Assembly (NCBI GenBank): GCA_029936965.1
Contig: JAPYRG010000001.1
Coordinates: 88,685 to 152,684 of the forward strand
DNA from: Fidelibacterota bacterium
Lineage (GTDB): Bacteria > Fidelibacterota > Marinisomatia > Marinisomatales > TCS55
Direction of reading: 5' to 3'
Length of the DNA stretch: 64,000 nt
How positions within the stretch are numbered: position 1 is the first letter of the stretch; each line of letters opens with the position of its first letter. Below the pieces are notes generated by a model that was not told the DNA's origin, searched no databases, and saw only the letters and a program-made list of their open reading frames with translations. Made by a program: the position numbers and the translations under genes. Shown in pieces: positions 1 through 64,000 of this stretch.

Positions 1-444
1 TTTACCATGATCGAGCTTATTGCCGTAATGGTAATTATGGCAATATTGGCCAGCTCAACTATTGGCAGTTATTCCGGGTTTAATACATCATTGCGGCTTT
101 TTGAGGAAGCGCGCGATATGTCTCGTAAAATTCAATATGCTAGGGATTACTGCCTTGTGCGCAACCAGAGTTTTTTCTTGAAAGTGGACGCGGCTGCGAC
201 CCCATCTTCCTATAGTCTTTTCTACAATAATAATTCCACAGCTCTTGTGTTGCCCAATGAAAGCAGCAACACATTTGAACTACCTGGATATGCAGATATT
301 ACATCCACCAATGTTGCGGAAGCTGGATTAGAGTTTGACATACTTGGCGAACCTCAAATAACGGAAAATGCCAGTATTGTTTTTGAATCAGGAGAACACA
401 CCATTGTTGTTGTTACACCAACCGGATATACATATTTAGATTAA
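1..444 (+). CDS. GspH/FimT (MshC-like) minor pilin, 5' end cut off by window edge
   Basis: The reading frame is open from base 1, whose first residues FTMIELIAVMV are the class III prepilin motif just after the cleavage glycine, with the conserved Glu at mature position 5. The start codon and leader peptide therefore lie upstream of the window, and the ATG at base 7 is internal. The rest (about 145 residues) has a hydrophobic helix followed by a beta-rich globular part, as in GspH/FimT/MshC pseudopilins. Such proteins are processed by prepilin peptidase and join a type IV pilus or type II secretion pseudopilus tip. The next gene starts one base after the stop, so the two are co-transcribed. 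Assignment to MshC rather than GspH rests on gene order only. Confidence 0.85.
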   Translation, partial: FTMIELIAVMVIMAILASSTIGSYSGFNTSLRLFEEARDMSRKIQYARDYCLVRNQSFFLKVDAAATPSSYSLFYNNNSTALVLPNESSNTFELPGYADITSTNVAEAGLEFDILGEPQITENASIVFESGEHTIVVVTPTGYTYLD

Positions 445-445
445 T

Positions 446-1528
446 ATGAGAAGACAACCCGGGTATGCTATTGCAGAAGTGTTGGTTGCAGTAGTAATTA
501 TTTCCATATCATTTATCGAACTTTCAGGTGCTGTAAGTAAAATTATGCGCAATGCCAACCAAACCATATTAATGGGTAAATCTATATTTGTCGCAAATAG
601 CACTTTGGAAGAGGTGATGGCGCAACCGTTTGATGCCAAAGGAAGTGAAGCAAATGACTATGCTCTTATTTTTGACGGAAGTGGCGATTATGTTGATCTT
701 GGCAGTGTATTTAACGGAGTACAAACAATATCTTTTTGGGTAGAAGCGGATGATATTACTTCTCGCACGGATCATGTGTTGGATTTAAATGGAACCGATT
801 ATGTTAAGATTGTAAATGGGGAAGTAACGGTAAATAATATTGATAATCCCACATATTATATAAATGGTGTATCTGGAAATCAAACTATTGCATCTATAGG
901 TGCTTGGTATCATGTAGCCATTACTACAGCAACCGGGATCAATGCTTCCGCCGCAACCATTGGTAGAGTTGCGGGTCAAACCCCAGAATATTTTGATGGA
1001 AAGATTGATGAAGTTCGATTTTGGAATGATGTACGAACAGCAACAGAAATAATAGATAACTATAGAAAAAGCATAGCAAACCCATATAATGATTCCAATC
1101 TTAAACTGTATCTGCGTATGAATAATGGATCGGGAACAAGCGCATATGATCATAGCGCAAGCATGAAGCACGGAAGCATAACAAACGCATCATATACCTC
1201 TGCCTCCAATAGTTGGTCGGCAACTTTGGGGAAAGAAGGAGAATCAGGTTGGAACAACTTTAATGATGTAGATGATTTTTATAAGAGCGGGGGATTTTCT
1301 GATTCAGACTACAGTCAATTAGGAGGACGAGTGTATGCAAAATATGTTATTGTAGACCCAATATCATGGGCAGTATCAGATGCAGGCTCTGGGGTAATAA
1401 CTGATTACAAGCAAGTAACAGTAAAAATAGGTATTCCAGGGAGCACAGACTCTACACAATTAAGCGCTATTAAATCGGCAAAAATTATACAGAACTATGG
1501 ATTAACGTACTCTCCTTATGGTAATTAA
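446..1528 (+). CDS. PilV/MshD-like minor pilin with an inserted LamG domain
   Basis: Residues 1-30 are a prepilin leader and N-terminal helix: Gly6 is followed by YAIAEVLVAVV, keeping Glu at mature position 5. The next residues (AQPFD, about 55-60) and the C-terminal part from about residue 260 (GES...NDVDDF and the final DYKQVTVKI) look like a normal PilV/MshD minor pilin. Between them, about residues 70-250, lies a concanavalin-A-like LamG_3 module, recognised by FDGSGDYVDLG, SFWVEAD, AWYHVAI and DEVRFWND. LamG modules often bind glycans, so an adhesive pilus subunit is likely. It is embedded in a pilin operon and overlaps the next start by 11 bases. The glycan target is unknown. Confidence 0.85.
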   Translation: MRRQPGYAIAEVLVAVVIISISFIELSGAVSKIMRNANQTILMGKSIFVANSTLEEVMAQPFDAKGSEANDYALIFDGSGDYVDLGSVFNGVQTISFWVEADDITSRTDHVLDLNGTDYVKIVNGEVTVNNIDNPTYYINGVSGNQTIASIGAWYHVAITTATGINASAATIGRVAGQTPEYFDGKIDEVRFWNDVRTATEIIDNYRKSIANPYNDSNLKLYLRMNNGSGTSAYDHSASMKHGSITNASYTSASNSWSATLGKEGESGWNNFNDVDDFYKSGGFSDSDYSQLGGRVYAKYVIVDPISWAVSDAGSGVITDYKQVTVKIGIPGSTDSTQLSAIKSAKIIQNYGLTYSPYGN

Positions 1529-2114
1529 GATTAACAAAATAAGAAAAAAAATACAGAGCGGATTCACAATGATCGAATTAATTGCTGCAATGGTTTTGGT
1601 ATCTATTATGGCGCCAACAATAGGTCTGTTAGTGCAAAGCATTCTCCGATCAATGATGGTCAACAACGTAATGATACAGGCGACAGAAGATGCTGCATAT
1701 GTAATCAGGAACTTCACCAAGCATATCGATGGCGTAAAGACATTTACCGATGGAAGCTTAACAGCAACAAATCTGAGCTTTACTAGCTATGCTGATGATG
1801 CTACATATTCATATCAGCTAAGAGACGGCGATAGAGATCTTATTTATTCAAGAACGGATGGGACAACAGAAACAGGAGCCCTTGTAAATAATGTTGTTGT
1901 TGATTCTAGCGATAATGATTTCGATAGCAAATTTATATACCGGGGCCATGATAATTCTGATTTGATTGATTCAGAAGTAACACCTACAAACGCTAATATA
2001 AAAAGCATTGAATTGGTGTTTGTATTATTAAAGAATAAAGACACCTATAAATATAATGTTTATGTTTTACCCGATAAGGAAGCACACATAAACGCAACAG
2101 GATTAGAGATATAG
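1518..2114 (+). CDS. MshO-like prepilin-type protein
   Basis: This 198-residue protein has a positively charged leader ending at Gly15 and then FTMIELIAAMVLVS, a clear class III prepilin cleavage and methylation motif with Glu20 as mature Glu5. After the hydrophobic helix comes a 150-residue beta-rich domain of the PilW/MshO/GspJ type. It overlaps the preceding LamG-containing pilin by 11 bases and ends four bases before the next gene. The order C-, D-, O-, P-like matches MSHA pilus operons, which is why MshO is favoured over GspJ. The C-terminal domain is divergent, so the exact subfamily is uncertain. Confidence 0.8.
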   Translation: MVIKINKIRKKIQSGFTMIELIAAMVLVSIMAPTIGLLVQSILRSMMVNNVMIQATEDAAYVIRNFTKHIDGVKTFTDGSLTATNLSFTSYADDATYSYQLRDGDRDLIYSRTDGTTETGALVNNVVVDSSDNDFDSKFIYRGHDNSDLIDSEVTPTNANIKSIELVFVLLKNKDTYKYNVYVLPDKEAHINATGLEI

Positions 2115-2118
2115 CAAA

Positions 2119-3246
2119 TTGAAGTTCAAGAAGTCTCAAGAGGGTATGTTTATTGCAATTTTTGCTCTAGCTACTGTAGTGATTGTAGGAATTCTAGTAA
2201 GCTACATGAGTAATTGGGTAAACGATATGATATCCACACAAACACAAGTTTTTTTTAGTAAACAATCCTATTGGAATGCCTATTCAGGGGTAGAAATAGC
2301 AGGTTCAAAAAAAATAGCTGGTTTGGAGGGGGTTCTTAATGCAAATGTAACATTTGCAACTGGTACAATTACCGTTTCTAAAACTACAACCCCAGATGAA
2401 TACCTTGGTGGTAACAAAATTAGCTCTATTACATCTGTTGGGAGCGATGTGCGCGGTCGGAGTCGATCTATGAAACTTACCATTGGAAACCCAAGCCCCG
2501 CAGAGTATGGATTATTTTTTGATGGTAGCACTGGTGATTTTGTAGAAATTGGCAGCATTAATGAAAAAATGGAAATGCAAGTGGACGACGAAACCAACGC
2601 AATAACATATGTAGTTGGAGGCGGTCAAGCAGATTTTTCCATTTCTTTATGGCTAAAACCTGATTATTCTGCAATGAACGATGATTATGGATATTTCTTT
2701 GCAGCAAACAACTGCACTGATGATGCTGGTGACTGCAATAATGAACGCGGTATTCTTATTGGATTGAGATCGGATAATAACTATTTACGGATTTGGCATC
2801 AAGGTGGCCTTGAGAAAGATTTTGAAACCCAAGCGCTCAGCGCTGATAGTTGGCATCATATAGTTTATACAAGATCCGCTGCAAACCCAGGAGCTGGCGT
2901 TGGGACTATGTATTTAAATGGCGTTTTACTAGATACAGATAGTCCAGATAATAGCTGGTTTAAATCTGCAGCAGCTGGAGAATCATGGTTTTTAGGAACA
3001 AATATTGATGCAGGGAACACAAAATCGGAAAATTATGCAGGATGCATGGATGAAGTAGCTATTTGGAGAACTGTTTTAGACTTGTCTCAGATTCAAACTC
3101 TTTATATTCAGGGTAAGTCATTTGATATTGCTACAAATATGGCAACTAATTTGGTTGCATATTGGGATTTTGACAACACTAGTAATGATGGGTCTGCCAA
3201 CGGGTTTAACTCAACGGTTGCTGGAGCTATTTACACCGGATATTAA
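2119..3246 (+). CDS. MshP/PilX-like pilus protein with C-terminal LamG domain
   Basis: Translation most likely begins at TTG 2119; no in-frame ATG precedes the hydrophobic segment. Residues 9-30 (GMFIAIFALATVVIVG) form the N-terminal helix of MshP/PilX-type minor components, which lack the mature Glu5 of ordinary prepilins, as seen here. From about residue 130 to the end is a LamG_3 lectin-like module (FDGSTGDFVEIG, FSISLWLKPD, SWHHIVYT, MDEVAIWR). In classical MSHA operons LamG occurs in the separate MshQ protein downstream of MshP; here it is on the pilus component itself. It is last in the pilin operon, seven bases before the DUF1028 gene. Confidence 0.75.
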   Translation: MKFKKSQEGMFIAIFALATVVIVGILVSYMSNWVNDMISTQTQVFFSKQSYWNAYSGVEIAGSKKIAGLEGVLNANVTFATGTITVSKTTTPDEYLGGNKISSITSVGSDVRGRSRSMKLTIGNPSPAEYGLFFDGSTGDFVEIGSINEKMEMQVDDETNAITYVVGGGQADFSISLWLKPDYSAMNDDYGYFFAANNCTDDAGDCNNERGILIGLRSDNNYLRIWHQGGLEKDFETQALSADSWHHIVYTRSAANPGAGVGTMYLNGVLLDTDSPDNSWFKSAAAGESWFLGTNIDAGNTKSENYAGCMDEVAIWRTVLDLSQIQTLYIQGKSFDIATNMATNLVAYWDFDNTSNDGSANGFNSTVAGAIYTGY

Positions 3247-3252
3247 AAAAAA

Positions 3253-4221
3253 ATGTTTCTAAAATTTTTCACATCCTTAGTTATATCAACATATTTATAT
3301 GCTGATGCACCTATACGACCGATATCTACTTATTCTATCGTAGCTTATGATGAAACAACGGGAGAATTGGGTGTAGCGGTTCAGAGTCATTGGTTTTCCG
3401 TGGGGACAGTGGTACCCTGGGCGAAAGCTGGTGTGGGTGCGGTAGCCACACAGTCTATTGCGGAACCATCCTATGGGCCAAACGGCCTTGCTCTTATGGA
3501 AAAAGGAGTACCTGCAGATGAAGCCTTGAAATCATTATTAGCAAAAGATAGTGGTGAAAATGTTCGTCAAATAGGTATGGTAGATGCACAAGGCAATGTG
3601 GGTGTGCATACAGGGTCTCGTTGTATTCGTTATGCGGGTCATAAGATTGGAAAACATTATTCCGTTCAAGCTAATATTATGGAAAAACCTACAGTACCAA
3701 ACGCGATGTCCAAAGCGTTTGAAAACGCCAAAGGAGATCTTGCGGAACGAATGTTAATAGCCTTGGAAGCCGCAGAACAAGAAGGGGGAGATTTACGCGG
3801 AAAACAATCTGCAGCTATATTGGTAGTAAGCGGTAACCCGACAGGCGATTCATGGAAGGATAGGGTTGTTGATATTAATATTGCTGATCATGAAGATCCT
3901 CTTGCAGAATTGCGACGCTTGCTTACTATAAGTAAAGCCTACTATCATGCTCAAAAAGGGGATGAGTACATGGAGAAAGATGAAATGGAGAAGGCATTGG
4001 TGGAATATTCGGCCGCAGCTAAACTGTATCCAGAGAACCCAGAGCTACCATTTTGGACTGCCGTAACTTTAGCGCAAACAGGGGATCTAAAAAAAGCGCT
4101 ACCGATTTTCAAGGATGTATTTGAAAAAAACGAAAATTTGCGAGAACTTATTCCTCGAATCGTAGAGTCTGGTTTTTTAAAAGATGATAAAAAAATAGTA
4201 CAGCAAATATTGAATCAATAA
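3253..4221 (+). CDS. DUF1028 (Ntn-hydrolase-like) secreted protein with TPR tail
   Basis: Residues 1-17 are a Sec signal peptide (ending YLYA|DA). Residues about 22-230 match DUF1028, with its hallmark TYSIVAYDETTGELGVAVQSH stretch, the alanine/glycine-rich AKAGVGAVATQS motif and SYGPNGLALM. Structurally the family resembles Ntn hydrolases, but its substrate is unproven. Residues about 235-322 contain TPR-like helices (KALVEYSAAAKLYPENPELPFWTA). It follows the pilin genes by six bases and precedes a lipoprotein gene by three, so it is probably in the same transcript, though a functional link to the pilus is not shown. Confidence 0.85.
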   Translation: MFLKFFTSLVISTYLYADAPIRPISTYSIVAYDETTGELGVAVQSHWFSVGTVVPWAKAGVGAVATQSIAEPSYGPNGLALMEKGVPADEALKSLLAKDSGENVRQIGMVDAQGNVGVHTGSRCIRYAGHKIGKHYSVQANIMEKPTVPNAMSKAFENAKGDLAERMLIALEAAEQEGGDLRGKQSAAILVVSGNPTGDSWKDRVVDINIADHEDPLAELRRLLTISKAYYHAQKGDEYMEKDEMEKALVEYSAAAKLYPENPELPFWTAVTLAQTGDLKKALPIFKDVFEKNENLRELIPRIVESGFLKDDKKIVQQILNQ

Positions 4222-4224
4222 ATC

Positions 4225-5307
4225 ATGAACTATAAATCTGCACTAATATGCTCATTCTTTATTTTGCTGATTGCGAGCTGTGATCCATTAGTAACGGAGT
4301 TTTCTAGCAAAGAATCTGCCAAAGAGTACACCGCAAAAACCCTGGTTTCTCCTCCAAATAAAGATACATTAACAGTCGTTACTTGGAATATACGATTTGG
4401 CATTGGACGTGCGAAATGGTTTGGAGATTCTTGTGGTGATTTAGTCCTGTTTGATGATGAAACAATAAATAACGGATTGGAGTTGCTTGCCATCAAAATT
4501 GCGGAAATCGATGCAGATATTTTGTTATTGCAAGAAGTAGATACCGATTCAAAACGATCTGCATATATTGATCAAGTACAATGGTTGTTGGATCATACAT
4601 CCATGAATTATGGAGTATATGGTTCCATGTGGGAGGTTCAATTTGTTCCTAGCGATGGTTTAGGCCGCGTAAATACTGGAAATGCAATTCTTTCCAAATG
4701 GCCCCTAAGTGAAGCGGAACGAATTCAGTTGTCTCTTCGTGGGGATCAAGACGCTCTTACAAAAGCATTCTATGTAAGACGAAATGTATTGAAGGCAGTT
4801 GTAAACTATCCTGGAAATCCATTTTGGGCAGTGGATATTCATGCCTCTGCATTTTCAAATGATGATACGAAGCAAAAACAATTTCTTGAATTCAAAGACG
4901 TGTTGGATGAAATAGACGCTAAAGGAGAATTGTTTGTTGCGGGTGGAGATCTGAACGAACTTCCTCCTGGAGCAGAAAAAAACAATTATTGTGATCAAGA
5001 TCGCTGCCCGGATGAATTACCAGAAAATGATGAAGGTTGTGATTTCAGCAATGAAACCACCTGGATCAGTCCGCTTTATGATGCTTACATGCCCTCTGTT
5101 TCTTTAGTTGATTATTTACTGAATGAAAATATGTATTTCACACACGCAAGCACACACGATGATAACGATGAAAGATATCAGTGGAATAGAAAATTAGATT
5201 ATTTATTTACAAACACTGCTTGGGTGTCAAGATCTGAAAGAACACACCAAGAAGCACAACTTGAATCAGATCATGTTGCCGTTTCGGCAAAGTGGGTCGT
5301 TCCATGA
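4225..5307 (+). CDS. Endonuclease/exonuclease/phosphatase-fold lipoprotein
   Basis: The N-terminus is a lipoprotein signal with lipobox IASC, lipidated at Cys19. The mature part carries the DNase I-like (EEP) fold signature in order: VVTWNIRFG near residue 51, LLLQEVD near residue 92 (metal-binding Glu), GGDLNEL near residue 241 (Asp/Asn) and the C-terminal SDHVAVSAKW with the catalytic Asp-His. The family cleaves phosphodiesters in DNA, lipids or nucleotides; location on the outer or inner membrane suggests extracytoplasmic nucleic-acid or phosphoester use. Its stop overlaps the next start (ATGA), so the two are translationally coupled. Confidence 0.85.
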   Translation: MNYKSALICSFFILLIASCDPLVTEFSSKESAKEYTAKTLVSPPNKDTLTVVTWNIRFGIGRAKWFGDSCGDLVLFDDETINNGLELLAIKIAEIDADILLLQEVDTDSKRSAYIDQVQWLLDHTSMNYGVYGSMWEVQFVPSDGLGRVNTGNAILSKWPLSEAERIQLSLRGDQDALTKAFYVRRNVLKAVVNYPGNPFWAVDIHASAFSNDDTKQKQFLEFKDVLDEIDAKGELFVAGGDLNELPPGAEKNNYCDQDRCPDELPENDEGCDFSNETTWISPLYDAYMPSVSLVDYLLNENMYFTHASTHDDNDERYQWNRKLDYLFTNTAWVSRSERTHQEAQLESDHVAVSAKWVVP

Positions 5308-6089
5308 AGCAGGTTTTATTAATTGCTGTTATATTATCTTCACAACTAAATGCCCAGGATAAAAATTGGTCTTTAGGAACAGCGTATTCATTAAATAAAG
5401 GGCAGTGGGAAACAGGTTTATTTCAGCCGCTTAGGTATGGACTTAGCGATAATAAAGATATTGCTGTGCATCCGTTTTTTGCTGTAATAATTCCAAATTT
5501 CATGATAAAACAAACTTGGAAAGAAATAAACAACTGGACAATAGCTACCCGGCATAGTGCATATTATCCTACCCCTCTTCTACAATCAATCACAGGCACA
5601 GGAAAGTTTAAAATTGTTTCAGGGCAGTTTGAATTTCCGAATCTGGTGGGCTTGAATAATGAGATGTTGGCAACAAAAGTCATAGGCTCAGGATTGTTTA
5701 CAGCAAAAGCTGGCTTGTTATTGGGCCTGGGAGGAAGCGATTTAAACCCTCTATCAAGCATTGATGTGCCGCTAGTTTATCCTCGTTTATCCGTTTATTA
5801 TAATGGTTGGGGATTGCGATTTGGAGCTGATTACGCCAGATCATTAACTGGGCGCTGGTCCGGATTTATTGATGGAGATTTATTTCTGTATCCCGGGAGT
5901 TCATATGGATTATTTTATGAAAGTAAAATATTACTTATTTGGACCAAAAATCAACGTTTTCGCCTAATGCTTGGATATAAAATTACATATGGAGAATATC
6001 CGTATGGTGCACATTGGCAGATAATTCCACCAAAACTGCCGACATTTTCTAATGGATGGCCATTGCTAGACATTCAGATATCCTGGTAA
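5304..6089 (+). CDS. Outer-membrane beta-barrel-like protein of unknown function
   Basis: I place the start at ATG 5304, which overlaps the upstream stop as ATGA and gives a standard signal peptide (MKQVLLIAVILSSQLNAQ). An in-frame GTG at 5292 would add four residues and spoil this. The mature protein of about 240 residues is rich in alternating aromatic/polar strands with glycines (WGLRFGADYARSLTGRWSG) and ends in an aromatic residue (IQISW), typical of small outer-membrane barrels. I do not recognise a family. It is coupled to the EEP lipoprotein, so a shared envelope task is possible. Confidence 0.7.
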   Translation: MKQVLLIAVILSSQLNAQDKNWSLGTAYSLNKGQWETGLFQPLRYGLSDNKDIAVHPFFAVIIPNFMIKQTWKEINNWTIATRHSAYYPTPLLQSITGTGKFKIVSGQFEFPNLVGLNNEMLATKVIGSGLFTAKAGLLLGLGGSDLNPLSSIDVPLVYPRLSVYYNGWGLRFGADYARSLTGRWSGFIDGDLFLYPGSSYGLFYESKILLIWTKNQRFRLMLGYKITYGEYPYGAHWQIIPPKLPTFSNGWPLLDIQISW

Positions 6090-6143
6090 TATTTGGCTAA
6101 CAAATCATTCGTATTACATAATAACAAACAATAACTTATAAAT

Positions 6144-8354
6144 ATGATCTCACGAAAAAATATTTTGTACATAGTTTTATTATTTCTCCAGCTTATTTAT
6201 GCTCAGAATAGGATACGGGGCGTTATTCAAAATGAAAAAACACAAGAACCAATTATTGGAGTTAATATTTTACTTCTTGGCAGCGAAACGGGCACTGTTA
6301 CCGATATTAGCGGATCATTTGAGCTTATAGCTCCTGATAATAAAAATCCGACTATACGACTTTCTCATATTGGGTATAATACAAGAGAAGCAATTATTGA
6401 TTCAAGTTTCAATGGAATATTGTTTTTAACTCCCGCCATTATCAAAGGGCAAGAAATTGAAGTGGTTGGCGTAAAGTCGAAAACAGAGATGGACGTTGCA
6501 TCATCGGTAGACATGCTAGATATTGCAGAAATAGAACTTCAAGGAGCTAGAGACATCGGCAGCGCATTGCGGCGGGTAAGCAGCGTAAAAATGGATTATT
6601 CAACCAGCGGTAAACAAACAATTAGCATTAGAGGAAGTAATGCCACAGATGTTGCAGTTTTTTTGGACGGTGTGCGATTGAATGATGCAAATACAGGGGT
6701 AGCCGATCTTTCAACTATTGATCTTAATTCATTAGAGCAAATTCAAGTTATTAAAGGAGGGAACTCTTCATTATTTGGTGGTGGAGCAATTGGTGGAGTG
6801 GTCAACATGGAGAGCAAAACCGCGGAAAAAAATTCTATTTATGTTAATACAGGATTGGGACAAACGTATGATGATGACATGGATCTTTCTATTGGAGCAA
6901 CCACAGTCTTTGGCCCTGCAGGTTTAGGTGGAAGATATACGGCCAAAGCCAGAGCTTTTGGGGGAAGAACTATAACAACATCTTTATTTGCAAATGCCTT
7001 TGGTGGAATAGACTTTTCTTCCGGGAGGCTAGACTTACGAGGGTTTCAGTTAAATAAAAATTTACAATTTCCATCAGGGAGTGTAGATAGCGGAGATAGT
7101 CTATCCATTTTGAGTATGAACTATCGAGGTAGTATTTTTGGAACAAGCGGTTGGAAACTATTAGCTGGGTTAAAAAATTGGAGCTTAAATCAAAACTTTT
7201 TTTCTAGTTTAAATGAACACCTAAGCGACCAATCTCAAAATGTTCATATATCAAAACTAATGAACTGGCGCGATTTTGAAGGTACGGTACAATATGAAGC
7301 AGAGTATCAAACTTTTAATGGGGACAAATCTTATTTCAATATTAATGGAGATCCAACTGTCAATCATATTGCAGATATAATACGTAATACAGATGCGTTA
7401 GCTTTTGTTACACGCTGGTCTGCGGACGCAGATCATTCAAAAATTGATTTTATAAATTGGGAGTTTTCTTACCGAATGGATCAGGTAGAAACATTGCAAA
7501 ATGAACATTATGAGTTCCCAATTTTAGAAACGGAAAATCAAAACATTGTTTATGATATTCCTGAATCACGTGAATTAACACATGTTTCTAGTAAACGCCT
7601 AGGCATACACGTTGAAGGAAGGGGTCAAAAATCTTGGTATTCCATCTTTGTAAATCAAGGGAACAATCAACGCCTCCCCACACTTGCTGATTTATTTCGT
7701 TTTACGAACACAGAAACAGACAGTTTAATTGACAGTCTTTTAACTAGAGAATATTTGAATACTACAGAGCTAAACATGCAATTACGAGTATCAAATCCTG
7801 AGACAGAACTCCCAATTGACGAAGTATCATTTGGTATAGACGTGTTTATGAATGGTTATACAAGTAAGATTGCATATAGAGCGTTTGAAGGATCCCCCTC
7901 CATTCCATTTAATGAACCAACAGCAGAAATTAGAGGGCTGGAGGCAACGGTAGGGTTGCGCATGCTTGAGGATAAATTTTTGATTTCTACTAGCGCAACC
8001 TTTTTAGATATAAGCTCACCCATCGCTTTCCCAAATAAGCCAGAATACCGTATTGTTTTTACAAGCGAGGTTAATTTAAACTGGCTAGTAATAAGCTTAG
8101 ATCATGTTGATGAAGGCGAACAATATTATATTATTCCAGGCATAGGTGAGGGCATAAGAAAACCGCGAGAAAATGCAAACCTTAATATAACAATGCGTAA
8201 ACAGTTTCTTGGACTTGATTGGTCATTATCATATACATGGCGAAATTTACTTTCTAAAGATGAATTAGATTGGACTTTAGAAGAAAGTTTGCGTAAAGGA
8301 TTTAATTATTTTGAGAAATATAGAGAAATTATCAATCTCAGGGTTGAACTTTGA
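6144..8354 (+). CDS. TonB-dependent receptor with carboxypeptidase-regulatory-like domain
   Basis: A signal peptide (to about residue 20, LIYAQ) is followed by a CarboxypepD_reg-like beta-sandwich (about 22-105; RGVIQNEKTQEPIIGVNI, GTVTDISGSFEL). A TonB plug comes next (about 115-230; QTISIRGSNATDVAVFLDGV, IQVIKGGNSSLFGGGAIGGV), then a barrel of about 500 residues. Length (736) is normal for single-domain receptors. It imports a scarce substrate across the outer membrane using TonB energy; the ligand cannot be told from sequence. Its stop TGA overlaps the ATG of the next lipoprotein by one base, suggesting a receptor/surface-lipoprotein pair. Confidence 0.92.
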   Translation: MISRKNILYIVLLFLQLIYAQNRIRGVIQNEKTQEPIIGVNILLLGSETGTVTDISGSFELIAPDNKNPTIRLSHIGYNTREAIIDSSFNGILFLTPAIIKGQEIEVVGVKSKTEMDVASSVDMLDIAEIELQGARDIGSALRRVSSVKMDYSTSGKQTISIRGSNATDVAVFLDGVRLNDANTGVADLSTIDLNSLEQIQVIKGGNSSLFGGGAIGGVVNMESKTAEKNSIYVNTGLGQTYDDDMDLSIGATTVFGPAGLGGRYTAKARAFGGRTITTSLFANAFGGIDFSSGRLDLRGFQLNKNLQFPSGSVDSGDSLSILSMNYRGSIFGTSGWKLLAGLKNWSLNQNFFSSLNEHLSDQSQNVHISKLMNWRDFEGTVQYEAEYQTFNGDKSYFNINGDPTVNHIADIIRNTDALAFVTRWSADADHSKIDFINWEFSYRMDQVETLQNEHYEFPILETENQNIVYDIPESRELTHVSSKRLGIHVEGRGQKSWYSIFVNQGNNQRLPTLADLFRFTNTETDSLIDSLLTREYLNTTELNMQLRVSNPETELPIDEVSFGIDVFMNGYTSKIAYRAFEGSPSIPFNEPTAEIRGLEATVGLRMLEDKFLISTSATFLDISSPIAFPNKPEYRIVFTSEVNLNWLVISLDHVDEGEQYYIIPGIGEGIRKPRENANLNITMRKQFLGLDWSLSYTWRNLLSKDELDWTLEESLRKGFNYFEKYREIINLRVEL

Positions 8355-9853
8355 TGAATCGATTTCATTTATCAAGTATAGTATTAATTGTGTTTATATC
8401 GTGTGAAACACCTTTTTCAACAAAGCCATCTAATGATGAAGATTTGTTTGTCGTTTCTCATAATTATGATCAAAGTCCTATTTTTCATAAAACTGCAGTG
8501 CAGGTTTCGTGGTCAAATATAACAATTGAAGATTTTAAAGAATTCCGAATTGAAAAAGCAAAGATTGTGGGAGATGATTACATATGGACTGATTTGGCAC
8601 GAGTGCCAGATTCATTGGCAACTTCTTTTATAGACACTCTTGATGATGATGGACAGTTTCAATATAGAGTTAGAGTAATAGATCAGCGCGATCAATATCG
8701 ATATGAACTTTCCGAAGAATTTTCTGTTCCAAACGTATCTTCCTTATATATACCTGATCATTATAACGATTTAGAAACTAGCTACTACACCAAGTTTATT
8801 GATAATGGAGACAGTATTGTATTTCGCCCAGGCGTACATGTAGGCAATCATAATTTGATAGATAAAAATGTGGTAATAACATCGACACACGGACCAATTA
8901 TTACAATTCTAGGCGGTATTAATATTAGAGAATCTGTTGTTAGAATAAATAGAGGAAGGTTACAAAACCTAGGAATTCAAAATGGAAAAGGGCTTGCTGG
9001 GGGAGGCGTATGGGCTGGTGGTAGTGTAACGATATCAAATTGCTTTATTAAAAGCAACATAGCGCTAGAAGATCCTGATGCAAATATGCAAATCTACCCA
9101 TCAGGACATGGAGGAGGAGTTTTTATTACAGACACTGCTCTAGTAGAGAATTGCAAAATTCTATATAACCGAGCAAGGAGAGGCGGTGGTGCAGTTGCAT
9201 TAGATAAATTTGGTGTAATTAGAAATTGCATTCTTTTCAAAAACATTAATGATGTTGCGCCTTCAGGAGAACAAGAATATCCAGGCGGAGGAATTTTTGT
9301 TTCTGACCATTCTTTTGGAGTCACGATACAAAACTGTCGATTAACAAGAAATAGGACTGAAAACGCTGGAGGAGGAATATTTGTTGATGGATTAGCAACT
9401 ATCACAAACTGTATTATGAACTTTAATTATGCAAAATTAGGAGGAGGAGGAGTATCTGTTGGAGCCGGGAACTTACTTAATTTGGAAAATTGTACATTAT
9501 ATAGGAATGGCTCACATGATTCGTACAGCAAGGAATATTCGGTATCTGCTGCTGGAGATATAGATATAATCAACTGCATTATTTCAAGAGGAGATCTTAT
9601 TGATCTTGTAAATATCAAGTTTTACGCTATGAATAGCACCTATTCCTTAATACACGAGGTTACTAATAGTCCAGCAACAGGCAATCTAGTGGGTAACCCT
9701 TTATTTATTGACCCTGAAAACTCTAACTTTAACCTTGAGGCTGGCTCTCCAGCAATAAATGCAGGCCACCCCGGTAATCAATTTAAAGATAGTAACGGAT
9801 CAAGGAATGATATGGGTGCTTATGGAGGTCCCTATGGAAACTCCTGGGATTAA
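8354..9853 (+). CDS. Right-handed beta-helix lipoprotein
   Basis: The start is ATG 8354, overlapping the receptor stop; TTG 8351 is in frame but less likely. Lipobox FISC lipidates Cys17. Residues about 45-125 form a fibronectin-III-like domain (VQVSWSNITIEDFKEFRIEKA). About 150-440 is a right-handed parallel beta-helix with recurring GGGxF/V and NCxI/L turns like the polymorphic outer-membrane and pectate-lyase-like repeats. The C-terminus SPAINAGHPGN...DMGAYGGPYG is the conserved end motif of choice-of-anchor Q-type beta-helix proteins. Beta-helices often bind or cleave polysaccharides. Coupling to the TonB receptor suggests it feeds it, analogous in position but not in fold to SusD. Confidence 0.85.
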   Translation: MNRFHLSSIVLIVFISCETPFSTKPSNDEDLFVVSHNYDQSPIFHKTAVQVSWSNITIEDFKEFRIEKAKIVGDDYIWTDLARVPDSLATSFIDTLDDDGQFQYRVRVIDQRDQYRYELSEEFSVPNVSSLYIPDHYNDLETSYYTKFIDNGDSIVFRPGVHVGNHNLIDKNVVITSTHGPIITILGGINIRESVVRINRGRLQNLGIQNGKGLAGGGVWAGGSVTISNCFIKSNIALEDPDANMQIYPSGHGGGVFITDTALVENCKILYNRARRGGGAVALDKFGVIRNCILFKNINDVAPSGEQEYPGGGIFVSDHSFGVTIQNCRLTRNRTENAGGGIFVDGLATITNCIMNFNYAKLGGGGVSVGAGNLLNLENCTLYRNGSHDSYSKEYSVSAAGDIDIINCIISRGDLIDLVNIKFYAMNSTYSLIHEVTNSPATGNLVGNPLFIDPENSNFNLEAGSPAINAGHPGNQFKDSNGSRNDMGAYGGPYGNSWD

Positions 9854-9854
9854 T

Positions 9855-10271
9855 CTATTCTATTAACCCTCTTATAGAAGTTATTTCCCAGTGTTTCATC
9901 GCAGCATTATCCGCTGCGAGCGTAACTGGATAAATGCTAACAGCATCTCGGTGAAAAAAAACATTTCCATCAAAACGGATGCTATCACCAGGAGATATGC
10001 TTATATCATGTCGAAAAAATAACCCTTTTTCTATCTGATCATTTATCATCGTAATTACTGTATGAACCTCCCATCCTGATATATTGTAGTCTGAAGTATT
10101 GGCGATTTCCCAATCAGCAACTATATACCCATCATAACCCTGAAACTCTAGCCCCCACAATTGTGCTTCAATAGAGATATAATTTGAAGAAGAATAATAA
10201 ACTTCATCTTCACAGCTAAAGAATATTAGCGAAGTAAATAAAAATATTATATATCGAACCTTTATTAGCAT
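9855..10271 (-). CDS. Small lipoprotein of unknown function
   Basis: This 138-residue protein starts with a hydrophobic signal and a lipobox (IFFSC, Cys20), followed by an acidic serine-rich linker typical of exported lipoproteins in this group. The mature domain alternates beta-strand patterns (VADWEIANTSDYNISGWEVHTVI, cited in part) resembling a small Ig-like or FxLYD-like fold that handles protein-protein contacts, but I cannot assign a family. It converges on the beta-helix gene with one base between the stops, and is divergent from the barrel gene at 10324. A perfect 16-base palindrome covers its start codon. Confidence 0.7.
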   Translation of the reverse strand: MLIKVRYIIFLFTSLIFFSCEDEVYYSSSNYISIEAQLWGLEFQGYDGYIVADWEIANTSDYNISGWEVHTVITMINDQIEKGLFFRHDISISPGDSIRFDGNVFFHRDAVSIYPVTLAADNAAMKHWEITSIRGLIE

Positions 10272-10285
10272 TATTCTAGAATAAT
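10270..10285. promoter_or_regulatory. Perfect 16-bp palindrome ATTATTCTAGAATAAT
   Basis: The palindrome has two 8-base half sites with no mismatch and lies in the 52-base divergent gap, overlapping the start codon of the leftward lipoprotein. A dimeric repressor could bind here, or it could be a chance AT-rich palindrome. No regulator gene is adjacent. Confidence 0.3.
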
Positions 10286-10323
10286 TTATGATGCTTTTTC
10301 CGTATATTAACTAAGAATTTCTT

Positions 10324-11478
10324 ATGAAGAAGAGGTTTCTATTTTATAAAACAATAACAGTGCCAAGTCTTTTTTATTTTGTAAAAGCACTATTTTTTGT
10401 GCTACTTATATCAAACATAAACATTGTAGCCCAAGCATATTCATTAAAAGGGCAAATGTGGGGGAGCCTTTTGCGCGGCAATAATCCACCCATAGGAAGA
10501 TCTAATTATGAAGAAAGCTGGGGATATATTCCAACCCTATCTTTCGAGAGAAATTTAATTAATAATAGTGTTATAGATTTAGAATGGGCCTACAAAATTG
10601 GCAAAATATATTCTGGAGATTATTCTATTGGAACGCTGGATGCTCCATATCGAATATGGTTTCGTTATTCAAGCGATCGAATTGAAGCTCGCCTAGGCCT
10701 TCAAAAAATTTCATTTGGTCCTGCGATGATTTTACGATCTTTATCTTGGTTTGATACAATCGATATTAAAGATCCAACAGGACAAACAGACGCTGTAGAA
10801 GCATTTCGATTGCGAATGTTTCCAAACAATTCTATTGGTTTGTGGCTATGGTCAATTAATAATGATCAAGATACATTATCTTTTGGCGGTCGCACAGAAC
10901 TTAGTATCAATGCTGGCGAACTAGGGCTTACCTATCACACAGATCAAAGCACCTTACCACAGAGCATCGGCCAATCTCCTGTATATATATCTAACGCCCA
11001 TCAACGGATTGCGTTTGATTATCGATATGATGGGTATATAGGGTTTTGGTTGGAAGCTGCAGGTGTATTATCAAATAGCAAAAGCAATATACGACCAAAC
11101 CGATTTACATTATTTACTGTAGGGGCCGATTATACAATCCCAATTGGTCCTGGGCTTTTAGTTATGGTAGAAAATATGAATATAAGAGAATTTTCAACCA
11201 TTACAGATAGTATCAACACACATAACTATACAGCCTTTATGGCAAGTCTTCCAGTAAACATGCTTATTCAATTGATGTTTATCGCCCAAGTTGATTGGGA
11301 TAACAATAATGTATATAATTTTCTAAAGAGCAGTATAACATATGACCATTTTAGCATAAATTTGATTTTATCAGCTAGTCCAAAACGAAGTGATTTTGAT
11401 ATAACCGAAGAATATCTCCCAAAAACTGTTTCGGGTTTTGGGACAGGGATTCAGTTTATGCTTATATACAATCATTAA
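10324..11478 (+). CDS. Outer-membrane beta-barrel protein linked to ABC/LolA-like cassette
   Basis: A long signal segment (cleavage probably near VAQA|YS, residue 38) precedes about 345 residues of alternating strands, with many Trp/Tyr and GLQKISFGPAM, SIGLWLWSI and GFWLEAAGV motifs, resembling DUF1302-like porins. I infer an outer-membrane barrel. It is first in a tight five-gene run with an ABC ATPase (start 14 bases after this stop), two permeases and a LolA-like carrier. This is the position expected for the outer-membrane exit or docking component of an envelope transport pathway. The family name is uncertain. Confidence 0.7.
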   Translation: MKKRFLFYKTITVPSLFYFVKALFFVLLISNINIVAQAYSLKGQMWGSLLRGNNPPIGRSNYEESWGYIPTLSFERNLINNSVIDLEWAYKIGKIYSGDYSIGTLDAPYRIWFRYSSDRIEARLGLQKISFGPAMILRSLSWFDTIDIKDPTGQTDAVEAFRLRMFPNNSIGLWLWSINNDQDTLSFGGRTELSINAGELGLTYHTDQSTLPQSIGQSPVYISNAHQRIAFDYRYDGYIGFWLEAAGVLSNSKSNIRPNRFTLFTVGADYTIPIGPGLLVMVENMNIREFSTITDSINTHNYTAFMASLPVNMLIQLMFIAQVDWDNNNVYNFLKSSITYDHFSINLILSASPKRSDFDITEEYLPKTVSGFGTGIQFMLIYNH

Positions 11479-11491
11479 AGGTAAAGTAAAT

Positions 11492-12184
11492 ATGGAAAAA
11501 ACTGTAGTATCTATAACAAACTTATTAAAGCAATTCCCAGTTGGCGGTGATTTTTTTACGGCATTAAAAGATGTTAATCTTAAATTGAATGAAGGGGGAT
11601 TTCTAGGGCTGGTTGGTCCCTCTGGTTCTGGAAAAACAACATTATTAAATATTATTGGTGGTCTAGACTCTCCAACTCAAGGGGATGTCCATGTATTAGG
11701 ACACTCCATGGATAATACCTCTCACAATGAAAGAGCGCGCCTAAGACGCAAATATATGGGATTCATTTTCCAAAGCTATAACCTACTTCCCGTTTATACG
11801 GTTTTTGAGAATGTAGAATTACCATTGATTTTAAATAATATTGATCCAAATGAACGAGAAAAGCTAGTAAGTGAAGCCATAGAAGCAGTTGGCCTAAGCC
11901 ACAGGCGAAATGCAAGACCAACAACGTTAAGCGGTGGAGAATCTCAGCGGACAGCAATTGCCAGGGCAATTGTACACAAACCAGCATTGATACTCGCTGA
12001 CGAACCAACTGCAAATTTAGATGCAGAAAATTCTCACCACATTATGAAGATACTTGTAGAACTGAATAAGGAACTAACCTCTTCTTTTGTATTTGCTACG
12101 CACGACGAGAAAATTATGGGCTATTTGAAAAGAATAGTATATTTAGAGGATGGGCAGATTATAAAAGATGAAACGATCAAATAA
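11492..12184 (+). CDS. ABC transporter ATP-binding protein, LolD/MacB type
   Basis: The start is ATG 11492 (MEKTVVSITNLLK), preceded by AAAGG; the upstream in-frame ATG at 11438 lies inside the barrel gene and is not supported. The 230-residue protein has Walker A GPSGSGKTT near residue 44, Q-loop FIFQSYNLLP, signature LSGGESQR and Walker B LILADEPT followed by H-loop ATHDE. This arrangement and length are those of LolD/MacB/FtsE-type ATPases, which drive mechanotransmission rather than substrate passage through the inner membrane. It sits directly before two FtsX-type permeases and is their ATPase. Confidence 0.93.
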   Translation: MEKTVVSITNLLKQFPVGGDFFTALKDVNLKLNEGGFLGLVGPSGSGKTTLLNIIGGLDSPTQGDVHVLGHSMDNTSHNERARLRRKYMGFIFQSYNLLPVYTVFENVELPLILNNIDPNEREKLVSEAIEAVGLSHRRNARPTTLSGGESQRTAIARAIVHKPALILADEPTANLDAENSHHIMKILVELNKELTSSFVFATHDEKIMGYLKRIVYLEDGQIIKDETIK

Positions 12185-12204
12185 GCTGAAAGCGCTTAAT
12201 TAAT

Positions 12205-13380
12205 ATGCTATTTAACATTGCACTAAAAAATTTGCTAGGCGCAAAGTTGCGGACTATACTGAATGTTTTTGTTACAGCATTTTCGTTTTTTATCATTTTA
12301 TTAATGATGGGTATGTATGATGGCATGTTACAGCATGCAAAGAACGTTACAATAGACACTGAAATTGCAGGAGGAGCGTACTGGCACCCTGAATATGATC
12401 CATTAGACCCAATGTCCTATGAAGATGCGCATTCTAATTTGCCACAGGATATCCAGTTACTAGTTGATAAGAATAAAGCATTTCCTGTATTAGTAAGTCA
12501 AGTTTCGATTTATCCTGGGGGTCGCATTATGCCTGCCATATTAAAAGGAATTCCTCCAGATCAGAATATTGTTAATATGCCAACACAAGCATTAGAAGGT
12601 ATTAATGATGGGATAATACCTGTATTAATTGGGAAAGGAATGGCAAAAAATTCCAAACTAGAGGTGGGAGATTCTTTTACCATCCGTTGGATGGATGCAG
12701 ATCAGACGTATGATGCGGATGAAGGTACGGTAGTATATATAATGGACACAGAAAACTTCAAATTAGACATGGGACATATATGGGTCCCTCTTAATGTTGC
12801 TCAGTCTATGCTAGAAATGAAAGAAGAAGCAACGTATGTAACCTATGCAAAAGGATTATCAGAAGATGTTAATAGCGGCGAGTGGATTTCTCGAGATGTT
12901 AATTACCTAGTCCAAGATATGGAGGCGATAATTGAAGCAGACAAGCCGGGAGCACAGATTATGTTCATGATTTTGTTAGCATTGGCAGGGATGGGGATCT
13001 TTAATGCACAAGTTCTGTCCATATTTAGACGAGGGAAAGAAATTGGTACGCTGATGGCGTTAGGCATGACCCGATCTCGAGTGGTAGGTTTGTTTACACT
13101 AGAAGGAGGCCTTAATGCTGTACTAGCAACAATTATGATGGTGATATTATTTGGGCCCATACTGTGGTATTTTGGATCAGAGGGAATTCCTCTTCCCATT
13201 GATTATTCTGAAATGGGATTGATTATGGCCAAGCGCCTGATCCCTGTATATTCAATTGGCCTTATAGGATCAACAATGTCATTAGTATCTATCATTGTAT
13301 TAATTGTTAGCTATATCCCATCAAGAAAAATTACTCATATGAAACCAACTGACGCCCTTCGAGGAAAAGCAATTGCATGA
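12205..13380 (+). CDS. ABC permease, LolC/LolE-like (FtsX family), first of pair
   Basis: The topology is that of the FtsX/MacB_PCD family. One TM helix near residues 15-35 (TILNVFVTAFSFFIILLMM) is followed by a periplasmic domain of about 220 residues, then three TM helices (about 255-275, 305-330, 350-375) including the conserved GTLMALGMTRSRVVGLFTLEG coupling region, cited in part. The C-terminus (KITHMKPTDALRGK) is a usual FtsX end. The stop overlaps the next permease start as ATGA. With its sister it would form a heterodimer like LolC/LolE, extracting lipidated substrate from the inner membrane. Confidence 0.9.
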   Translation: MLFNIALKNLLGAKLRTILNVFVTAFSFFIILLMMGMYDGMLQHAKNVTIDTEIAGGAYWHPEYDPLDPMSYEDAHSNLPQDIQLLVDKNKAFPVLVSQVSIYPGGRIMPAILKGIPPDQNIVNMPTQALEGINDGIIPVLIGKGMAKNSKLEVGDSFTIRWMDADQTYDADEGTVVYIMDTENFKLDMGHIWVPLNVAQSMLEMKEEATYVTYAKGLSEDVNSGEWISRDVNYLVQDMEAIIEADKPGAQIMFMILLALAGMGIFNAQVLSIFRRGKEIGTLMALGMTRSRVVGLFTLEGGLNAVLATIMMVILFGPILWYFGSEGIPLPIDYSEMGLIMAKRLIPVYSIGLIGSTMSLVSIIVLIVSYIPSRKITHMKPTDALRGKAIA

Positions 13381-14660
13381 TTAATTTTTTGACGAAAGGA
13401 TTGCTTCGAGATCGTACCAGGAGCTTTTTCCCTGTATTGGTTATTACGATATCGGTAGCAATTGTAGTATTTGCAAGCGGGTTTATGAGAGGCATGATGA
13501 ATAGTTTATTGCTGGATACTGCGGTGATCTTCTCAGGTCACGAGAAAATTGTTACACGCGCTTACAATGACGAAAGTATGCTTATGCCTAACGATTTGGC
13601 TTTATTAGATACCGGTGAATTGATCGATAAATTAGAAAAGGAATACCCGAATTTCTTTTGGACTCCTCGTATTACATTTGCAGGACTTCTGGATGTTCCT
13701 GATGAAAAAGGAGAGACCAAGTCGCAGGGTCCTGTGATTGCCATGGGGATTGATTTTTTTTCCAAAGGATCCCGCCAAATTGAAATTTGGGAACTTGAAA
13801 GAAATCTTGTAAGCGGAGCACTTCCAGTAAATAAAAATGATGCCCTTATCAGTTCAAAGTTAGCCGATAAGCTAAATATTTTAGTTGGTGAGCAAGTTAC
13901 ATTCATTGGATCCACAATGGACAATGCCTTCACTACCTATAATTATAATATTGTAGGGACCTTTAATTTGAGAAAAGGTCAGACGGACAGACAAATGATG
14001 TTGGTGGATATTTCTGGTGCTCGTGAGGCTCTAGACATGGATAATGCTGCATCTGCAATTTTCGGTTTTATGCATGATTTATATTATGATGATGCCGCTG
14101 TTGTTGCGCTGCGAAGCAACTATAATAACATAGAAAGTGATAGTTTAGATATTTTTAGTCCATTAATGCTTGCGTTGCGAGACGGCAATCAAATGGGGAC
14201 AATGGTGGATATGAGCAATGCAATGCTGGCAATTATGGGATCCGTATTTTTAGTCATCGTTATGGTTGTTCTTTGGAATATGGGATTAATGAATGGATTG
14301 CGCCGTTATGGTGAAGTTGGTCTTCGTTTGGCAATAGGAGAGCCTAAAGGGCATGTATACAGATCATTAATTACGGAAGCAGTAATCGTTGGTTTGTTTG
14401 GAACAATAATTGGCACCGGGCTTGGCCTTTCTATAACCTACTACGTGCAAGAAAATGGTATAGACTATACTAAAGGAATGGAAGCCCTTTCAAATTCTTC
14501 AATGGTAATGCCTAATATTTTCTATGCACAAGTGACACCTGACCTTTTATATATAGGGTTTTTCCCGGGGGTATTAGCAACTGTATTTGGGACCATGTTG
14601 GCGGGTCTGGCTATATATAAACGAGAAATGTCTCAATTATTTAAAGAATTGGAAACATGA
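13377..14660 (+). CDS. ABC permease, LolC/LolE-like (FtsX family), second of pair
   Basis: This 427-residue FtsX-type permease is a distant paralogue of the preceding gene: N-terminal TM (about 20-40, FFPVLVITISVAIVVFASG), periplasmic domain about 45-275, then three C-terminal TMs with GLMNGLRRYGEVGLRLAIGE as the coupling stretch. It starts within the previous stop codon (ATGA) and its own stop overlaps the LolA-like start in the same way. The four genes are therefore translationally coupled in a fixed stoichiometry. The substrate could be lipoprotein or lipid; it cannot be read from the sequence. Confidence 0.9.
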   Translation: MINFLTKGLLRDRTRSFFPVLVITISVAIVVFASGFMRGMMNSLLLDTAVIFSGHEKIVTRAYNDESMLMPNDLALLDTGELIDKLEKEYPNFFWTPRITFAGLLDVPDEKGETKSQGPVIAMGIDFFSKGSRQIEIWELERNLVSGALPVNKNDALISSKLADKLNILVGEQVTFIGSTMDNAFTTYNYNIVGTFNLRKGQTDRQMMLVDISGAREALDMDNAASAIFGFMHDLYYDDAAVVALRSNYNNIESDSLDIFSPLMLALRDGNQMGTMVDMSNAMLAIMGSVFLVIVMVVLWNMGLMNGLRRYGEVGLRLAIGEPKGHVYRSLITEAVIVGLFGTIIGTGLGLSITYYVQENGIDYTKGMEALSNSSMVMPNIFYAQVTPDLLYIGFFPGVLATVFGTMLAGLAIYKREMSQLFKELET

Positions 14661-15397
14661 TAATTAAAATTATTTTCCTTATATTATTTACTTTTCTACT
14701 AGGACAGCCTAACGAATTAACAGTCCAAGAAATTATTTCTGCAATGGATGATAATCTCAATGCAAAAAGTCGTGTACTTACGAGCAAAATGATTGTACAT
14801 GGTCGAAGATCCAGCCGGACAATCGAATCAAAAAATTGGGTGATTGGAATCAATCAGGCATTTACGGAATATTTATCACCACCACGTGAAGCAGGAACAA
14901 AAATGTTAAAATTAGATGATAAACTCTGGACGTATTCTCCCCAAACCGATCGGGTGATCCAGATTTCTGGTCATATGCTAAGACAATCCGTTATGGGGTC
15001 TGACATGTCATACAATGATATGATGGAAGATCGCCCTTTGTCAGAATTATATGATGCCATATTAGAAGGATCTATTATCATCGATGGGCGTGATCACTGG
15101 ATTATGTTATTAAAAGCAAAGGCAAAGGGATTATCATACCCACAACGTAGGGCATGGATAGATAAAGAATATTTGCTTCCAATAAAAGAAGAGCTTTATG
15201 CAAAAAGCGGCAAACTACTTAAAACTGCAACCATGGATGGCATTAAAAAGATCCAAGGCAGATGGTTCCCTTCGCGATTTTTATTTAAAGATGAATTAAA
15301 GCGAAATAGCAAAGGGACCGAATGGCAAATTGTTGATATACAGTTTGATGTAGATATCCCGGATAGACGTTTTTCTAAATCGAATCTCCGTAAGTAG
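14657..15397 (+). CDS. LolA-like outer-membrane lipoprotein-sorting protein
   Basis: A signal peptide (MIIKIIFLILFTFLLGQ) leads into about 225 residues with the pattern of the LolA_like family (Pfam PF17131): TSKMIVHGRRSSRTIESKNW near residue 40, FTEYLSPPREAGTKML, KLWTYSPQTDRV, and SYNDMMEDRP. The fold is an open beta-barrel that shields acyl chains in the periplasm. In other bacteria this family is found beside MMPL or ABC exporters. Coupling to the two permeases makes it the periplasmic shuttle of this cassette. No LolB-like lipoprotein is adjacent. Confidence 0.85.
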   Translation: MIIKIIFLILFTFLLGQPNELTVQEIISAMDDNLNAKSRVLTSKMIVHGRRSSRTIESKNWVIGINQAFTEYLSPPREAGTKMLKLDDKLWTYSPQTDRVIQISGHMLRQSVMGSDMSYNDMMEDRPLSELYDAILEGSIIIDGRDHWIMLLKAKAKGLSYPQRRAWIDKEYLLPIKEELYAKSGKLLKTATMDGIKKIQGRWFPSRFLFKDELKRNSKGTEWQIVDIQFDVDIPDRRFSKSNLRK

Positions 15398-15403
15398 GTT
15401 GTT

Positions 15404-15427
15404 AAAGGATAATAGATATTATCTTTT
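15404..15427 (+). other. AT-rich hairpin overlapping the only SD-like site before the cytochrome gene
   Basis: Arms AAAGGATAAT (15404-15413) and ATTATCTTTT (15418-15427) can form ten pairs with one G-U, closing a four-base loop. The arm contains AAAGGA, the only SD-like sequence ahead of ATG 15434, but 24 bases from it. It may be a weak terminator for the ABC operon or a translational control element. Confidence 0.4.
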
Positions 15428-15433
15428 CTTAAA

Positions 15434-17464
15434 ATGAATATCCGAATTTATACGGCAGTAATCGTATTTATTTTTGTTACTCTTTTTTTGTATTACGCTT
15501 TATTAAATCGAGAATATCTCGAATATTATAACTTATCATCACACGTATCTTATGTAGGGAATGAGGAGTGTTCTTATTGCCATCAAGATATATATAATTC
15601 TTACTTAAGAACAGGTATGGGACGATCCTTTTATAAACCAAATGATCAACCGGAGATAGAAAACTTTACCACCGGAAACCGCGTGTTTGATAATAAAAAC
15701 AATCTACACTATGAAGTGAGTAAGGATGGAGAAAGTTATTTTCAACTAGAATACCGTGAAAACGATAGTGGAGAACGCATTCATGAGCTAAAACGCGAAG
15801 TGGATTTTATTGTAGGATCGGGGAATAACAACCGGACATACTTAACCAATGTAAACGGCTATATTAATGAAATGCCTGTAACGTGGTATAGCGAAAAGTC
15901 TATATGGGATTTAAGCCCAGGATATGAAAATATAAATATGCGCTTTAACCGACCAATCGTTGAGGAATGTATGCATTGTCATAATGGTTATAATTCTTTT
16001 GAAAAGTTTTCTGTCAATCGTTTTACAGATAAAATCGCTGAAGGAATTAGTTGTGAGCGATGTCATGGGCCAGGCCAGCTGCACGTAGAGAAACATAAGA
16101 GCCCCAATAAGGAATCAAATGGGGACCATATAGATAGAACAATTGTAAATCCGGAACATTTATCTGCGGATTTACAGATGGATGTTTGTCGACAGTGTCA
16201 TTTACAAGGAGAAATCAGTGTATTTAAATCAGGAAAGAGCAGTACAGATTTTCGCCCTGGTATGCAATTAAGTTCAGTGAAAACGGTGTTTATTGAAGAC
16301 CAGCTTCCTAAAGGGGATTTTCGCATAGCAAGTCATGGTGGTCGACTTAGTTTGAGCGCATGTTTTGTAGAAAGCCAAGGAGCAATGACATGTACAACTT
16401 GTCATAACCCCCACGAGCCCGTACAAGATAGGTCGCGAGATTATTTTAATAATCAGTGTTTGAACTGTCATCATCCACAAAGACTAAGCAAGCTTGACAG
16501 TCATAGCATAAAAGGAGACTGCACTCGTTGCCACATGAAACAAGGAGCCACAGAAGATATCTTACATGTAAATTTTACAGATCATTGGATACGCAAAAAT
16601 ATTGAGGTGTTGACTGATAATGAAAACAGGATGTTGCGTAAACGAGAAAAAACAGTAAAACTAATTGATTTTTTTGATGAAAAGGATGATGCAAGTGACA
16701 TTCGCAAGGGGATTGCTTATGTGCATTTTTATGAAAACAGACATAGCGATCCATCTTATCTTATTAAAGCTGGTTTATTATTGAATAAGGGTTTAGAGCG
16801 CTTGCCGAATCATATAGAAGGCAATTATAATCTAGGAAGAGCATACCAGTTGCAAGGAAAAAAAATGAATCCAATCGTTTTATATAAAAAAGTAATACAA
16901 TTAGACCCCAACCACATGTGGTCTTTGTATCAGCTAGGGAAGCTTTATCTTTATGATGACACGCAACAATCACTATCATACTTTTTAAGAGCAATTAATT
17001 TAAATATGGATAATGCAAAGGTTTGGAAAGAATACGGAGATGCATTATTATTAACCGAAAATATTAAAGAAGCAAAAAGAGCTTATAAAAGATCCATAAA
17101 GATAGATCCATATTTTGCGACTGCTTACAATAAGATAGGGGAGCTTGAATTATATAAAAATAGCGATTTGCAATCTGCTACAATGAATTTTTTGAAAGCA
17201 ATACAATATAACCCGGATCATGTATTTGCTATGCACAATATGGCAAATATTGCTATAATCGAAAAAGATTTTGATATGGCAGAAAATTATAGCAAGAGAG
17301 TTATTGCTTATGACCCTAGTTTTAGCGCCTCGTATGGTACGTTGGCAACTGTTAGCATGGAACGAGGAAAGAATGAAGAGGCAAAAGTGTTTCTGCACAA
17401 GCTAATTTCGTTAGAGCCAAATAACCAGCAGGCAGCTTCTATGCTTAAAGGATTAAACTATTAA
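15434..17464 (+). CDS. Membrane-anchored heptaheme cytochrome c with TPR domain
   Basis: An uncleaved N-terminal helix (about residues 7-23) anchors the protein, with the rest in the periplasm. Seven CxxCH heme sites are visible, at Cys46, 179, 207, 252, 320, 342 and 363. The opening YVGNEECSYCHQDIY...GMGRSF is characteristic of a cytochrome c554-like/TPR family common in FCB and Planctomycetes. From about residue 430 to 676 there are roughly six TPRs (GNYNLGRAYQLQGK, MWSLYQLGKLYL, VWKEYGDALLL). It probably transfers electrons within a multiprotein assembly; no catalytic reaction can be assigned. It ends directly at the HMA-MauE gene. Confidence 0.9.
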   Translation: MNIRIYTAVIVFIFVTLFLYYALLNREYLEYYNLSSHVSYVGNEECSYCHQDIYNSYLRTGMGRSFYKPNDQPEIENFTTGNRVFDNKNNLHYEVSKDGESYFQLEYRENDSGERIHELKREVDFIVGSGNNNRTYLTNVNGYINEMPVTWYSEKSIWDLSPGYENINMRFNRPIVEECMHCHNGYNSFEKFSVNRFTDKIAEGISCERCHGPGQLHVEKHKSPNKESNGDHIDRTIVNPEHLSADLQMDVCRQCHLQGEISVFKSGKSSTDFRPGMQLSSVKTVFIEDQLPKGDFRIASHGGRLSLSACFVESQGAMTCTTCHNPHEPVQDRSRDYFNNQCLNCHHPQRLSKLDSHSIKGDCTRCHMKQGATEDILHVNFTDHWIRKNIEVLTDNENRMLRKREKTVKLIDFFDEKDDASDIRKGIAYVHFYENRHSDPSYLIKAGLLLNKGLERLPNHIEGNYNLGRAYQLQGKKMNPIVLYKKVIQLDPNHMWSLYQLGKLYLYDDTQQSLSYFLRAINLNMDNAKVWKEYGDALLLTENIKEAKRAYKRSIKIDPYFATAYNKIGELELYKNSDLQSATMNFLKAIQYNPDHVFAMHNMANIAIIEKDFDMAENYSKRVIAYDPSFSASYGTLATVSMERGKNEEAKVFLHKLISLEPNNQQAASMLKGLNY

Positions 17465-18200
17465 TAAAACTACACAATTACAGATTAATGAAATGCATTG
17501 TTCTGCATGTGTGAGCAAGATTGAACAGGCTCTTTCAGCTGTAGATGGTGTACTTATGGTTACCGTAGATCTTTCATCAAAAAGCGCTACTATTACAGGA
17601 GGCGCACAGCCAGATGCATTAATCAAAGCGGTGCAAGATGCGGGATATGAATCCCGCATCACTGAAGGGCAAATGGAAATAGCAAGAAAACAAAAAACAG
17701 ATTCAATTTCTCAAATACATCAGTTATTTCCATTATTCTTAATATTTTTTTATATCACGGTATTTTCGTTGATTTTGAATAGGTCAAATTTTCAATTAGA
17801 TGATTTTATGTATGATTTCATGGGTCTTTTTTATATAGTATTTAGTTTTTTCAAATTTTTGGATTATAAGAATTTTCCAGCTTCTTTTTCTATGTATGAC
17901 CCCATTGCAAAGAGATTGCCATTGTATGGATGGATATACCCAATTATTGAAACATTATTGGGACTATCCTTTCTTCTAAGATATCAATTATTGATATCTC
18001 TGGTTGCCACAATAATTTTTCTTGGTATCACCACAATTGGAGTAACACGATCATTAATGGATAAATCTGAGCTTCAATGCGCATGCTTAGGAACGGCATT
18101 GAAGCTTCCGATGACAAAAGCCACCTTTATAGAAAACTTAATTATGATTTTAATGTCCGCTTGGATGCTTTTACGCGGAGATTTCTACACCATTTTTTAA
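17460..18200 (+). CDS. HMA metal-binding domain fused to MauE/DoxX-type membrane protein
   Basis: The first ATG in frame is 17493, but it falls right at the metal site MHCSAC and would delete the first HMA beta-strand. The in-frame upstream codons encode TTQLQINE, a fitting first strand, and the only candidate start is ATT 17460, which overlaps the cytochrome stop (ATTAA). I therefore extend the gene to 17460, with caution. Residues to about 75 form an HMA domain with CxxC. Then come four TM helices of the MauE/DoxX redox-associated family, with Cys-Ala-Cys (CACLG) and LPMTKATFIENLIM near the end. The role is probably metal-linked or thiol-redox maturation of exported proteins. Confidence 0.8.
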   Translation: MNKTTQLQINEMHCSACVSKIEQALSAVDGVLMVTVDLSSKSATITGGAQPDALIKAVQDAGYESRITEGQMEIARKQKTDSISQIHQLFPLFLIFFYITVFSLILNRSNFQLDDFMYDFMGLFYIVFSFFKFLDYKNFPASFSMYDPIAKRLPLYGWIYPIIETLLGLSFLLRYQLLISLVATIIFLGITTIGVTRSLMDKSELQCACLGTALKLPMTKATFIENLIMILMSAWMLLRGDFYTIF

Positions 18201-18219
18201 TAATTAAGCGGTTTAATTA
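18201..18219. other. AT-rich dyad TAATTAA-GCGGT-TTAATTA
   Basis: A 7-bp perfect stem with five-base loop directly follows the HMA-MauE stop. It may act as a weak terminator or binding site; a similar dyad with the same GC core occurs at 48102-48121. Confidence 0.3.
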
Positions 18220-18242
18220 ATTTATATAATATTGATAATTAC

Positions 18243-18271
18243 TTGACAGATTGTTTAAAACCTGCTAATAT
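18243..18271 (+). promoter_or_regulatory. Near-consensus sigma-70-type promoter
   Basis: TTGACA (18243-18248) and TAATAT (18266-18271) are spaced by exactly 17 bases, giving an expected start near 18278 and a 5' leader of about 80 bases. It drives the large TonB receptor and probably the following surface-protein genes. A second TTGACA at 18292 has no good -10. Confidence 0.75.
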
Positions 18272-18358
18272 CACCACTACTGTGCAAATAGTTGACAGTA
18301 AAAGTCTAACTTTTTAGAGGGTTTACTAAAAATTTAATTAATATTGGAGACATAAGAT

Positions 18359-21300
18359 ATGTATAAACGTTTCTTAAAAATATTTGGAATCATGGCAATT
18401 TTTTCTATGGTTTTAACCGCAGGTCAAACTGGGAAAATCACAGGAAAAGTTCTTGATAAGGAGACAGGCAATCCACTTCCAGGCGTTAATGTTCTTTTAG
18501 AAGGGACATCAATGGGAGCGGCAACAGATGCCAATGGAGAATTCTACGTAATGGAAGTCCCTCCAGGTCTTTATAATGTTCAGTTCTCTTTCATAGGGTA
18601 TACTGCTTTACACATATCTAACGTTCGTTCAACCGTTGATTTGACAACGAATATGGGGACTGTTAATTTGGAACCAGCGGTTATTGAAGGAGAAGCAGTG
18701 TCGGTAACTGCCGAAAAGCCCCTTATTGAAGTTAATGCAACGAATGAAGTGCGCGTTGTTCGTTCCGAAGATATTAAAAATTTACCACTACGCGGTGTTA
18801 CAAATGTAGTAGCTCTTCAAACTAGCGTAGTTGATGATGAAGGGTCTCTTCATATCCGCGGTGGGCGTTCTGAGGAAGTTGCTTACTATACGGATGGCGT
18901 TACAACCACAGATCCATACTCATTAACAAAAAGAGGATCAATCCCAAATATTAGCATTGAAGAAGTATCAGTTCAGGCGGGTGGATTTGGCGCAGAATAT
19001 GGTAGCGCTGGATCAGGCATTGTAAATACAACCACCAAAACAGGTGGAAATAAACTTTCAGTTACTAGTGAATTAATTTCAGATATAGGTGATACCCAAC
19101 CTAGCGAAGATAGGCATAAACTATATTCTTATGGGTATAAGTTAGCCTCATTTGGTCTTGGCGGGCCGATCCCAGTAATGGATTTCATTAAGTTTTATGG
19201 TGCAGTAGAAACGATTGATGAAGATGACAGCCCGGCAGGCGGCTCGTTTCCTGTACTAGATAAAAGCATGCTTAATTCTGTAAATGGTCTTCCAAATAAT
19301 GGCGAAGCGTTTGTTGATGCTAATGGAAACACCATATGGGATGCCGGCGAATCCTATACAGATTCTGATGGGAGCGGATCTTATACAGCGCCAAACTATC
19401 TTCTCCTTGGCGATGATGACATAAAATTTGTATATGGTCCTAGAGCCGATAATTGGTATAAACGTTTAAATGCAAATTGGAATTTATTAGTAGACCTAGA
19501 GGCATTAATACCTTTTGCGTGGCGGTTAAAGTTTGGTGGCGCATTGTTTGATTCTCATAGTTCAAATTACTCGCACTCCAGATCTTTGTTCACTTATTAT
19601 AATGATGCAAGCACAATGGATGGGGCAGGCACAACTGGAAGCCTAAAGCATAGATATAGCCAGTCAGAGAGCGAGATGTCCACTTTTTACACTCGACTTT
19701 CTGGTAATATTCCAGGTTTTGATAAAATGTTTTTTAATGTACAGTATAGTCGCGGTTCCATTAAAGATAATTCATATGACCCAGTCACTAAAGACGGGTA
19801 TGGTAAATATGTATATGAAGATGGCTCTTTGTCTACAGGAGAGGTTCCATACATCCAGGGTGGAAAATATTATGACCTTAGCGGAACGCCTGAATGGGTG
19901 TATATAGATGAATCAGGAAATGAGGTAACGACAGATTACTGGGATTATAGTGGTGAAAGCGGAACTTTTGATAGGATTAATTATGATACAACATGGGTTA
20001 ACCCTCTATACAGAGGAGTAAACCTTGCGCCGGTTACTAAGGTAGAGCTTGCAAATTATTCAGTTGCAGGTATAAATAGCGGGTATAGCGGAATTTATAA
20101 AGCGGAAAAGCTTCGCGATGAAATAAAAGCAAATCTTCTTTGGCAGTTTGGCAAGCATGAGCTTAAAACGGGGGTCGCTTCCGAAAAAGGAACTATAAGA
20201 AGTTATTCGGTTTCCGGCGGAAGTGTAGCTAGGTATTTTCATAGTAATAAACCATATTCTGAATCAAGCGATCGTTGGACATGGGATCCTGATTATAATA
20301 ATGGTGCTGGTGCTCTCGTAGCGGGAAAAGATGGTGAAGCTGATTTTAAACAAGATCCTTCTGATACCTATAATGGCACTGATTATGCTGGGTATTGGGA
20401 TGATTACCTTTTCCAAGCATATAAAGCGGCATATGCAAATAATGTAGGGTACGATGTAACAGGTGGTCCGGAGTCTTCATCGTTGATGCAAGACATTAAT
20501 AAAGCTCGCACGCCGATTATCATGGCTGGTTATTTTCAAGATAAGTATGAGACAGATGATCTTATTTTAAATGTTGGGCTTCGTTATGATTATATTGATC
20601 CTGCAAACAAAGTGTTTAATCCCTTGACAGGCGGGAATAGCAATATTGTGATTAATAGCGAAGGATACTTGGCAGAGACTGTTTATTATAATGATATAAA
20701 TGGTGATAACACTGCAGATCCATCAGAATATACTTCTGCAATACCAACAGGTGACGATTCAAACGGTCTTCCTCACCAGGTTAATGTTAAACCATCAAAA
20801 CAAATTAGCCCTCGAATAGGGCTTGGGTTTCCAATTACTGATCGTACAGCATTCCATGCAACATATGGGAAGTATTTGCAGCCCGCACGTTGGGATAACT
20901 TATATATTAGTTGGAACCGTTTTTTATCTAACATTCAACAAGGAAATTATACTCGCTCAAACAATCCTGAGTTGCAACCAACCAAAACAACTGAATATGA
21001 AATTGGTTTCAAACAATTAGTAACGAATGATATTAGTATTGATATGACCTTGTTTTATACTGAGAAAAAGGACTTCATTCAAATAAGGAACATAGCTGCT
21101 TCCCCAACAGGGTATGCATTATATAGCAATGGAGACTTTTCAACTAATAAAGGGCTGGCGTTTTCTTTAAGGACTCGCCGTTTAGGGAACACTAAGATTG
21201 ACGCAAATTATACCTTAAGCTATGCTGGGGGAACAGGTTCTAACGCAGATACCGGATACCGCATTGCTTGGTTGGGCGGTAATGATCCAACGTTTACATC

Positions 21301-21808
21301 TCCGTTGACTTTCGATCAACGCCACACTGCAAGCTTTATAATTGACTATAGAACAGGTAATAAAGGGCTTATTAAGCTCTTTGGTGCAAACATGTTATTC
21401 CGCTACGGAAGCGGAATGAAGTACACACCTTCAAAGCCAAGAACAGCAATCTTTGGTGGACAGTTATCAGATCAGCCTGTTGCAGCTCTTAACTCTGGAA
21501 TTATGCCAGCTACGTTTAATGCTGATTTACGATTAGATAAAACATTTATGTTAAATAATGTCGCAGTAGGGGTGTTCTGTGTTGTGAATAATGTATTTAA
21601 TACTCAGATGGTAACGGATGTATATAATTATTCTGGATTACCTGATAATGATGGATATCTTACCACGCAGGCCGGGCAAAATTGGGTTAATGATTATGCT
21701 ATAGGAAGCGAGACGTTTGGTGAACAGCTTTATAATTCTCGCATTGCCTATCCAACCAATTATGCAAGTGCTCGCCATGTTCAAATAGGCGTACGGGTTG
21801 ATTTCTAA
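18359..21808 (+). CDS. Large TonB-dependent receptor (SusC/RagA-like organisation)
   Basis: The start ATG 18359 has GGAG ten bases upstream. Signal peptide to about residue 21 (LTAG), CarboxypepD_reg-like domain about 23-110 (GKITGKVLDKETGNPLPGVN, GAATDANGEFYV), plug about 115-230 (SLHIRGGRSEEVAYYTDGV, VQAGGFGAEYGSAGSGIV), then a barrel to residue 1149 ending in VRVDF, the aromatic end expected for Bam-dependent insertion. Loops carry Asp-rich calcium-site-like strings near residues 320 and 780 (DANGNTIWD, DINGDNTAD). It heads a block with two CTD proteins and a PorV-like barrel. Ligand unknown; peptides or oligosaccharides are both possible. Confidence 0.93.
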   Translation: MYKRFLKIFGIMAIFSMVLTAGQTGKITGKVLDKETGNPLPGVNVLLEGTSMGAATDANGEFYVMEVPPGLYNVQFSFIGYTALHISNVRSTVDLTTNMGTVNLEPAVIEGEAVSVTAEKPLIEVNATNEVRVVRSEDIKNLPLRGVTNVVALQTSVVDDEGSLHIRGGRSEEVAYYTDGVTTTDPYSLTKRGSIPNISIEEVSVQAGGFGAEYGSAGSGIVNTTTKTGGNKLSVTSELISDIGDTQPSEDRHKLYSYGYKLASFGLGGPIPVMDFIKFYGAVETIDEDDSPAGGSFPVLDKSMLNSVNGLPNNGEAFVDANGNTIWDAGESYTDSDGSGSYTAPNYLLLGDDDIKFVYGPRADNWYKRLNANWNLLVDLEALIPFAWRLKFGGALFDSHSSNYSHSRSLFTYYNDASTMDGAGTTGSLKHRYSQSESEMSTFYTRLSGNIPGFDKMFFNVQYSRGSIKDNSYDPVTKDGYGKYVYEDGSLSTGEVPYIQGGKYYDLSGTPEWVYIDESGNEVTTDYWDYSGESGTFDRINYDTTWVNPLYRGVNLAPVTKVELANYSVAGINSGYSGIYKAEKLRDEIKANLLWQFGKHELKTGVASEKGTIRSYSVSGGSVARYFHSNKPYSESSDRWTWDPDYNNGAGALVAGKDGEADFKQDPSDTYNGTDYAGYWDDYLFQAYKAAYANNVGYDVTGGPESSSLMQDINKARTPIIMAGYFQDKYETDDLILNVGLRYDYIDPANKVFNPLTGGNSNIVINSEGYLAETVYYNDINGDNTADPSEYTSAIPTGDDSNGLPHQVNVKPSKQISPRIGLGFPITDRTAFHATYGKYLQPARWDNLYISWNRFLSNIQQGNYTRSNNPELQPTKTTEYEIGFKQLVTNDISIDMTLFYTEKKDFIQIRNIAASPTGYALYSNGDFSTNKGLAFSLRTRRLGNTKIDANYTLSYAGGTGSNADTGYRIAWLGGNDPTFTSPLTFDQRHTASFIIDYRTGNKGLIKLFGANMLFRYGSGMKYTPSKPRTAIFGGQLSDQPVAALNSGIMPATFNADLRLDKTFMLNNVAVGVFCVVNNVFNTQMVTDVYNYSGLPDNDGYLTTQAGQNWVNDYAIGSETFGEQLYNSRIAYPTNYASARHVQIGVRVDF

Positions 21809-21854
21809 AGATAAATTAGGATAGATAATTCCAAATAAAGGAGAAATTTTAATA

Positions 21855-24800
21855 ATGAAATACTATCAACAATTACTTATCGCAATAATAGCAGTAGCTG
21901 TTTTATGGTCTGCAGAGCCTGCGGGGAGAGAAATTCATACTTCCTCCAGTGATCATCAGGCAAGATCAATGGCTGCTTCAGCGGTAGAACATAAGATTTG
22001 GGACGGAAACCAAATAAGTACTGTCCATGGAAATCATGGAGATGTAGTTAGTTATCATATAAGTGGAAATTCTGGATTAGAATGGCCGAAAGGGAGTGGA
22101 AAACTTGCTGTTTTTCAATCTGGTATATGGCTTGCTAGCGGACGGAGTAAGGCGCCTGGCGCAGATTGGGTTGATGAGATCCGTACAGCAGCTGCAGAGT
22201 ACACTGTTGAGTTTGTTCCTGGGTCAATTGGATCAGCAGATGCTACCTCTGGTCATATATATCAGATCCATAAGAAAGAGGTAGCGGCGTTTTTAGATAA
22301 TGATTGGGCCACGTTTCAAGCAATGTCTTTGGAGCTTCCAATAACTTCCGTTGAAGGTTCAAGTGCGTTTACGGAAGCGATTTCTAAATCGTTACCAACT
22401 GATGATTTTATGAACTGGCCTGTTCATGATGGGGCACCATGGAAAGATGTAGATGGAGACGGAGATTACAGTCCTGCTGCTGGGGATTATCCAGATATTT
22501 TAGGCGATGTATTTCATTGGTATGTTATGAATGATGGAAATGCTGCTACACATACTCCGCTTTGGGGAACATCTCCTATGAATGTTGATGTACAAACTTC
22601 TGTCTTTGGATTTGATCAAGCAGGTCCAATGGGAAATATTCTTTTTGTTCGTTGGGTAATAATCAATAAAGGTTCGGATGAGCTAGATAGTGTTTATGTA
22701 TCCATGTGGCATGATGATGATGTCGGTGATGCAACAGATGACCTTGTAGGTTGTAATACAGATTTGAGCGTTGGATACACATATAATGATGCGGATGGGG
22801 ATAATACCTATGGTGTAGAAGCTCCCGCAGCTGGTGCTGACTTTTTTCAAGGGCCATTGGTTAACTCTGTGGGAGACTCAGCAACAATTTTTACTTGGTC
22901 AAAAGAAAGTGGTTATCATTTAAGAACTTTTCATGATATGAAAAAATTGGGGATGACTTCTTTTGCGAAATATATTAATGGGAATCCTATTTTCTCGGAT
23001 CCTGAAAATGCCCAGGAAACATATAATTATATGAATGGACTTGTCGGGACAACTGGAGAACCATATATTGATCCAACTACCGGTGAGGCATCTATTTTTG
23101 TCCATGACGGTGACCCTACTTCGGGTTCTGGTTGGATTGATGATGTTCCAGGCGATAGGCGATATTTGATGACATCAGGCCCATTTTATTTTGCTCCCGG
23201 AGATACGCAAGAGGTGGTTGGTGCGTTAATTATGGCTGCAGGATCCAACTGGGCGAAGTCAATTACGAAGATGTTATACTTTGATAATTTTGCTCAAGGG
23301 GCGTTTGATGCCAACTTTAATGTGTGTTCACCGCCTTCTCCTTCTGTAGAGCTTGCACAGCTTGATCGTAAAATTGTGCTTTCTTTTGAAGGAGGATCAG
23401 ATGCAATTGAAAGTTATGTCTGTGGAAGTTATGGGTTTCAAGGATACAATGTATATCAAGGAGCTTCTTTAAATGGTCCATGGGAACGAATAGCTACTTA
23501 TGATGAGGTAGATGGAGTAAAAACAATTCTTGATCTAGAGCTTGATGAAGATACTGGTGAGTTATTAGAGCTCCCATCGCAGTTTGGGACTGATTCGGGC
23601 TTAAGACATTTTATGGAAGTCACTTATGATAAATTGAATAGTCGCGATTTAATTAATAATAGAAAGTATTATTTTGCTGTTACAGCCTATGCCTATGATC
23701 CTAATGCTGCAAAGCGCATTATTGAAAGTCCAATTAATGCGGTTGTTGCTGTTCCAGGAGGTCCGGGGATTGGTGCTTCTTTGGCGAATACCGCTAAAGA
23801 TTCGTTGCGAGTTACTCATACATCAGGGGTCTCTGATGCTTTGTTTGATGCAATAGTTGTTGATCCCTATTTACTAACAGGTGAATCTTATACTGTATCC
23901 TTTGATGAGGTTGATTCTAATACATATTGGTTTTTGAAAAATACAGCTGAGGAAGTGTTGGGAACTGATATGTTGTTTCCAGCGTCTGAAGATTATTATT
24001 CTTCTTTAGCATTTGACAAGGCTCCGTTTTACTCTATTGTAAACAACATAACAGCCGGGTTTATTGTTAGTGCAAGAGGTGCAACATTTGATGCTCCTAC
24101 AGCCGCATTAAATGCATATGCAACCGAAGATGCTAATGATTCTACATCTATTGTCTATGGGGGGATTGATCTTTCGGGCGATGGTACGTGGGCAGGTTTT
24201 GTGGAAAACACACCGTTGGAGCCAAAGCCAGCTGGACGACCAGGGGCAGAATCCCTACAGCTAGACATTGAATTTAGGTTTACTAATGGTGGTTCTGTTG
24301 CCACCTATTATAACGCAAGTGTAAGTGTAATAGATACGATTCTGATTCCTTTTGAAGTATGGTCAGCTGAAGAAGATAGACAAATTAATGCTGCGGTTTA
24401 TATGGCCGCTGGCTCAAAGCCGATACATGTAGCAGATGAAGACAATCCTGGTAGCTACAAATTCAATAAAAACTTTTTTATTATACCAGTTTATGAAAAC
24501 TACGATGGGCTTGGAATGTCAGATTATTATTCAAACACAAATATGGGATGGATGATAAAGTTTGATAAGAATAACACCTCATTTGAATCCGGGAATAAGT
24601 TTCTTGTTGAATTTGTTAATCCATTGTTTTCTGGAGTTGACGTTTATACGATTGATGCGGTAGGTGCGTCTACAACAAGCGGTGACTCGTTAGAATCACA
24701 AGTGGAAGCAGTTAATGTGTTCCCAAACCCATATTTTGGGCAAAACCCTGAAGAACGTAATCAGCTAAACCGATTTATCTATTTTACTAATTTTGGTGTT

Positions 24801-25049
24801 GGTAAAGCGACCGTTAGGATATTCACTATTTCTGGTGATCAGATCAGAGTTCTAGAAAAGACTATTGACTCTGAGAATAGTTCTGATAGGCGTCTTCAGT
24901 GGGATTTGAGGAATTCATTTAATATTCCTGTTGCTAGTGGAATGTATGTCGCACATCTTTCTATGGAAGATGCTAATGGTAATTCCGTTGGAGAAAAAGT
25001 TATGAAATTAGCCGTATTCATGCCTGAAGAGCGGCTTGATGTTTATTAA
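21855..25049 (+). CDS. Large secreted surface protein with type-IX-style C-terminal domain
   Basis: SD AAAGGAG precedes ATG 21855. A signal peptide (LLIAIIAVAVLWSA) is followed by about 900 residues with no enzyme motif I recognise. An Asp-rich calcium-type string lies near residue 200 (DVDGDGDYSPAAGDYPD). From about residue 950 the protein ends in a CTD-like Ig sandwich: NVFPNPYFGQNP, ATVRIFTISGDQIRVL, WDLRNSFNIPVASGMYVAHL. This is the pattern of type A sorting domains recognised by the type IX secretion system. The downstream PorV-like gene fits with export and attachment to the cell surface. Confidence 0.85.
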   Translation: MKYYQQLLIAIIAVAVLWSAEPAGREIHTSSSDHQARSMAASAVEHKIWDGNQISTVHGNHGDVVSYHISGNSGLEWPKGSGKLAVFQSGIWLASGRSKAPGADWVDEIRTAAAEYTVEFVPGSIGSADATSGHIYQIHKKEVAAFLDNDWATFQAMSLELPITSVEGSSAFTEAISKSLPTDDFMNWPVHDGAPWKDVDGDGDYSPAAGDYPDILGDVFHWYVMNDGNAATHTPLWGTSPMNVDVQTSVFGFDQAGPMGNILFVRWVIINKGSDELDSVYVSMWHDDDVGDATDDLVGCNTDLSVGYTYNDADGDNTYGVEAPAAGADFFQGPLVNSVGDSATIFTWSKESGYHLRTFHDMKKLGMTSFAKYINGNPIFSDPENAQETYNYMNGLVGTTGEPYIDPTTGEASIFVHDGDPTSGSGWIDDVPGDRRYLMTSGPFYFAPGDTQEVVGALIMAAGSNWAKSITKMLYFDNFAQGAFDANFNVCSPPSPSVELAQLDRKIVLSFEGGSDAIESYVCGSYGFQGYNVYQGASLNGPWERIATYDEVDGVKTILDLELDEDTGELLELPSQFGTDSGLRHFMEVTYDKLNSRDLINNRKYYFAVTAYAYDPNAAKRIIESPINAVVAVPGGPGIGASLANTAKDSLRVTHTSGVSDALFDAIVVDPYLLTGESYTVSFDEVDSNTYWFLKNTAEEVLGTDMLFPASEDYYSSLAFDKAPFYSIVNNITAGFIVSARGATFDAPTAALNAYATEDANDSTSIVYGGIDLSGDGTWAGFVENTPLEPKPAGRPGAESLQLDIEFRFTNGGSVATYYNASVSVIDTILIPFEVWSAEEDRQINAAVYMAAGSKPIHVADEDNPGSYKFNKNFFIIPVYENYDGLGMSDYYSNTNMGWMIKFDKNNTSFESGNKFLVEFVNPLFSGVDVYTIDAVGASTTSGDSLESQVEAVNVFPNPYFGQNPEERNQLNRFIYFTNFGVGKATVRIFTISGDQIRVLEKTIDSENSSDRRLQWDLRNSFNIPVASGMYVAHLSMEDANGNSVGEKVMKLAVFMPEERLDVY

Positions 25050-25066
25050 TCTTGTTGGAGATAAAA

Positions 25067-26173
25067 ATGATAAGACAAAAATATATACATAATGTTTTAG
25101 CAATTACATTGCTACTTGGCTTAGTAGTAGATATTGTTGAAGCAGGGAGTAAAAAAAGAAGAGGCACAGCAGGTGCTCAAGAGCTTTTGATTCCTGCTGG
25201 TTCCCGTGGAACAGCCATGGCTGGCGCATATGTTGCTGGTATTTCCGGTTTGGAAGCTATTGAGTGGAATATGGCTGGTTTGGCTGGAATGAATAAAAGT
25301 GGGCAGGCGCTGTCTTCTTATTCAAGCTGGATAGCAGATATTGGTGTTAACTCCGCAGCAATAGCGTACAAATTTGGCGGGAATAATGTTTTTGGCGTGT
25401 CATTAAAATCGCTTGATTTTGGCGATATTCCTGTGACAACGGCAGTTTTGCCCGATGGTACAGGGGAGATGTATTCCCCAAGCTATTTAACATTTGGATT
25501 CCTGTATTCGAGGAAAATGACAGACCGAATATTTTTTGGCACAACGATGAAGCTTATTAGCGAATCAATCATGAGAGAAAACGCAAGGGGCTTTGCTATT
25601 GATGCTGGCGTTCAATATAAGTCAGAAACTGGTTTTAGTTTAGGGGCATCAATGAAAAATTTAGGTTTAAATATGCTTTTTAGTGGTCCTGATCTAGAAG
25701 AATTTCATACCCCTGAAGACACAGAACCTGGAACGAATACAGAACCACGAAGAATACATTTACAGAATTTTGAGCTTCCAACAACATTAGAGCTTGGTAT
25801 TTCCTATAATGTAAACCTTGGTCCAGCGACTGGGGTTGTTGCCGCATCTTTTTTAAACAATAATTTTTCTTTTGATGAATATCGTTTAGGAGCTGAATTT
25901 CTTTTTGCAGAAATGCTATCATTAAGAGGGGGGTTAAGCTTGGGGTATGACCCAGAGCCATACGGCGCTGATGGGATAGAAAACACTTCCGATGACGCTG
26001 AGGATAAAGATGGTTTTGAATCAAACAGCGAAGAATTTATTTGGGGTCCAACGTTTGGCGTTGGATTAGATTTATCAAAATTAACAGGTTTAGGAGTTAC
26101 GGTAGACTATGCCTACCGTACAGCAAAATTTTTCGATGGAGTTAGTTGGCTAACGTTAACGGTTGCCTTCTAA
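25067..26173 (+). CDS. PorV/PorQ-like outer-membrane barrel (FadL-type fold)
   Basis: The start is ATG 25067, with TTGGAG at 25055 as its SD; TTG 25052 overlaps that SD and is unlikely. Signal peptide to about residue 26 (IVEAG). The mature N-terminus GAQELLIPAGSRGTAMAGAY...GLEAIEWNMAGLA is the hallmark of the PorV/PorQ family, which carries type IX cargo from the translocon. The rest forms a barrel ending VSWLTLTVAF with a C-terminal Phe. It sits between two genes whose products carry C-terminal sorting domains, supporting a shuttle role, although the family is expanded in FCB bacteria and not every copy is in the secretion machine. Confidence 0.85.
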   Translation: MIRQKYIHNVLAITLLLGLVVDIVEAGSKKRRGTAGAQELLIPAGSRGTAMAGAYVAGISGLEAIEWNMAGLAGMNKSGQALSSYSSWIADIGVNSAAIAYKFGGNNVFGVSLKSLDFGDIPVTTAVLPDGTGEMYSPSYLTFGFLYSRKMTDRIFFGTTMKLISESIMRENARGFAIDAGVQYKSETGFSLGASMKNLGLNMLFSGPDLEEFHTPEDTEPGTNTEPRRIHLQNFELPTTLELGISYNVNLGPATGVVAASFLNNNFSFDEYRLGAEFLFAEMLSLRGGLSLGYDPEPYGADGIENTSDDAEDKDGFESNSEEFIWGPTFGVGLDLSKLTGLGVTVDYAYRTAKFFDGVSWLTLTVAF

Positions 26174-26189
26174 AATTTCGAAAAAACGT

Positions 26190-26244
26190 AAAGACGAAAG
26201 CAACGGCTATGTTATATTACCGTTATCGTCTTTCTTGCAAGAAA
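26190..26244 (+). other. Double hairpin in the leader of the second CTD surface gene
   Basis: AAAGACG (26190-26196) and AACGG (26202-26206) pair with CCGTT (26220-26224) and CGTCTTT (26227-26233). The 14-base palindrome TTTCTTGCAAGAAA (26231-26244) overlaps and ends eight bases before the SD. It may be a leaky terminator, an RNA processing site or an anti-SD switch. Confidence 0.4.
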
Positions 26245-26264
26245 GAGAAAATAAAGGAGTAAAT

Positions 26265-28739
26265 ATGAGTAACAAGTTAATATCAGTTGTACTGATGCTC
26301 GTTTTTATGTGGCCTTTGACCGCTGCTGACCTTCCTGCGTATAAAAAGGAAGCTCATAAGTCAAATCGTCCCACAAAAGATCTTCGTAATATCGAAGGTG
26401 TTGGGACGGGGTTATATGTTATGGGATCAGATAACGACTATGACGTTGTTCATACGGAAGATAATGCTATGGTTGCGCAGTCATTTTATGGCAGAAGTCG
26501 CGGAACTGCAGATACACTACAATATGTACCTGCAGATGGCGCTTGGAATGGGCAGTTTATACAAAGCCCAGGAGATGGCATGATGGTTGTCTACAAAATG
26601 CCTGCCGATGGTATTATTAAAGGTATAAACGTCCCCGTTTATGAATGGGGAACCGGTGATCAACAACTAATGGTTTCTTTGCACACTATGTCTTATCCAA
26701 TGACTTCAGATGGCGCACAATATCCATTGAGCGCTGTTGATGGTGATGGTTGGATAGGTGGTTATGATATGGATGCAAATGGACATATGACAATATCAGG
26801 AACTACGTATACACCTGGTGGTACTGCAGCCGTTTGTGATGACGGTAGTGGTGCTGGTCCAGCTGGAAACACCGTTGCTGGATCACAAGATCCTTTGGGT
26901 GATGTAGAAGGTACGGGCCCAGCTGGTGTTCCAACACAAGGTCTGCTTTGGCCTGATGGTTTTTCAGCGGCAGTTATGACCCCTGATGCAAACCCTGCTG
27001 GAGCATCTAATTGGTTCGCAACTGTTGATTTAGGCACTGAGCCTGTAGTAACAGCTGGTACATGGGTTGGAATCCTGTTTGCATTTACTGGAGCAGGTGA
27101 TGGCACAGCGGATGAACCAACTGGTTTTTATTATGATGCTGCTGATGGTGTTGTAGATCCATGGATTTTCGCTAAATTCTATAATGGGTGTGGTGGAACT
27201 TCAGGAAATGGTGGATGGCACATTCGTCATTGGATGGTTAATGCACAGCTTGCTGTTGAATTAACAGGTGACCGTGGACCAGTCCTCACAAGCGTAAGTG
27301 CGCTTCCTACAACCTTGTCCACTGCAGATCGTGATATAGCAGTTAGCGTAACAGATGATAATCCTAGCGGTGAAGCTGCAGGTGTATCGACTGTAACGGT
27401 AAGTTATCAGCTTGATTCACTAACAGCTAATGTAGAATCTATTTCATTAGCACTTACAGACGGAACAAGTGAAGACGGTACTTGGACAGGTTCTTTTCCA
27501 GGACAAAGTCCAGGAACAACTGTATATTATTCAATATCAGCATATGATAATAATGCTAATGCAACAACTACAGCAACGGCATCGTATTTCATCTTTACCG
27601 CTAATGCAGGTAATGATCTGATTTTTAATAATCAGGATAAGCTATATGGAAGTCTTGCCTATTCGGCGCAGCTCTATTTTTATTGGGCAGCATTGAGTGC
27701 AACGGGCTTTGATATATGGGATGCTAGTTATGGTGGATTAACTGATGAATTAACAGGTCAATATGATGTTATAGTTGAAATGGCTGGTACTGGACCAACT
27801 TATATTAATGATGATGAAGTAACGAGTTGGTGGGCATCAGGTGATAAAGTATATCTGGTATTTGGCGATGAATGGCTAGGTGCGCGTTCAGGATGGGCAG
27901 ATGGCTCAACTGCAGCCGGATCTGTAGCACGTGAAGTACTCGGTATTGACGCTGAGTATAATGATATAGCGCCGGGATCAGGCGTTTCACGTTTGATGGC
28001 TCTTGAAGGTGACGTTTATTCTGGAGCCCTATGGACTTTCATGCAGAATGCTAATGCTGATTCAAGCTTGGATACATTAGGCACTGTTATGCCGGTTCAG
28101 TTGAATTACGATCCAGGTTATGAAACTGGCGGTAGCAACTGGCTTGATGGTGTTGATGCATTATCTAGTCATACCGTTAACATGACAGGTCTTGGTGGCA
28201 TATTGGATTCAACAGGCGCGCCAGCTGCAGATGCATCTGAGTATGATGTTATGATCTCAGGTCAAGCAGGTAATGGTGGAAGAAGTGCTTTCTTAGCTTT
28301 TGATCCTATTGCATTAAATACGCAAAGCGCGATGCCTCATGATGCTGGTTATGTTTGGGTTGGTGCACACCAATATTCAGGTGCAAGTGTTAGCCCTCTA
28401 GTATTGGCATATGAAGGCTTAGGTGCTGGTGTTAATACGGATAATGAGATTGCTATGCCTAATAGGTTTGAACTAAAAGGCAACTATCCAAATCCTTTTA
28501 ACCCAAGCACAAGCATTGCTTACAGCATTGATTTGAACAGTAACGTAAATGTAACAGTATATTCACTTCTTGGTGAAGAGATTGCTACATTGTTTGCTGG
28601 TGATATCACTCCAGGGACTCATGAAGTTCGTTGGAATGGTGTTGATAATGCTGGTGAAGCAGTTGCGTCAGGTGTATATATCTATCGTGTTGAAGCTAAT
28701 AATCAAGCCTTAACAGGAAAGATGATGCTATTGAAGTAA
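26265..28739 (+). CDS. Secreted surface protein with type-IX-style C-terminal domain
   Basis: I choose ATG 26265 because AAAGGAG precedes it by six bases and it opens a proper signal peptide (LISVVLMLVFMWPLTAA). The frame upstream to 26163 would run through the hairpins. The 824-residue product has an N-terminal beta-rich region with few cysteines, an Ig-like module near residues 350-445 (TYYSISAYDNNA type), and an alpha/beta region about 450-560. It ends with a C-terminal sorting domain: NRFELKGNYPNPFNPSTSI, NVTVYSLLGEEIATL, ASGVYIYRVEA, GKMMLLK. NPFNPST is the signature seen in Calditrichaeota/Marinimicrobia-type CTDs. No catalytic motif was recognised. Confidence 0.85.
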   Translation: MSNKLISVVLMLVFMWPLTAADLPAYKKEAHKSNRPTKDLRNIEGVGTGLYVMGSDNDYDVVHTEDNAMVAQSFYGRSRGTADTLQYVPADGAWNGQFIQSPGDGMMVVYKMPADGIIKGINVPVYEWGTGDQQLMVSLHTMSYPMTSDGAQYPLSAVDGDGWIGGYDMDANGHMTISGTTYTPGGTAAVCDDGSGAGPAGNTVAGSQDPLGDVEGTGPAGVPTQGLLWPDGFSAAVMTPDANPAGASNWFATVDLGTEPVVTAGTWVGILFAFTGAGDGTADEPTGFYYDAADGVVDPWIFAKFYNGCGGTSGNGGWHIRHWMVNAQLAVELTGDRGPVLTSVSALPTTLSTADRDIAVSVTDDNPSGEAAGVSTVTVSYQLDSLTANVESISLALTDGTSEDGTWTGSFPGQSPGTTVYYSISAYDNNANATTTATASYFIFTANAGNDLIFNNQDKLYGSLAYSAQLYFYWAALSATGFDIWDASYGGLTDELTGQYDVIVEMAGTGPTYINDDEVTSWWASGDKVYLVFGDEWLGARSGWADGSTAAGSVAREVLGIDAEYNDIAPGSGVSRLMALEGDVYSGALWTFMQNANADSSLDTLGTVMPVQLNYDPGYETGGSNWLDGVDALSSHTVNMTGLGGILDSTGAPAADASEYDVMISGQAGNGGRSAFLAFDPIALNTQSAMPHDAGYVWVGAHQYSGASVSPLVLAYEGLGAGVNTDNEIAMPNRFELKGNYPNPFNPSTSIAYSIDLNSNVNVTVYSLLGEEIATLFAGDITPGTHEVRWNGVDNAGEAVASGVYIYRVEANNQALTGKMMLLK

Positions 28740-28763
28740 CATCCATTTTATAATGGAGTTTAT

Positions 28764-28794
28764 AAAAAGGGCAGCTATTAATGCTGCCCTTTTT
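28764..28794 (+). terminator. Rho-independent terminator
   Basis: GGGCAGC (28769-28775) and GCTGCCC (28783-28789) form a perfect 7-bp GC-rich stem with loop TATTAAT, extended by flanking A5 and T5, with a T-rich tail. It closes the surface-protein block. Confidence 0.92.
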
Positions 28795-28848
28795 ATTTAT
28801 CGATGATTTGTTTATCAATTTCCTTTTTTAAAATATTTAATCAGAATT

Positions 28849-30123
28849 ATGAATCATATTTATAGAATAATAACACCACTTTTATTCTTATTATTCTTAT
28901 CGTGTCTGGATAAGAGCTTACCCCCAGTTGTTGCTGTTGTTGATGGTAATCCATTGCGGTCCAATGAATTCTTTTCTACTATCAATAGAAACGAATTTTT
29001 TAAGCTTAAATATTCAATCCGCAGGGAAAAGATTATGGATTTTGTATATATTTATCTTGCGGAGAAGGAAGCTAGAAAAAATAAAATTGTTTTACCAATT
29101 GACGAAATAAACTTACTAAAGACTAAAAAGAATCAATTATGTATAGACTTATTAGCTAGACAAGTTATTAAACCAAAATTATTAGAAGTTGATGTAACAA
29201 ATAAAATTATGGAATCATTAAAAACAGAACGATTTGTAAGCGAGATAGTTGTATTTCATAAATTTTCATTTGGACACGTAGAAGAAAGATCACCCCTGGA
29301 AGCAAGAAAACTATCTCAAATTATTATGAACCGCCTGCAATCTAAGAATATCACGTTTAATGAGGCAGTTTCTATCTATACTTCATTACCTGTATTAAAA
29401 ATAAAAAATGGAGTAGTTGGGTTTTTACCTTATGGATCATATCCAATAAATTATTGTGATGCTATATGGAATGCCCCCGAAGATACAATTATTGGTCCAA
29501 TAGAAACAGATTACGGATATCACATAGTACAATTGGGGGAGATTAAACAGTTAAAGAATTCATTTACAATGGATGAAGTAAATCAAGCTATTCTAAATGG
29601 TAAATATGGTGTGTTTAGTAATAAGATGGAAGATTTTGCAAGTGATTTACGAAAGAAACATAATTGTACTATTGATACAGTAGCGGTTATTGATCTGTAT
29701 AATAAATTAGAATTGATAAACACTCATAAGAAAATGATATTTAATGATTTATCTAAAGTTATTTATAATAAACCCATAGGATCATGTAACAATAAAGAGC
29801 TTTCTTTAGCTTGGTTTATTCAAAAAGCGAACCAACATGGACAAATAAATTCAGCAAGTATTCATGCCCCAATTGCCTTATTAAAAAATCTTACAGATAT
29901 ATTAAACCGTCATTTATCTGTACAATGGGTTATGGAAAATAATAATATAAATAAACTCCACATTTATCAAAAAGTTCATTTTATTGAATCAGAGATGTTA
30001 AAAGAAGCATATATAAAATCCGAATTAGAAAAGTCACCCGAATTAATTGAATCTAATATATTCAATCGCTTACTATTAGATCATGAAGTTCTGATAAGAG
30101 AAGATTTCTTAAATAAAAACTAG
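28849..30123 (+). CDS. Parvulin-type peptidyl-prolyl isomerase lipoprotein (SurA/PrsA-like)
   Basis: Lipobox FLSC places the lipidated Cys near residue 19. An N-terminal helical chaperone-like region (about 30-125) precedes one parvulin domain (about 130-245). That domain ends with the family's GVVGFLPYGSYP, TIIGPIETDYGYHIVQLGE pattern, of which the first Gly-Phe and the final GYHIV are the conserved core. A second helical region follows to residue 424. Such proteins help outer-membrane proteins fold in the periplasm. It is a lone rightward gene between the terminator at 28764 and the convergent M23 gene, three bases after its stop. Confidence 0.88.
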   Translation: MNHIYRIITPLLFLLFLSCLDKSLPPVVAVVDGNPLRSNEFFSTINRNEFFKLKYSIRREKIMDFVYIYLAEKEARKNKIVLPIDEINLLKTKKNQLCIDLLARQVIKPKLLEVDVTNKIMESLKTERFVSEIVVFHKFSFGHVEERSPLEARKLSQIIMNRLQSKNITFNEAVSIYTSLPVLKIKNGVVGFLPYGSYPINYCDAIWNAPEDTIIGPIETDYGYHIVQLGEIKQLKNSFTMDEVNQAILNGKYGVFSNKMEDFASDLRKKHNCTIDTVAVIDLYNKLELINTHKKMIFNDLSKVIYNKPIGSCNNKELSLAWFIQKANQHGQINSASIHAPIALLKNLTDILNRHLSVQWVMENNNINKLHIYQKVHFIESEMLKEAYIKSELEKSPELIESNIFNRLLLDHEVLIREDFLNKN

Positions 30124-30125
30124 TT

Positions 30126-31190
30126 TTAAATATCTAAAAATAAATTTTTTATAAAAGGATAAAGCACATCATATTTTTCACCTTGCCCTAGGTAATATTC
30201 TCCTGATTTATTTTGCAAAATCATTTCCCAATGTAAATGGGCTCCTGTTTTTTTCTTTAGAGTGCTATCTTCTGTACCAGAATTCCCTGACCTGCCTATC
30301 TCTTGACCTCTACGAATAGTAGACCCAATCCTAACGTTTGAATTTATATGAGATAAATGAGCATAAATGGTTATCGCACGATATCCAGAAACAAGATCAA
30401 AACCATGATCAATATAAACTGCTTGTCCAAGTAATAAATGTTCAAAAATATCCGATGGCGTTCTGCCGAGAATTTTTGTATCATTTAACACATCAAGTCT
30501 AAAATCAGCTTCCATTTCTTGATATCCATGTTCTGCCCGGACAACTACACCATCTGCAACAGACCGTACAGAGGACCCCCAGTTCACATAAAAATCAATA
30601 CCACGGTGTGTGCCATGCCTATATGCTCTAGGTGCATTAGGTAGAAGAAGCTGCTGATCCGGGACCTTAGTATCAATACAAGGAATAAGCAATTTTATGT
30701 TATTCAAATCTTTTAGTGTAGGAGGTGTTTTGGAAATAGAAAATAATGGTAAAATCGGGATCTTTTCCGGAGAATTGTATTTTTTTAGTATTTTATATAC
30801 TGTGGATTCTATTTGATTCTGATCAAGCTCAAGATTTATAATACTAGAATTATTGATAGATGAAAAACTCTTTATGCGAAAGTCTAACGCATCTTCTGGT
30901 AAAGAATTGATAATGACATCTTTTATTTCTGAAATAATACTATTTTCAACTACACCATCTAAGTATTGATCTACTACTATCGTATTATCATGCTCCATTA
31001 ACTGATGTAATGCTAATTCAAAAGAATTGGGCCCGTTTGAAATAGTTATAGTAGCAGACAACTTATCTTCTGAAAATGTTAAAATTGATATTCTATTCGT
31101 TCTTGATTGTGTTGAAATAGTTGGAGAGGTTGAACACCCAATAAAGAATGTTAGAATTAATAGATTTAATAATTTGTTAAAGGGCGTCAT
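30126..31190 (-). CDS. M23-family metallopeptidase lipoprotein
   Basis: Lipobox FIGC near residue 19 makes it a lipoprotein. The C-terminal 150 residues are a LytM/M23 domain: HRGIDFYVNWGSSVRSVADG gives the first zinc His and Asp (HxxxD), IYAHLSH the middle His, and GAHLHWEM the HxH. All zinc and catalytic residues are present, so an active glycyl or peptidoglycan endopeptidase is likely. Residues 30-190 are a family-less beta/alpha domain. Its start overlaps the stop of the AroQ-like gene by four bases; it is last in a seven-gene leftward operon. Confidence 0.9.
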   Translation of the reverse strand: MTPFNKLLNLLILTFFIGCSTSPTISTQSRTNRISILTFSEDKLSATITISNGPNSFELALHQLMEHDNTIVVDQYLDGVVENSIISEIKDVIINSLPEDALDFRIKSFSSINNSSIINLELDQNQIESTVYKILKKYNSPEKIPILPLFSISKTPPTLKDLNNIKLLIPCIDTKVPDQQLLLPNAPRAYRHGTHRGIDFYVNWGSSVRSVADGVVVRAEHGYQEMEADFRLDVLNDTKILGRTPSDIFEHLLLGQAVYIDHGFDLVSGYRAITIYAHLSHINSNVRIGSTIRRGQEIGRSGNSGTEDSTLKKKTGAHLHWEMILQNKSGEYYLGQGEKYDVLYPFIKNLFLDI

Positions 31191-31627
31191 TCAGATAAGT
31201 GATTAACAAGCAAGTCTAATGCATCAATAAATATAGATAGTGGGTGACCGCATAAAGATTGAATGCATATCGAACTAAGAATCGATGAGTCCCTGTTTCT
31301 TTCAGACTCGTATTCAGGAGTAAAGAATACTTCATACATTGGTATAGATACTGCTTTAAGACATTCTTTTAATGAATACTCATATCTAGCCCAGGCCATT
31401 GGCGCAATAATAATTCCATTTGCCCAATTTTTATTACGATGTATTGATGTCATTGCTCTTTCAATTTTGTGAGATTGCAGAATTTTTAATTTGATTTCTT
31501 CTGGTCGTTTATGGGCTTGTTTGCGCAGTCCTTGATTGACCTTATCTAAGGTTACTTGCTCACCAATTTTTGATGAACTTAATCCTATGAGATTAAGATT
31601 TGGTCCTTGAATAATTAAGATATTCAT
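31187..31627 (-). CDS. AroQ (type II 3-dehydroquinase)-like protein lacking catalytic residues
   Basis: The fold is recognisable: ILIIQGPNLNLIG at residues 3-15 matches the type II dehydroquinase start, and length (146) is normal. However, the key residues are changed. The catalytic Tyr expected around residues 22-23 is absent (KIGEQ), the Asn-Pro of NPxAxTH is Ala75-Pro76, and the catalytic His is Arg81 (AWARYE). The substrate-binding Asn after EGEL-type QSN is Lys/Ile (QSHKIE), and the HxSN segment is FFTP at 101-104. I infer a non-dehydroquinase role, binding or novel enzyme. It lies between a membrane-protein gene and the M23 lipoprotein rather than with shikimate genes. Confidence 0.75.
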   Translation of the reverse strand: MNILIIQGPNLNLIGLSSSKIGEQVTLDKVNQGLRKQAHKRPEEIKLKILQSHKIERAMTSIHRNKNWANGIIIAPMAWARYEYSLKECLKAVSIPMYEVFFTPEYESERNRDSSILSSICIQSLCGHPLSIFIDALDLLVNHLSE

Positions 31628-31632
31628 AATAA

Positions 31633-32019
31633 TTAATTCAATGGAATTAGATTTCCCATAATATATCCAATTATTATTCCAACTAGTATTGCAACTGTTA
31701 GGACCCTAGACTTCACCAATTCTTTTGAATAACCTTTTTTAATTGCTACAATACTTACTCCATGACCAAGAGCATTGATTAACCAAAAGAACGGTATAGT
31801 TACTATTTTTACTAAAAGCGGCCCAACGATTGGAACCATTGCAATTAATGCACCTAATCCGGTAAATACCTGTGTGAAAACACCTAGTATTACCGTTGAC
31901 AGGACCACTATTTTTTGATCTATTCCATATTGTAAAGAAATAGTAATTCCTACTGCAATAAACAACCAAAGAACCAGGTGAAATTTATACTGTTTGAAAA
32001 ATCTTTTCTTTTCATTCAT
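31633..32019 (-). CDS. Small four-TM membrane protein, unknown
   Basis: This 128-residue protein has hydrophobic segments near 13-31, 36-56, 58-85 and 103-125, with few charges apart from the basic N-terminus and the KKGYSKELVKSR loop. I recognise no family. Its start overlaps the stop of the DUF3108-like gene by eight bases and its stop lies five bases before the AroQ-like start, so it is part of the same operon. Confidence 0.7.
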   Translation of the reverse strand: MNEKKRFFKQYKFHLVLWLFIAVGITISLQYGIDQKIVVLSTVILGVFTQVFTGLGALIAMVPIVGPLLVKIVTIPFFWLINALGHGVSIVAIKKGYSKELVKSRVLTVAILVGIIIGYIMGNLIPLN

Positions 32020-32710
32020 TGATTATAATTGCCTCTAGAGGAAAACCGTATACCATTGCTGATGCTTTAATAATACGTTTATTATTATTCTTTTCCACCC
32101 AAATTTGTCTAATACTATTATGATAAATAATATTCTCCATAAAATAATCAGATTCTTCAACACCACATTTTTCTTGCTCAAGTTTTATTAGATCCAACCG
32201 AAAATGATCACACAGAATTTGTTTATTTAATGCAAGAACGCTTACTGTATCTGACCAAAGGAACCTACCTTTATATGTGCATGATTCATGATCCACTGGA
32301 AACCATTTTGTATCTAAATACTCATATGATTCTAATGAAACTCTTGCCAACAATGTGAATATGGTTTGTATTGAATCTATGATAGCGGTTTTTATATCAC
32401 CAAGAACCAATGTGCTATCACCTATATTATACTTCCAAGTAAGCTCTTGCGTAAAATCGCCCTGCTTAATGTTTTTTGTATATTTTCTTAGTCCAAAGTT
32501 ATCTGTATTGTAAAATGTTGAATAACTATTCTTATGTGGCCAGATATAATTTACTAATCCGATAGATTTAGTCTTAAAAAGAACTTCTCCTGGATTATTA
32601 ATCATTTCAACTTGAGCTACCGGTATAGACCATAGAGATATATTATATTTCTCAGCAAATAAAAATGTGAAGCAGATTAAAATAAATAGAAATTTTTTAT
32701 ACAAATACAT
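32012..32710 (-). CDS. DUF3108-like exported protein
   Basis: A signal peptide (FLFILICFTFLFA) is followed by about 210 residues resembling DUF3108: YNISLWSIPVAQVEM near the start, then SIGLVNYIWPHKNSYSTFYN and a Cys-containing YKGRFLWSDTVSVLALN region. DUF3108 proteins are LolA/lipocalin-like beta structures in the periplasm whose function is not established. It follows a glycosyltransferase in the operon by eight bases. Assignment is by pattern and is moderately sure. Confidence 0.7.
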   Translation of the reverse strand: MYLYKKFLFILICFTFLFAEKYNISLWSIPVAQVEMINNPGEVLFKTKSIGLVNYIWPHKNSYSTFYNTDNFGLRKYTKNIKQGDFTQELTWKYNIGDSTLVLGDIKTAIIDSIQTIFTLLARVSLESYEYLDTKWFPVDHESCTYKGRFLWSDTVSVLALNKQILCDHFRLDLIKLEQEKCGVEESDYFMENIIYHNSIRQIWVEKNNNKRIIKASAMVYGFPLEAIIINE

Positions 32711-32718
32711 TTATATAT

Positions 32719-33819
32719 TTATTCTTTCCATGTGAACCAACCAAGTAACCCCAATACACCAGTTAATGGTATACAAATAGGTTGAAAAATACTCCAAGTA
32801 ATAAAATGAATTTTCTTAAATGAAACATTTAATTTTACGGAACCAGTATAGAGCACTAAGCCATCACTAATTATTTTTATAATAAATAAAAACAAAAATA
32901 TGGAAAGCACCTTCTTATTCCATAATGCAATAATTAATACGGAATTAGATATAAAGGCTATAATCAAAAAAAATAGAAATAGAATATTTGTTTCCCATAA
33001 AGATCGTGAGTTAGAAGCCCATCGTATGCGTTGATTAATAAATGCTTTAATAGATGGAGCCGGCTGCGTGTAAATAAAGCTATTTGGATCTGTATTAAAA
33101 TGTATATCATAGTGTCTAGATATAGATTGCACCAAATACATATCATCTCCAGAAACAGTTTTAGCGACAGGCAGGAAGCCCCCTATTTTTTCAAATGCGT
33201 TTCTTTTATATGCAATATTTTGCCCAGAACCAGACCAACCTTTTTTCCAACCAATAACTCCAGCATTTGAAGCCATAATTCCAAGAAAATCAACTGATTG
33301 ATATTGATTAAAAAATGATGGGTTTGACAAATTAATAGATGATCTCCCCACAACAATTCCAGTATTATCATCAAACGAACTTACCATGCTGCGCGACCAC
33401 CCTTTTGGGACTATACAATCGCCATCTGTCGATAGAATTATTTCTCCATTTGTATTATTTATTCCGCATGTTAGCGCATATTTCTTAGGGGTCATATGAT
33501 CGGGTTTCTCTTCTAATTGTATGCCCTTTACAAAAGGATATAGGTTTGAGAAATTATTGATTATTTGCCAACTACCATCAGTGGATCGATCACTTACAAT
33601 GACTATCTCCATCTTTTCTTTTGGGTAATCCTGTTCAACCAGGCTGTTTAGTAGTAGTTGTAAATTAGACTCTTCATTACGAGCTGCAACAACAATTGAA
33701 ATTGTAGGTAAATATTCTTTTCTATTAAAAATTTTTAACCGATGTAATCCGATAGTGAAATATATTGTAAATAGAGAGTACAAACATAAACTACCGTACA
33801 AAAAGTAGATTAATATCAC
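32719..33819 (-). CDS. Membrane glycosyltransferase, family GT2 (processive type)
   Basis: It starts at GTG 33819, one base after the MgtE stop. One N-terminal TM (about 2-22) is followed by a GT-A domain: TISIVVAARNEESNLQLLLN, VIVSDRSTDGSW, LSTDGDCIVP (DxD-type metal site), SGDDMYL and QRIRWAS (QxxRW). C-terminal TMs lie at about 280-300, 305-330 and 340-362. QxxRW and the membrane helices are typical of processive enzymes such as cellulose or hyaluronan synthase relatives and of ceramide glucosyltransferases. The acceptor is unknown. Confidence 0.88.
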   Translation of the reverse strand: MILIYFLYGSLCLYSLFTIYFTIGLHRLKIFNRKEYLPTISIVVAARNEESNLQLLLNSLVEQDYPKEKMEIVIVSDRSTDGSWQIINNFSNLYPFVKGIQLEEKPDHMTPKKYALTCGINNTNGEIILSTDGDCIVPKGWSRSMVSSFDDNTGIVVGRSSINLSNPSFFNQYQSVDFLGIMASNAGVIGWKKGWSGSGQNIAYKRNAFEKIGGFLPVAKTVSGDDMYLVQSISRHYDIHFNTDPNSFIYTQPAPSIKAFINQRIRWASNSRSLWETNILFLFFLIIAFISNSVLIIALWNKKVLSIFLFLFIIKIISDGLVLYTGSVKLNVSFKKIHFITWSIFQPICIPLTGVLGLLGWFTWKE

Positions 33820-33820
33820 T

Positions 33821-35191
33821 TTAAACGCTTAGAAAATAATTTGCTATTCCTAAATATAATGATACCCCAAGTATATCAATGCTTGTTGTAACAAAAGGTC
33901 CTGTGGCAATAGCAGGGTCAACGTCAAGTCGTTGTAATAATAGAGGGACTAAAGATCCAAAAGCTGTAGCTATAAACATAGATCCCGCCATTCCAAGCCC
34001 AACAACTAAACCAAGATATGGTGAGATATCAACAAACTGTATTATGGCAAATAACCCTAACATTAACCCATATAAAATCCCAAGAATAATCCCTACACGT
34101 ATTTCTTTTAAAATGATTGTTAAATTATTTCCCACATTCACTCGTCCTGTTGCGAGTCCTCGTACAACCAATGTTGATGTTTGAGTACCAATATTACCAC
34201 CCATTCCAATTATTACAGGTATAAATGCAGCAAGAGCAAGGGTATCTTTTAATGTATTATCAAAGAAACCAATTATTGCAGCCGCACAAATACCACCAAT
34301 CCAACTTGCGAATAGCCAGGGGAGTCTGCTTCTTGCATTATCCCATGAAGACCTCATTAGTATTTCTCTATCTTTACCTGCACCAGCCATTTGAAAGAAG
34401 TCTTCAGTTGCCTCTTCTCTAATTACATCAACAATTTCATCTACAGTAACTATACCAAGTAATTGACCTTCTTTATCAACAACTGGTACTGCAAGATAAT
34501 TATATTGAGAAACAATTCGCGCTACTTCTTCTTGATCTGTTTCAGGGCGCACAGACTGCAAGGAACGTATCATCATATCTTTTAATCTTGTATTTTGCGG
34601 TGTTGTTACAAGATCTCGTAAAGAAATAACCCCAACAAGTATTTCACCATCATCAATGACGTATAGATAAAAAACCATTTCAGAAGATTCATGATCTTGA
34701 AGTGCATTAATAGCATCTTTAGCTATTGTATTTTCATGAAGTGTAAATACATCTGTATACATTAAAGAACCAGCGCTATCATCAGGATATCCCATGATCT
34801 CTTCAAGTTCTTCTTGTTCTTCACTTTTCAGTAGATCCAAAATTGCTTGTGAAGACCTTTCGTCAAGGATACTTAGAATAGATGTTTTATCATTTGAAGT
34901 AGTGAATTGAATTAATTCAGCAACATGCTCTGCAGATTCATTTTCTATAATTCTTTTTATAATTAATTCATCTAATTCTCCTAAGAATTCACCAGTATGC
35001 TCTCCTGGGCGCATAATAGAAAACAATTTATTTTGTTCGTGTTCATTGAAAAATCTAAAAAGTAGAGCCAAATCAGCAGGGTGGGTTTTTTCTATAAGCT
35101 TACCAAGATTTGTATTTGCTTTTCTTCTTAATAGTCGGCGAAAGGTATCCCTTAGAATGTTAATTTCATTACTTATCATCCTTTGTCGCAT
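33821..35191 (-). CDS. mgtE: Magnesium transporter MgtE
   Basis: The standard architecture is complete at 456 residues: MgtE_N superhelix (about 25-130; TSNDKTSILSILDE), two CBS domains (about 140-260; GVISLRDLV, LAVPVVDKEGQLLGIVTVDEIVD) and a five-TM channel domain (about 285-455) with RLPWLFASWIGG and IGMGGNIGTQTSTLVVRGLATG, the pore signature. The cytosolic domains sense Mg2+ and close the pore when it is high. It starts three bases after the CPBP protease stop. Start choice between residue 1 and Met5 is open. Confidence 0.96.
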   Translation of the reverse strand: MRQRMISNEINILRDTFRRLLRRKANTNLGKLIEKTHPADLALLFRFFNEHEQNKLFSIMRPGEHTGEFLGELDELIIKRIIENESAEHVAELIQFTTSNDKTSILSILDERSSQAILDLLKSEEQEELEEIMGYPDDSAGSLMYTDVFTLHENTIAKDAINALQDHESSEMVFYLYVIDDGEILVGVISLRDLVTTPQNTRLKDMMIRSLQSVRPETDQEEVARIVSQYNYLAVPVVDKEGQLLGIVTVDEIVDVIREEATEDFFQMAGAGKDREILMRSSWDNARSRLPWLFASWIGGICAAAIIGFFDNTLKDTLALAAFIPVIIGMGGNIGTQTSTLVVRGLATGRVNVGNNLTIILKEIRVGIILGILYGLMLGLFAIIQFVDISPYLGLVVGLGMAGSMFIATAFGSLVPLLLQRLDVDPAIATGPFVTTSIDILGVSLYLGIANYFLSV

Positions 35192-35193
35192 AA

Positions 35194-35991
35194 TTATACC
35201 TGAGGTGATTTATTTAAATTATAAAAACCAAATGATAAACTACAAATTGCTAAAAAAAGAATTAAAGGTGACACATGGTTATTCCAAAGATAATAAGGAT
35301 TAATTGATTCAGAATAATTTGTCAATATTAACGCCGCACCATTGTTAAGGCTATGTAGAACTAAGCTAGTTAAAATTGAGCCAGTTTTCCAAGCAAGATA
35401 CCCAAGAATCACGCCTAACAAATAAATTTGTATTATCCATACAGGATTCATATGTATAAAAGCAAAAAATAAACTCGTCACTAATACAGCTCTAGTTATA
35501 TCTTGCCAAGACTCCTCCAATTTCTTTTGTAAAAACCCCCGAAATAGAATTTCTTCTCCAAGAGGAGCCAACACAACAACGGTTGTAGATAGGAGCAACC
35601 CTATGAATGAGTAATCAATAATTAGAATATCAGTTAATTGAGCCAATTCTTCTTCAGCTCCAAAAATAAAGGATAAAATTCGATCCATTTCATCTACAAT
35701 TGGTATTAGACCTATAGATATACATATTGCGCTTAAAAGTATAGGTGCAGATATTAACTTTAATCGCAAGCTATGTATAATGGGTTCCTTTCTGCTAATT
35801 AAAAATAACAAAAGGGGAATTATCATAAAACCCTGACCTACAAAGAGGGCAATGTAGTTGTATGTGTTTTGGCTATGTTCGTTAGGCTGTACGGTTCCTG
35901 CTGCCGCAATAATTGATGCTATTACGAGCGAAGAGAGCACAGAAAAAATGACCACTCCAAAGGCTAGTTTGACTGAAACAGTTTGGTTCAT
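35194..35991 (-). CDS. CPBP-family intramembrane metalloprotease
   Basis: Eight hydrophobic segments in 265 residues include the CPBP/Abi motif 1 GEEILFRGFLQKKLE (EExxxR, about residues 143-152) and motif 2 FAFIHMNP (FxxxH), with a third conserved region LTSLVLHSLNNGAAL giving HxxxN. All catalytic glutamates and histidines are present. Family members (Rce1-like) cleave membrane-embedded peptides; in bacteria they act in bacteriocin self-immunity or peptide processing. It is the first gene of the leftward operon that includes MgtE and a glycosyltransferase. Confidence 0.9.
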   Translation of the reverse strand: MNQTVSVKLAFGVVIFSVLSSLVIASIIAAAGTVQPNEHSQNTYNYIALFVGQGFMIIPLLLFLISRKEPIIHSLRLKLISAPILLSAICISIGLIPIVDEMDRILSFIFGAEEELAQLTDILIIDYSFIGLLLSTTVVVLAPLGEEILFRGFLQKKLEESWQDITRAVLVTSLFFAFIHMNPVWIIQIYLLGVILGYLAWKTGSILTSLVLHSLNNGAALILTNYSESINPYYLWNNHVSPLILFLAICSLSFGFYNLNKSPQV

Positions 35992-36079
35992 ATGTTAATT
36001 CAGACCCAGGTTTATCCTGTTCTTGTAATTCCATTCACAAAAATTACGGTTATTGGCTTTTAAACGAAAGAAGTTCAGT

Positions 36080-36835
36080 TTATTTATAATTAATCAAGTG
36101 ATGTATTAAAATACTACCGGCGACAGCTGCATTTAATGAATCCCCAGATCCACTGGAGGGAATGGATAAAAAATGTTGAATATATTTTTTGCTATTTTCT
36201 GAAATTCCATGACCCTCATTACCTATAACCAATACCCATTTTTTATTGTAAATAAAATCATACATTGGTGAGCCCTTTTGATCAGCGCCAATAATACAAT
36301 ATTGATTCTTTTTAAATTCAAAAAGATCCATATCTCCAATAATATTTAATGAAAAATGTGCTCCCATAGCTCCGCGTACAACCTTAGGATTAAAAGCATC
36401 AGCACATTTTGAAGACAATGCAATATTATTAATACCAAACCATGCTGCAGTTCGTAATAGCGTACCAATATTACCTGGGTCTGAAATTTTATCTAAGTAA
36501 ATCCAATTATCAGTTAATAATTTTGTTATTTGACAATCATCTGGCAGGAGACAAGTAGCAACTATTCCAGCAGGATTTACAGTCTGACAAATTTTATTAA
36601 TAATTTTTTCATCTAAAACTACAACATCTATATTTTCTGATATTAAACCATCAAGATTCTTGAAGTCCTCAGATGCTTTAAATCTATTTGATATATAAAT
36701 ATTATCAATATTTATGTTGTTTTGTAACCCCGATCGTATAATTCTATACCCTTCAATTAAAAATTTTCTTTCTTCCTTACGCCCTTTTTTTGTTGATAAG
36801 ATTGATAGCTTTTTGATTTTTTTATTACTTATCAT
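36080..36835 (-). CDS. SpoU/TrmH-family RNA 2'-O-methyltransferase
   Basis: An N-terminal substrate-binding domain (about 1-95, starting with KKIKKLSILSTKKGRKEERK and FLIEG) precedes a SPOUT domain. The knot motifs are present: KISDPGNIGTLLRTAAWFG, WVLVIGNEGHGIS, LSIPSSGSGDSLNAAVAGS. This matches RlmB/TsnR-type enzymes that methylate ribose in rRNA or tRNA using SAM. Target nucleotide unknown. Its start overlaps the amidohydrolase stop by 11 bases. Confidence 0.92.
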   Translation of the reverse strand: MISNKKIKKLSILSTKKGRKEERKFLIEGYRIIRSGLQNNINIDNIYISNRFKASEDFKNLDGLISENIDVVVLDEKIINKICQTVNPAGIVATCLLPDDCQITKLLTDNWIYLDKISDPGNIGTLLRTAAWFGINNIALSSKCADAFNPKVVRGAMGAHFSLNIIGDMDLFEFKKNQYCIIGADQKGSPMYDFIYNKKWVLVIGNEGHGISENSKKYIQHFLSIPSSGSGDSLNAAVAGSILIHHLINYK

Positions 36836-38441
36836 ATTGGTAAACTATTTCACCATTTACAAATGTGTATAAAACTTTTACTTCTGGTATATTTTTAGGG
36901 TCTATCTCAGTTAAATTATTATTTAAAACTGTAAAATCTGCTAAATATCCTTTGCCTATTTTCCCATAAAATTTTTCAGCAAACATACTATATGCGCTCC
37001 ATTCTGTGATGGATGATATTGCTTGATCAATTGTCATCCTTTCATACGGGAGCCATCCGTTTTTAGGCCAATTATTAATATCTTTTCTTGTAATTGCCGC
37101 ATATATCCCTAGCAAAGGATCAGGGATTTCAACTGGAGCATCAGAACCACCAGGAATAATTGATCCTGTATTTAATAGGGAATTCCATGGATATGCTTGA
37201 TGGAGCCTCTTCGGACCTAATCTCTCATCTACCCAATACATATCACTAGTGCAATGCGTTGATTGCATTGAAGGAATAACTCCTAACTCAACAAATCTGT
37301 TAATATCATCTGCATGTATTATTTGAGCATGTTCTATGCGATTTCTAGATGATTTATTACCTATTTCTTCAAAAATATCTAAAGCTATTCTATTGGCCTT
37401 ATCGCCAATACAATGAATAGCAACTTGAAACCCAGCTTCATTAAAAATTTTAACTTTTTTACGAATATGATCTTCATTTGTTATTGTAAGCCCAGCATTA
37501 TCTGGATCATCATAATATGGTTCCAAAAGATATGCTCCCCTGGAACCCATAGCTCCATCAAAATATATTTTTATACTATTTACAAATAAAAAATTATTAA
37601 TATGCTCTGGTCCATTATTTATGTAAAAATTATAATCATTTACATTATTATTAAGCATAGCGTTAACGCGAATAGAAAGTTTATTTTGTTGAATTAATTC
37701 TTTTAATATTTTTATTGTTTCGATATCTGTTCCTGCATCATGAATACTTGTTAATCCAAACTTATTTAAACTTTTGAGCGCTCTTTCAATATATCGTTTT
37801 TTATCAATTGAGCTATCTACAGGGAAAAATTTTTCAATTAAATTAATAGCATTATCAATAAATACACCTGTTGGAGACCCATTTATATCTCTTATGATTT
37901 TCCCGCCTTCCGGGTCTTTTGTTTTATCGTTGATTCCACAGATTGACAACACTTTTGAATTTACCCACGCTGCATGCCCATCAATTCTTCTTAAATAAAC
38001 GGGTTGATCTTTTGCAACTAAATCTAAATCTTCTTTTGTTGGGTAATTAATATTTTTCCAGTCATTTTGATCCCACCCTCTGCCTTCAATCCACTTGTTC
38101 GATTTATCATATGAACTAGAAACAAGATTCTTGATTTCTGAAATACTGCTTGTCCCAACAAGATCAAGTTTTTCTAATGACTTTCCATACCCGACAAGAT
38201 GCATATGAGAATCAGAGAACCCAGGGTAAACAAAGCCGCCATTAAGATTTATGATTATATCCCCTGATAAATTATTACCTATATCAATTATTTTACCTCC
38301 TGAGAATGAAATAGAGTTTGCACCTGGGTAGCTAGGCACAGCACAATTACTTAACACAGTTATCTTTGGATGATTACATGAAACCATTGTCAATAATAAA
38401 TAGAAAGTATATAGTTTTGTTACAAAAGCAGTCTTATTCAT
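36825..38441 (-). CDS. YtcJ-like amidohydrolase (exported, probable lipoprotein)
   Basis: The protein has 538 residues and a hydrophobic N-terminus with possible lipobox TMVSC. The metal-dependent amidohydrolase core follows the YtcJ/LAF3 subgroup: GFSDSHMHL (first His pair), WIEGRGWDQNDW, RIDGHAAWVNS, IYFDGAMGSRGAYLLEPY, VAIHCIGDKANR, RIEHAQ and GGSDAPVEIPDPL. Such enzymes hydrolyse C-N bonds; N-substituted formamide deformylase is one characterised relative. The substrate here is unknown. Overlap with the TrmH-type gene indicates co-transcription, not a shared function. Confidence 0.88.
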   Translation of the reverse strand: MNKTAFVTKLYTFYLLLTMVSCNHPKITVLSNCAVPSYPGANSISFSGGKIIDIGNNLSGDIIINLNGGFVYPGFSDSHMHLVGYGKSLEKLDLVGTSSISEIKNLVSSSYDKSNKWIEGRGWDQNDWKNINYPTKEDLDLVAKDQPVYLRRIDGHAAWVNSKVLSICGINDKTKDPEGGKIIRDINGSPTGVFIDNAINLIEKFFPVDSSIDKKRYIERALKSLNKFGLTSIHDAGTDIETIKILKELIQQNKLSIRVNAMLNNNVNDYNFYINNGPEHINNFLFVNSIKIYFDGAMGSRGAYLLEPYYDDPDNAGLTITNEDHIRKKVKIFNEAGFQVAIHCIGDKANRIALDIFEEIGNKSSRNRIEHAQIIHADDINRFVELGVIPSMQSTHCTSDMYWVDERLGPKRLHQAYPWNSLLNTGSIIPGGSDAPVEIPDPLLGIYAAITRKDINNWPKNGWLPYERMTIDQAISSITEWSAYSMFAEKFYGKIGKGYLADFTVLNNNLTEIDPKNIPEVKVLYTFVNGEIVYQYDK

Positions 38442-38564
38442 TGATTATATAAGAGAAAATAGTATTATTATTGTTTTAAGAAAATGGATGATTAATAATC
38501 TTTGTATTGAATGACCTAATGATGTCCGCTAATTTCCCCATGATTAATTTAAGAAATCATTAAA

Positions 38565-40037
38565 ATGTCTAAAGGCGTTACTTCTCAAAAAGATAATTAT
38601 GCAACTTGGTATACGGATGTAATAATAAAATCTGGTCTCGCTGACTATGGGCCTGTTAAAGGGACAATGGTTATAAGGCCTTATGGGTATGAATTGTGGG
38701 AAAATATCAAGCTAGCGCTTGACAAAATGCTAAAAGACTCCGGTCATGTGAATGCATATTTTCCATTATTTATACCAAAATCATTTTTTGCAAGTGAAGC
38801 CAAGCATGTTGAAGGATTTGCCAAAGAATGTGCTGTAGTTACACATCATAGGTTACGAACAACTGATGATGGTCAAAGCGTAGAAGTAGATCCTGAATCA
38901 AAACTGGAAGAAGAAGTTATTGTCCGTCCAACTTCTGAAACAATTATCTGGTCCATGTATAAAAAATGGATTCAGTCTTACCGTGATCTTCCTTTATTAA
39001 TTAATCAATGGGCAAATGTAGTTCGCTGGGAAATGCGGACAAGATTATTTTTACGTACAACAGAATTTTTATGGCAAGAAGGGCATACAGCGCACGAAAC
39101 GGATGAAGAAGCTGAAAAAGAAACATTAAAAATTTTGGAGATCTATCGTAACCTAGCAGAAGATTATTTGGCTATGCCTGTTTTAACTGGAGTTAAATCA
39201 GATTCAGAAAAATTTGCAGGAGCAGAAAAGACCTATTCAATAGAAGCAATGATGGGAGACAAGAAAGCCTTACAGGCAGGAACATCGCATAATTTGGGGC
39301 AGAACTTTGCTAAAGCATTTGGAGTTACTTTTCAGAGTCGTGAAAATAAGGAAGACTTTGTGTATGCTACAAGTTGGGGAGTAAGCACCAGATTAGTTGG
39401 GGGTGTAGTAATGGTCCATGGTGATGACAAGGGATTGGTGCTGCCTCCAAAAATTGCTCCAATTCAGGTTATTGTTATTCCCATAGCAAAAAACGATGAA
39501 GACAAAATAATAATCATGAATCAAATTAATGATATTATAACTCAATGTGCCGAAAAAGGGATCCGAATAAAAGTGGATGATTCTAATAATTCTCCTGGGT
39601 TTAAATTTAACGAATGGGAGCTTAAGGGCGTTCCAATACGATTAGAGATTGGTTTAAGAGATGTTTCAAATAAAGAGGTTGTTTTAGCAAGAAGGGATAT
39701 TGTAGATAAGCAATCAGTAAAGTTGAATCAAGCGGTAAAAACAATTACTAATTTATTAGATGAAATACAAAAGAATATTTTACATAAAGCTGCAGATTTT
39801 AGAGATAAAAACACTGTGTGCGTAGAAAGTTACAAAGAGTTCAAAAATGTAATATCTAATAATGGAGGGTTTGTTCGTTGTGGATGGGATGGGACAGTCG
39901 AAACTGAAATCGCCATAAAAAACGAGACAAAAGCAACCATTAGGTGTATACCTTTTAATAGCAACCCTAAAGATCTCAAATGTATTTTTTCTGGTGAGGA
40001 TGCTATGTATGAAGTGATTTTTGCAAAAGCGTATTAA
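38565..40037 (+). CDS. proS: Prolyl-tRNA synthetase, archaeal/eukaryotic-type (ProS type 3)
   Basis: At 490 residues it is the short form without the editing (INS) domain. The class II motifs are clear: motif 1 around GTMVIRPYGYELWENI, motif 2 WEMRTRLFLRTTEFLWQEGH, motif 3 region DKGLVLPPKIAP, and EVIVRPTSE upstream. The anticodon-binding domain is about 285-400, and the C-terminal zinc-like domain that typifies the archaeal form is about 405-490, with Cys near 420, 441 and 472. It charges tRNA-Pro. Two bases separate it from recO. A 123-base divergent gap upstream holds no clear promoter that I can assign. Confidence 0.96.
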   Translation: MSKGVTSQKDNYATWYTDVIIKSGLADYGPVKGTMVIRPYGYELWENIKLALDKMLKDSGHVNAYFPLFIPKSFFASEAKHVEGFAKECAVVTHHRLRTTDDGQSVEVDPESKLEEEVIVRPTSETIIWSMYKKWIQSYRDLPLLINQWANVVRWEMRTRLFLRTTEFLWQEGHTAHETDEEAEKETLKILEIYRNLAEDYLAMPVLTGVKSDSEKFAGAEKTYSIEAMMGDKKALQAGTSHNLGQNFAKAFGVTFQSRENKEDFVYATSWGVSTRLVGGVVMVHGDDKGLVLPPKIAPIQVIVIPIAKNDEDKIIIMNQINDIITQCAEKGIRIKVDDSNNSPGFKFNEWELKGVPIRLEIGLRDVSNKEVVLARRDIVDKQSVKLNQAVKTITNLLDEIQKNILHKAADFRDKNTVCVESYKEFKNVISNNGGFVRCGWDGTVETEIAIKNETKATIRCIPFNSNPKDLKCIFSGEDAMYEVIFAKAY

Positions 40038-40039
40038 TT

Positions 40040-40747
40040 ATGATTGTTCATTCGCCTACAATTGTATTAAGGCGGTTTTCTTATAGTGATACAAGTATTA
40101 TTGCCCGATGTTTCACTAGAGAAATGGGCAAGATTAGTTTTATCATAAGAGGCGCTAAAAGAAAAAAATCACCTCAAAGCGCCTTTTATGAACCAATGAG
40201 TCATTTAGATATAGTTTTTAGCCATAATAAGCGGCGTGATTTGCATTTAGTAACTAAAGCAAGCTTTGCATCAACATATTTAAATATACATAAAGATCTG
40301 AAGCGTATTGCGTATGGGATGGCGATAGTTGAACTAACAGAAAAAACCCTAATTGAGGAAGATCCAAACAAAGAGATGTTTGATGAGTTGATAACGGTCC
40401 TCAAGATTGTTGATTTACAACAGACACAGCTAAATTTAATTTATTGGTATTACCAGTTAAGAATATTAGACCTTCAAGGATTTAAAACTGACTTATCAGA
40501 TAAAAATTTATCTGGTTTGAGCCTACCAGATCCAAACCAAGGCCCAAATAGTAAACATATTTTATCAACTTTGCTTTCTGGTAATATAATTGAAAATGAT
40601 TTTATAAAAAGAATTGAAAAATTAACTGTTTCTTTAAAAGATAGAAAAATAATAAGTAAATATATCAATACTTGTTTATACTATCATTTTGATGGTTTAA
40701 GTGAATTAAAATCCCTTCGAGTTTTGAAAGCTTTAGTTACTGCGTAA
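40040..40747 (+). CDS. recO: DNA repair protein RecO
   Basis: This 235-residue protein has the RecO N-terminal OB fold (about 1-80; TIVLRRFSYSDTSIIARCFT, GKISFIIRGAKRKKS) and a helical C-terminal domain. RecO anneals single-stranded DNA and loads RecA together with RecR in gap repair. The four-Cys zinc motif of many RecO proteins is missing; at the usual place there is LSLPDPNQGPN. This is common in several phyla and need not mean loss of function. It is co-transcribed with proS. Confidence 0.9.
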   Translation: MIVHSPTIVLRRFSYSDTSIIARCFTREMGKISFIIRGAKRKKSPQSAFYEPMSHLDIVFSHNKRRDLHLVTKASFASTYLNIHKDLKRIAYGMAIVELTEKTLIEEDPNKEMFDELITVLKIVDLQQTQLNLIYWYYQLRILDLQGFKTDLSDKNLSGLSLPDPNQGPNSKHILSTLLSGNIIENDFIKRIEKLTVSLKDRKIISKYINTCLYYHFDGLSELKSLRVLKALVTA

Positions 40748-40801
40748 CTAATAGAAAAAATTAATTTTTTAATATAAATAACTTTATGCTTATAATTAGA
40801 G

Positions 40802-41641
40802 ATGCGTTACCAATTTCAATCTAAACAAGGAGACTTTTCCTCTCGACCAAAAATATTTACTGATGCAATTAAAGTTATTGTATGGTCAAACATAATTATA
40901 TTTTTATTAAAAATAATTTCTCAAAATCCTACAACACCATTGTTTAATCCAGTAGTAGACTTATTTGGCTTGTCATCAAGTGATGTATGGCCAAGATTTT
41001 GGCAACCATTGACATATCTTTTTATACATAAGGATTTTTTACATGTATTTTTTAACATGTTTGTTTTATGGATGTTTGGTTCAGAATTAGAATCGATTTG
41101 GGGACGAAGATTTTTTTTAAAATATTATTTTTTAACAGGCATAGGGTCTGGACTTGTATGGTTAGCATTGAATATTACTAATACTAATTATGTTCTTGCA
41201 GGAGCAAGTGGAGCTGTTTATGGTGTTTTGTTAGCTTTTGGCATGATGTTTCCGAATAGAACTGTATATCTTTATTTTCTGTTCCCAATAAAAGTAAAAT
41301 ATCTTGTAATGATTTTAGTTGCCGCTGAATTTATCCTATCAATGAATTCAGCGGCAGATATTAGCCATATTACTCATCTATCAGCTGTCTTAATAGGGTT
41401 TATATATTTACGTTATCATTGGAGATGGAAAGATATCAAATTTTCTATTCGGAAACATTTTGCAGAACTTAATTTTACAATTAAAAATAAAAATGAAACA
41501 AAACGTTTAATACTTCAGCAAGAAATAGATCATATTTTAGATAAGATAAATAAGGTTGGTTATGATGCTTTAAGCAAAGAAGAAAAGGACACTCTATATA
41601 CTTCTAGTAGAAAATTATATCAAAATCGTGAAAAAGATTAA
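40802..41641 (+). CDS. Rhomboid-family intramembrane serine protease
   Basis: Six TM helices carry the rhomboid fold: the loop 1 region WPRFWQPLTYLFIH, HVFFNMFVLWMFGSELE, catalytic Ser in GASGAVYGVLLAFG (about residue 136), and catalytic His in HITHLSAVLIG (about 191). The C-terminal 60 residues are soluble and helical (HILDKINKVGYDALSKEEKD), a tail found in Bacteroidetes-type rhomboids. It cleaves membrane proteins within the bilayer; substrate unknown. It ends one base before the convergent SIS gene. Confidence 0.93.
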   Translation: MRYQFQSKQGDFSSRPKIFTDAIKVIVWSNIIIFLLKIISQNPTTPLFNPVVDLFGLSSSDVWPRFWQPLTYLFIHKDFLHVFFNMFVLWMFGSELESIWGRRFFLKYYFLTGIGSGLVWLALNITNTNYVLAGASGAVYGVLLAFGMMFPNRTVYLYFLFPIKVKYLVMILVAAEFILSMNSAADISHITHLSAVLIGFIYLRYHWRWKDIKFSIRKHFAELNFTIKNKNETKRLILQQEIDHILDKINKVGYDALSKEEKDTLYTSSRKLYQNREKD

Positions 41642-41642
41642 T

Positions 41643-42413
41643 TTATTGGAACAGATGTGATAGGCTTAATCTATAAGATTCATAAAATCTATCAAGCTGT
41701 TCATGAACTTTTGGATTTCCCACAGCTTGATGGCTTGGAAGCAATTCCAATTTAATCCCTTTTTTTATTAACTTTTCAGCAACTTCACATCGGATCATGT
41801 TTGTTATCAATGCACCCATAACAGTTGATACAGGGCCAGTTTTCCATTCTAATCCATCTAAATCAATAACACAGTCACCGGACGGACATTGACTATCTAT
41901 AACTATATCTGAAACATCTATTAGTTTTTTCCCACTTTTATGTCCGGGTTTTGATAATTCACAATGTTTTCTAGAAACCATACTAATAACTGGTAAGCCA
42001 CGCGTTTTAGCCCCTAAAGCCATTTCTACTATTAAAGGTCTAATACCGCTTACAGAAATAATTATCATGACATCATTTTTACCAAATTTGAAACCATTTA
42101 ATATTTCTTCAGCGTATCCATCATATTTTTCTAGGAACATTGGCCCTCTAAGTCCATTTGCCCCTATAATAGAAGAATGATTAGAAACGGCATGTTCTAC
42201 AAGCGGAAAAAAACCCGGGAAGCATCCTTGCCTTGGAGTCATCTCTTCACACATTATTCTAGAATGACCAGCACCAAACATAAACACAAGACCTTTTTTA
42301 CTTATACTTTTTGCACATAACTCAGAAGCTTTTAAAATATTAATCATTTCATTATCTCGAAGATTATTAATCAATTCTATTGTTTTATTAAAATAATCTA
42401 AACTAGCGCTCAT
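41643..42413 (-). CDS. SIS-domain protein, UPF0309 type
   Basis: Residues about 30-210 form a sugar isomerase (SIS) domain: VFMFGAGHSRIMCEEM (phosphate-binding loop), GFKFGKNDVMIIISVSGIRPL, and GPVSTVMGALITNMI. This matches UPF0309/DUF2529 proteins, which bind phosphosugars but have no assigned reaction. It is last in the leftward sugar operon, 13 bases after the ROK kinase. It may isomerise, de-aminate or sense the phosphosugar made by that kinase. Confidence 0.88.
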   Translation of the reverse strand: MSASLDYFNKTIELINNLRDNEMINILKASELCAKSISKKGLVFMFGAGHSRIMCEEMTPRQGCFPGFFPLVEHAVSNHSSIIGANGLRGPMFLEKYDGYAEEILNGFKFGKNDVMIIISVSGIRPLIVEMALGAKTRGLPVISMVSRKHCELSKPGHKSGKKLIDVSDIVIDSQCPSGDCVIDLDGLEWKTGPVSTVMGALITNMIRCEVAEKLIKKGIKLELLPSHQAVGNPKVHEQLDRFYESYRLSLSHLFQ

Positions 42414-42426
42414 AATATTGATCCTT

Positions 42427-43395
42427 TCAAATTTTATTTACTTTATTTATTCCCATTTTGGCTAATGCTACTCCCCCTAAGATTCCATCTTCTTCATATG
42501 ACGACATGCGTTCTATAATTATTTCGTTCTTCTTAAGAAAACCAACCCGTTTTATTATTTTTTCTTTTACCCTTGTTATAATTTCTTTTTCAGGATTTAA
42601 TAATCCACCACCTATTAATATTATAGAAGGGTCAAAGGCAAAAATAAGATTTGTAATAAGAATAGACATCTCGTTTTCCAATTCTTGAATCAATCTTATA
42701 GAAAATTGATCCTCTTTTTTTGCCTCTTCATAAATATAATTGAAACCAAAATTATTAGTATTAATAACTTTTTCTAGAGATGTTTTAACCCCCAACTGAA
42801 TTGCCTCTCTTACTTTATATAAAACACCAGAATGAGATGCATTTATTTCTGCTGCTCCAGCATTTCCACTTTCATGCATTCTACCATTTGAATCGTGACA
42901 CATATATCCAAAATGTCCTGCAGCAAAATGTTCTCCTCGAATTATATTCCCATTAATAACAATTCCACCACCGATACCTGTGCCAAAGGTTAATCCAATT
43001 ACAATATCTAAACCCTTACCTCTTCCAAAGTGCGCTTCCCCTAAGACAATTGAATTCACATCATTATCACAAATTACAGGCTTATCAAGCAAAGCTTCAA
43101 GATCTGGCCCTAATGTTTGATTTTCTATATATTCAAGTTTCCCCTTACACCAAATAACTTTCCCTTTTTTTACATTTATTCTCCCAGGGCAACCTACACC
43201 ATATCCAAGAATTAAATTTTTATTATCTAAGTTATTGATTAACGATATAATTGAGTTATGTAATGTTTTGAGAAAATCATTATAGTCAACTATGTTTTCT
43301 ACATAAAATGAGTCACTACATAGTATTTTACCGTTTACATCAGCAAAACCAACCTTTACAGATGTCCCACCAATGTCAATTCCTCCAAAAATCAT
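42427..43395 (-). CDS. ROK-family sugar kinase without the usual zinc cluster
   Basis: An ASKHA kinase of 322 residues: phosphate-1 GIDIGGTSVKVGFAD, catalytic Asp in VICDNDVNS (about residue 116), phosphate-2 GLTFGTGIGGGI, adenosine motif ILIGGGLLN. The His of GHFGYMC is present. However, the following CxCGxxGCxE zinc motif of most ROK proteins is replaced by HDSNGRMHESGNAGAAE. No DNA-binding domain is attached, so it is a kinase, not a ROK repressor. It probably phosphorylates the sugar imported by the adjacent MFS carrier. Confidence 0.9.
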   Translation of the reverse strand: MIFGGIDIGGTSVKVGFADVNGKILCSDSFYVENIVDYNDFLKTLHNSIISLINNLDNKNLILGYGVGCPGRINVKKGKVIWCKGKLEYIENQTLGPDLEALLDKPVICDNDVNSIVLGEAHFGRGKGLDIVIGLTFGTGIGGGIVINGNIIRGEHFAAGHFGYMCHDSNGRMHESGNAGAAEINASHSGVLYKVREAIQLGVKTSLEKVINTNNFGFNYIYEEAKKEDQFSIRLIQELENEMSILITNLIFAFDPSIILIGGGLLNPEKEIITRVKEKIIKRVGFLKKNEIIIERMSSYEEDGILGGVALAKMGINKVNKI

Positions 43396-43428
43396 TATTT
43401 TTTATTTTAAGAATATTTGAATAATAAA

Positions 43429-44784
43429 TTATAACCAGATTTTTTCTATTTCTTCTAAACTCAACCCTTTGGTTTCTTTTATCATTGTGACAAAGAAAAT
43501 AAATGATATTAAACAAATAATTGAAAAGATATAAAATGTTCTACCACTAAAAACTTCCATCATAATAGGAAAAAGTTGAGTTAGAATAACATTACCCAAC
43601 CATAGAACCATCATTGCAACAGATAAAGCCTGCCCCCTTACTTTTGTTGGATATATTTCTGATAAGTATACCCATATTACTACTCCAATACTCATTGCAA
43701 AAGACGCTATATAAATTATTATCCATAGCAATGTCCACTTTGCGCTTATAATATCGCTTTCCATACAAAATCCTACAAGCGCCATTGAAATCCCCATCCC
43801 TGCCATACCAACTAATAAAAGAATTCTTCTTCCAAATTTATCAACCATAAGCATACCAAGAATAGTAAATACAAGATTTGTAATACCAATTATTACTGAT
43901 GCAAGGAATGCGTCATTTGTTTGAAATCCAGATTCTAAAAAGATAATTGGACCATAATAAATAATCGTATCAATACCAGTAAGATGAGCAAATAATGAAA
44001 AAAGAATACCAACTATTATTACTTTCCTTAGAGATGGATGTAATAGTTCTTTAATAGATGCCTTTTTTCTAGATAATGATTCTTTAATTTTTCCTAATTC
44101 TTTAACTGCATTAGTTTTACCCGATACAATATACAATATGCTAAGGGCACCCTGCTCATCCCCTTTTTTTATAAGCCATCTTGGAGATTCCGGGACAAAT
44201 ATTAGACCAAATAAAAAACCAAGAGACGGTAGACTTTCAGTGGCTAGCATAAAACGCCAATTATTTATACCGGTATCTAATAGCAACCAGTTTGATAGAT
44301 ATGAACATAAAATCCCAACAACGATTGCTAATTGATTTAATGCGACAAGCCTTCCTCGAATACTTGCTGGAGAGATTTCAGTTATATACATAGGTGAAAC
44401 AACTGAAGCCATACCAACACCAAGACCTCCGATAAACCTTGCAATTACTAATTCTATAAAAGATTGAGGTAATGCCGAGAATATTGCAGAAATTAAAAAA
44501 AGAAGGCTACAAAAAATCAGCACCTTTTTTCTTCCGGCCCAATCAGCTAATGGCCCTGATAAAAATGCTCCAATAGTACATGCTATCATCAAGTTGCTAA
44601 TCGCAAAGCCCTCTTGATATGCAGTTAATTCAAACTCACCTTTAATAAATGGGATTGCTCCTGATATAACCCCAGTATCAAATCCAAATAACAATCCACC
44701 TAATGCTGCAATTATTGAATAAGTTAATAATTGATAATTATTTATTTGTTTTGACAAAACTAATTTAATTGATTGCTTGACCAA
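43429..44784 (-). CDS. Sugar porter family MFS transporter
   Basis: Twelve TM helices in 451 residues with family marks: GGLLFGFDTGVISGAIPF in TM1, GPLADWAGRKKVLIF (GRK/R loop), ARFIGGLGVGMASVVSP, PESPRWLI after TM6, and a C-terminal KETKGLSLEEIE (PETKG-like). Relatives (XylE, GlcP, AraE) are proton-sugar symporters. The start overlaps the stop of the metallo-hydrolase gene by 25 bases; no closer start fits because TM1 begins soon after. It is the uptake step for the operon's substrate. Confidence 0.94.
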   Translation of the reverse strand: MVKQSIKLVLSKQINNYQLLTYSIIAALGGLLFGFDTGVISGAIPFIKGEFELTAYQEGFAISNLMIACTIGAFLSGPLADWAGRKKVLIFCSLLFLISAIFSALPQSFIELVIARFIGGLGVGMASVVSPMYITEISPASIRGRLVALNQLAIVVGILCSYLSNWLLLDTGINNWRFMLATESLPSLGFLFGLIFVPESPRWLIKKGDEQGALSILYIVSGKTNAVKELGKIKESLSRKKASIKELLHPSLRKVIIVGILFSLFAHLTGIDTIIYYGPIIFLESGFQTNDAFLASVIIGITNLVFTILGMLMVDKFGRRILLLVGMAGMGISMALVGFCMESDIISAKWTLLWIIIYIASFAMSIGVVIWVYLSEIYPTKVRGQALSVAMMVLWLGNVILTQLFPIMMEVFSGRTFYIFSIICLISFIFFVTMIKETKGLSLEEIEKIWL

Positions 44785-45644
44785 TGTTGACCATTCTCTA
44801 GTACAAAAAATATCTGCCCTAAATTTTTTGCTTCAGCGATAAAATCATTCGGCGGCTCTGTATTAAATGTAAACATATTAAAATGATGTGGAATAACCGC
44901 TTTCGCATTGACTCTTTTTGCTAACGAAGCAGATTCATCTCCCCACATATTTCCGGGGACTCTTCTTTCGCTTTTTCTTCCATTTATAGGAAGAAAAACA
45001 ACATCTAAATCCCATTGTGTTAAATATTTTTCCATTTGATCATATTCTACAGTATCGCCGCTGTGATAAATAGTCCAAGGCCCAAACTCAACTATATAAC
45101 CCAAATAATAATGATTTCCATTTTCATCTTTCTTTATTTTTTCATGAGCTGATGGAATTGCATGGAATTTAAATCCATTTGATTCGATTACTTCTCCTGC
45201 GTTAATTAATTTTATCTTATCTTTAGATAAGCTAGATCGCTCCTTAGCAAGTTCTATTTCTGCAGCAGGGACAATTAAATCGATATTTTTATTTGATTTA
45301 ACAAGTGGTAATAATGTTTCAGGATCTAAATGATCAGTGTGTGAATGGCTTGCTGTTACTACGTTAATAAAATCCATTTTTAATGGATTTACGACCCTTT
45401 CAGTTATTCGTTTATGTGGTTTATCAGTTTTCGCATATTTTTTTGTTAAAGAATCTGATAAATAAGGATCCATAAGTAAATGTCTTCCTTGCCATTGTAT
45501 TAAAAAACCACTCTGACCTAACCACCATACATTAAAATTTTTCATATCATTTTTGTATTTATTAACACTATTAAGAAAAGATTCCTCTGAGCAATAAGCT
45601 TTACGCATATTATTATAGTGATTCTTTAACTTTTCTAACGCCAT
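44760..45644 (-). CDS. UlaG-like metallo-beta-lactamase-fold hydrolase (possible sugar lactonase)
   Basis: The MBL signature ASHSHTDHLDPETLLPL supplies HxHxDH; further metal ligands are in YHSGDTVEYD (Asp) and VIPHHFNMF (His). A FLIQWQGRHLLMDPYL strand precedes. These patterns match the UlaG/RomA-type subgroup, whose best-known member hydrolyses L-ascorbate-6-phosphate lactone. The first 30 residues overlap the MetE-like gene by 32 bases; a second Met at residue 13 would remove the overlap, and I cannot choose by SD. In this operon a lactonase role after a dehydrogenase is plausible. Confidence 0.85.
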   Translation of the reverse strand: MALEKLKNHYNNMRKAYCSEESFLNSVNKYKNDMKNFNVWWLGQSGFLIQWQGRHLLMDPYLSDSLTKKYAKTDKPHKRITERVVNPLKMDFINVVTASHSHTDHLDPETLLPLVKSNKNIDLIVPAAEIELAKERSSLSKDKIKLINAGEVIESNGFKFHAIPSAHEKIKKDENGNHYYLGYIVEFGPWTIYHSGDTVEYDQMEKYLTQWDLDVVFLPINGRKSERRVPGNMWGDESASLAKRVNAKAVIPHHFNMFTFNTEPPNDFIAEAKNLGQIFFVLENGQHWSSNQLN

Positions 45645-46644
45645 CTACCATATTTTTCAATTTTTGTTTTGCTGCCCATCGGGCCGTTTGGCTAAGGCCA
45701 CAATCAGGAGAAAATGATATGCGTTCTGGCTCAGAAAATTTTAAACATTTATTAACTCTTGCAGATATTTCATCTACAGATTCTATGAAGTAACTTTTAA
45801 CATCAACAATACCCACAGCAACATTTTTATACTTTGTAATTTCTTCGATAATTTCTAATTCAGCAAACTCTCTACTCGCCATTTCTACATGTATTTCATC
45901 AGCTTTCATATCCAAAAAAGATGGAAACATGGGTTTATATAAGCGAGGACTCACAGCGCGTCCCTTATAATTTCCAAAACATAAATGGATTGAAATATTA
46001 GCTTTTCCAACAATAGGTTCTATTGTTCGATTAAAAATATTAACAAATTTTAAAGGATCTTCTTTGTATGCGTAACAACTCATTGATGGTTCATCGACCG
46101 TTATTTCTTTACACCCCGAATTAACTAATTGTTCTAATTCATTTCTTACTATAGGAATAAGAGATTCTGTTATCTTATAACGATCAGAGAATTGTTTACC
46201 CGGAATAATTCTACCACTTAATGTATAAGGCCCAGGGATGCTTGCTTTAAGTATTGGGCGATTCAAAGGAGATAAGGTTTTTAGACGTTCAAAGTCTTCT
46301 ACAACACCAAGGCCATTCGGCGCATTTAACTCTCCAATTATATTATATTTTCCACGCTGATCATGTGCGGGGGGACCAAAACTCCTTGAGTTTTTCGTTG
46401 CTTTTTCAATTCCTTCAATGAGACTGTAAAAAGATAAATTAAAGTCTCTTCTTGACATCTCTCCATCTGTTATAACATCTAATCCTGCAGTTATTTGGTC
46501 TCCAATAACAATAGATACTGCATCATTAATAAGCTCATCACGATCGTATTCACCAAATGAAGAAATATTAGAAAACGCATGTTCGTACCATCCGGGGAGG
46601 GGATAGCTTCCAACAACAGTAGTTCTAAGAAGGGAATCTTTCAT
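45613..46644 (-). CDS. MetE C-terminal-domain-like methyltransferase
   Basis: A single (beta/alpha)8 domain of 343 residues starting TTVVGSYPLPGWY, with DGEMSRRDF, GPYTLSGRII, VDEPSM, a zinc site HLCFGNYKGR (His-Cys) and SPDCGLSQTARWAA (third Cys). This is the catalytic half of cobalamin-independent methionine synthase, stand-alone as in YxjG/YxjH-like and archaeal MetE relatives. Zinc activates a thiol to accept a methyl group. It lies inside a sugar operon and not with methionine genes, so an unusual thiol or methyl donor is possible. The gap to the aldolase gene is 49 bases. Confidence 0.88.
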   Translation of the reverse strand: MKDSLLRTTVVGSYPLPGWYEHAFSNISSFGEYDRDELINDAVSIVIGDQITAGLDVITDGEMSRRDFNLSFYSLIEGIEKATKNSRSFGPPAHDQRGKYNIIGELNAPNGLGVVEDFERLKTLSPLNRPILKASIPGPYTLSGRIIPGKQFSDRYKITESLIPIVRNELEQLVNSGCKEITVDEPSMSCYAYKEDPLKFVNIFNRTIEPIVGKANISIHLCFGNYKGRAVSPRLYKPMFPSFLDMKADEIHVEMASREFAELEIIEEITKYKNVAVGIVDVKSYFIESVDEISARVNKCLKFSEPERISFSPDCGLSQTARWAAKQKLKNMVDGVRKVKESL

Positions 46645-46693
46645 ATATAAATCCTATTGTTTATAATTGAGAAAAATGATTTTTAAAATAAAT

Positions 46694-47329
46694 TTATATT
46701 GATACTTCATAAATAACTTCTTTAGATAATTTAGAAATTGTATCAAAATCCGAATTTACAATTAACTTGCGGTCTACAATTTCTGTCATCCCACATGCAA
46801 TAACACAATCAAGATATAAATACTTTCTAATATTATTTGTTTTTATTCCACCAGTTGGGATAAAAGACACATTTGAATATGGGCCACTAAGTGCTTTTAG
46901 TGTTTTTACACCTCCAAAGGCCTCTGAAGGAAAGAATTTCAGCAATTTAATTGAATTATTTATTGCATTTTGTATATCGCTTGGGGTACAACATCCTGGT
47001 ATATACTTTATATTATTTTTTGAACTTTCAATAGCTATCTCTTCATCAAATCCCGGAGAGACTATGAATTCTGCACCAGCATTAATAGCAGAATGAAACT
47101 GTTTTATATTCGTAATAGTGCCAGCTCCAAGTGTGAATCTATTAAACTTAGAAAAAATTTCGAGAGATTTAATTGCTGCATCTGTGCGGAATGTTATTTC
47201 AGCACAAGTAATTCCAGAATTAAACAATGTTTCAGCAAGTAATAATGCTTTTTTAGAATCATCAATTACAATTACTGCAATAACTTTCGATTTAGATAAA
47301 GCCTGTTCTATATTATTTTTTTTAACCAT
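46694..47329 (-). CDS. KDPG/KHG-type aldolase
   Basis: The start is the ATG whose first base is 47329, 12 bases after GGAGG. An upstream ATG at 47347 is in frame but leaves no SD. The product of 211 residues has the class I aldolase motifs: AEITFRTDAAI (catalytic Glu), TLGAGTI, EFIVSPGF, IPGCCTPSDI and LLKFFPSEAFGG with the Schiff-base Lys, then FIPTGGI. It cleaves a 2-keto-3-deoxy sugar acid (phosphate) to pyruvate plus an aldehyde. Overlap of eight bases with the SDR end implies coupling. The exact substrate is unknown. Confidence 0.92.
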   Translation of the reverse strand: MVKKNNIEQALSKSKVIAVIVIDDSKKALLLAETLFNSGITCAEITFRTDAAIKSLEIFSKFNRFTLGAGTITNIKQFHSAINAGAEFIVSPGFDEEIAIESSKNNIKYIPGCCTPSDIQNAINNSIKLLKFFPSEAFGGVKTLKALSGPYSNVSFIPTGGIKTNNIRKYLYLDCVIACGMTEIVDRKLIVNSDFDTISKLSKEVIYEVSI

Positions 47330-48095
47330 TAACAGTCCATCCTCCATCTATACTTAGAACCTGTCCGGTAGTAAAGTTTGATTTATCAGACATAAAATAT
47401 ATTGCTGCCCCATCAAGATCATATGACTGACCAATTCTACCGCCATCTAAGGGTTGTTTTTTTTTTATATAGCTAATTATTTCTTTATCAGACTGTGCCC
47501 TTTCAGACATAGGGGTTGCGATTAAGCCAGGAGAAATAACATTAATACGGATATTATATTTTGAATAATATGATGCGAGTGATTTGCTTAATCCAATAAT
47601 AGCTGCTTTTGTGCAAGCATATGCATGAGTTGAAAAGAATTTTGAAGATGGTGAAAAACTTAAAACCGAACTCATATTCAATATTGCCCCTCCCCTCCCC
47701 TGGTTAATGAATTGGTTGATTATTGCTCGATTTGAGTAAAAAGTAGAATCCAAATTAATTGATTTAGTGTAATCCCATCCTTTATCAGTTACTTTGTGTA
47801 TTGGGCCATCTCCTTTGTTTCTTCCACTACCACCAGCCACATGATATAGCCCATGTACATCTCCAAATTTACCCACTGCTTGTTTTATAGCAATATTGAT
47901 AGTTTCCTGGTTAGAGGCATCGCCCTCTATAGTTATTCCATTATCACCAAATAATGCTTTGGCATCTGATAATTTTTTACTATTTCTTCCAACAACAGTT
48001 AAAAAAGCTCCTTCATTTATAAATGCTTTTACTGCTGATTTTCCAATGCCTGATGTGCCACCAACAACAATAATATTCTTTTTCTCTAATAACAT
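47322..48095 (-). CDS. Short-chain dehydrogenase/reductase, sugar-dehydrogenase-like
   Basis: A classical SDR of 257 residues: NAD(P) loop VVGGTSGIGKSAV, cofactor-binding NMSSVLSFS with catalytic Ser, active-site YACTK (Tyr and Lys), ISPGLIATPM, and the usual end TGQVLSIDGGWTVNG. GGTSGIG replaces the common TGGxxGIG, a mild variation. It is the first gene of the leftward sugar operon, and in that context probably oxidises a sugar or sugar alcohol. NAD versus NADP preference is not clear (Gly-Arg-Asn after beta-2, VVGRNSKK, suggests NADP). Confidence 0.92.
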   Translation of the reverse strand: MLLEKKNIIVVGGTSGIGKSAVKAFINEGAFLTVVGRNSKKLSDAKALFGDNGITIEGDASNQETINIAIKQAVGKFGDVHGLYHVAGGSGRNKGDGPIHKVTDKGWDYTKSINLDSTFYSNRAIINQFINQGRGGAILNMSSVLSFSPSSKFFSTHAYACTKAAIIGLSKSLASYYSKYNIRINVISPGLIATPMSERAQSDKEIISYIKKKQPLDGGRIGQSYDLDGAAIYFMSDKSNFTTGQVLSIDGGWTVNG

Positions 48096-48101
48096 AAATA
48101 T

Positions 48102-48121
48102 TTAATTACCCGCTTAATTAA
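48102..48121. promoter_or_regulatory. Dyad TTAATTA-CCCGCT-TAATTAA before the sugar operon
   Basis: A 7-bp perfect inverted repeat begins seven bases upstream of the SDR start codon and shares the core CCGCTTAATTA with the dyad at 18201-18219 (opposite strand). It may be an operator or a leader hairpin of the leftward operon. Confidence 0.35.
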
Positions 48122-48159
48122 TTATAGATGCAATGTAAAATGATTATTTATATTATAAA

Positions 48160-48172
48160 GCAATTAAATTGC
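48160..48172. promoter_or_regulatory. Palindrome GCAATT-A-AATTGC between divergent sugar operon and motA
   Basis: A perfect inverted repeat with one central base in the 125-base divergent gap, placed where a regulator could control either side. No regulator gene is in the operon. A weak -35/-10 pair overlaps (TTGCGC at 48169, ATATAA) for motA, but I do not trust it. Confidence 0.35.
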
Positions 48173-48220
48173 GCCTTATCATCTAATAATATATAAAGTA
48201 TTGAGTAATAACAGATAGTA

Positions 48221-49030
48221 ATGGATATTGGAACTATACTTGGCCTCCTTTCTGGAGTAGGAATTATTTTTCTAGGGATAATTAGACAAGATGGTGATGT
48301 GGGATGGTTTATGAATAGTAATGCCCTTCTTGTTGTTTTTGGCGGAACAATTGCAGCAGCAATGGTTAATTATCCTTTAAAAAATATTATTGGATTATTT
48401 TCTGTTGTAAAAAATGTTTTTACAAGTGAGGATCATGATTATCAAGGAATTATCGAACAGATAGTTGAAAAAGGAGAGAAAGCTAGAAAAAATGGCGTTT
48501 TATCTTTAGAAGCTGATTTACCATCTATTGAAAGTACATTTTTGCGTAATGGGATAGAGCTAGCTATTAATGAGCGTGATCCTGCGCGGTTAAGAAACTA
48601 TTTGAACTTAGAATTAAGCAATATTCAAAAAAGACATAAAATGGGGCAGGAAATATTTTTTTATTTAGGTTCTTATGCTCCAGCATTTGGGATGTTGGGG
48701 ACTGTGATGGGTTTAATTGTAATGATGAATAACTTTTCAGGTGGGAATTCTGCAGATGTAAGTAGTATGGATTTCGATATTGCACAAAAATTTTCTCAGC
48801 TACTAGGCGGCATGGGATTAGCATTAATAACCACTTTTTACGGTGTTCTTCTATCAAATTTAGTATTTCTTCCCATTGGTGGGAAGCTAGCTCGCAAATC
48901 GCAGGAAGAAATGATGCTCAAGAGCATTGTAGTTGAGGGAATAATAAGCATCCACTCTAAAGAGCACCCACTCCTAATGCGAGAAAAATTGATGACATTT
49001 GTTCCACAATCGTCTCGTAAGGATGATTAA
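48221..49030 (+). CDS. motA: MotA-type proton channel subunit
   Basis: Four TM helices in 269 residues with the MotA/TolQ/ExbB pattern. N-terminal DIGTILGLLSGVGIIFLGI and NALLVVFGGTIAAAMVNYP are two helices followed by a 100-residue cytoplasmic domain containing ESTFLRNGIELAI. The second pair contains AFGMLGTVMGLIVMM (conserved Pro/Gly region) and GMGLALITTFYGVLLSNLVFLP. It forms the 5:2 stator with MotB, converting proton or sodium flow to torque. It is followed by motB after three bases. No other flagellar gene is in the window. Confidence 0.93.
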   Translation: MDIGTILGLLSGVGIIFLGIIRQDGDVGWFMNSNALLVVFGGTIAAAMVNYPLKNIIGLFSVVKNVFTSEDHDYQGIIEQIVEKGEKARKNGVLSLEADLPSIESTFLRNGIELAINERDPARLRNYLNLELSNIQKRHKMGQEIFFYLGSYAPAFGMLGTVMGLIVMMNNFSGGNSADVSSMDFDIAQKFSQLLGGMGLALITTFYGVLLSNLVFLPIGGKLARKSQEEMMLKSIVVEGIISIHSKEHPLLMREKLMTFVPQSSRKDD

Positions 49031-49033
49031 TAT

Positions 49034-49759
49034 ATGTCTGCTGATTCATATGGAATGTCTGCTGAAGAAGCAAAAGCTAAAAGTACAGCATGGGCAGTTA
49101 CTTATGCTGATTTAGTAACTTTATTATTAACATTCTTTATTTTACTATTAGTAATTCTTAATGATGCAGAAAAGCATATTGATAGGGTAATTAATATGCT
49201 TTTAGACGAAACCTATAAAGAATTAAAAGAGAATATTGAGTCTTCCTATGTTTCTGTTGATCGCGTGACAAAAGGTGTAAAAATTACTATGGCAAGTGGT
49301 CGTTTATTTAAATCAATGGATGATGATGTTCAGCCTTTAGTTTACCCTCTTTTAAGGCAAATTGGTGGAATTGTACGCGTATCAAAATTGTTAAATGTAT
49401 ATGATGATGATAGATTTGCGAAGTTGTTGAGCGCAATTGAAAAAAGAGGAGGTTTTCTTAATGTAGAAATTAGATGTGAGGGGCATACAGATGATTTGCC
49501 ATTACCTAAAAATGCTATATACCAAAGCAATTGGGACCTATCCACAGCAAGAGCATTAAATATTGTTAAACTTCTAAGCGATTTTTCAAAAATTCCTGAA
49601 AGTAAATTTTCTGCAATGGGATATGGAGAATACCGTCCTGTTTTACCAGTTAGTTCAATAGGGAAAAACTCTGTTGATCTTAGAAAGGCAAGAGCAAAGA
49701 ACCGCAGGGTTGAAATATATATGGATGCTTTTATTAGACAAAATACATTGACTAATTAA
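49034..49759 (+). CDS. motB: MotB-type stator protein with OmpA domain
   Basis: Residues 18-45 are the single TM with WAVTYADLVTLLLTFFILLL; Asp26 is the conserved ion-carrying residue. A linker (about 50-120) leads to an OmpA/MotB peptidoglycan-binding domain: EIRCEGHTDDLPLP, NWDLSTARALNIVKLL, GYGEYRPV, NRRVEIYM. Length 241 fits MotB. The family anchors the stator to the cell wall. Together with the adjacent motA it is a complete stator pair; the motor it drives is not seen here and could be flagellar or gliding. Confidence 0.93.
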   Translation: MSADSYGMSAEEAKAKSTAWAVTYADLVTLLLTFFILLLVILNDAEKHIDRVINMLLDETYKELKENIESSYVSVDRVTKGVKITMASGRLFKSMDDDVQPLVYPLLRQIGGIVRVSKLLNVYDDDRFAKLLSAIEKRGGFLNVEIRCEGHTDDLPLPKNAIYQSNWDLSTARALNIVKLLSDFSKIPESKFSAMGYGEYRPVLPVSSIGKNSVDLRKARAKNRRVEIYMDAFIRQNTLTN

Positions 49760-49769
49760 TAATATATTA

Positions 49770-50354
49770 ATGAAACAATTATTTTTTCTACTCTTTTTTA
49801 TATCAATTGGACTATTTGCCCAAACTACAGAGGTAATAAAAAAAACAGCTATCTATATTAAGCCCAATAATAACAAGGATAATATTGTTGGAGAAATATT
49901 CCCCGGATCTTCTTTAACAAAATTAAAAAAAGATAAATCTGGTAAATTTGTTAAGGCCACAATAGAATTTTATATTCCTGTTGAGTCTCTTCTTGAGGGG
50001 CGCGTATCTCATGAGGTTGGTATTACACAAACCGCTGATAATGCAAAATATAAATTAATTTCTTCTAATAAAAATGGAAATCAAATTGAGATAAAATTGC
50101 GCGTTGCAAATAGTAGCCATTCTAAAGAATTAGATTTTTCTGCAATGGCATTATTAAAAGCTATTGGTTATGGGAATAATAAAGGAGAGCTTAATCCATT
50201 TAAAGGCAAACATCAGGGTTTGGCAATAATTTCTCCTAGAGATCATGTGATTGCAGAATTATATTATGACTTTAAATCAAAACCAAAGAATATTGAATTG
50301 GTTTGTATGGGAAAACTTGGAGGTGATAGAGTATACTATAATTTAGGGTTTTAA
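49770..50354 (+). CDS. Exported protein of unknown function next to motAB
   Basis: Signal peptide MKQLFFLLFFISIGLFAQ, then 176 residues. Residues 20-75 (KKTAIYIKPNNNKDNIVGEI, SSLTKLKKDKSGKFVKATIEF) look like a bacterial SH3-type domain, and the rest is beta-rich and DUF4352-like in pattern. I do not recognise a named family. It follows motB by ten bases and converges on ftsB with two bases between the stops. A cell-wall or stator accessory role is possible. Confidence 0.7.
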   Translation: MKQLFFLLFFISIGLFAQTTEVIKKTAIYIKPNNNKDNIVGEIFPGSSLTKLKKDKSGKFVKATIEFYIPVESLLEGRVSHEVGITQTADNAKYKLISSNKNGNQIEIKLRVANSSHSKELDFSAMALLKAIGYGNNKGELNPFKGKHQGLAIISPRDHVIAELYYDFKSKPKNIELVCMGKLGGDRVYYNLGF

Positions 50355-50356
50355 GA

Positions 50357-50695
50357 CTATTTTGAATCTTTTTCAATTACCTTAAACACTTTTTCACCCT
50401 TTTTTGCCATTCTATACCTTTCTCGTGCAAGCTGTTCAATATATTTAAGATCATAGCTAAGTTTTGTTTTTTCTTCTTCCAATAGCTGTTTTTTCTCTCT
50501 CAGGAAAGATATTGTAGATTGTATTTTTTCTTTTTCTGATCGTAATTGATATAGTTGATATAAACCATGATCTCCAAAGAAAAAAATGATAAGCAGCATT
50601 AATGAACCAAGAACAAGAATCGCACGAATCAATTGTTGTTGAAACCTAGTTGAATTAAAATTTCCTCTTTTTTTTGATCTATAGCTACGTCTCAT
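50357..50695 (-). CDS. ftsB: FtsB/DivIC-family septum protein
   Basis: A basic cytoplasmic tail ([18 protein letters not shown]), one TM near residues 25-45 ([17 protein letters not shown]), then a coiled coil (about 50-85; [22 protein letters not shown]) and the conserved end [20 protein letters not shown], typical of FtsB/DivIC. It acts with FtsL and FtsQ in the divisome to activate septal wall synthesis. The start overlaps the enolase stop by 11 bases; eno-ftsB linkage is also known in Proteobacteria and supports the call. Confidence 0.9.
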
Positions 50696-51977
50696 AATGA
50701 CCTAAAACTTCTAATCCTGGATATTTGGATTTATTAGATAGATTCTCTTCAATTCTAAGAAGTTGATTATATTTACAGGTACGATCAGTGCGTGACACAC
50801 TACCTGTTTTAATTTGTCCAACTCCACATGCAACAGCTAAATCTGCTATAGTCGTATCTTCTGTTTCACCTGATCTATGAGAAATTATTACACCAAAATT
50901 AGTTTTCTTAGCCAGATCTATAGCTTCTAGGGTTTCTGTTAAAGATCCAATTTGATTTAATTTAATTAAAATTGCATTCATAGCTTTCAAATCAATCGCT
51001 TTCTTTAATCGATTTATATTTGTAACTGTTAAATCATCACCTACAATTTGGATTTTATTTCCTAGCTCTTCATTAATTGACGCCCAACCATCCCAATCAT
51101 TTTCAGCTAGGCCATCTTCAATAGAAATTATAGGATATTTATTAATCAGATTTTTATAATATGAAATCATTTGATCAGATGTTAAAGATTTGTTTTCTGA
51201 TTTTATTATATATTTATTTTTATCAAAAATTTCACTTGCAGCAACATCTAATGCTATATAAATATCCTCACCAGCTTTATAACCAGCTTTATCTGTTGCA
51301 GTTAAAATAACCTCTATTGCTTCTTCATTCGATTTCAAATTAGGAGCAAAGCCACCTTCGTCCCCAACCGCAGTATTAAGATCACGGTCCTTAAGGACTA
51401 TTTTTAATTGATGGAAAATCTCAGTCCCCATTTGTAATGCTGTAGAAAAAGACTTTGCACCAATAGGGAAAACCATAAATTCTTGAAAATCTATATTATT
51501 ATCTGCATGACTGCCCCCATTAATAATATTCATCATCGGTATCGGCATTGTATATATTCTATCTTTGTTTAGATATTCATACAGAGGTTTATTCTTAGCA
51601 TTTGATGCGGACTTTGCTACTGCCAGTGAAACCCCAAGTATTGAATTTGCGCCAAGATATGATTTATTTGAAGTCCCATCTAATGAAATCATTGTATCAT
51701 CAATATTCTTTTGATTGAACGCATCTAGGCCTATTATTGCATCAGCAATAATTGTATTAACATTCTCAACAGCTTTTTTTACACCTTTTCCTAGATAACG
51801 TAAACTATCATTATCTCGCAGTTCAATGGCCTCATGTTTTCCTGTAGAAGCACCAGAGGGTACTGCAGCGCGACCAAAAGCGCCATTTGAAAGGAAAACA
51901 TCAACTTCAACAGTAGGGTTTCCTCGAGAATCCAATATTTCACGAGCAATTATTTTATGAATGCTTGAATTATACAT
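50685..51977 (-). CDS. eno: Enolase
   Basis: The full-length enolase (430 residues) begins [20 protein letters not shown] and has [15 protein letters not shown], the metal ligands in [18 protein letters not shown], and VGDDLTVTN, the catalytic Lys in [14 protein letters not shown], and [18 protein letters not shown]. It interconverts 2-phosphoglycerate and phosphoenolpyruvate in glycolysis and gluconeogenesis. The gene is followed by ftsB in the same transcript. Nothing unusual in the active site. Confidence 0.97.
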
Positions 51978-52090
51978 TTAATAAGTAATCTAATTTGTCC
52001 ATATTATATTTAATAGCTATCTAATATTAATAATAAAGCTTATAAAAAATTGGAACAAATCACCTATACATATTCGTTAAATTCAGTTGT

Positions 52091-53056
52091 ATGATCACTA
52101 TTGATAGATTCAATAATAACTTTTCAGATGAATGGGAAAAAATTGTTCAACATTCAAATAATGGAACTCTTTTTCATACAAGAAAGTTTTTATCATATCA
52201 TTCTAAGAAAAGGTTTATTGATCATAGTCTAATTTTTTATAAAAACAATAAACCCTTAAGTATTTTTCCTGCCGTTGAAACAATTGAATCAGATAAAAAA
52301 GTTCTAGTTTCGCATCCAGGAGCATCAATGGGATCTTTTGTTACCCCAGTAGATCTTTCTTTTAGCGATGCGCTTCAATTAGTAAATCAATTAAATATAT
52401 ATATAAAAAAACAAAAGTTTTCTGGAATTAGAATAACTTTACCTCCAATTATTTATAATAAAAGAAAAACAAATTATATTGATTATTCTTTGCTCAGATA
52501 TGGATATAAATATGAAAAACGAGAAGTTAGCAGCATCCTTTTTTTAGAGGATTCTATAGAAGAGAATGTAAATAAATTTAGGCCTTCACATAGGCAAGCG
52601 TTACGCAAAGCTCAGCGTTTAGGCTTAATTATTAAGAATAGTGATGATTTCAATTCATTTTATAATATTTTAAAAAAGAATCTTAAGAATCGTCATAATG
52701 TAAACCCTACGCACACTGTTGATGAATTATTAAAACTTAAAAAATTATTCCCCAAAAATATTTTACTTCACGCGGCTTTCTTAGATAATAAAATGATAGG
52801 TGGTGTCATTAACTTTATTGCAAATAATAATGTCATTCTTGCATTTTATATTAGCCACGATGAAAACTATCAAGAATATAGACCAATTAATTTATTGTTT
52901 TATGAAATATTGAAAGATGCAATTAATAATAATTTCAAAGTTTTTGATTTTGGAATATTTACTGTAAACGAAAAACCAAATATGGGGTTAGCTAAGTTTA
53001 AAGAAAACTTTGGATCTAGTGGAATTTTTAGAGATACATTGGCTTTTCATTTCTAA
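52091..53056 (+). CDS. FemAB/GNAT-type acyltransferase in polysaccharide cluster
   Basis: A 321-residue protein with tandem GNAT-like halves: NNGTLFHTRKFLSYHSKKRF, then FRPSHRQALRKAQRLGLII (conserved RxxxRKAxR), and DNKMIGGVINFIANNNVILAFYIS, NLLFYEILKDAINNNFKVFDFG near the C-terminus. These match the FemAB/CelD-like family found with exosortase and capsule loci, which transfers amino-acyl or acyl groups onto cell-wall precursors or sugars. It begins a rightward run with a flippase six bases downstream. The donor is unknown. Confidence 0.82.
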   Translation: MITIDRFNNNFSDEWEKIVQHSNNGTLFHTRKFLSYHSKKRFIDHSLIFYKNNKPLSIFPAVETIESDKKVLVSHPGASMGSFVTPVDLSFSDALQLVNQLNIYIKKQKFSGIRITLPPIIYNKRKTNYIDYSLLRYGYKYEKREVSSILFLEDSIEENVNKFRPSHRQALRKAQRLGLIIKNSDDFNSFYNILKKNLKNRHNVNPTHTVDELLKLKKLFPKNILLHAAFLDNKMIGGVINFIANNNVILAFYISHDENYQEYRPINLLFYEILKDAINNNFKVFDFGIFTVNEKPNMGLAKFKENFGSSGIFRDTLAFHF

Positions 53057-53062
53057 AATATT

Positions 53063-54523
53063 TTGCAAAAAGAAATAATAAGTTTATCAAAAAATACACT
53101 AATATATGGTTTGGGGCATATATTAGCTCGAGTTGTTACTTTTTTATTACTTCCATTATATACAAATGTATTTACACCCGATGAATATGGTATTATATCA
53201 TTAGCATATGTCATAATGGGATTCATGAGTGTAGTAATGCATTATGGTTTAGATGCAGCACTTATGAAAAGATATGTTCAATCTGATTTAATAGAAAAAA
53301 CTGTTTATTTTAGTTCAGCATGGGTTTCCTTTTTTATTACTTCTATTTCTTTTGGTGTGATTATAACTTTTTTAAGGAAGTTTTTTTCCCCCATATTACT
53401 TGGCACTAATGATGATAGGTTAATTCTATTAGTTGGGTGGATTATTGCTTTAGATGTAATGTGGTCTATACCTCAATTGATATTTAGAGCTGAAGATAAA
53501 CCGTTTGCATACATAGTATTTAGTTTGATAAATGTGATTGGATCATTATTACTTAATATTTTATTTGTACTGCAATTTAAAATGGGGGTCTATGGTGTTT
53601 TATTAAGCAATTTTATCATTTCAACTATCCTTTTTATTATAACAATTCCATTTATTTATAATCGCATCAATTTTAAAAAAGCATCTATTTCTTCATGGAG
53701 GAAAATGATGAAATTTGGGCTTCCTTTCTTGCCATCCGGTGTTTTTGCGATGATGATGGAATTAGCTGACAGATATATATTGAAACAAATGACAGATTTA
53801 TACACAGTTGGTATTTATAGCTCAGGTTATAAATTAGGCATGTTAATGATGTTGATTGTCATGGGCTTCAATATGGCATGGCAACCATTTTTTTTGAAAA
53901 TGGGTGTAGAAGATGAATATAAACCTTTATATGCTAGAATTAATTCTTATGTATTTGCTTTATTAGGATTTATATGGGTTATATTACTTTTATGGGTTGA
54001 TAATATTGTTAGGATGAAATTTGGAAATATTTCATTATATGGAGAACAATATTGGCCTTCAACATTAATAGTACCTTGGATATCTCTAGGCTATGTTTTT
54101 TATGGATTGTATTTAATGCAATTGCCTGGAGTTTTTCATCAAGAAAAGTCATTATGGATAGCTATCTCTAGGGCTATAGGGGCTATTAGCAATATTATAT
54201 TTAATCTTTATTTGATTCCTAAATATGGAGGACAAGGGGCCGCAATAGCAACTTGTATGTCTTTCATAATAATGTTCGTAATAATGTTCATGGTTAATAG
54301 TCGTTTATTTCCTATTTCATATGAATGGGGTCGTATAATTAGAATAATTTTTACGATGAGTATTATCTCTTTTTTATATTATATAAGTAGTCAGGATTAT
54401 ACAAATAAGTATATTTTAACATTATACTATCCTTTTGCTTTATTATTAACTGGTTTTTTGTATAAAAGTGAGGTAAAAATTATAAAAAAAACTATTAATC
54501 TTTGGCCGAAAGAACAGAAGTGA
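53063..54523 (+). CDS. Wzx-type polysaccharide flippase
   Basis: Fourteen predicted TM helices in 486 residues; start TTG 53063. The opening NTLIYGLGHILARVVTFLLLPLYTN (cited in part) with the FTPDEYGIISLAYV stretch is the Polysacc_synt/Wzx family signature, and FGLPFLPSGVFAMMMELADRYIL starts the second half. It flips undecaprenyl-linked oligosaccharide across the inner membrane. It follows a FemAB-like gene and precedes (overlapping by 29 bases tail to tail) a leftward glycosyltransferase. Confidence 0.9.
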   Translation: MQKEIISLSKNTLIYGLGHILARVVTFLLLPLYTNVFTPDEYGIISLAYVIMGFMSVVMHYGLDAALMKRYVQSDLIEKTVYFSSAWVSFFITSISFGVIITFLRKFFSPILLGTNDDRLILLVGWIIALDVMWSIPQLIFRAEDKPFAYIVFSLINVIGSLLLNILFVLQFKMGVYGVLLSNFIISTILFIITIPFIYNRINFKKASISSWRKMMKFGLPFLPSGVFAMMMELADRYILKQMTDLYTVGIYSSGYKLGMLMMLIVMGFNMAWQPFFLKMGVEDEYKPLYARINSYVFALLGFIWVILLLWVDNIVRMKFGNISLYGEQYWPSTLIVPWISLGYVFYGLYLMQLPGVFHQEKSLWIAISRAIGAISNIIFNLYLIPKYGGQGAAIATCMSFIIMFVIMFMVNSRLFPISYEWGRIIRIIFTMSIISFLYYISSQDYTNKYILTLYYPFALLLTGFLYKSEVKIIKKTINLWPKEQK

Positions 54524-55661
54524 TGACATTCTTGATATTATTTCCATAAGCCTTATCACCATAGGCTTTTATGGCTATTTTCCTAATTATTTTTGAATCA
54601 TAATTATCATAGTTTTCAACCATATCTTTCATAGCAACACACAATTTATTTTTGTCATTTGATTCCACTAGCATTCCTGTTTCTGGTAAAATAATTGACT
54701 CCGGACCGCCACATTTTGTTGCTATAACTGGTAATCCAACGCTCATTGCTTCAACGAGAACCACACCAAAAGTTTCTACTTGGCTAGATAAGACTAGAGC
54801 ATCATGATCTCTAAGAATATCTGCCACAGCTATTTTTTTTTGATATCCAATAAAATTTATACGATTATTTACTTCTAGCTCATACGATAATAATTTTAGC
54901 TTATCTTTTTCAGGACCATCGCCTATAATAGTAAGTACAATATTTGGAATTTGTTTAGATAGCATTGAAAATGCTTTAATTAATAGGTCTAATCTTTTTT
55001 CAGGGCGGAGTAATGCTATAGAAATAAAGGTAAAAGGCCCATCTAATTTTCTTCTTTTTGGTAAAAAATATTCAGTATCAGCAGGGTTAGGAATCAACAC
55101 TACCTTTTCACTATCAATATTAAATTTATCAATAATATTACTTTTTAAAACTTCGCTAGTAGCGATTATCTTAGAAGAATAATTATAGCATTCATTTATG
55201 CATTCTTTTTGAAACAAGGAAAATTCATCATTACCAATAAACTCTTTTAAGTGCTCAGAAACCATAAATGGTATCATTTCATCATATAAATATCTTGCTA
55301 AGGCAGCACCACCATAAAGAGAAGAATTTATAAATACAAATTCTGGTTTAGATTTATTAATAACATTTTTAACAAGGGATAATATTGAATTTTTGTAACT
55401 ATTAAATGCCTTTCTAGGCATTTTTGGAAATGCATTTATTGCTTCAGTTTTATAAACTAAAACCCCACAATCATTTATAGTTTCTATATTACTTACATTT
55501 TGTTTAAATCTTAATATATCTCGAGTTGAATGTAAAACATGTGATGCTATAGTTGTTGAGAACCCACATCGTTGAAGTATTATCGCCCTATCCCTAAAGA
55601 AAGTACCGCTTTCAGGATGTATATTCGTTGGGTACCAGGATGGGACAATTAACAGCTTCAT
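54495..55661 (-). CDS. Glycosyltransferase family 4
   Basis: A GT-B enzyme of 388 residues: N-terminal LLIVPSWYPTNIHPESGTFF, the C-terminal GT4 domain with VLIPNPADTEYFLPKR, FISIALLRPEKRLDLLIKAF, LTIIGDGPEKDKLKLL, VLSSQVETFGVVLVEAMSVG and PVIATKCGGPESI. The ExFGxxxxEAMxxG nucleotide-sugar motif is intact. It adds a sugar to a lipid-linked oligosaccharide; donor unknown. Its 3' end overlaps the flippase gene by 29 bases on the opposite strand. Confidence 0.92.
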   Translation of the reverse strand: MKLLIVPSWYPTNIHPESGTFFRDRAIILQRCGFSTTIASHVLHSTRDILRFKQNVSNIETINDCGVLVYKTEAINAFPKMPRKAFNSYKNSILSLVKNVINKSKPEFVFINSSLYGGAALARYLYDEMIPFMVSEHLKEFIGNDEFSLFQKECINECYNYSSKIIATSEVLKSNIIDKFNIDSEKVVLIPNPADTEYFLPKRRKLDGPFTFISIALLRPEKRLDLLIKAFSMLSKQIPNIVLTIIGDGPEKDKLKLLSYELEVNNRINFIGYQKKIAVADILRDHDALVLSSQVETFGVVLVEAMSVGLPVIATKCGGPESIILPETGMLVESNDKNKLCVAMKDMVENYDNYDSKIIRKIAIKAYGDKAYGNNIKNVITSVLSAKD

Positions 55662-55824
55662 TGATTTTGATCCAGTCGTAAATTTACTTTCAATATTATT
55701 AAATCAATTAATGAACAATAATCTAATATAAACAGCATAAACTCTTATTCTTAACAACTTAATATGGGTTTGGAACCAAATTATATAACAAACATATTAT
55801 ATGTGATTATTTAAATATATAATT

Positions 55825-56910
55825 ATGAAAATACTCTATATATCTCCAGAAAACACGGTTAACACATTAACCATGTGGAAGCTGGCTCATAAAGAAAAGG
55901 GGAATAAATGCGAATTTATTACATTATTTAAATCCCGGAATAATTTTGACCCAGGGATTTGTTTAGATCTTCCTTTAGTTAATTCAAAATCTTGGTATAT
56001 GTTTTGGCGGCATAAATATTATCAATTATTTAGAGGAGCTTTAGGGGATTATAAGCAAAAAAATGGCTACCCCCCTATTTGGACACCTAATAGTAGAGTA
56101 GAAAAATATTTTTTTCATTTTCGGGATTGGCTGTGGAATTTTTATGTAGAACCAGCTATAAAAAAAAATAATTTATTTGATTATGATATATATCATTTTG
56201 AATGGGGATTAGAGTTTTACCGTGATTGTAGATTTGTAGATAAACTAATAGATTTAGATAAAGCTATTTCATGCACCTATCATGGCCAAGATTTAAGAAC
56301 CAGAGGAGTATTAAAACCTCTGAATAAGGCAAGTAAATTAAATATTACTAGTGAATTAGATTTGTTGAATAAACATCCTAATATGAAGTATATGTTTTTA
56401 CCTTATGATACAAAACAGTTTTCACATGATATAAAAATAAATGATCCAATTAGGATATGTCACGCTCCAACCGATAGGCACTATAAGGGGAGTGAAACAA
56501 TTATTCCAATTTGTGAGAGATTAGCTAAAGAAAAAGGAGTCGAGTTTATTTTGATAGAGGACAAGCCTTTTAATGAAGCACAGGAAATAAAAAAATCATG
56601 TGATATATTGATTGATCAAGTTCATAATAGAGGAGGATGGGGATACGGCATGAATTCAGTTGAAGGACTTTCAATGGGACTATGTTGTGTAACTGAACTA
56701 CTACCAGAATATGTTAATTTTATTCCAGACCACCCATTTATAAATGCAGATGGAGAATCATTATATGTTGTTTTATCTGAGTTAATTTGTAATAAGGATA
56801 AAATAATTGAATACAAGAAAAAAAGTTTTTCCTGGGTAGACAAATTTCATAATTATACTAATACTTCAAATGTATTATATAGCTATTATGAAGATCTTGG
56901 ATGGCTATGA
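55825..56910 (+). CDS. GT-B-fold glycosyltransferase, divergent
   Basis: This 361-residue protein begins MKILYISPENTVNTLTMWKLA and has a GT-B-like layout. The second half carries IRICHAPTDRHYKGSETIIP, VEFILIEDKPFNEAQEI, CDILIDQVHNRGGWGYGMNS and VEGLSMGLCCVTEL; the VEGLSMG stretch stands where GT4 enzymes have their EAMxxG motif. The N-terminal half has an unusual Trp/Tyr-rich region (SWYMFWRHKYYQLFRG). It is probably an O-antigen or capsule glycosyltransferase. The stop overlaps the next gene (ATGA). Confidence 0.8.
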   Translation: MKILYISPENTVNTLTMWKLAHKEKGNKCEFITLFKSRNNFDPGICLDLPLVNSKSWYMFWRHKYYQLFRGALGDYKQKNGYPPIWTPNSRVEKYFFHFRDWLWNFYVEPAIKKNNLFDYDIYHFEWGLEFYRDCRFVDKLIDLDKAISCTYHGQDLRTRGVLKPLNKASKLNITSELDLLNKHPNMKYMFLPYDTKQFSHDIKINDPIRICHAPTDRHYKGSETIIPICERLAKEKGVEFILIEDKPFNEAQEIKKSCDILIDQVHNRGGWGYGMNSVEGLSMGLCCVTELLPEYVNFIPDHPFINADGESLYVVLSELICNKDKIIEYKKKSFSWVDKFHNYTNTSNVLYSYYEDLGWL

Positions 56911-57803
56911 ATCATAAATCAAAATTTGATATTATTGTTCCATGTTATAATGTAGAGCATATAATTGAAAAGTCCTTAAATAGCATTTTTTCGCAAGAAT
57001 ATTCTAAAGATGAATATTCAGTTATAGTAATTGATGATGGCTCTACAGATAATACATTAAAATCCTTGAATAGATTTGATTCGGAGCAGAACCTTACTGT
57101 AATTAGTTTTGAATCAAATAAAGGACTTTCTACAGCACGGAACTATGGGATAAGAAGAGGAAATTCAGAAATTATATGTTTTATTGATAGCGATATGGTT
57201 ATTCCGCCTGATTGGCTATTAAATATTGAAAAAATATTAATGACAAAAGAAATTACTGGAGTACTTGGAGAAATAGTTCTGCCAAAAGGAGAAATTCCAA
57301 ATAAGCTAGATAAATATTTTTACAGCAAACTTCGTGGCGCACGTCAATTTGGTGAAGAATCTATAATTGGGCCAACATGGTTTTTATTTAATAATTCAGC
57401 TGTCAAGAGAAATGCAATTGAAAAAACAAGCTTATTTGATGAAAAGATAAAGCTTTATGGTGGAGAAGACACAGATTTGGCTATAAGGCTATGGGATATT
57501 TCCCCCAAATCTTTTTATTATTCATCCCAAATTATTGCAGAGCATTATCATAAGAGAACATTAGAACAATTTTGTTCTCAAATGGAAATTTATGGAAAAT
57601 ACAATCTTCCAATATTATTAGAACGGCACCCGAAACATTATAAAGAACTAGGGGGAGATTGGACAAAAAGTTTCAAGGGACTTATAGTTTTCAACTCATT
57701 TTTTGCTATTATTATAAAATTTTTGAATCATTTTCTACCATATAATATTTTTACTAAATATTTAGTTATTTATAGCGTTGTTCGCGGATATAGAAACGTA
57801 TGA
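56907..57803 (+). CDS. Glycosyltransferase family 2
   Basis: I prefer ATG 56907, which overlaps the previous stop as ATGA; ATG 56901 would add two residues. The GT-A domain shows KFDIIVPCYNVEHIIEKSLN, VIVIDDGSTDNTLKSL, LSTARNYGIRRGNSEIICFI with DSD (metal site) and YGGEDTDLAIRLW (acceptor/catalytic ED). A C-terminal hydrophobic stretch (about 255-285) may dock it to the membrane. It completes the surface-polysaccharide cluster; downstream is the structured leader of the small-protein locus. Confidence 0.92.
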   Translation: MNHKSKFDIIVPCYNVEHIIEKSLNSIFSQEYSKDEYSVIVIDDGSTDNTLKSLNRFDSEQNLTVISFESNKGLSTARNYGIRRGNSEIICFIDSDMVIPPDWLLNIEKILMTKEITGVLGEIVLPKGEIPNKLDKYFYSKLRGARQFGEESIIGPTWFLFNNSAVKRNAIEKTSLFDEKIKLYGGEDTDLAIRLWDISPKSFYYSSQIIAEHYHKRTLEQFCSQMEIYGKYNLPILLERHPKHYKELGGDWTKSFKGLIVFNSFFAIIIKFLNHFLPYNIFTKYLVIYSVVRGYRNV

Positions 57804-57869
57804 TAAATTTTTATTACCAAGCGTAGATTTTATATTTTAATTAATTATAATATTGCAATATATATAATT

Positions 57870-57892
57870 ATTCTTAAATTTGCTTTAAGAAT
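57870..57892 (+). other. Hairpin 1 of the small-protein leader
   Basis: ATTCTTAAA and TTTAAGAAT are perfect inverted 9-mers with a 5-base loop (TTTGC). It could be an RNA stem at the 5' end of the leader or a protein-binding operator. A weak promoter guess (TTGCAA 57853, TAAATT 57875) overlaps it, so which is right depends on the transcription start. Confidence 0.5.
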
Positions 57893-57897
57893 GGAAA

Positions 57898-57916
57898 TAT
57901 TCGTAAATAACGAATA
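57898..57916 (+). other. Hairpin 2 of the small-protein leader
   Basis: TATTCGT (57898-57904) pairs perfectly with ACGAATA (57910-57916) around loop AAATA. It lies six bases after hairpin 1 and 14 before the terminator-like stem. Confidence 0.5.
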
Positions 57917-57930
57917 CGTCACATGCCAAG

Positions 57931-57956
57931 AAACGGGGAGTTTTGTCTCCGTTTTT
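57931..57956 (+). terminator. Intrinsic terminator/attenuator stem ahead of the small-protein gene
   Basis: AAACGGGGA (57931-57939) pairs with TCTCCGTTT (57946-57954) over nine positions with one G-U and a six-base loop, followed by T-rich sequence. Termination here would give a free RNA of roughly 60-100 bases; read-through gives the small-protein mRNA, whose SD starts 16 bases later. This is the arrangement of an attenuator or of an sRNA gene. Confidence 0.7.
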
Positions 57957-57971
57957 ATTAAAAACCAAATC

Positions 57972-57978
57972 AAGGAGG
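57972..57978 (+). promoter_or_regulatory. Full-consensus SD (AAGGAGG) for small protein A
   Basis: Seven matches to the anti-SD complement with six bases to ATG 57985. This fixes the start over the longer in-frame ATG 57943 and stands out because most genes in the window have weak SD sites. Confidence 0.85.
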
Positions 57979-57984
57979 AACAAT

Positions 57985-58191
57985 ATGGCTGATGTAGCTT
58001 CAACCGTTAATTCCGTAGTAGGTGGAATCGTTAGTCTAATTAAAGGACTAGTCGTTTTCTTTGTTTTTGCTAATATACTATACCCAACAGGAATGGATCC
58101 TGTGTTGGGATTAACTGAACTAGTTAATTCCTTTATGGATGGTGGCATAGCAGGACTGCTCGCATTATTAATATTTGTTTCTTTCCTGTAG
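57985..58191 (+). CDS. Small two-TM membrane protein A (68 residues)
   Basis: The SD at 57972 sets the start. Two hydrophobic segments, about residues 12-33 (VGGIVSLIKGLVVFFVFANI) and 53-68 (GGIAGLLALLIFVSFL), are joined by an acidic loop (MDPVLGLTELVNSFMDG). The chain ends inside the second helix. There is no signal peptide, cysteine or lipobox. It is related to the next gene's product: both end in a (F/I)xDxGxAGLL-type helix, and both start MxDxxxxx before the first helix. I recognise no family. Features suggest a highly expressed membrane peptide; a holin-, bacteriocin- or stress-peptide-like role is speculation. A leftward 87-codon frame over it lacks family likeness. Confidence 0.8.
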   Translation: MADVASTVNSVVGGIVSLIKGLVVFFVFANILYPTGMDPVLGLTELVNSFMDGGIAGLLALLIFVSFL

Positions 58192-58214
58192 GTTAAAACA
58201 ATAGGGTATGATGT

Positions 58215-58238
58215 AGGACTCTTTGATATAAGAGCCCT
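58215..58238 (+). other. Hairpin between the two small-protein genes
   Basis: AGGACTCTT (58215-58223) pairs with AAGAGCCCT (58230-58238) with one A-C mismatch and a six-base loop. No T-run follows, so it is not a terminator; an RNA stability or processing element is more likely. Confidence 0.5.
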
Positions 58239-58256
58239 GGCCCTTCCTTAACATAT

Positions 58257-58262
58257 AGGAGG
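58257..58262 (+). promoter_or_regulatory. Full-consensus SD (AGGAGG) for small protein B
   Basis: Six bases separate AGGAGG from ATG 58269, the same spacing as at gene A. Confidence 0.85.
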
Positions 58263-58268
58263 AATTAT

Positions 58269-58484
58269 ATGAATGATGCGATAGCAAAGCTAACCGGTTG
58301 GATTGCAAAACTAACAGATTTACTTATTAGTTTGGTTGTCCTCGGAATAATCGTTGGTATTTTATTCAATGATCCTTTTGGCGTCATTGCAGGTGTAGGA
58401 AATTTATTCTCGCAGATTGGCGATAATGGCCTAGCGGGTTTATTGGTCCTGTATTTGATCTATATGATGTATCCGAACAAATAA
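58269..58484 (+). CDS. Small two-TM membrane protein B (71 residues), paralogue of A
   Basis: Hydrophobic segments lie at about 18-35 (LLISLVVLGIIVGILF) and 52-67 (GLAGLLVLYLIYMMYP). The loop FNDPFGVIAGVGNLFSQIGDN parallels the MDPVLGLTELVNSFMDGG loop of protein A, with the DP and the final G-(I/L)-A-G-L-L conserved. It is therefore a tandem duplicate that has diverged. Strong SD and a strong terminator 20 bases after the stop complete a two-gene unit. No family recognised. Confidence 0.8.
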   Translation: MNDAIAKLTGWIAKLTDLLISLVVLGIIVGILFNDPFGVIAGVGNLFSQIGDNGLAGLLVLYLIYMMYPNK

Positions 58485-58503
58485 ACCGATTATCTCAGCA
58501 ATT

Positions 58504-58538
58504 AATGATAACGCCCCTGAAAATGGGGCGCTATCATT
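58504..58538 (+). terminator. Rho-independent terminator after the small-protein pair
   Basis: AATGATA and CGCCCC (58504-58517) pair with GGGGCG and TATCATT (58525-58538), with one A-C mismatch, loop TGAAAAT and T-rich tail TTCTTATTT. Confidence 0.92.
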
Positions 58539-58607
58539 TCTTATTTAATTTCTAATATTTAATTAGTAGTCGTTACATGTAATTGATTACGGAATGATAG
58601 CAAGCAA

Positions 58608-59723
58608 TTGTTAAAAATTATATTACTTCTATTACTATTAATCAATTGTAATGATAATAATTCTATCCATATAGTGATGAAGGGTAGAAATATTCCTTTA
58701 AATGATTTATCAGTATTAATTCCAAATAGATTTAAAGAAAGAATTACTAGATGGTATAAAGATAGGTCTCCAGCAGTTATTAGAACTTATGATATAATGA
58801 ATAATGAATTAATAAAGGAATTGCGTTATTTCAACAATGGAACATTAATGCATGAAGCAATTTATTCTAAAGGGGTTTTAGATCCTTATAATTCAGTTAT
58901 ATGGTGGCATTCAAATGGGAATCGATTGTCACAACTTATTGTCAATGAGAACCTGAAAATGACCCAAGGAAATATTTGGCATGATAATGGACAAATTCGT
59001 TTTCATTTTGAAGACAATAATTATTATTGGTGGGATAGAAATGGGGTATTAGAAGATAAAGGCGATTTAAATGATACAAGCTATGTTCTACCATCATGGT
59101 CTAATAATGGTAGGTTTATTGGTATACGCAAATTAATCAATAAATCTATACCTTTATGGTTAGAAGAGTGGACTTTATTCAATTATAATTATAATCCCTT
59201 AATTAAAGGCAATGTTTTATGCATAGTTCGTGATAATGAATCTGTGGATAGAGTTATTAATGAAGAATGGACACTAATTGATAGTTCTAGAGAATTAAAA
59301 TATTTACAACTATCTGCCCAAAAATTATTGAACACAACAACTGGGAAAAATAATTTTATTACTGGAGAAGACTGGATCATAAATAATGAAGAATATATCA
59401 ACTCATTATTAGATAGTAATAGTTCATACATAATTAATTCTGAAAAAAATTATTATAAAAGTCGACAGTTTAATCAAAATTATTATTTAAAACTCAATTC
59501 TGATGGCACATTTGATTATACTTGCCAAGATAAATATACAGATTCAGGGTATTATTGGCTGAATAATTCAGTGGGAAAATTATTTTTACATTATGAATCA
59601 GGTATATATGTTGGAGAAAATCATATGATAGAAATCATTAACCATCGGAAAATATTTTATCAGTTTAGAAATTCATATTATTTTCTTATGTCACCCCACG
59701 CTCAAATTAATTCCGATATATAG
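58608..59723 (+). CDS. Lipoprotein with YwqK/MORN-variant repeats
   Basis: The start is most likely TTG 58608, because it opens a lipoprotein signal with lipobox LINC (Cys14) and no ATG precedes it usefully. Residues about 65-165 show the repeat pattern of YwqK-type proteins (KELRYFNNGTLMHEAIYSKG, IWWHSNGNRLSQLIVNE, NIWHDNGQIRFHFED), where each unit carries a WxxNGxL turn. The rest is beta-rich and unassigned. YwqK relatives act as antitoxin-like or surface repeat proteins. No SD is visible. It starts a rightward run to the amidase gene. Confidence 0.75.
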   Translation: MLKIILLLLLLINCNDNNSIHIVMKGRNIPLNDLSVLIPNRFKERITRWYKDRSPAVIRTYDIMNNELIKELRYFNNGTLMHEAIYSKGVLDPYNSVIWWHSNGNRLSQLIVNENLKMTQGNIWHDNGQIRFHFEDNNYYWWDRNGVLEDKGDLNDTSYVLPSWSNNGRFIGIRKLINKSIPLWLEEWTLFNYNYNPLIKGNVLCIVRDNESVDRVINEEWTLIDSSRELKYLQLSAQKLLNTTTGKNNFITGEDWIINNEEYINSLLDSNSSYIINSEKNYYKSRQFNQNYYLKLNSDGTFDYTCQDKYTDSGYYWLNNSVGKLFLHYESGIYVGENHMIEIINHRKIFYQFRNSYYFLMSPHAQINSDI

Positions 59724-59762
59724 AATCTTATTTTTGAACTTGATATTGGTAAATTCATAATA

Positions 59763-61274
59763 ATGCAAAAATCAGTTTTTAGAATATTTTATTTATCAAT
59801 AATCCATTTATCGCTATTGGCAAATATTTTTGCAGTTGACACATCAATTGGAGTGTTAAATATTATTGATAAAAATGAAGATGAATTATCTACAATAAAT
59901 TATAAAGGAGAACCTTATATATCTGTTAAAGATATTTCGAGGATTCTTTCAGATAGAAAGCCATATGAAAATGCGGCTAGACAAAAAATTGTTTTATATT
60001 TATCAGATAATAGAGTAAAGATATCCAATCTATCTAGCTTTATAATTGTTAATGATAAAATCTTTCAATTAACAAAACATGCGGTTGGGAAAGAAGAAGA
60101 TATTTATGTGCCTGCAAAATCTTTTTTTTCAATATTAAAAAATAGTATTTATCCAGGAGCGGATTATGATGCTGGGAAAAAATTATTAAGTTTGAATCTA
60201 ATTAACTTTAACATTAATAGCGTAAGCATTGAACAAAAATCAAATGGTACAATTTTAAGAATAAAAACATCTCAGCAATTTTCTGATGGTGATATTAGTT
60301 CTTTTATTAATGCTAATGGATGGTTTTATCTAACAGTAAAAGACGGTTTGGTTGACACTTCAATGATAAAAAAGACCGACACCAAAGGAGTAATAACAAA
60401 AGTTATTTCAAATCAATTTGATGAATCTGCTCAATTAGCGTTCCGAATTCGTACTGAAATTATTGGGCATGAAGTTTATCAAAGTAGTGACCCTAACGCG
60501 ATAGTTGTAACTCTAAGAACCCCATTTAATAAACTATCTTCTCATATAAAAGAACTGAAGAATCGATGGAGGTTAGACACCATAGTTCTTGATGCGGGTC
60601 ATGGAGGGAAAGATGGAGGCGCCGTAGGAAAGAGAGGGGCAAAGGAAAAAAATATTGTTTTAGATATCACAAAAAGAGTCGGCTCGTTGATTGAAAAAAA
60701 TTCTCATATAAAGGTTGTTTATACAAGAGAAGAAGATATATTTGTACCTCTTTGGAGAAGAACTCAAATTGCAAATGCAACCAACGGAAAACTATTTGTA
60801 AGTATTCATGTAAACTCTAATCCAAATAGGAATGTTAGAGGCTTTGAAACTTATTTGCTAAGACCGGGTAAAACAGATGATGCTATTGAAGTAGCTTCCA
60901 GAGAAAATTCAGCAATTAGAATGGAGGAAGGCAAATCAAGAAATAAGTACAGCTCTATGACAGGAGAAAAATTAATCATGGCCACGATGGCTCAAAGTAT
61001 GTTTATGAAAGAAAGTGAAGATCTTGCTGCTTATATACAAGATGAATTAGACCGATTATTAGATTCTCCTAATAGAGGGTTAAAACAAGCAGGCTTTTAT
61101 GTTTTAATTGGTGCAAGTATGCCAAATGTCTTAGTTGAGGCAGGATATATTTCTAATCCAAATGAAGAAAGAAAATTAAAATCTTCTTCCTATAGGCAAA
61201 AGATAGCAAAAGGGATTTATGCAGGGATTGTGAGCTTTAGAAAATCAAAAGAACAAATAATGTCTGATAATTAA
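59763..61274 (+). CDS. N-acetylmuramoyl-L-alanine amidase (AmiC-like)
   Basis: After a signal peptide (about 1-24) there is an AMIN/copper-amine-oxidase-like N-terminal region (about 30-250). An Amidase_3 domain occupies about 270-495: VLDAGHGGKDGGAVG (first zinc His), KNIVLDITKRV with Glu, VSIHVNSNPN (second zinc His), and VLVEAGYISNPNEE (catalytic Glu). All catalytic residues are present. It splits daughter-cell peptidoglycan by cutting the MurNAc-alanine bond. The stop overlaps murI by one base. Confidence 0.94.
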   Translation: MQKSVFRIFYLSIIHLSLLANIFAVDTSIGVLNIIDKNEDELSTINYKGEPYISVKDISRILSDRKPYENAARQKIVLYLSDNRVKISNLSSFIIVNDKIFQLTKHAVGKEEDIYVPAKSFFSILKNSIYPGADYDAGKKLLSLNLINFNINSVSIEQKSNGTILRIKTSQQFSDGDISSFINANGWFYLTVKDGLVDTSMIKKTDTKGVITKVISNQFDESAQLAFRIRTEIIGHEVYQSSDPNAIVVTLRTPFNKLSSHIKELKNRWRLDTIVLDAGHGGKDGGAVGKRGAKEKNIVLDITKRVGSLIEKNSHIKVVYTREEDIFVPLWRRTQIANATNGKLFVSIHVNSNPNRNVRGFETYLLRPGKTDDAIEVASRENSAIRMEEGKSRNKYSSMTGEKLIMATMAQSMFMKESEDLAAYIQDELDRLLDSPNRGLKQAGFYVLIGASMPNVLVEAGYISNPNEERKLKSSSYRQKIAKGIYAGIVSFRKSKEQIMSDN

Positions 61275-62074
61275 TGTCAGATAATAGACCCTTAGGAATT
61301 TTTGATTCTGGATTAGGCGGCCTTACAGTTGTAAATGCGATAAAACAGAAAATTCCCAATGAACATATCGTGTATGTTGGAGATACTGCGCGGGTACCGT
61401 ATGGAAATAAAAGCGTACAGCTTATAGTTAAATTTTCTTCACAAATAACGCAGTTTCTTTTAGAAAAGGATGCAAAATTAATTGTTGTAGCATGTAATAC
61501 TGCATCAGCACTTGCTTTACCCACGCTTCAAAATGAGTTTAATATTCCCATTATAGGCGTAATAACTCCAGGGGCTAATTCTGCAGCTGAATTAACAAAA
61601 AATAATAAAGTGGGGGTTATAGGAACAATTGCAACAATAAACTCAAAAGTTTATCAAAAGGAATTATTTAAAATCAATCCTTTAATAAATACTATATCCC
61701 AAGCATGCCCCTTGTTTGTTCCTCTAGTTGAAGAAGGTTTATTAGAAGGTCCAATAGTTTCTGCTATAATAGCACACTATATTAAGAACCTTGACTTATC
61801 AAGAATTGATACACTGATATTAGGCTGTACTCATTATCCGCTATTAAAACCAGCAATTAAAAAATATATTAATAATCTTATGTTAATTGATTCAGCAGAT
61901 TCTATTGCAAAAGAAGCATATTTGATTTTAAAAAATAATCATATAATTAATGATAATACAAAACAAGGACAGCAAGATTTTTATGTAACAGATTCCCCTT
62001 CAAATTTTGCAAATATTGCTAGAAGATTTTTAGGATATCCTATTCAAAATGTTAAAACAGCACCAATCAGCTGA
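61274..62074 (+). CDS. murI: Glutamate racemase
   Basis: The two catalytic Cys regions are intact: IVVACNTASALALPTL with Cys near residue 75 and LILGCTHYPLLKPAI with Cys near 185. The start IFDSGLGGLTVVNAI and VGDTARVPYG are further signatures. It makes D-glutamate for peptidoglycan. It starts one base inside the amidase stop and its 3' end overlaps folC by 26 bases, so the three genes form one operon. Confidence 0.96.
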   Translation: MSDNRPLGIFDSGLGGLTVVNAIKQKIPNEHIVYVGDTARVPYGNKSVQLIVKFSSQITQFLLEKDAKLIVVACNTASALALPTLQNEFNIPIIGVITPGANSAAELTKNNKVGVIGTIATINSKVYQKELFKINPLINTISQACPLFVPLVEEGLLEGPIVSAIIAHYIKNLDLSRIDTLILGCTHYPLLKPAIKKYINNLMLIDSADSIAKEAYLILKNNHIINDNTKQGQQDFYVTDSPSNFANIARRFLGYPIQNVKTAPIS

Positions 62075-63326
62075 TATTAATCATATCTTAGAGAAGCTTT
62101 TTAAACTACAACGCCTAGGAATAAAAGTTGGTTTAGACCATACCTACGAATTATTGAATAGATGTGGAAATCCACATAATAAGCTAAAAACTATTCATAT
62201 TGCAGGAACAAATGGCAAGGGGTCTACAGCAGCTATTCTCCAAAGTATTTTACGGACAGCTGGTTTAAAAGTTGGGCTGTACACATCACCTCATTTAGTA
62301 AGTTTTAATGAAAGAATCAGAGTAAATGGCATCCCAATTTCTGATGATTTTATTATTGAGTTTATGAAAATGTTAAATGATGATATTGATGAAATAAAAT
62401 CAACCTTTTTTGAAACAACTACCGTTTTAGCATTATATAATTTTTTTATTGAAAAAGTTGATGTAGCAATTATTGAAGTTGGTTTAGGTGGAAGATTAGA
62501 CTCTACAAATGTATTAGAACCAAATCTTACAATTATCACATCTATAGATATTGATCACCAAAATATTTTGGGCGAAACTATTAACGAAATAGCATTTGAA
62601 AAAGCTGGAATAATAAAAAAAGACACACCAGTTATTACTTCTAATCAGCCAAAAGAAGCATTGGACATTCTTATTGGTAGAGCAAAAATATTAAATTCTA
62701 AAATTGAAATAGTTAATAATCCCGAAAAAATTATTATTGATTGGCGTTTTACAAATTTTGTTGTTGAAAAAAAGGAGTTCTCAATTCCTTTATTAGGGGA
62801 ACATCAAGCTTACAATGCTTCATTGGCAATTAGAGCTTCAAGCCTTTTTGTGGATGGGTTAAGTTATCAAACAATTAATGATGGGCTTAAGAATACAATA
62901 TGGCCAGGACGTTTTCAGTTGCTGGATAAAAAACTACCTATTTTCTATGACGTAGCACATAACTCTGCTGGAATTAACACAATTAGGTCAACTTTAAAAT
63001 CTTTAAATGCTATTAACTATATTGGTCTCATTATTTTAAAAGAGGATAAGAAAGTTGATCTAATTGCTAAAGCGCTTAATGGCTTATTTGATGAATTAAT
63101 TGTATCAACATTGCCAAATTCGCAATTAATGGATAAAAATGAATTATTTAATTCTTTAAAAAATAATAATATTAAATGCAAAGTGATTTACCCTATTGAA
63201 AAGGCGTTTTGTTATATTTCAGATAAAGCAGAAAAAGGGGACATCAGTATAATTTTTGGTAGTCATTATGCAGCAAAATCAATATATAAATTTTTTGAAA
63301 TTAATTTTGACAATGTCAGTATCTAA
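62049..63326 (+). CDS. folC: Folylpolyglutamate/dihydrofolate synthase
   Basis: A Mur-ligase-fold enzyme of 425 residues with HIAGTNGKGSTAAIL (P-loop), VGLYTSPHLVSFNERI, EVGLGGRLDSTN, SIDIDHQNILG and the C-terminal FYDVAHNSAGI domain. It adds glutamate to folates (and to dihydropteroate if bifunctional). It overlaps murI by 26 bases and is followed by a 90-base gap before rho. Whether dihydrofolate synthase activity is present cannot be read off. Confidence 0.95.
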   Translation: MLKQHQSADINHILEKLFKLQRLGIKVGLDHTYELLNRCGNPHNKLKTIHIAGTNGKGSTAAILQSILRTAGLKVGLYTSPHLVSFNERIRVNGIPISDDFIIEFMKMLNDDIDEIKSTFFETTTVLALYNFFIEKVDVAIIEVGLGGRLDSTNVLEPNLTIITSIDIDHQNILGETINEIAFEKAGIIKKDTPVITSNQPKEALDILIGRAKILNSKIEIVNNPEKIIIDWRFTNFVVEKKEFSIPLLGEHQAYNASLAIRASSLFVDGLSYQTINDGLKNTIWPGRFQLLDKKLPIFYDVAHNSAGINTIRSTLKSLNAINYIGLIILKEDKKVDLIAKALNGLFDELIVSTLPNSQLMDKNELFNSLKNNNIKCKVIYPIEKAFCYISDKAEKGDISIIFGSHYAAKSIYKFFEINFDNVSI

Positions 63327-63416
63327 TGTAATTTATGCAATTGGGTGACTTCAAAGCGCCACAAATTTTCCCCTAATAGTATTTTTTACATAATAATATT
63401 TTAAAGGAATCGTCTT

Positions 63417-64000
63417 ATGGATGTTAATCAGTTACAATCCCAAAACATTGGTGAGCTAACTAAATGTGCAAATGATTTGGAAGTTGAAGAGTTCTCAGGT
63501 TTAAGTAAACAAGATCTTATTGTCAAGATTCTTGAGGCACACAATAAAAAAGAGGGCATTCTTCAAGCACGTGGAGTTCTAGAGGTTTTAAAAGAAGGAT
63601 ATGGTTTTTTAAGAAGCCCTGATTATAATTATTTGCCTGGACCGGATGATATTTATGTAAGTCCATCACAAATAAAACGTTTTGGTTTAAGAACGGGCCA
63701 TCAGGTTTTTGGTGAAATTCGCCCACCAAAACAAAAAGAACGATTTTATGCTTTGTTAAAATTAGAAGCTGTGAATGATTATGCTCCTGACGATGTAAAA
63801 AAAGCTACTTTATTTGATAATTTTACTCCATTATACCCAGAAGAAAAATTTAACCTTGAAGTAGACAAAAAAGATATGTCTACTAGGATAATTGACCTTG
63901 TATCTCCCATAGGAAAAGGCCAGCGCGGATTAATAGTGGCTCAACCAAAAACTGGTAAAACAATTCTTCTACAAAAAATTGCAAATGCAATAAGGGCAAA
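63417..64000 (+). CDS. rho: Transcription termination factor Rho (3' part beyond window)
   Basis: The start is ATG 63417 with AAAGGA at 63402. The 194 codons visible contain the Rho_N helix domain (about 1-45; SGLSKQDLIVKILEAHNKK), the cold-shock-like RNA-binding domain (about 50-115; GVLEVLKEGYGFLRSPDYNY, DDIYVSPSQIKRFGLRTG) and the beginning of the ATPase, including SPIGKGQRGLIVAQPKTGKT (Walker A). Rho is a hexameric helicase that ends transcription. The rest of the gene lies past base 64000. Confidence 0.96.
   Translation, partial: MDVNQLQSQNIGELTKCANDLEVEEFSGLSKQDLIVKILEAHNKKEGILQARGVLEVLKEGYGFLRSPDYNYLPGPDDIYVSPSQIKRFGLRTGHQVFGEIRPPKQKERFYALLKLEAVNDYAPDDVKKATLFDNFTPLYPEEKFNLEVDKKDMSTRIIDLVSPIGKGQRGLIVAQPKTGKTILLQKIANAIRA

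Follow-up and report, generated by a model that had tools for sequence, protein, structure and literature searches.

A conserved tandem pair of small paralogous membrane proteins in Marinimicrobia (SAR406)

We analysed two adjacent small genes, here called A and B, in a 64,000-nucleotide stretch of DNA (the window) whose host genome, of 2.14 Mb and 97% complete, belongs to the Marinimicrobia (SAR406, Fidelibacterota). The two genes encode a real, unusually conserved and unannotated pair of proteins. As judged from the DNA sequence, the pair constitutes its own transcription unit, with its own promoter, a structured leader, strong Shine-Dalgarno sequences (SDs) and its own terminator. The best explanation, to which we assign a probability of roughly one half, is that A and B are two paralogous subunits of an abundant, Marinimicrobia-specific inner-membrane hetero-oligomer encoded by this autonomous transcription unit. 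The pair represents a new family among the tandem paralogous small membrane proteins, a kind already known; anything categorical would require a function.

All features of the pair lie on the plus strand. Gene A (57985..58191) encodes a protein of 68 amino acids, and gene B (58269..58484) encodes a paralogue of 71 amino acids with a basic C-terminus. An earlier note on this DNA had described the two products as related, and both open reading frames proved to be real genes whose profiles are homologous (profile-profile E = 1.3e-26). The AlphaFold2 monomer models of A and B share one three-helix layout, with helices at residues 2-32, 39-51 (A) or 39-52 (B), and 55-67. The mean pLDDT was 83.8 for A and 89.8 for B, and the pTM was 0.48 and 0.57, respectively. 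The long first helix is amphipathic at its start and runs on as the first transmembrane segment (TM1); it is followed by an amphipathic middle helix and by a last helix that corresponds to TM2. The earlier description of the proteins as two-TM is plausible, but TM2 is short. Both proteins have an acidic loop with a mean net charge of about -2.1; the C-terminus is basic in B (+1.7) and near neutral in A (-0.45). By the positive-inside rule, the acidic loop and the basic C-terminus of B suggest an N-in/C-in topology, for which the charges of B are the main indication.

Relatives of the pair, with the tandem kept, were retrieved in about 140 of the 245 Marinimicrobia/Fidelibacterota genomes. By profile, matches were found in 138 genomes (A profile), 135 genomes (divergent-subtype profile) and 145 genomes (mixed profile at a loose cut-off). 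Nearly all positive genomes contained exactly two matches, adjacent and in unchanged order, and the gap from A to B was nearly constant (median 66 nt). Among 61 related genomes, 55 had a match at a loose cut-off, and most of these matches were strong. Coverage amounted to about 56% of all genomes of the phylum and 60% of the near-complete ones. No convincing match was obtained in families f12 and f13 or in many deep families, including some near-complete f13 genomes. Since near-complete genomes without a clear match exist, the pair is common in the phylum but not universal, and is not essential to the phylum as a whole. A scan of 84,980 prokaryotic species, based on short patterns that could miss distant homologues, yielded 91 stretches encoding relatives. 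The 80 that were kept are Marinimicrobia or unnamed MAGs/FCB bacteria, and all named relatives belong to this phylum. No homologue of the pair was found in the viral contigs, plasmids and phages searched.

In a tree of the pair members, the first and second genes formed separate groups, with 3 label changes versus 23 in shuffles; one of the three is a gene-order artefact at locus L130, where the contig reads B-A-B. The divergent subtype likewise splits first from second genes on the tree, the alignment of which has so few columns that the number of duplications is uncertain. The gene phylogeny and gene order demonstrate an ancient duplication, retained as an A-B tandem and vertically inherited with the lineage. 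Family f9 (L034, L045, L067) carries two near-identical copies of the entire unit in a head-to-tail arrangement (ABAB), with the order kept. In family f30 (L182-L185), which is placed outside the class, A (well supported) and B (weakly) group with f6 (L046) of the window's order, which suggests either that both genes moved together inside the phylum or that the taxonomy is mixed up.

Like the FESNov synapomorphic families, the pair is lineage-restricted, has a low pN/pS and a conserved context, and lacks annotation. The synapomorphic criterion is at least 90% clade coverage with 100% specificity (PMC10849945). The pair differs from this in its phylum-level coverage (138 of 245 genomes), which is below 90%, whereas its specificity holds in the collections searched. 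The main text of the FESNov paper does not mention this phylum, and the catalogue may already hold the A/B family under a number. We found no paper on the A/B pair in the literature.

Comparisons within and between species demonstrate strong purifying selection on both A and B. The within-genus pN/pS of the pair was 0.03-0.12. In same-genus comparisons, protein identity was 98.5% for A and 96-98.6% for B; ribosomal proteins reached about 76-98%, and flanking genes, among them enolase, 72-86%. In three species comparisons, identity of A was 98.5, 98.5 and 92.6%, while flanking genes ranged from 50 to 86% and ribosomal proteins from about 66 to 98%. Synonymous divergence of A was 0.19, 0.21 and 0.39, in each case lower than for any flanking or ribosomal gene, and that of B was low in two of the three comparisons. 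By these measures, the constraint on A and B equals that of the best ribosomal proteins.

The pair was found in at least five unrelated neighbourhoods, among housekeeping and envelope genes. The earlier suggestion that the pair has no tie to the flanking cell-wall and polysaccharide genes agrees with this result, because other families hold the pair in different neighbourhoods; a functional link to amidase, MurI, FolC and Rho is ruled out on the same grounds. The amidase-MurI-FolC-Rho order itself (59763-63326 in the window, and in relatives) is the same in many families of the order, whichever genes lie on the other side of the pair. Two further genes of the window lack a Pfam match. A 371-aa open reading frame at 58608-59723, 3' of the terminator, has repeated 'NGxL..E..Y..G' motifs. 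Few genera have it at that place, where other lineages carry a gene resembling an outer-membrane barrel together with a second long gene. A 361-aa open reading frame at 55825-56910, beside glycosyltransferases, is kept at its place in 67 loci.

The SD of A, AAGGAGG (57972..57978), lies inside a conserved AACCAAA(C/T)CAAGGAGG block, and the SD of B is AGGAGG (58257..58262). Each is located 6 nt before its ATG, which corroborates the consensus SDs at identical spacing reported earlier. Strong SDs are otherwise rare in this phylum: with up to five starts tried per gene, 76% of 961 neighbouring genes still lacked any SD-like match of 4 nt or longer. A match of at least 5 nt preceded 98% of A, 88% of B and 5% of neighbouring genes; the corresponding figures for AGGAGG itself were 76%, 39% and 1%. 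The median SD pairing energy was -11.2 kcal/mol for A, -9.3 kcal/mol for B and -4.8 kcal/mol for neighbours; in the window the values were -11.2 (A) and -10.2 kcal/mol (B). Pairing energies were computed with the 16S tail of a relative. No intact 16S copy was found in the window's own assembly; the anti-SD is intact in eight relatives. In the window's own genome, AAGGAGG-N4-8-ATG occurred 36 times versus 14 times in the control, and the genes concerned include ones reading as groEL and tatA. Some ribosomal-protein genes of this genome also bear SDs.

Furthermore, the C-ending codons AAC, TAC, TTC and ATC were raised in A and B over neighbours across 80 loci. With a codon score based on ribosomal proteins of the own genome, neither A nor B was biased, and hence the codon claim rests on the multi-locus comparison. 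From SDs that are strong in a phylum with few of them, from the raised C-ending codons and from reduced synonymous divergence, we strongly infer high expression of A and B. The earlier note had proposed high expression of the pair, and these signals make it likely.

In the hetero-oligomer that we favour, A and B would each be N-in/C-in: an amphipathic N-terminal helix would lead into TM1, and a second amphipathic helix, acidic and lying on the periplasmic side, would precede a short TM2. The two proteins would co-assemble, by analogy, into a small ring or array, and such co-assembly would account for the strict retention of both genes, one after the other. The assembly could serve in membrane organisation, in ion conduction or in the support of an envelope complex. 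Both the hetero-oligomer and its function are what we infer here. A further claim, tentative and somewhat doubtful, is that A and B form an inner-membrane hetero-oligomer that is hitherto unknown and highly abundant, is a defining part of the cell in most lineages of this phylum, itself among the commonest uncultured phyla of the ocean, and has no counterpart in other bacteria.

Alternatively, A and B may be small accessory subunits of a large respiratory, transport or secretion complex that is encoded elsewhere. Small conserved membrane proteins without a neighbourhood link are often accessory subunits, for example SecE/SecG, TatA and AcrZ, and the TatA-like gene in this genome has the same rare strong SD. 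However, no partner is indicated, and two near-equal paralogues that always occur together argue for mutual partnering. We consider this explanation unlikely.

A TTG-N19-TAAATT[TC] promoter was found upstream of A in most loci. Of 112 distinct loci, 81 have the TAAAT[TA] element 80-150 nt 5' of A, and most of those listed also have a TTG about 19 nt further upstream. An element of the form TTG / TAnnTTTG, with the TTG 19-20 nt upstream, is a promoter form known from Bacteroidetes. The promoter of the window (57851..57882), with TATTG at 57851-57855, a 19-nt spacer and TAAATTTG at 57875-57882, matches this Bacteroidetes-type form in sequence (TTG-N19-TAAATTTG). We conclude that TAAATTTG is the -7 element of the predicted promoter of the pair; transcription probably starts near 57890, giving a leader RNA of about 95 nt. 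The promoter covers most of the first of three leader hairpins (57871-57891) proposed in the earlier note. Its overlap with the -7 element places this hairpin no further downstream than the transcription start and rules it out as leader RNA, so that two of the three hairpins remain.

The leader of the window gave a better fold than any of 200 shuffles (z = -3.6). Its first hairpin, P1 (57898..57916; TATTCGT-AAATA-ACGAATA), is followed by a CACATGCC element, at the position of which related loci have ACATACC; other clades have a hairpin of different sequence at the place equivalent to P1. The second hairpin, P2 (57931..57956), is a stem-loop with a T-run that ends 15 nt 5' of the SD of A, and its identification as terminator-like holds. 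Among 113 distinct leaders, 28 have a terminator-like hairpin and 62 have a hairpin without a T-run, whereas 0.4% of the shuffles were terminator-like. In 13 of the leaders with a terminator-like P2 the upstream gene runs on the opposite strand, and in such divergent loci the element cannot serve an upstream gene.

The covariation expected of a conserved leader was obtained in part. In the enolase-divergent clade, RNAalifold predicts a GTGG/CCAC hairpin and an outer AAUUGAAC/GUUCAAUU helix enclosing the terminator-like hairpin. Six pairs change on both sides, a count that is inflated by related sequences (according to a warning of the tool) but was reached by 0 of 500 shuffles; slid controls collapse. 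The f7 clade has an analogous helix, GAUUG/CAAUC, with some covariation in its inner pairs, and its T-run is often lost. In the window's own clade, little besides P2 aligns. The covarying helix surrounds P2 and does not compete with it, and no mutually exclusive antiterminator or aptamer with covariation was found in the leader alignments.

At the other boundaries of the unit, the hairpin between A and B (58203..58246) did not stand up: it is not better than shuffles in the window (z = -0.6), and the count of hairpins in A-B spacers (81 of 106) is one without a shuffle control. The GC-rich terminator 3' of B was confirmed as a near-palindromic intrinsic terminator (about 58504..58538; fold z = -4.3), and a terminator-like element follows B in 83 of 113 loci.

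These leader and SD signals also bear on a different explanation, namely that regulation is the defining feature of the pair, through premature termination in the leader and/or SD-dependent translation by bS21-less ribosomes, with A and B as a stress- or state-switched pair. The terminator-like P2, including that in divergent loci, and the covarying helix that encloses it are consistent with this explanation, but the T-run is missing in one large clade in which the hairpin is kept, no aptamer-like core is conserved across clades, and Rfam searches of the window and of the locus at a low threshold gave nothing credible. The attenuation suggested by the earlier note thus retains a conserved P2 that covaries in one clade and loses the T-run in other clades, where a weak hairpin is left. 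Attenuation in the leader is possible, and a stabilising or insulating 5' structure, at least as likely as a switch, is favoured here in view of a dispensable T-run and a covarying helix that lies around the hairpin.

The ribosome-based variant draws on rpsU. The upstream region of rpsU in this genome (L258; G000:C2:113500-113661) has AAGGAGGTGA before a TTG start, an extended SD in which 10 bases can pair with the 16S tail (-17 kcal/mol). An extended SD of rpsU is a hallmark of bS21 autoregulation in Bacteroidota, in a text that is silent on this phylum (PMC9976891), and the rpsU of the window's genome may extend anti-SD sequestration to Marinimicrobia. The A/B pair resembles the Bacteroidota system (PMC9976891) in having a strong SD in a lineage that seldom uses SDs. 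It differs in SD length, which is 9-13 bp in Bacteroidota rpsU and about 6-8 bp in A/B. With -11.2 and -10.2 kcal/mol, the SDs of A and B are far weaker than that of rpsU (-17.0 kcal/mol) and weaker than the threshold of -13 kcal/mol, and A and B were rejected as rpsU-like genes regulated by bS21 and the anti-SD. Together with the SDs on some ribosomal-protein genes, these values fit ordinary high expression. Regulation as the defining feature is hence an account that will probably not hold. In the hetero-oligomer reading, the leader hairpins would protect the 5' end and leave the SD accessible, so that the short mRNA would be stable and heavily translated.

No named family was recognised for the pair initially, and this still stands after searches of Pfam, NCBIfam, PHROG, Rfam, PDB sequences and PDB folds, none of which gave a significant match. 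The Pfam, NCBIfam and PHROG searches covered single members as well as 41-42 diverse members. The PDB sequence search and Foldseek against the PDB likewise returned nothing significant; for a helical protein of 70 residues, the lack of a structural analogue by Foldseek is weak evidence. Matches to RecA and photosystem I were discarded as chance matches in composition.

By profile, the nearest named family is TrbC/VirB2. PF04956 (TrbC) was matched by 10 of 42 A-type proteins (best E = 1.9e-4) and PF04610 (TrbL) by 5 of 41 B-type proteins (best E = 6.5e-4), and NCBIfam gave single weak matches to TraA and holins. A and B might accordingly be pore- or filament-forming proteins, i.e. a holin-like channel, or a TrbC/VirB2-like pilin (A) with a TrbL/VirB6-like partner (B). 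Mature VirB2-type pilins are helical proteins of about 70 residues with two hydrophobic segments, as are A and B. However, the matches listed stay under the gathering scores: for PF04956, the best member among the matches listed reached 21.5 bits versus a gathering score of 27.9, and A of the window had no match. TrbC/VirB2 is N-out/C-out and has a Sec signal peptide, whereas the charge pattern of A and B suggests the opposite topology, and no signal peptide is apparent in their N-termini (MADV.../MK...) when read directly. Unlike TrbC/VirB2, the pair is chromosomal and vertically inherited, is absent from the plasmids, phages and viral contigs searched, and has no recognised conjugation or T4SS genes (VirB4, VirB6, coupling protein) among its neighbours. 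With matches below threshold, we do not place A and B in this family, and consider a pore or pilin quite improbable. A phage holin in particular was rejected, with no significant PHROG match, no viral or phage homologue, and NCBIfam holin matches of E = 0.03-0.1 only.

Nine A-type members matched CvpA (Colicin_V, PF02674; best E = 0.0019), with which the A type has a G..G..KG helix motif in common. A of the window scored 15.9 bits (cut-off 29.3) over residues 4-38, corresponding to positions 90-124 of the 144 in the profile. CvpA is a larger multi-TM protein, and the match of A spans 35 residues only.

In gene organisation, the pair resembles pufBA/pucBA, which are tandem genes for tiny membrane proteins with strong SDs, intergenic hairpins and a structured leader, and whose products are the two different subunits of an abundant array (light-harvesting alpha/beta). 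The likeness is one of organisation alone, as A and B have two hydrophobic segments instead of one and are clear paralogues. Identity with light-harvesting alpha/beta proteins was rejected, because A and B lack a conserved His such as the one that ligates bacteriochlorophyll in those proteins, and no phototrophy genes were seen nearby.

A toxin-antitoxin or bacteriocin-immunity pair of small hydrophobic peptides, to which the size, the tandem layout and weak matches to phenol-soluble modulins and one to circular bacteriocins would point, is very improbable given the same fold and comparable constraint in both proteins, the phylum-wide vertical inheritance with conserved synteny, and the lack of mobility and of a patchy strain distribution.

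Marinimicrobia/SAR406 occur widely in dark and low-oxygen ocean waters, and almost none of them are in culture; Fidelibacter multiformis IA91 (genome AP035449, cited in PMC11652737) has been cultured. The pair combines the strongest local translation signals and ribosomal-protein-like conservation with a lack of annotation. On the strength of these signals, it is likely to be a major membrane component that has been absent from gene-centred studies of the phylum, and its promoter and SD pattern offer a handle on gene expression signals in Marinimicrobia/SAR406.
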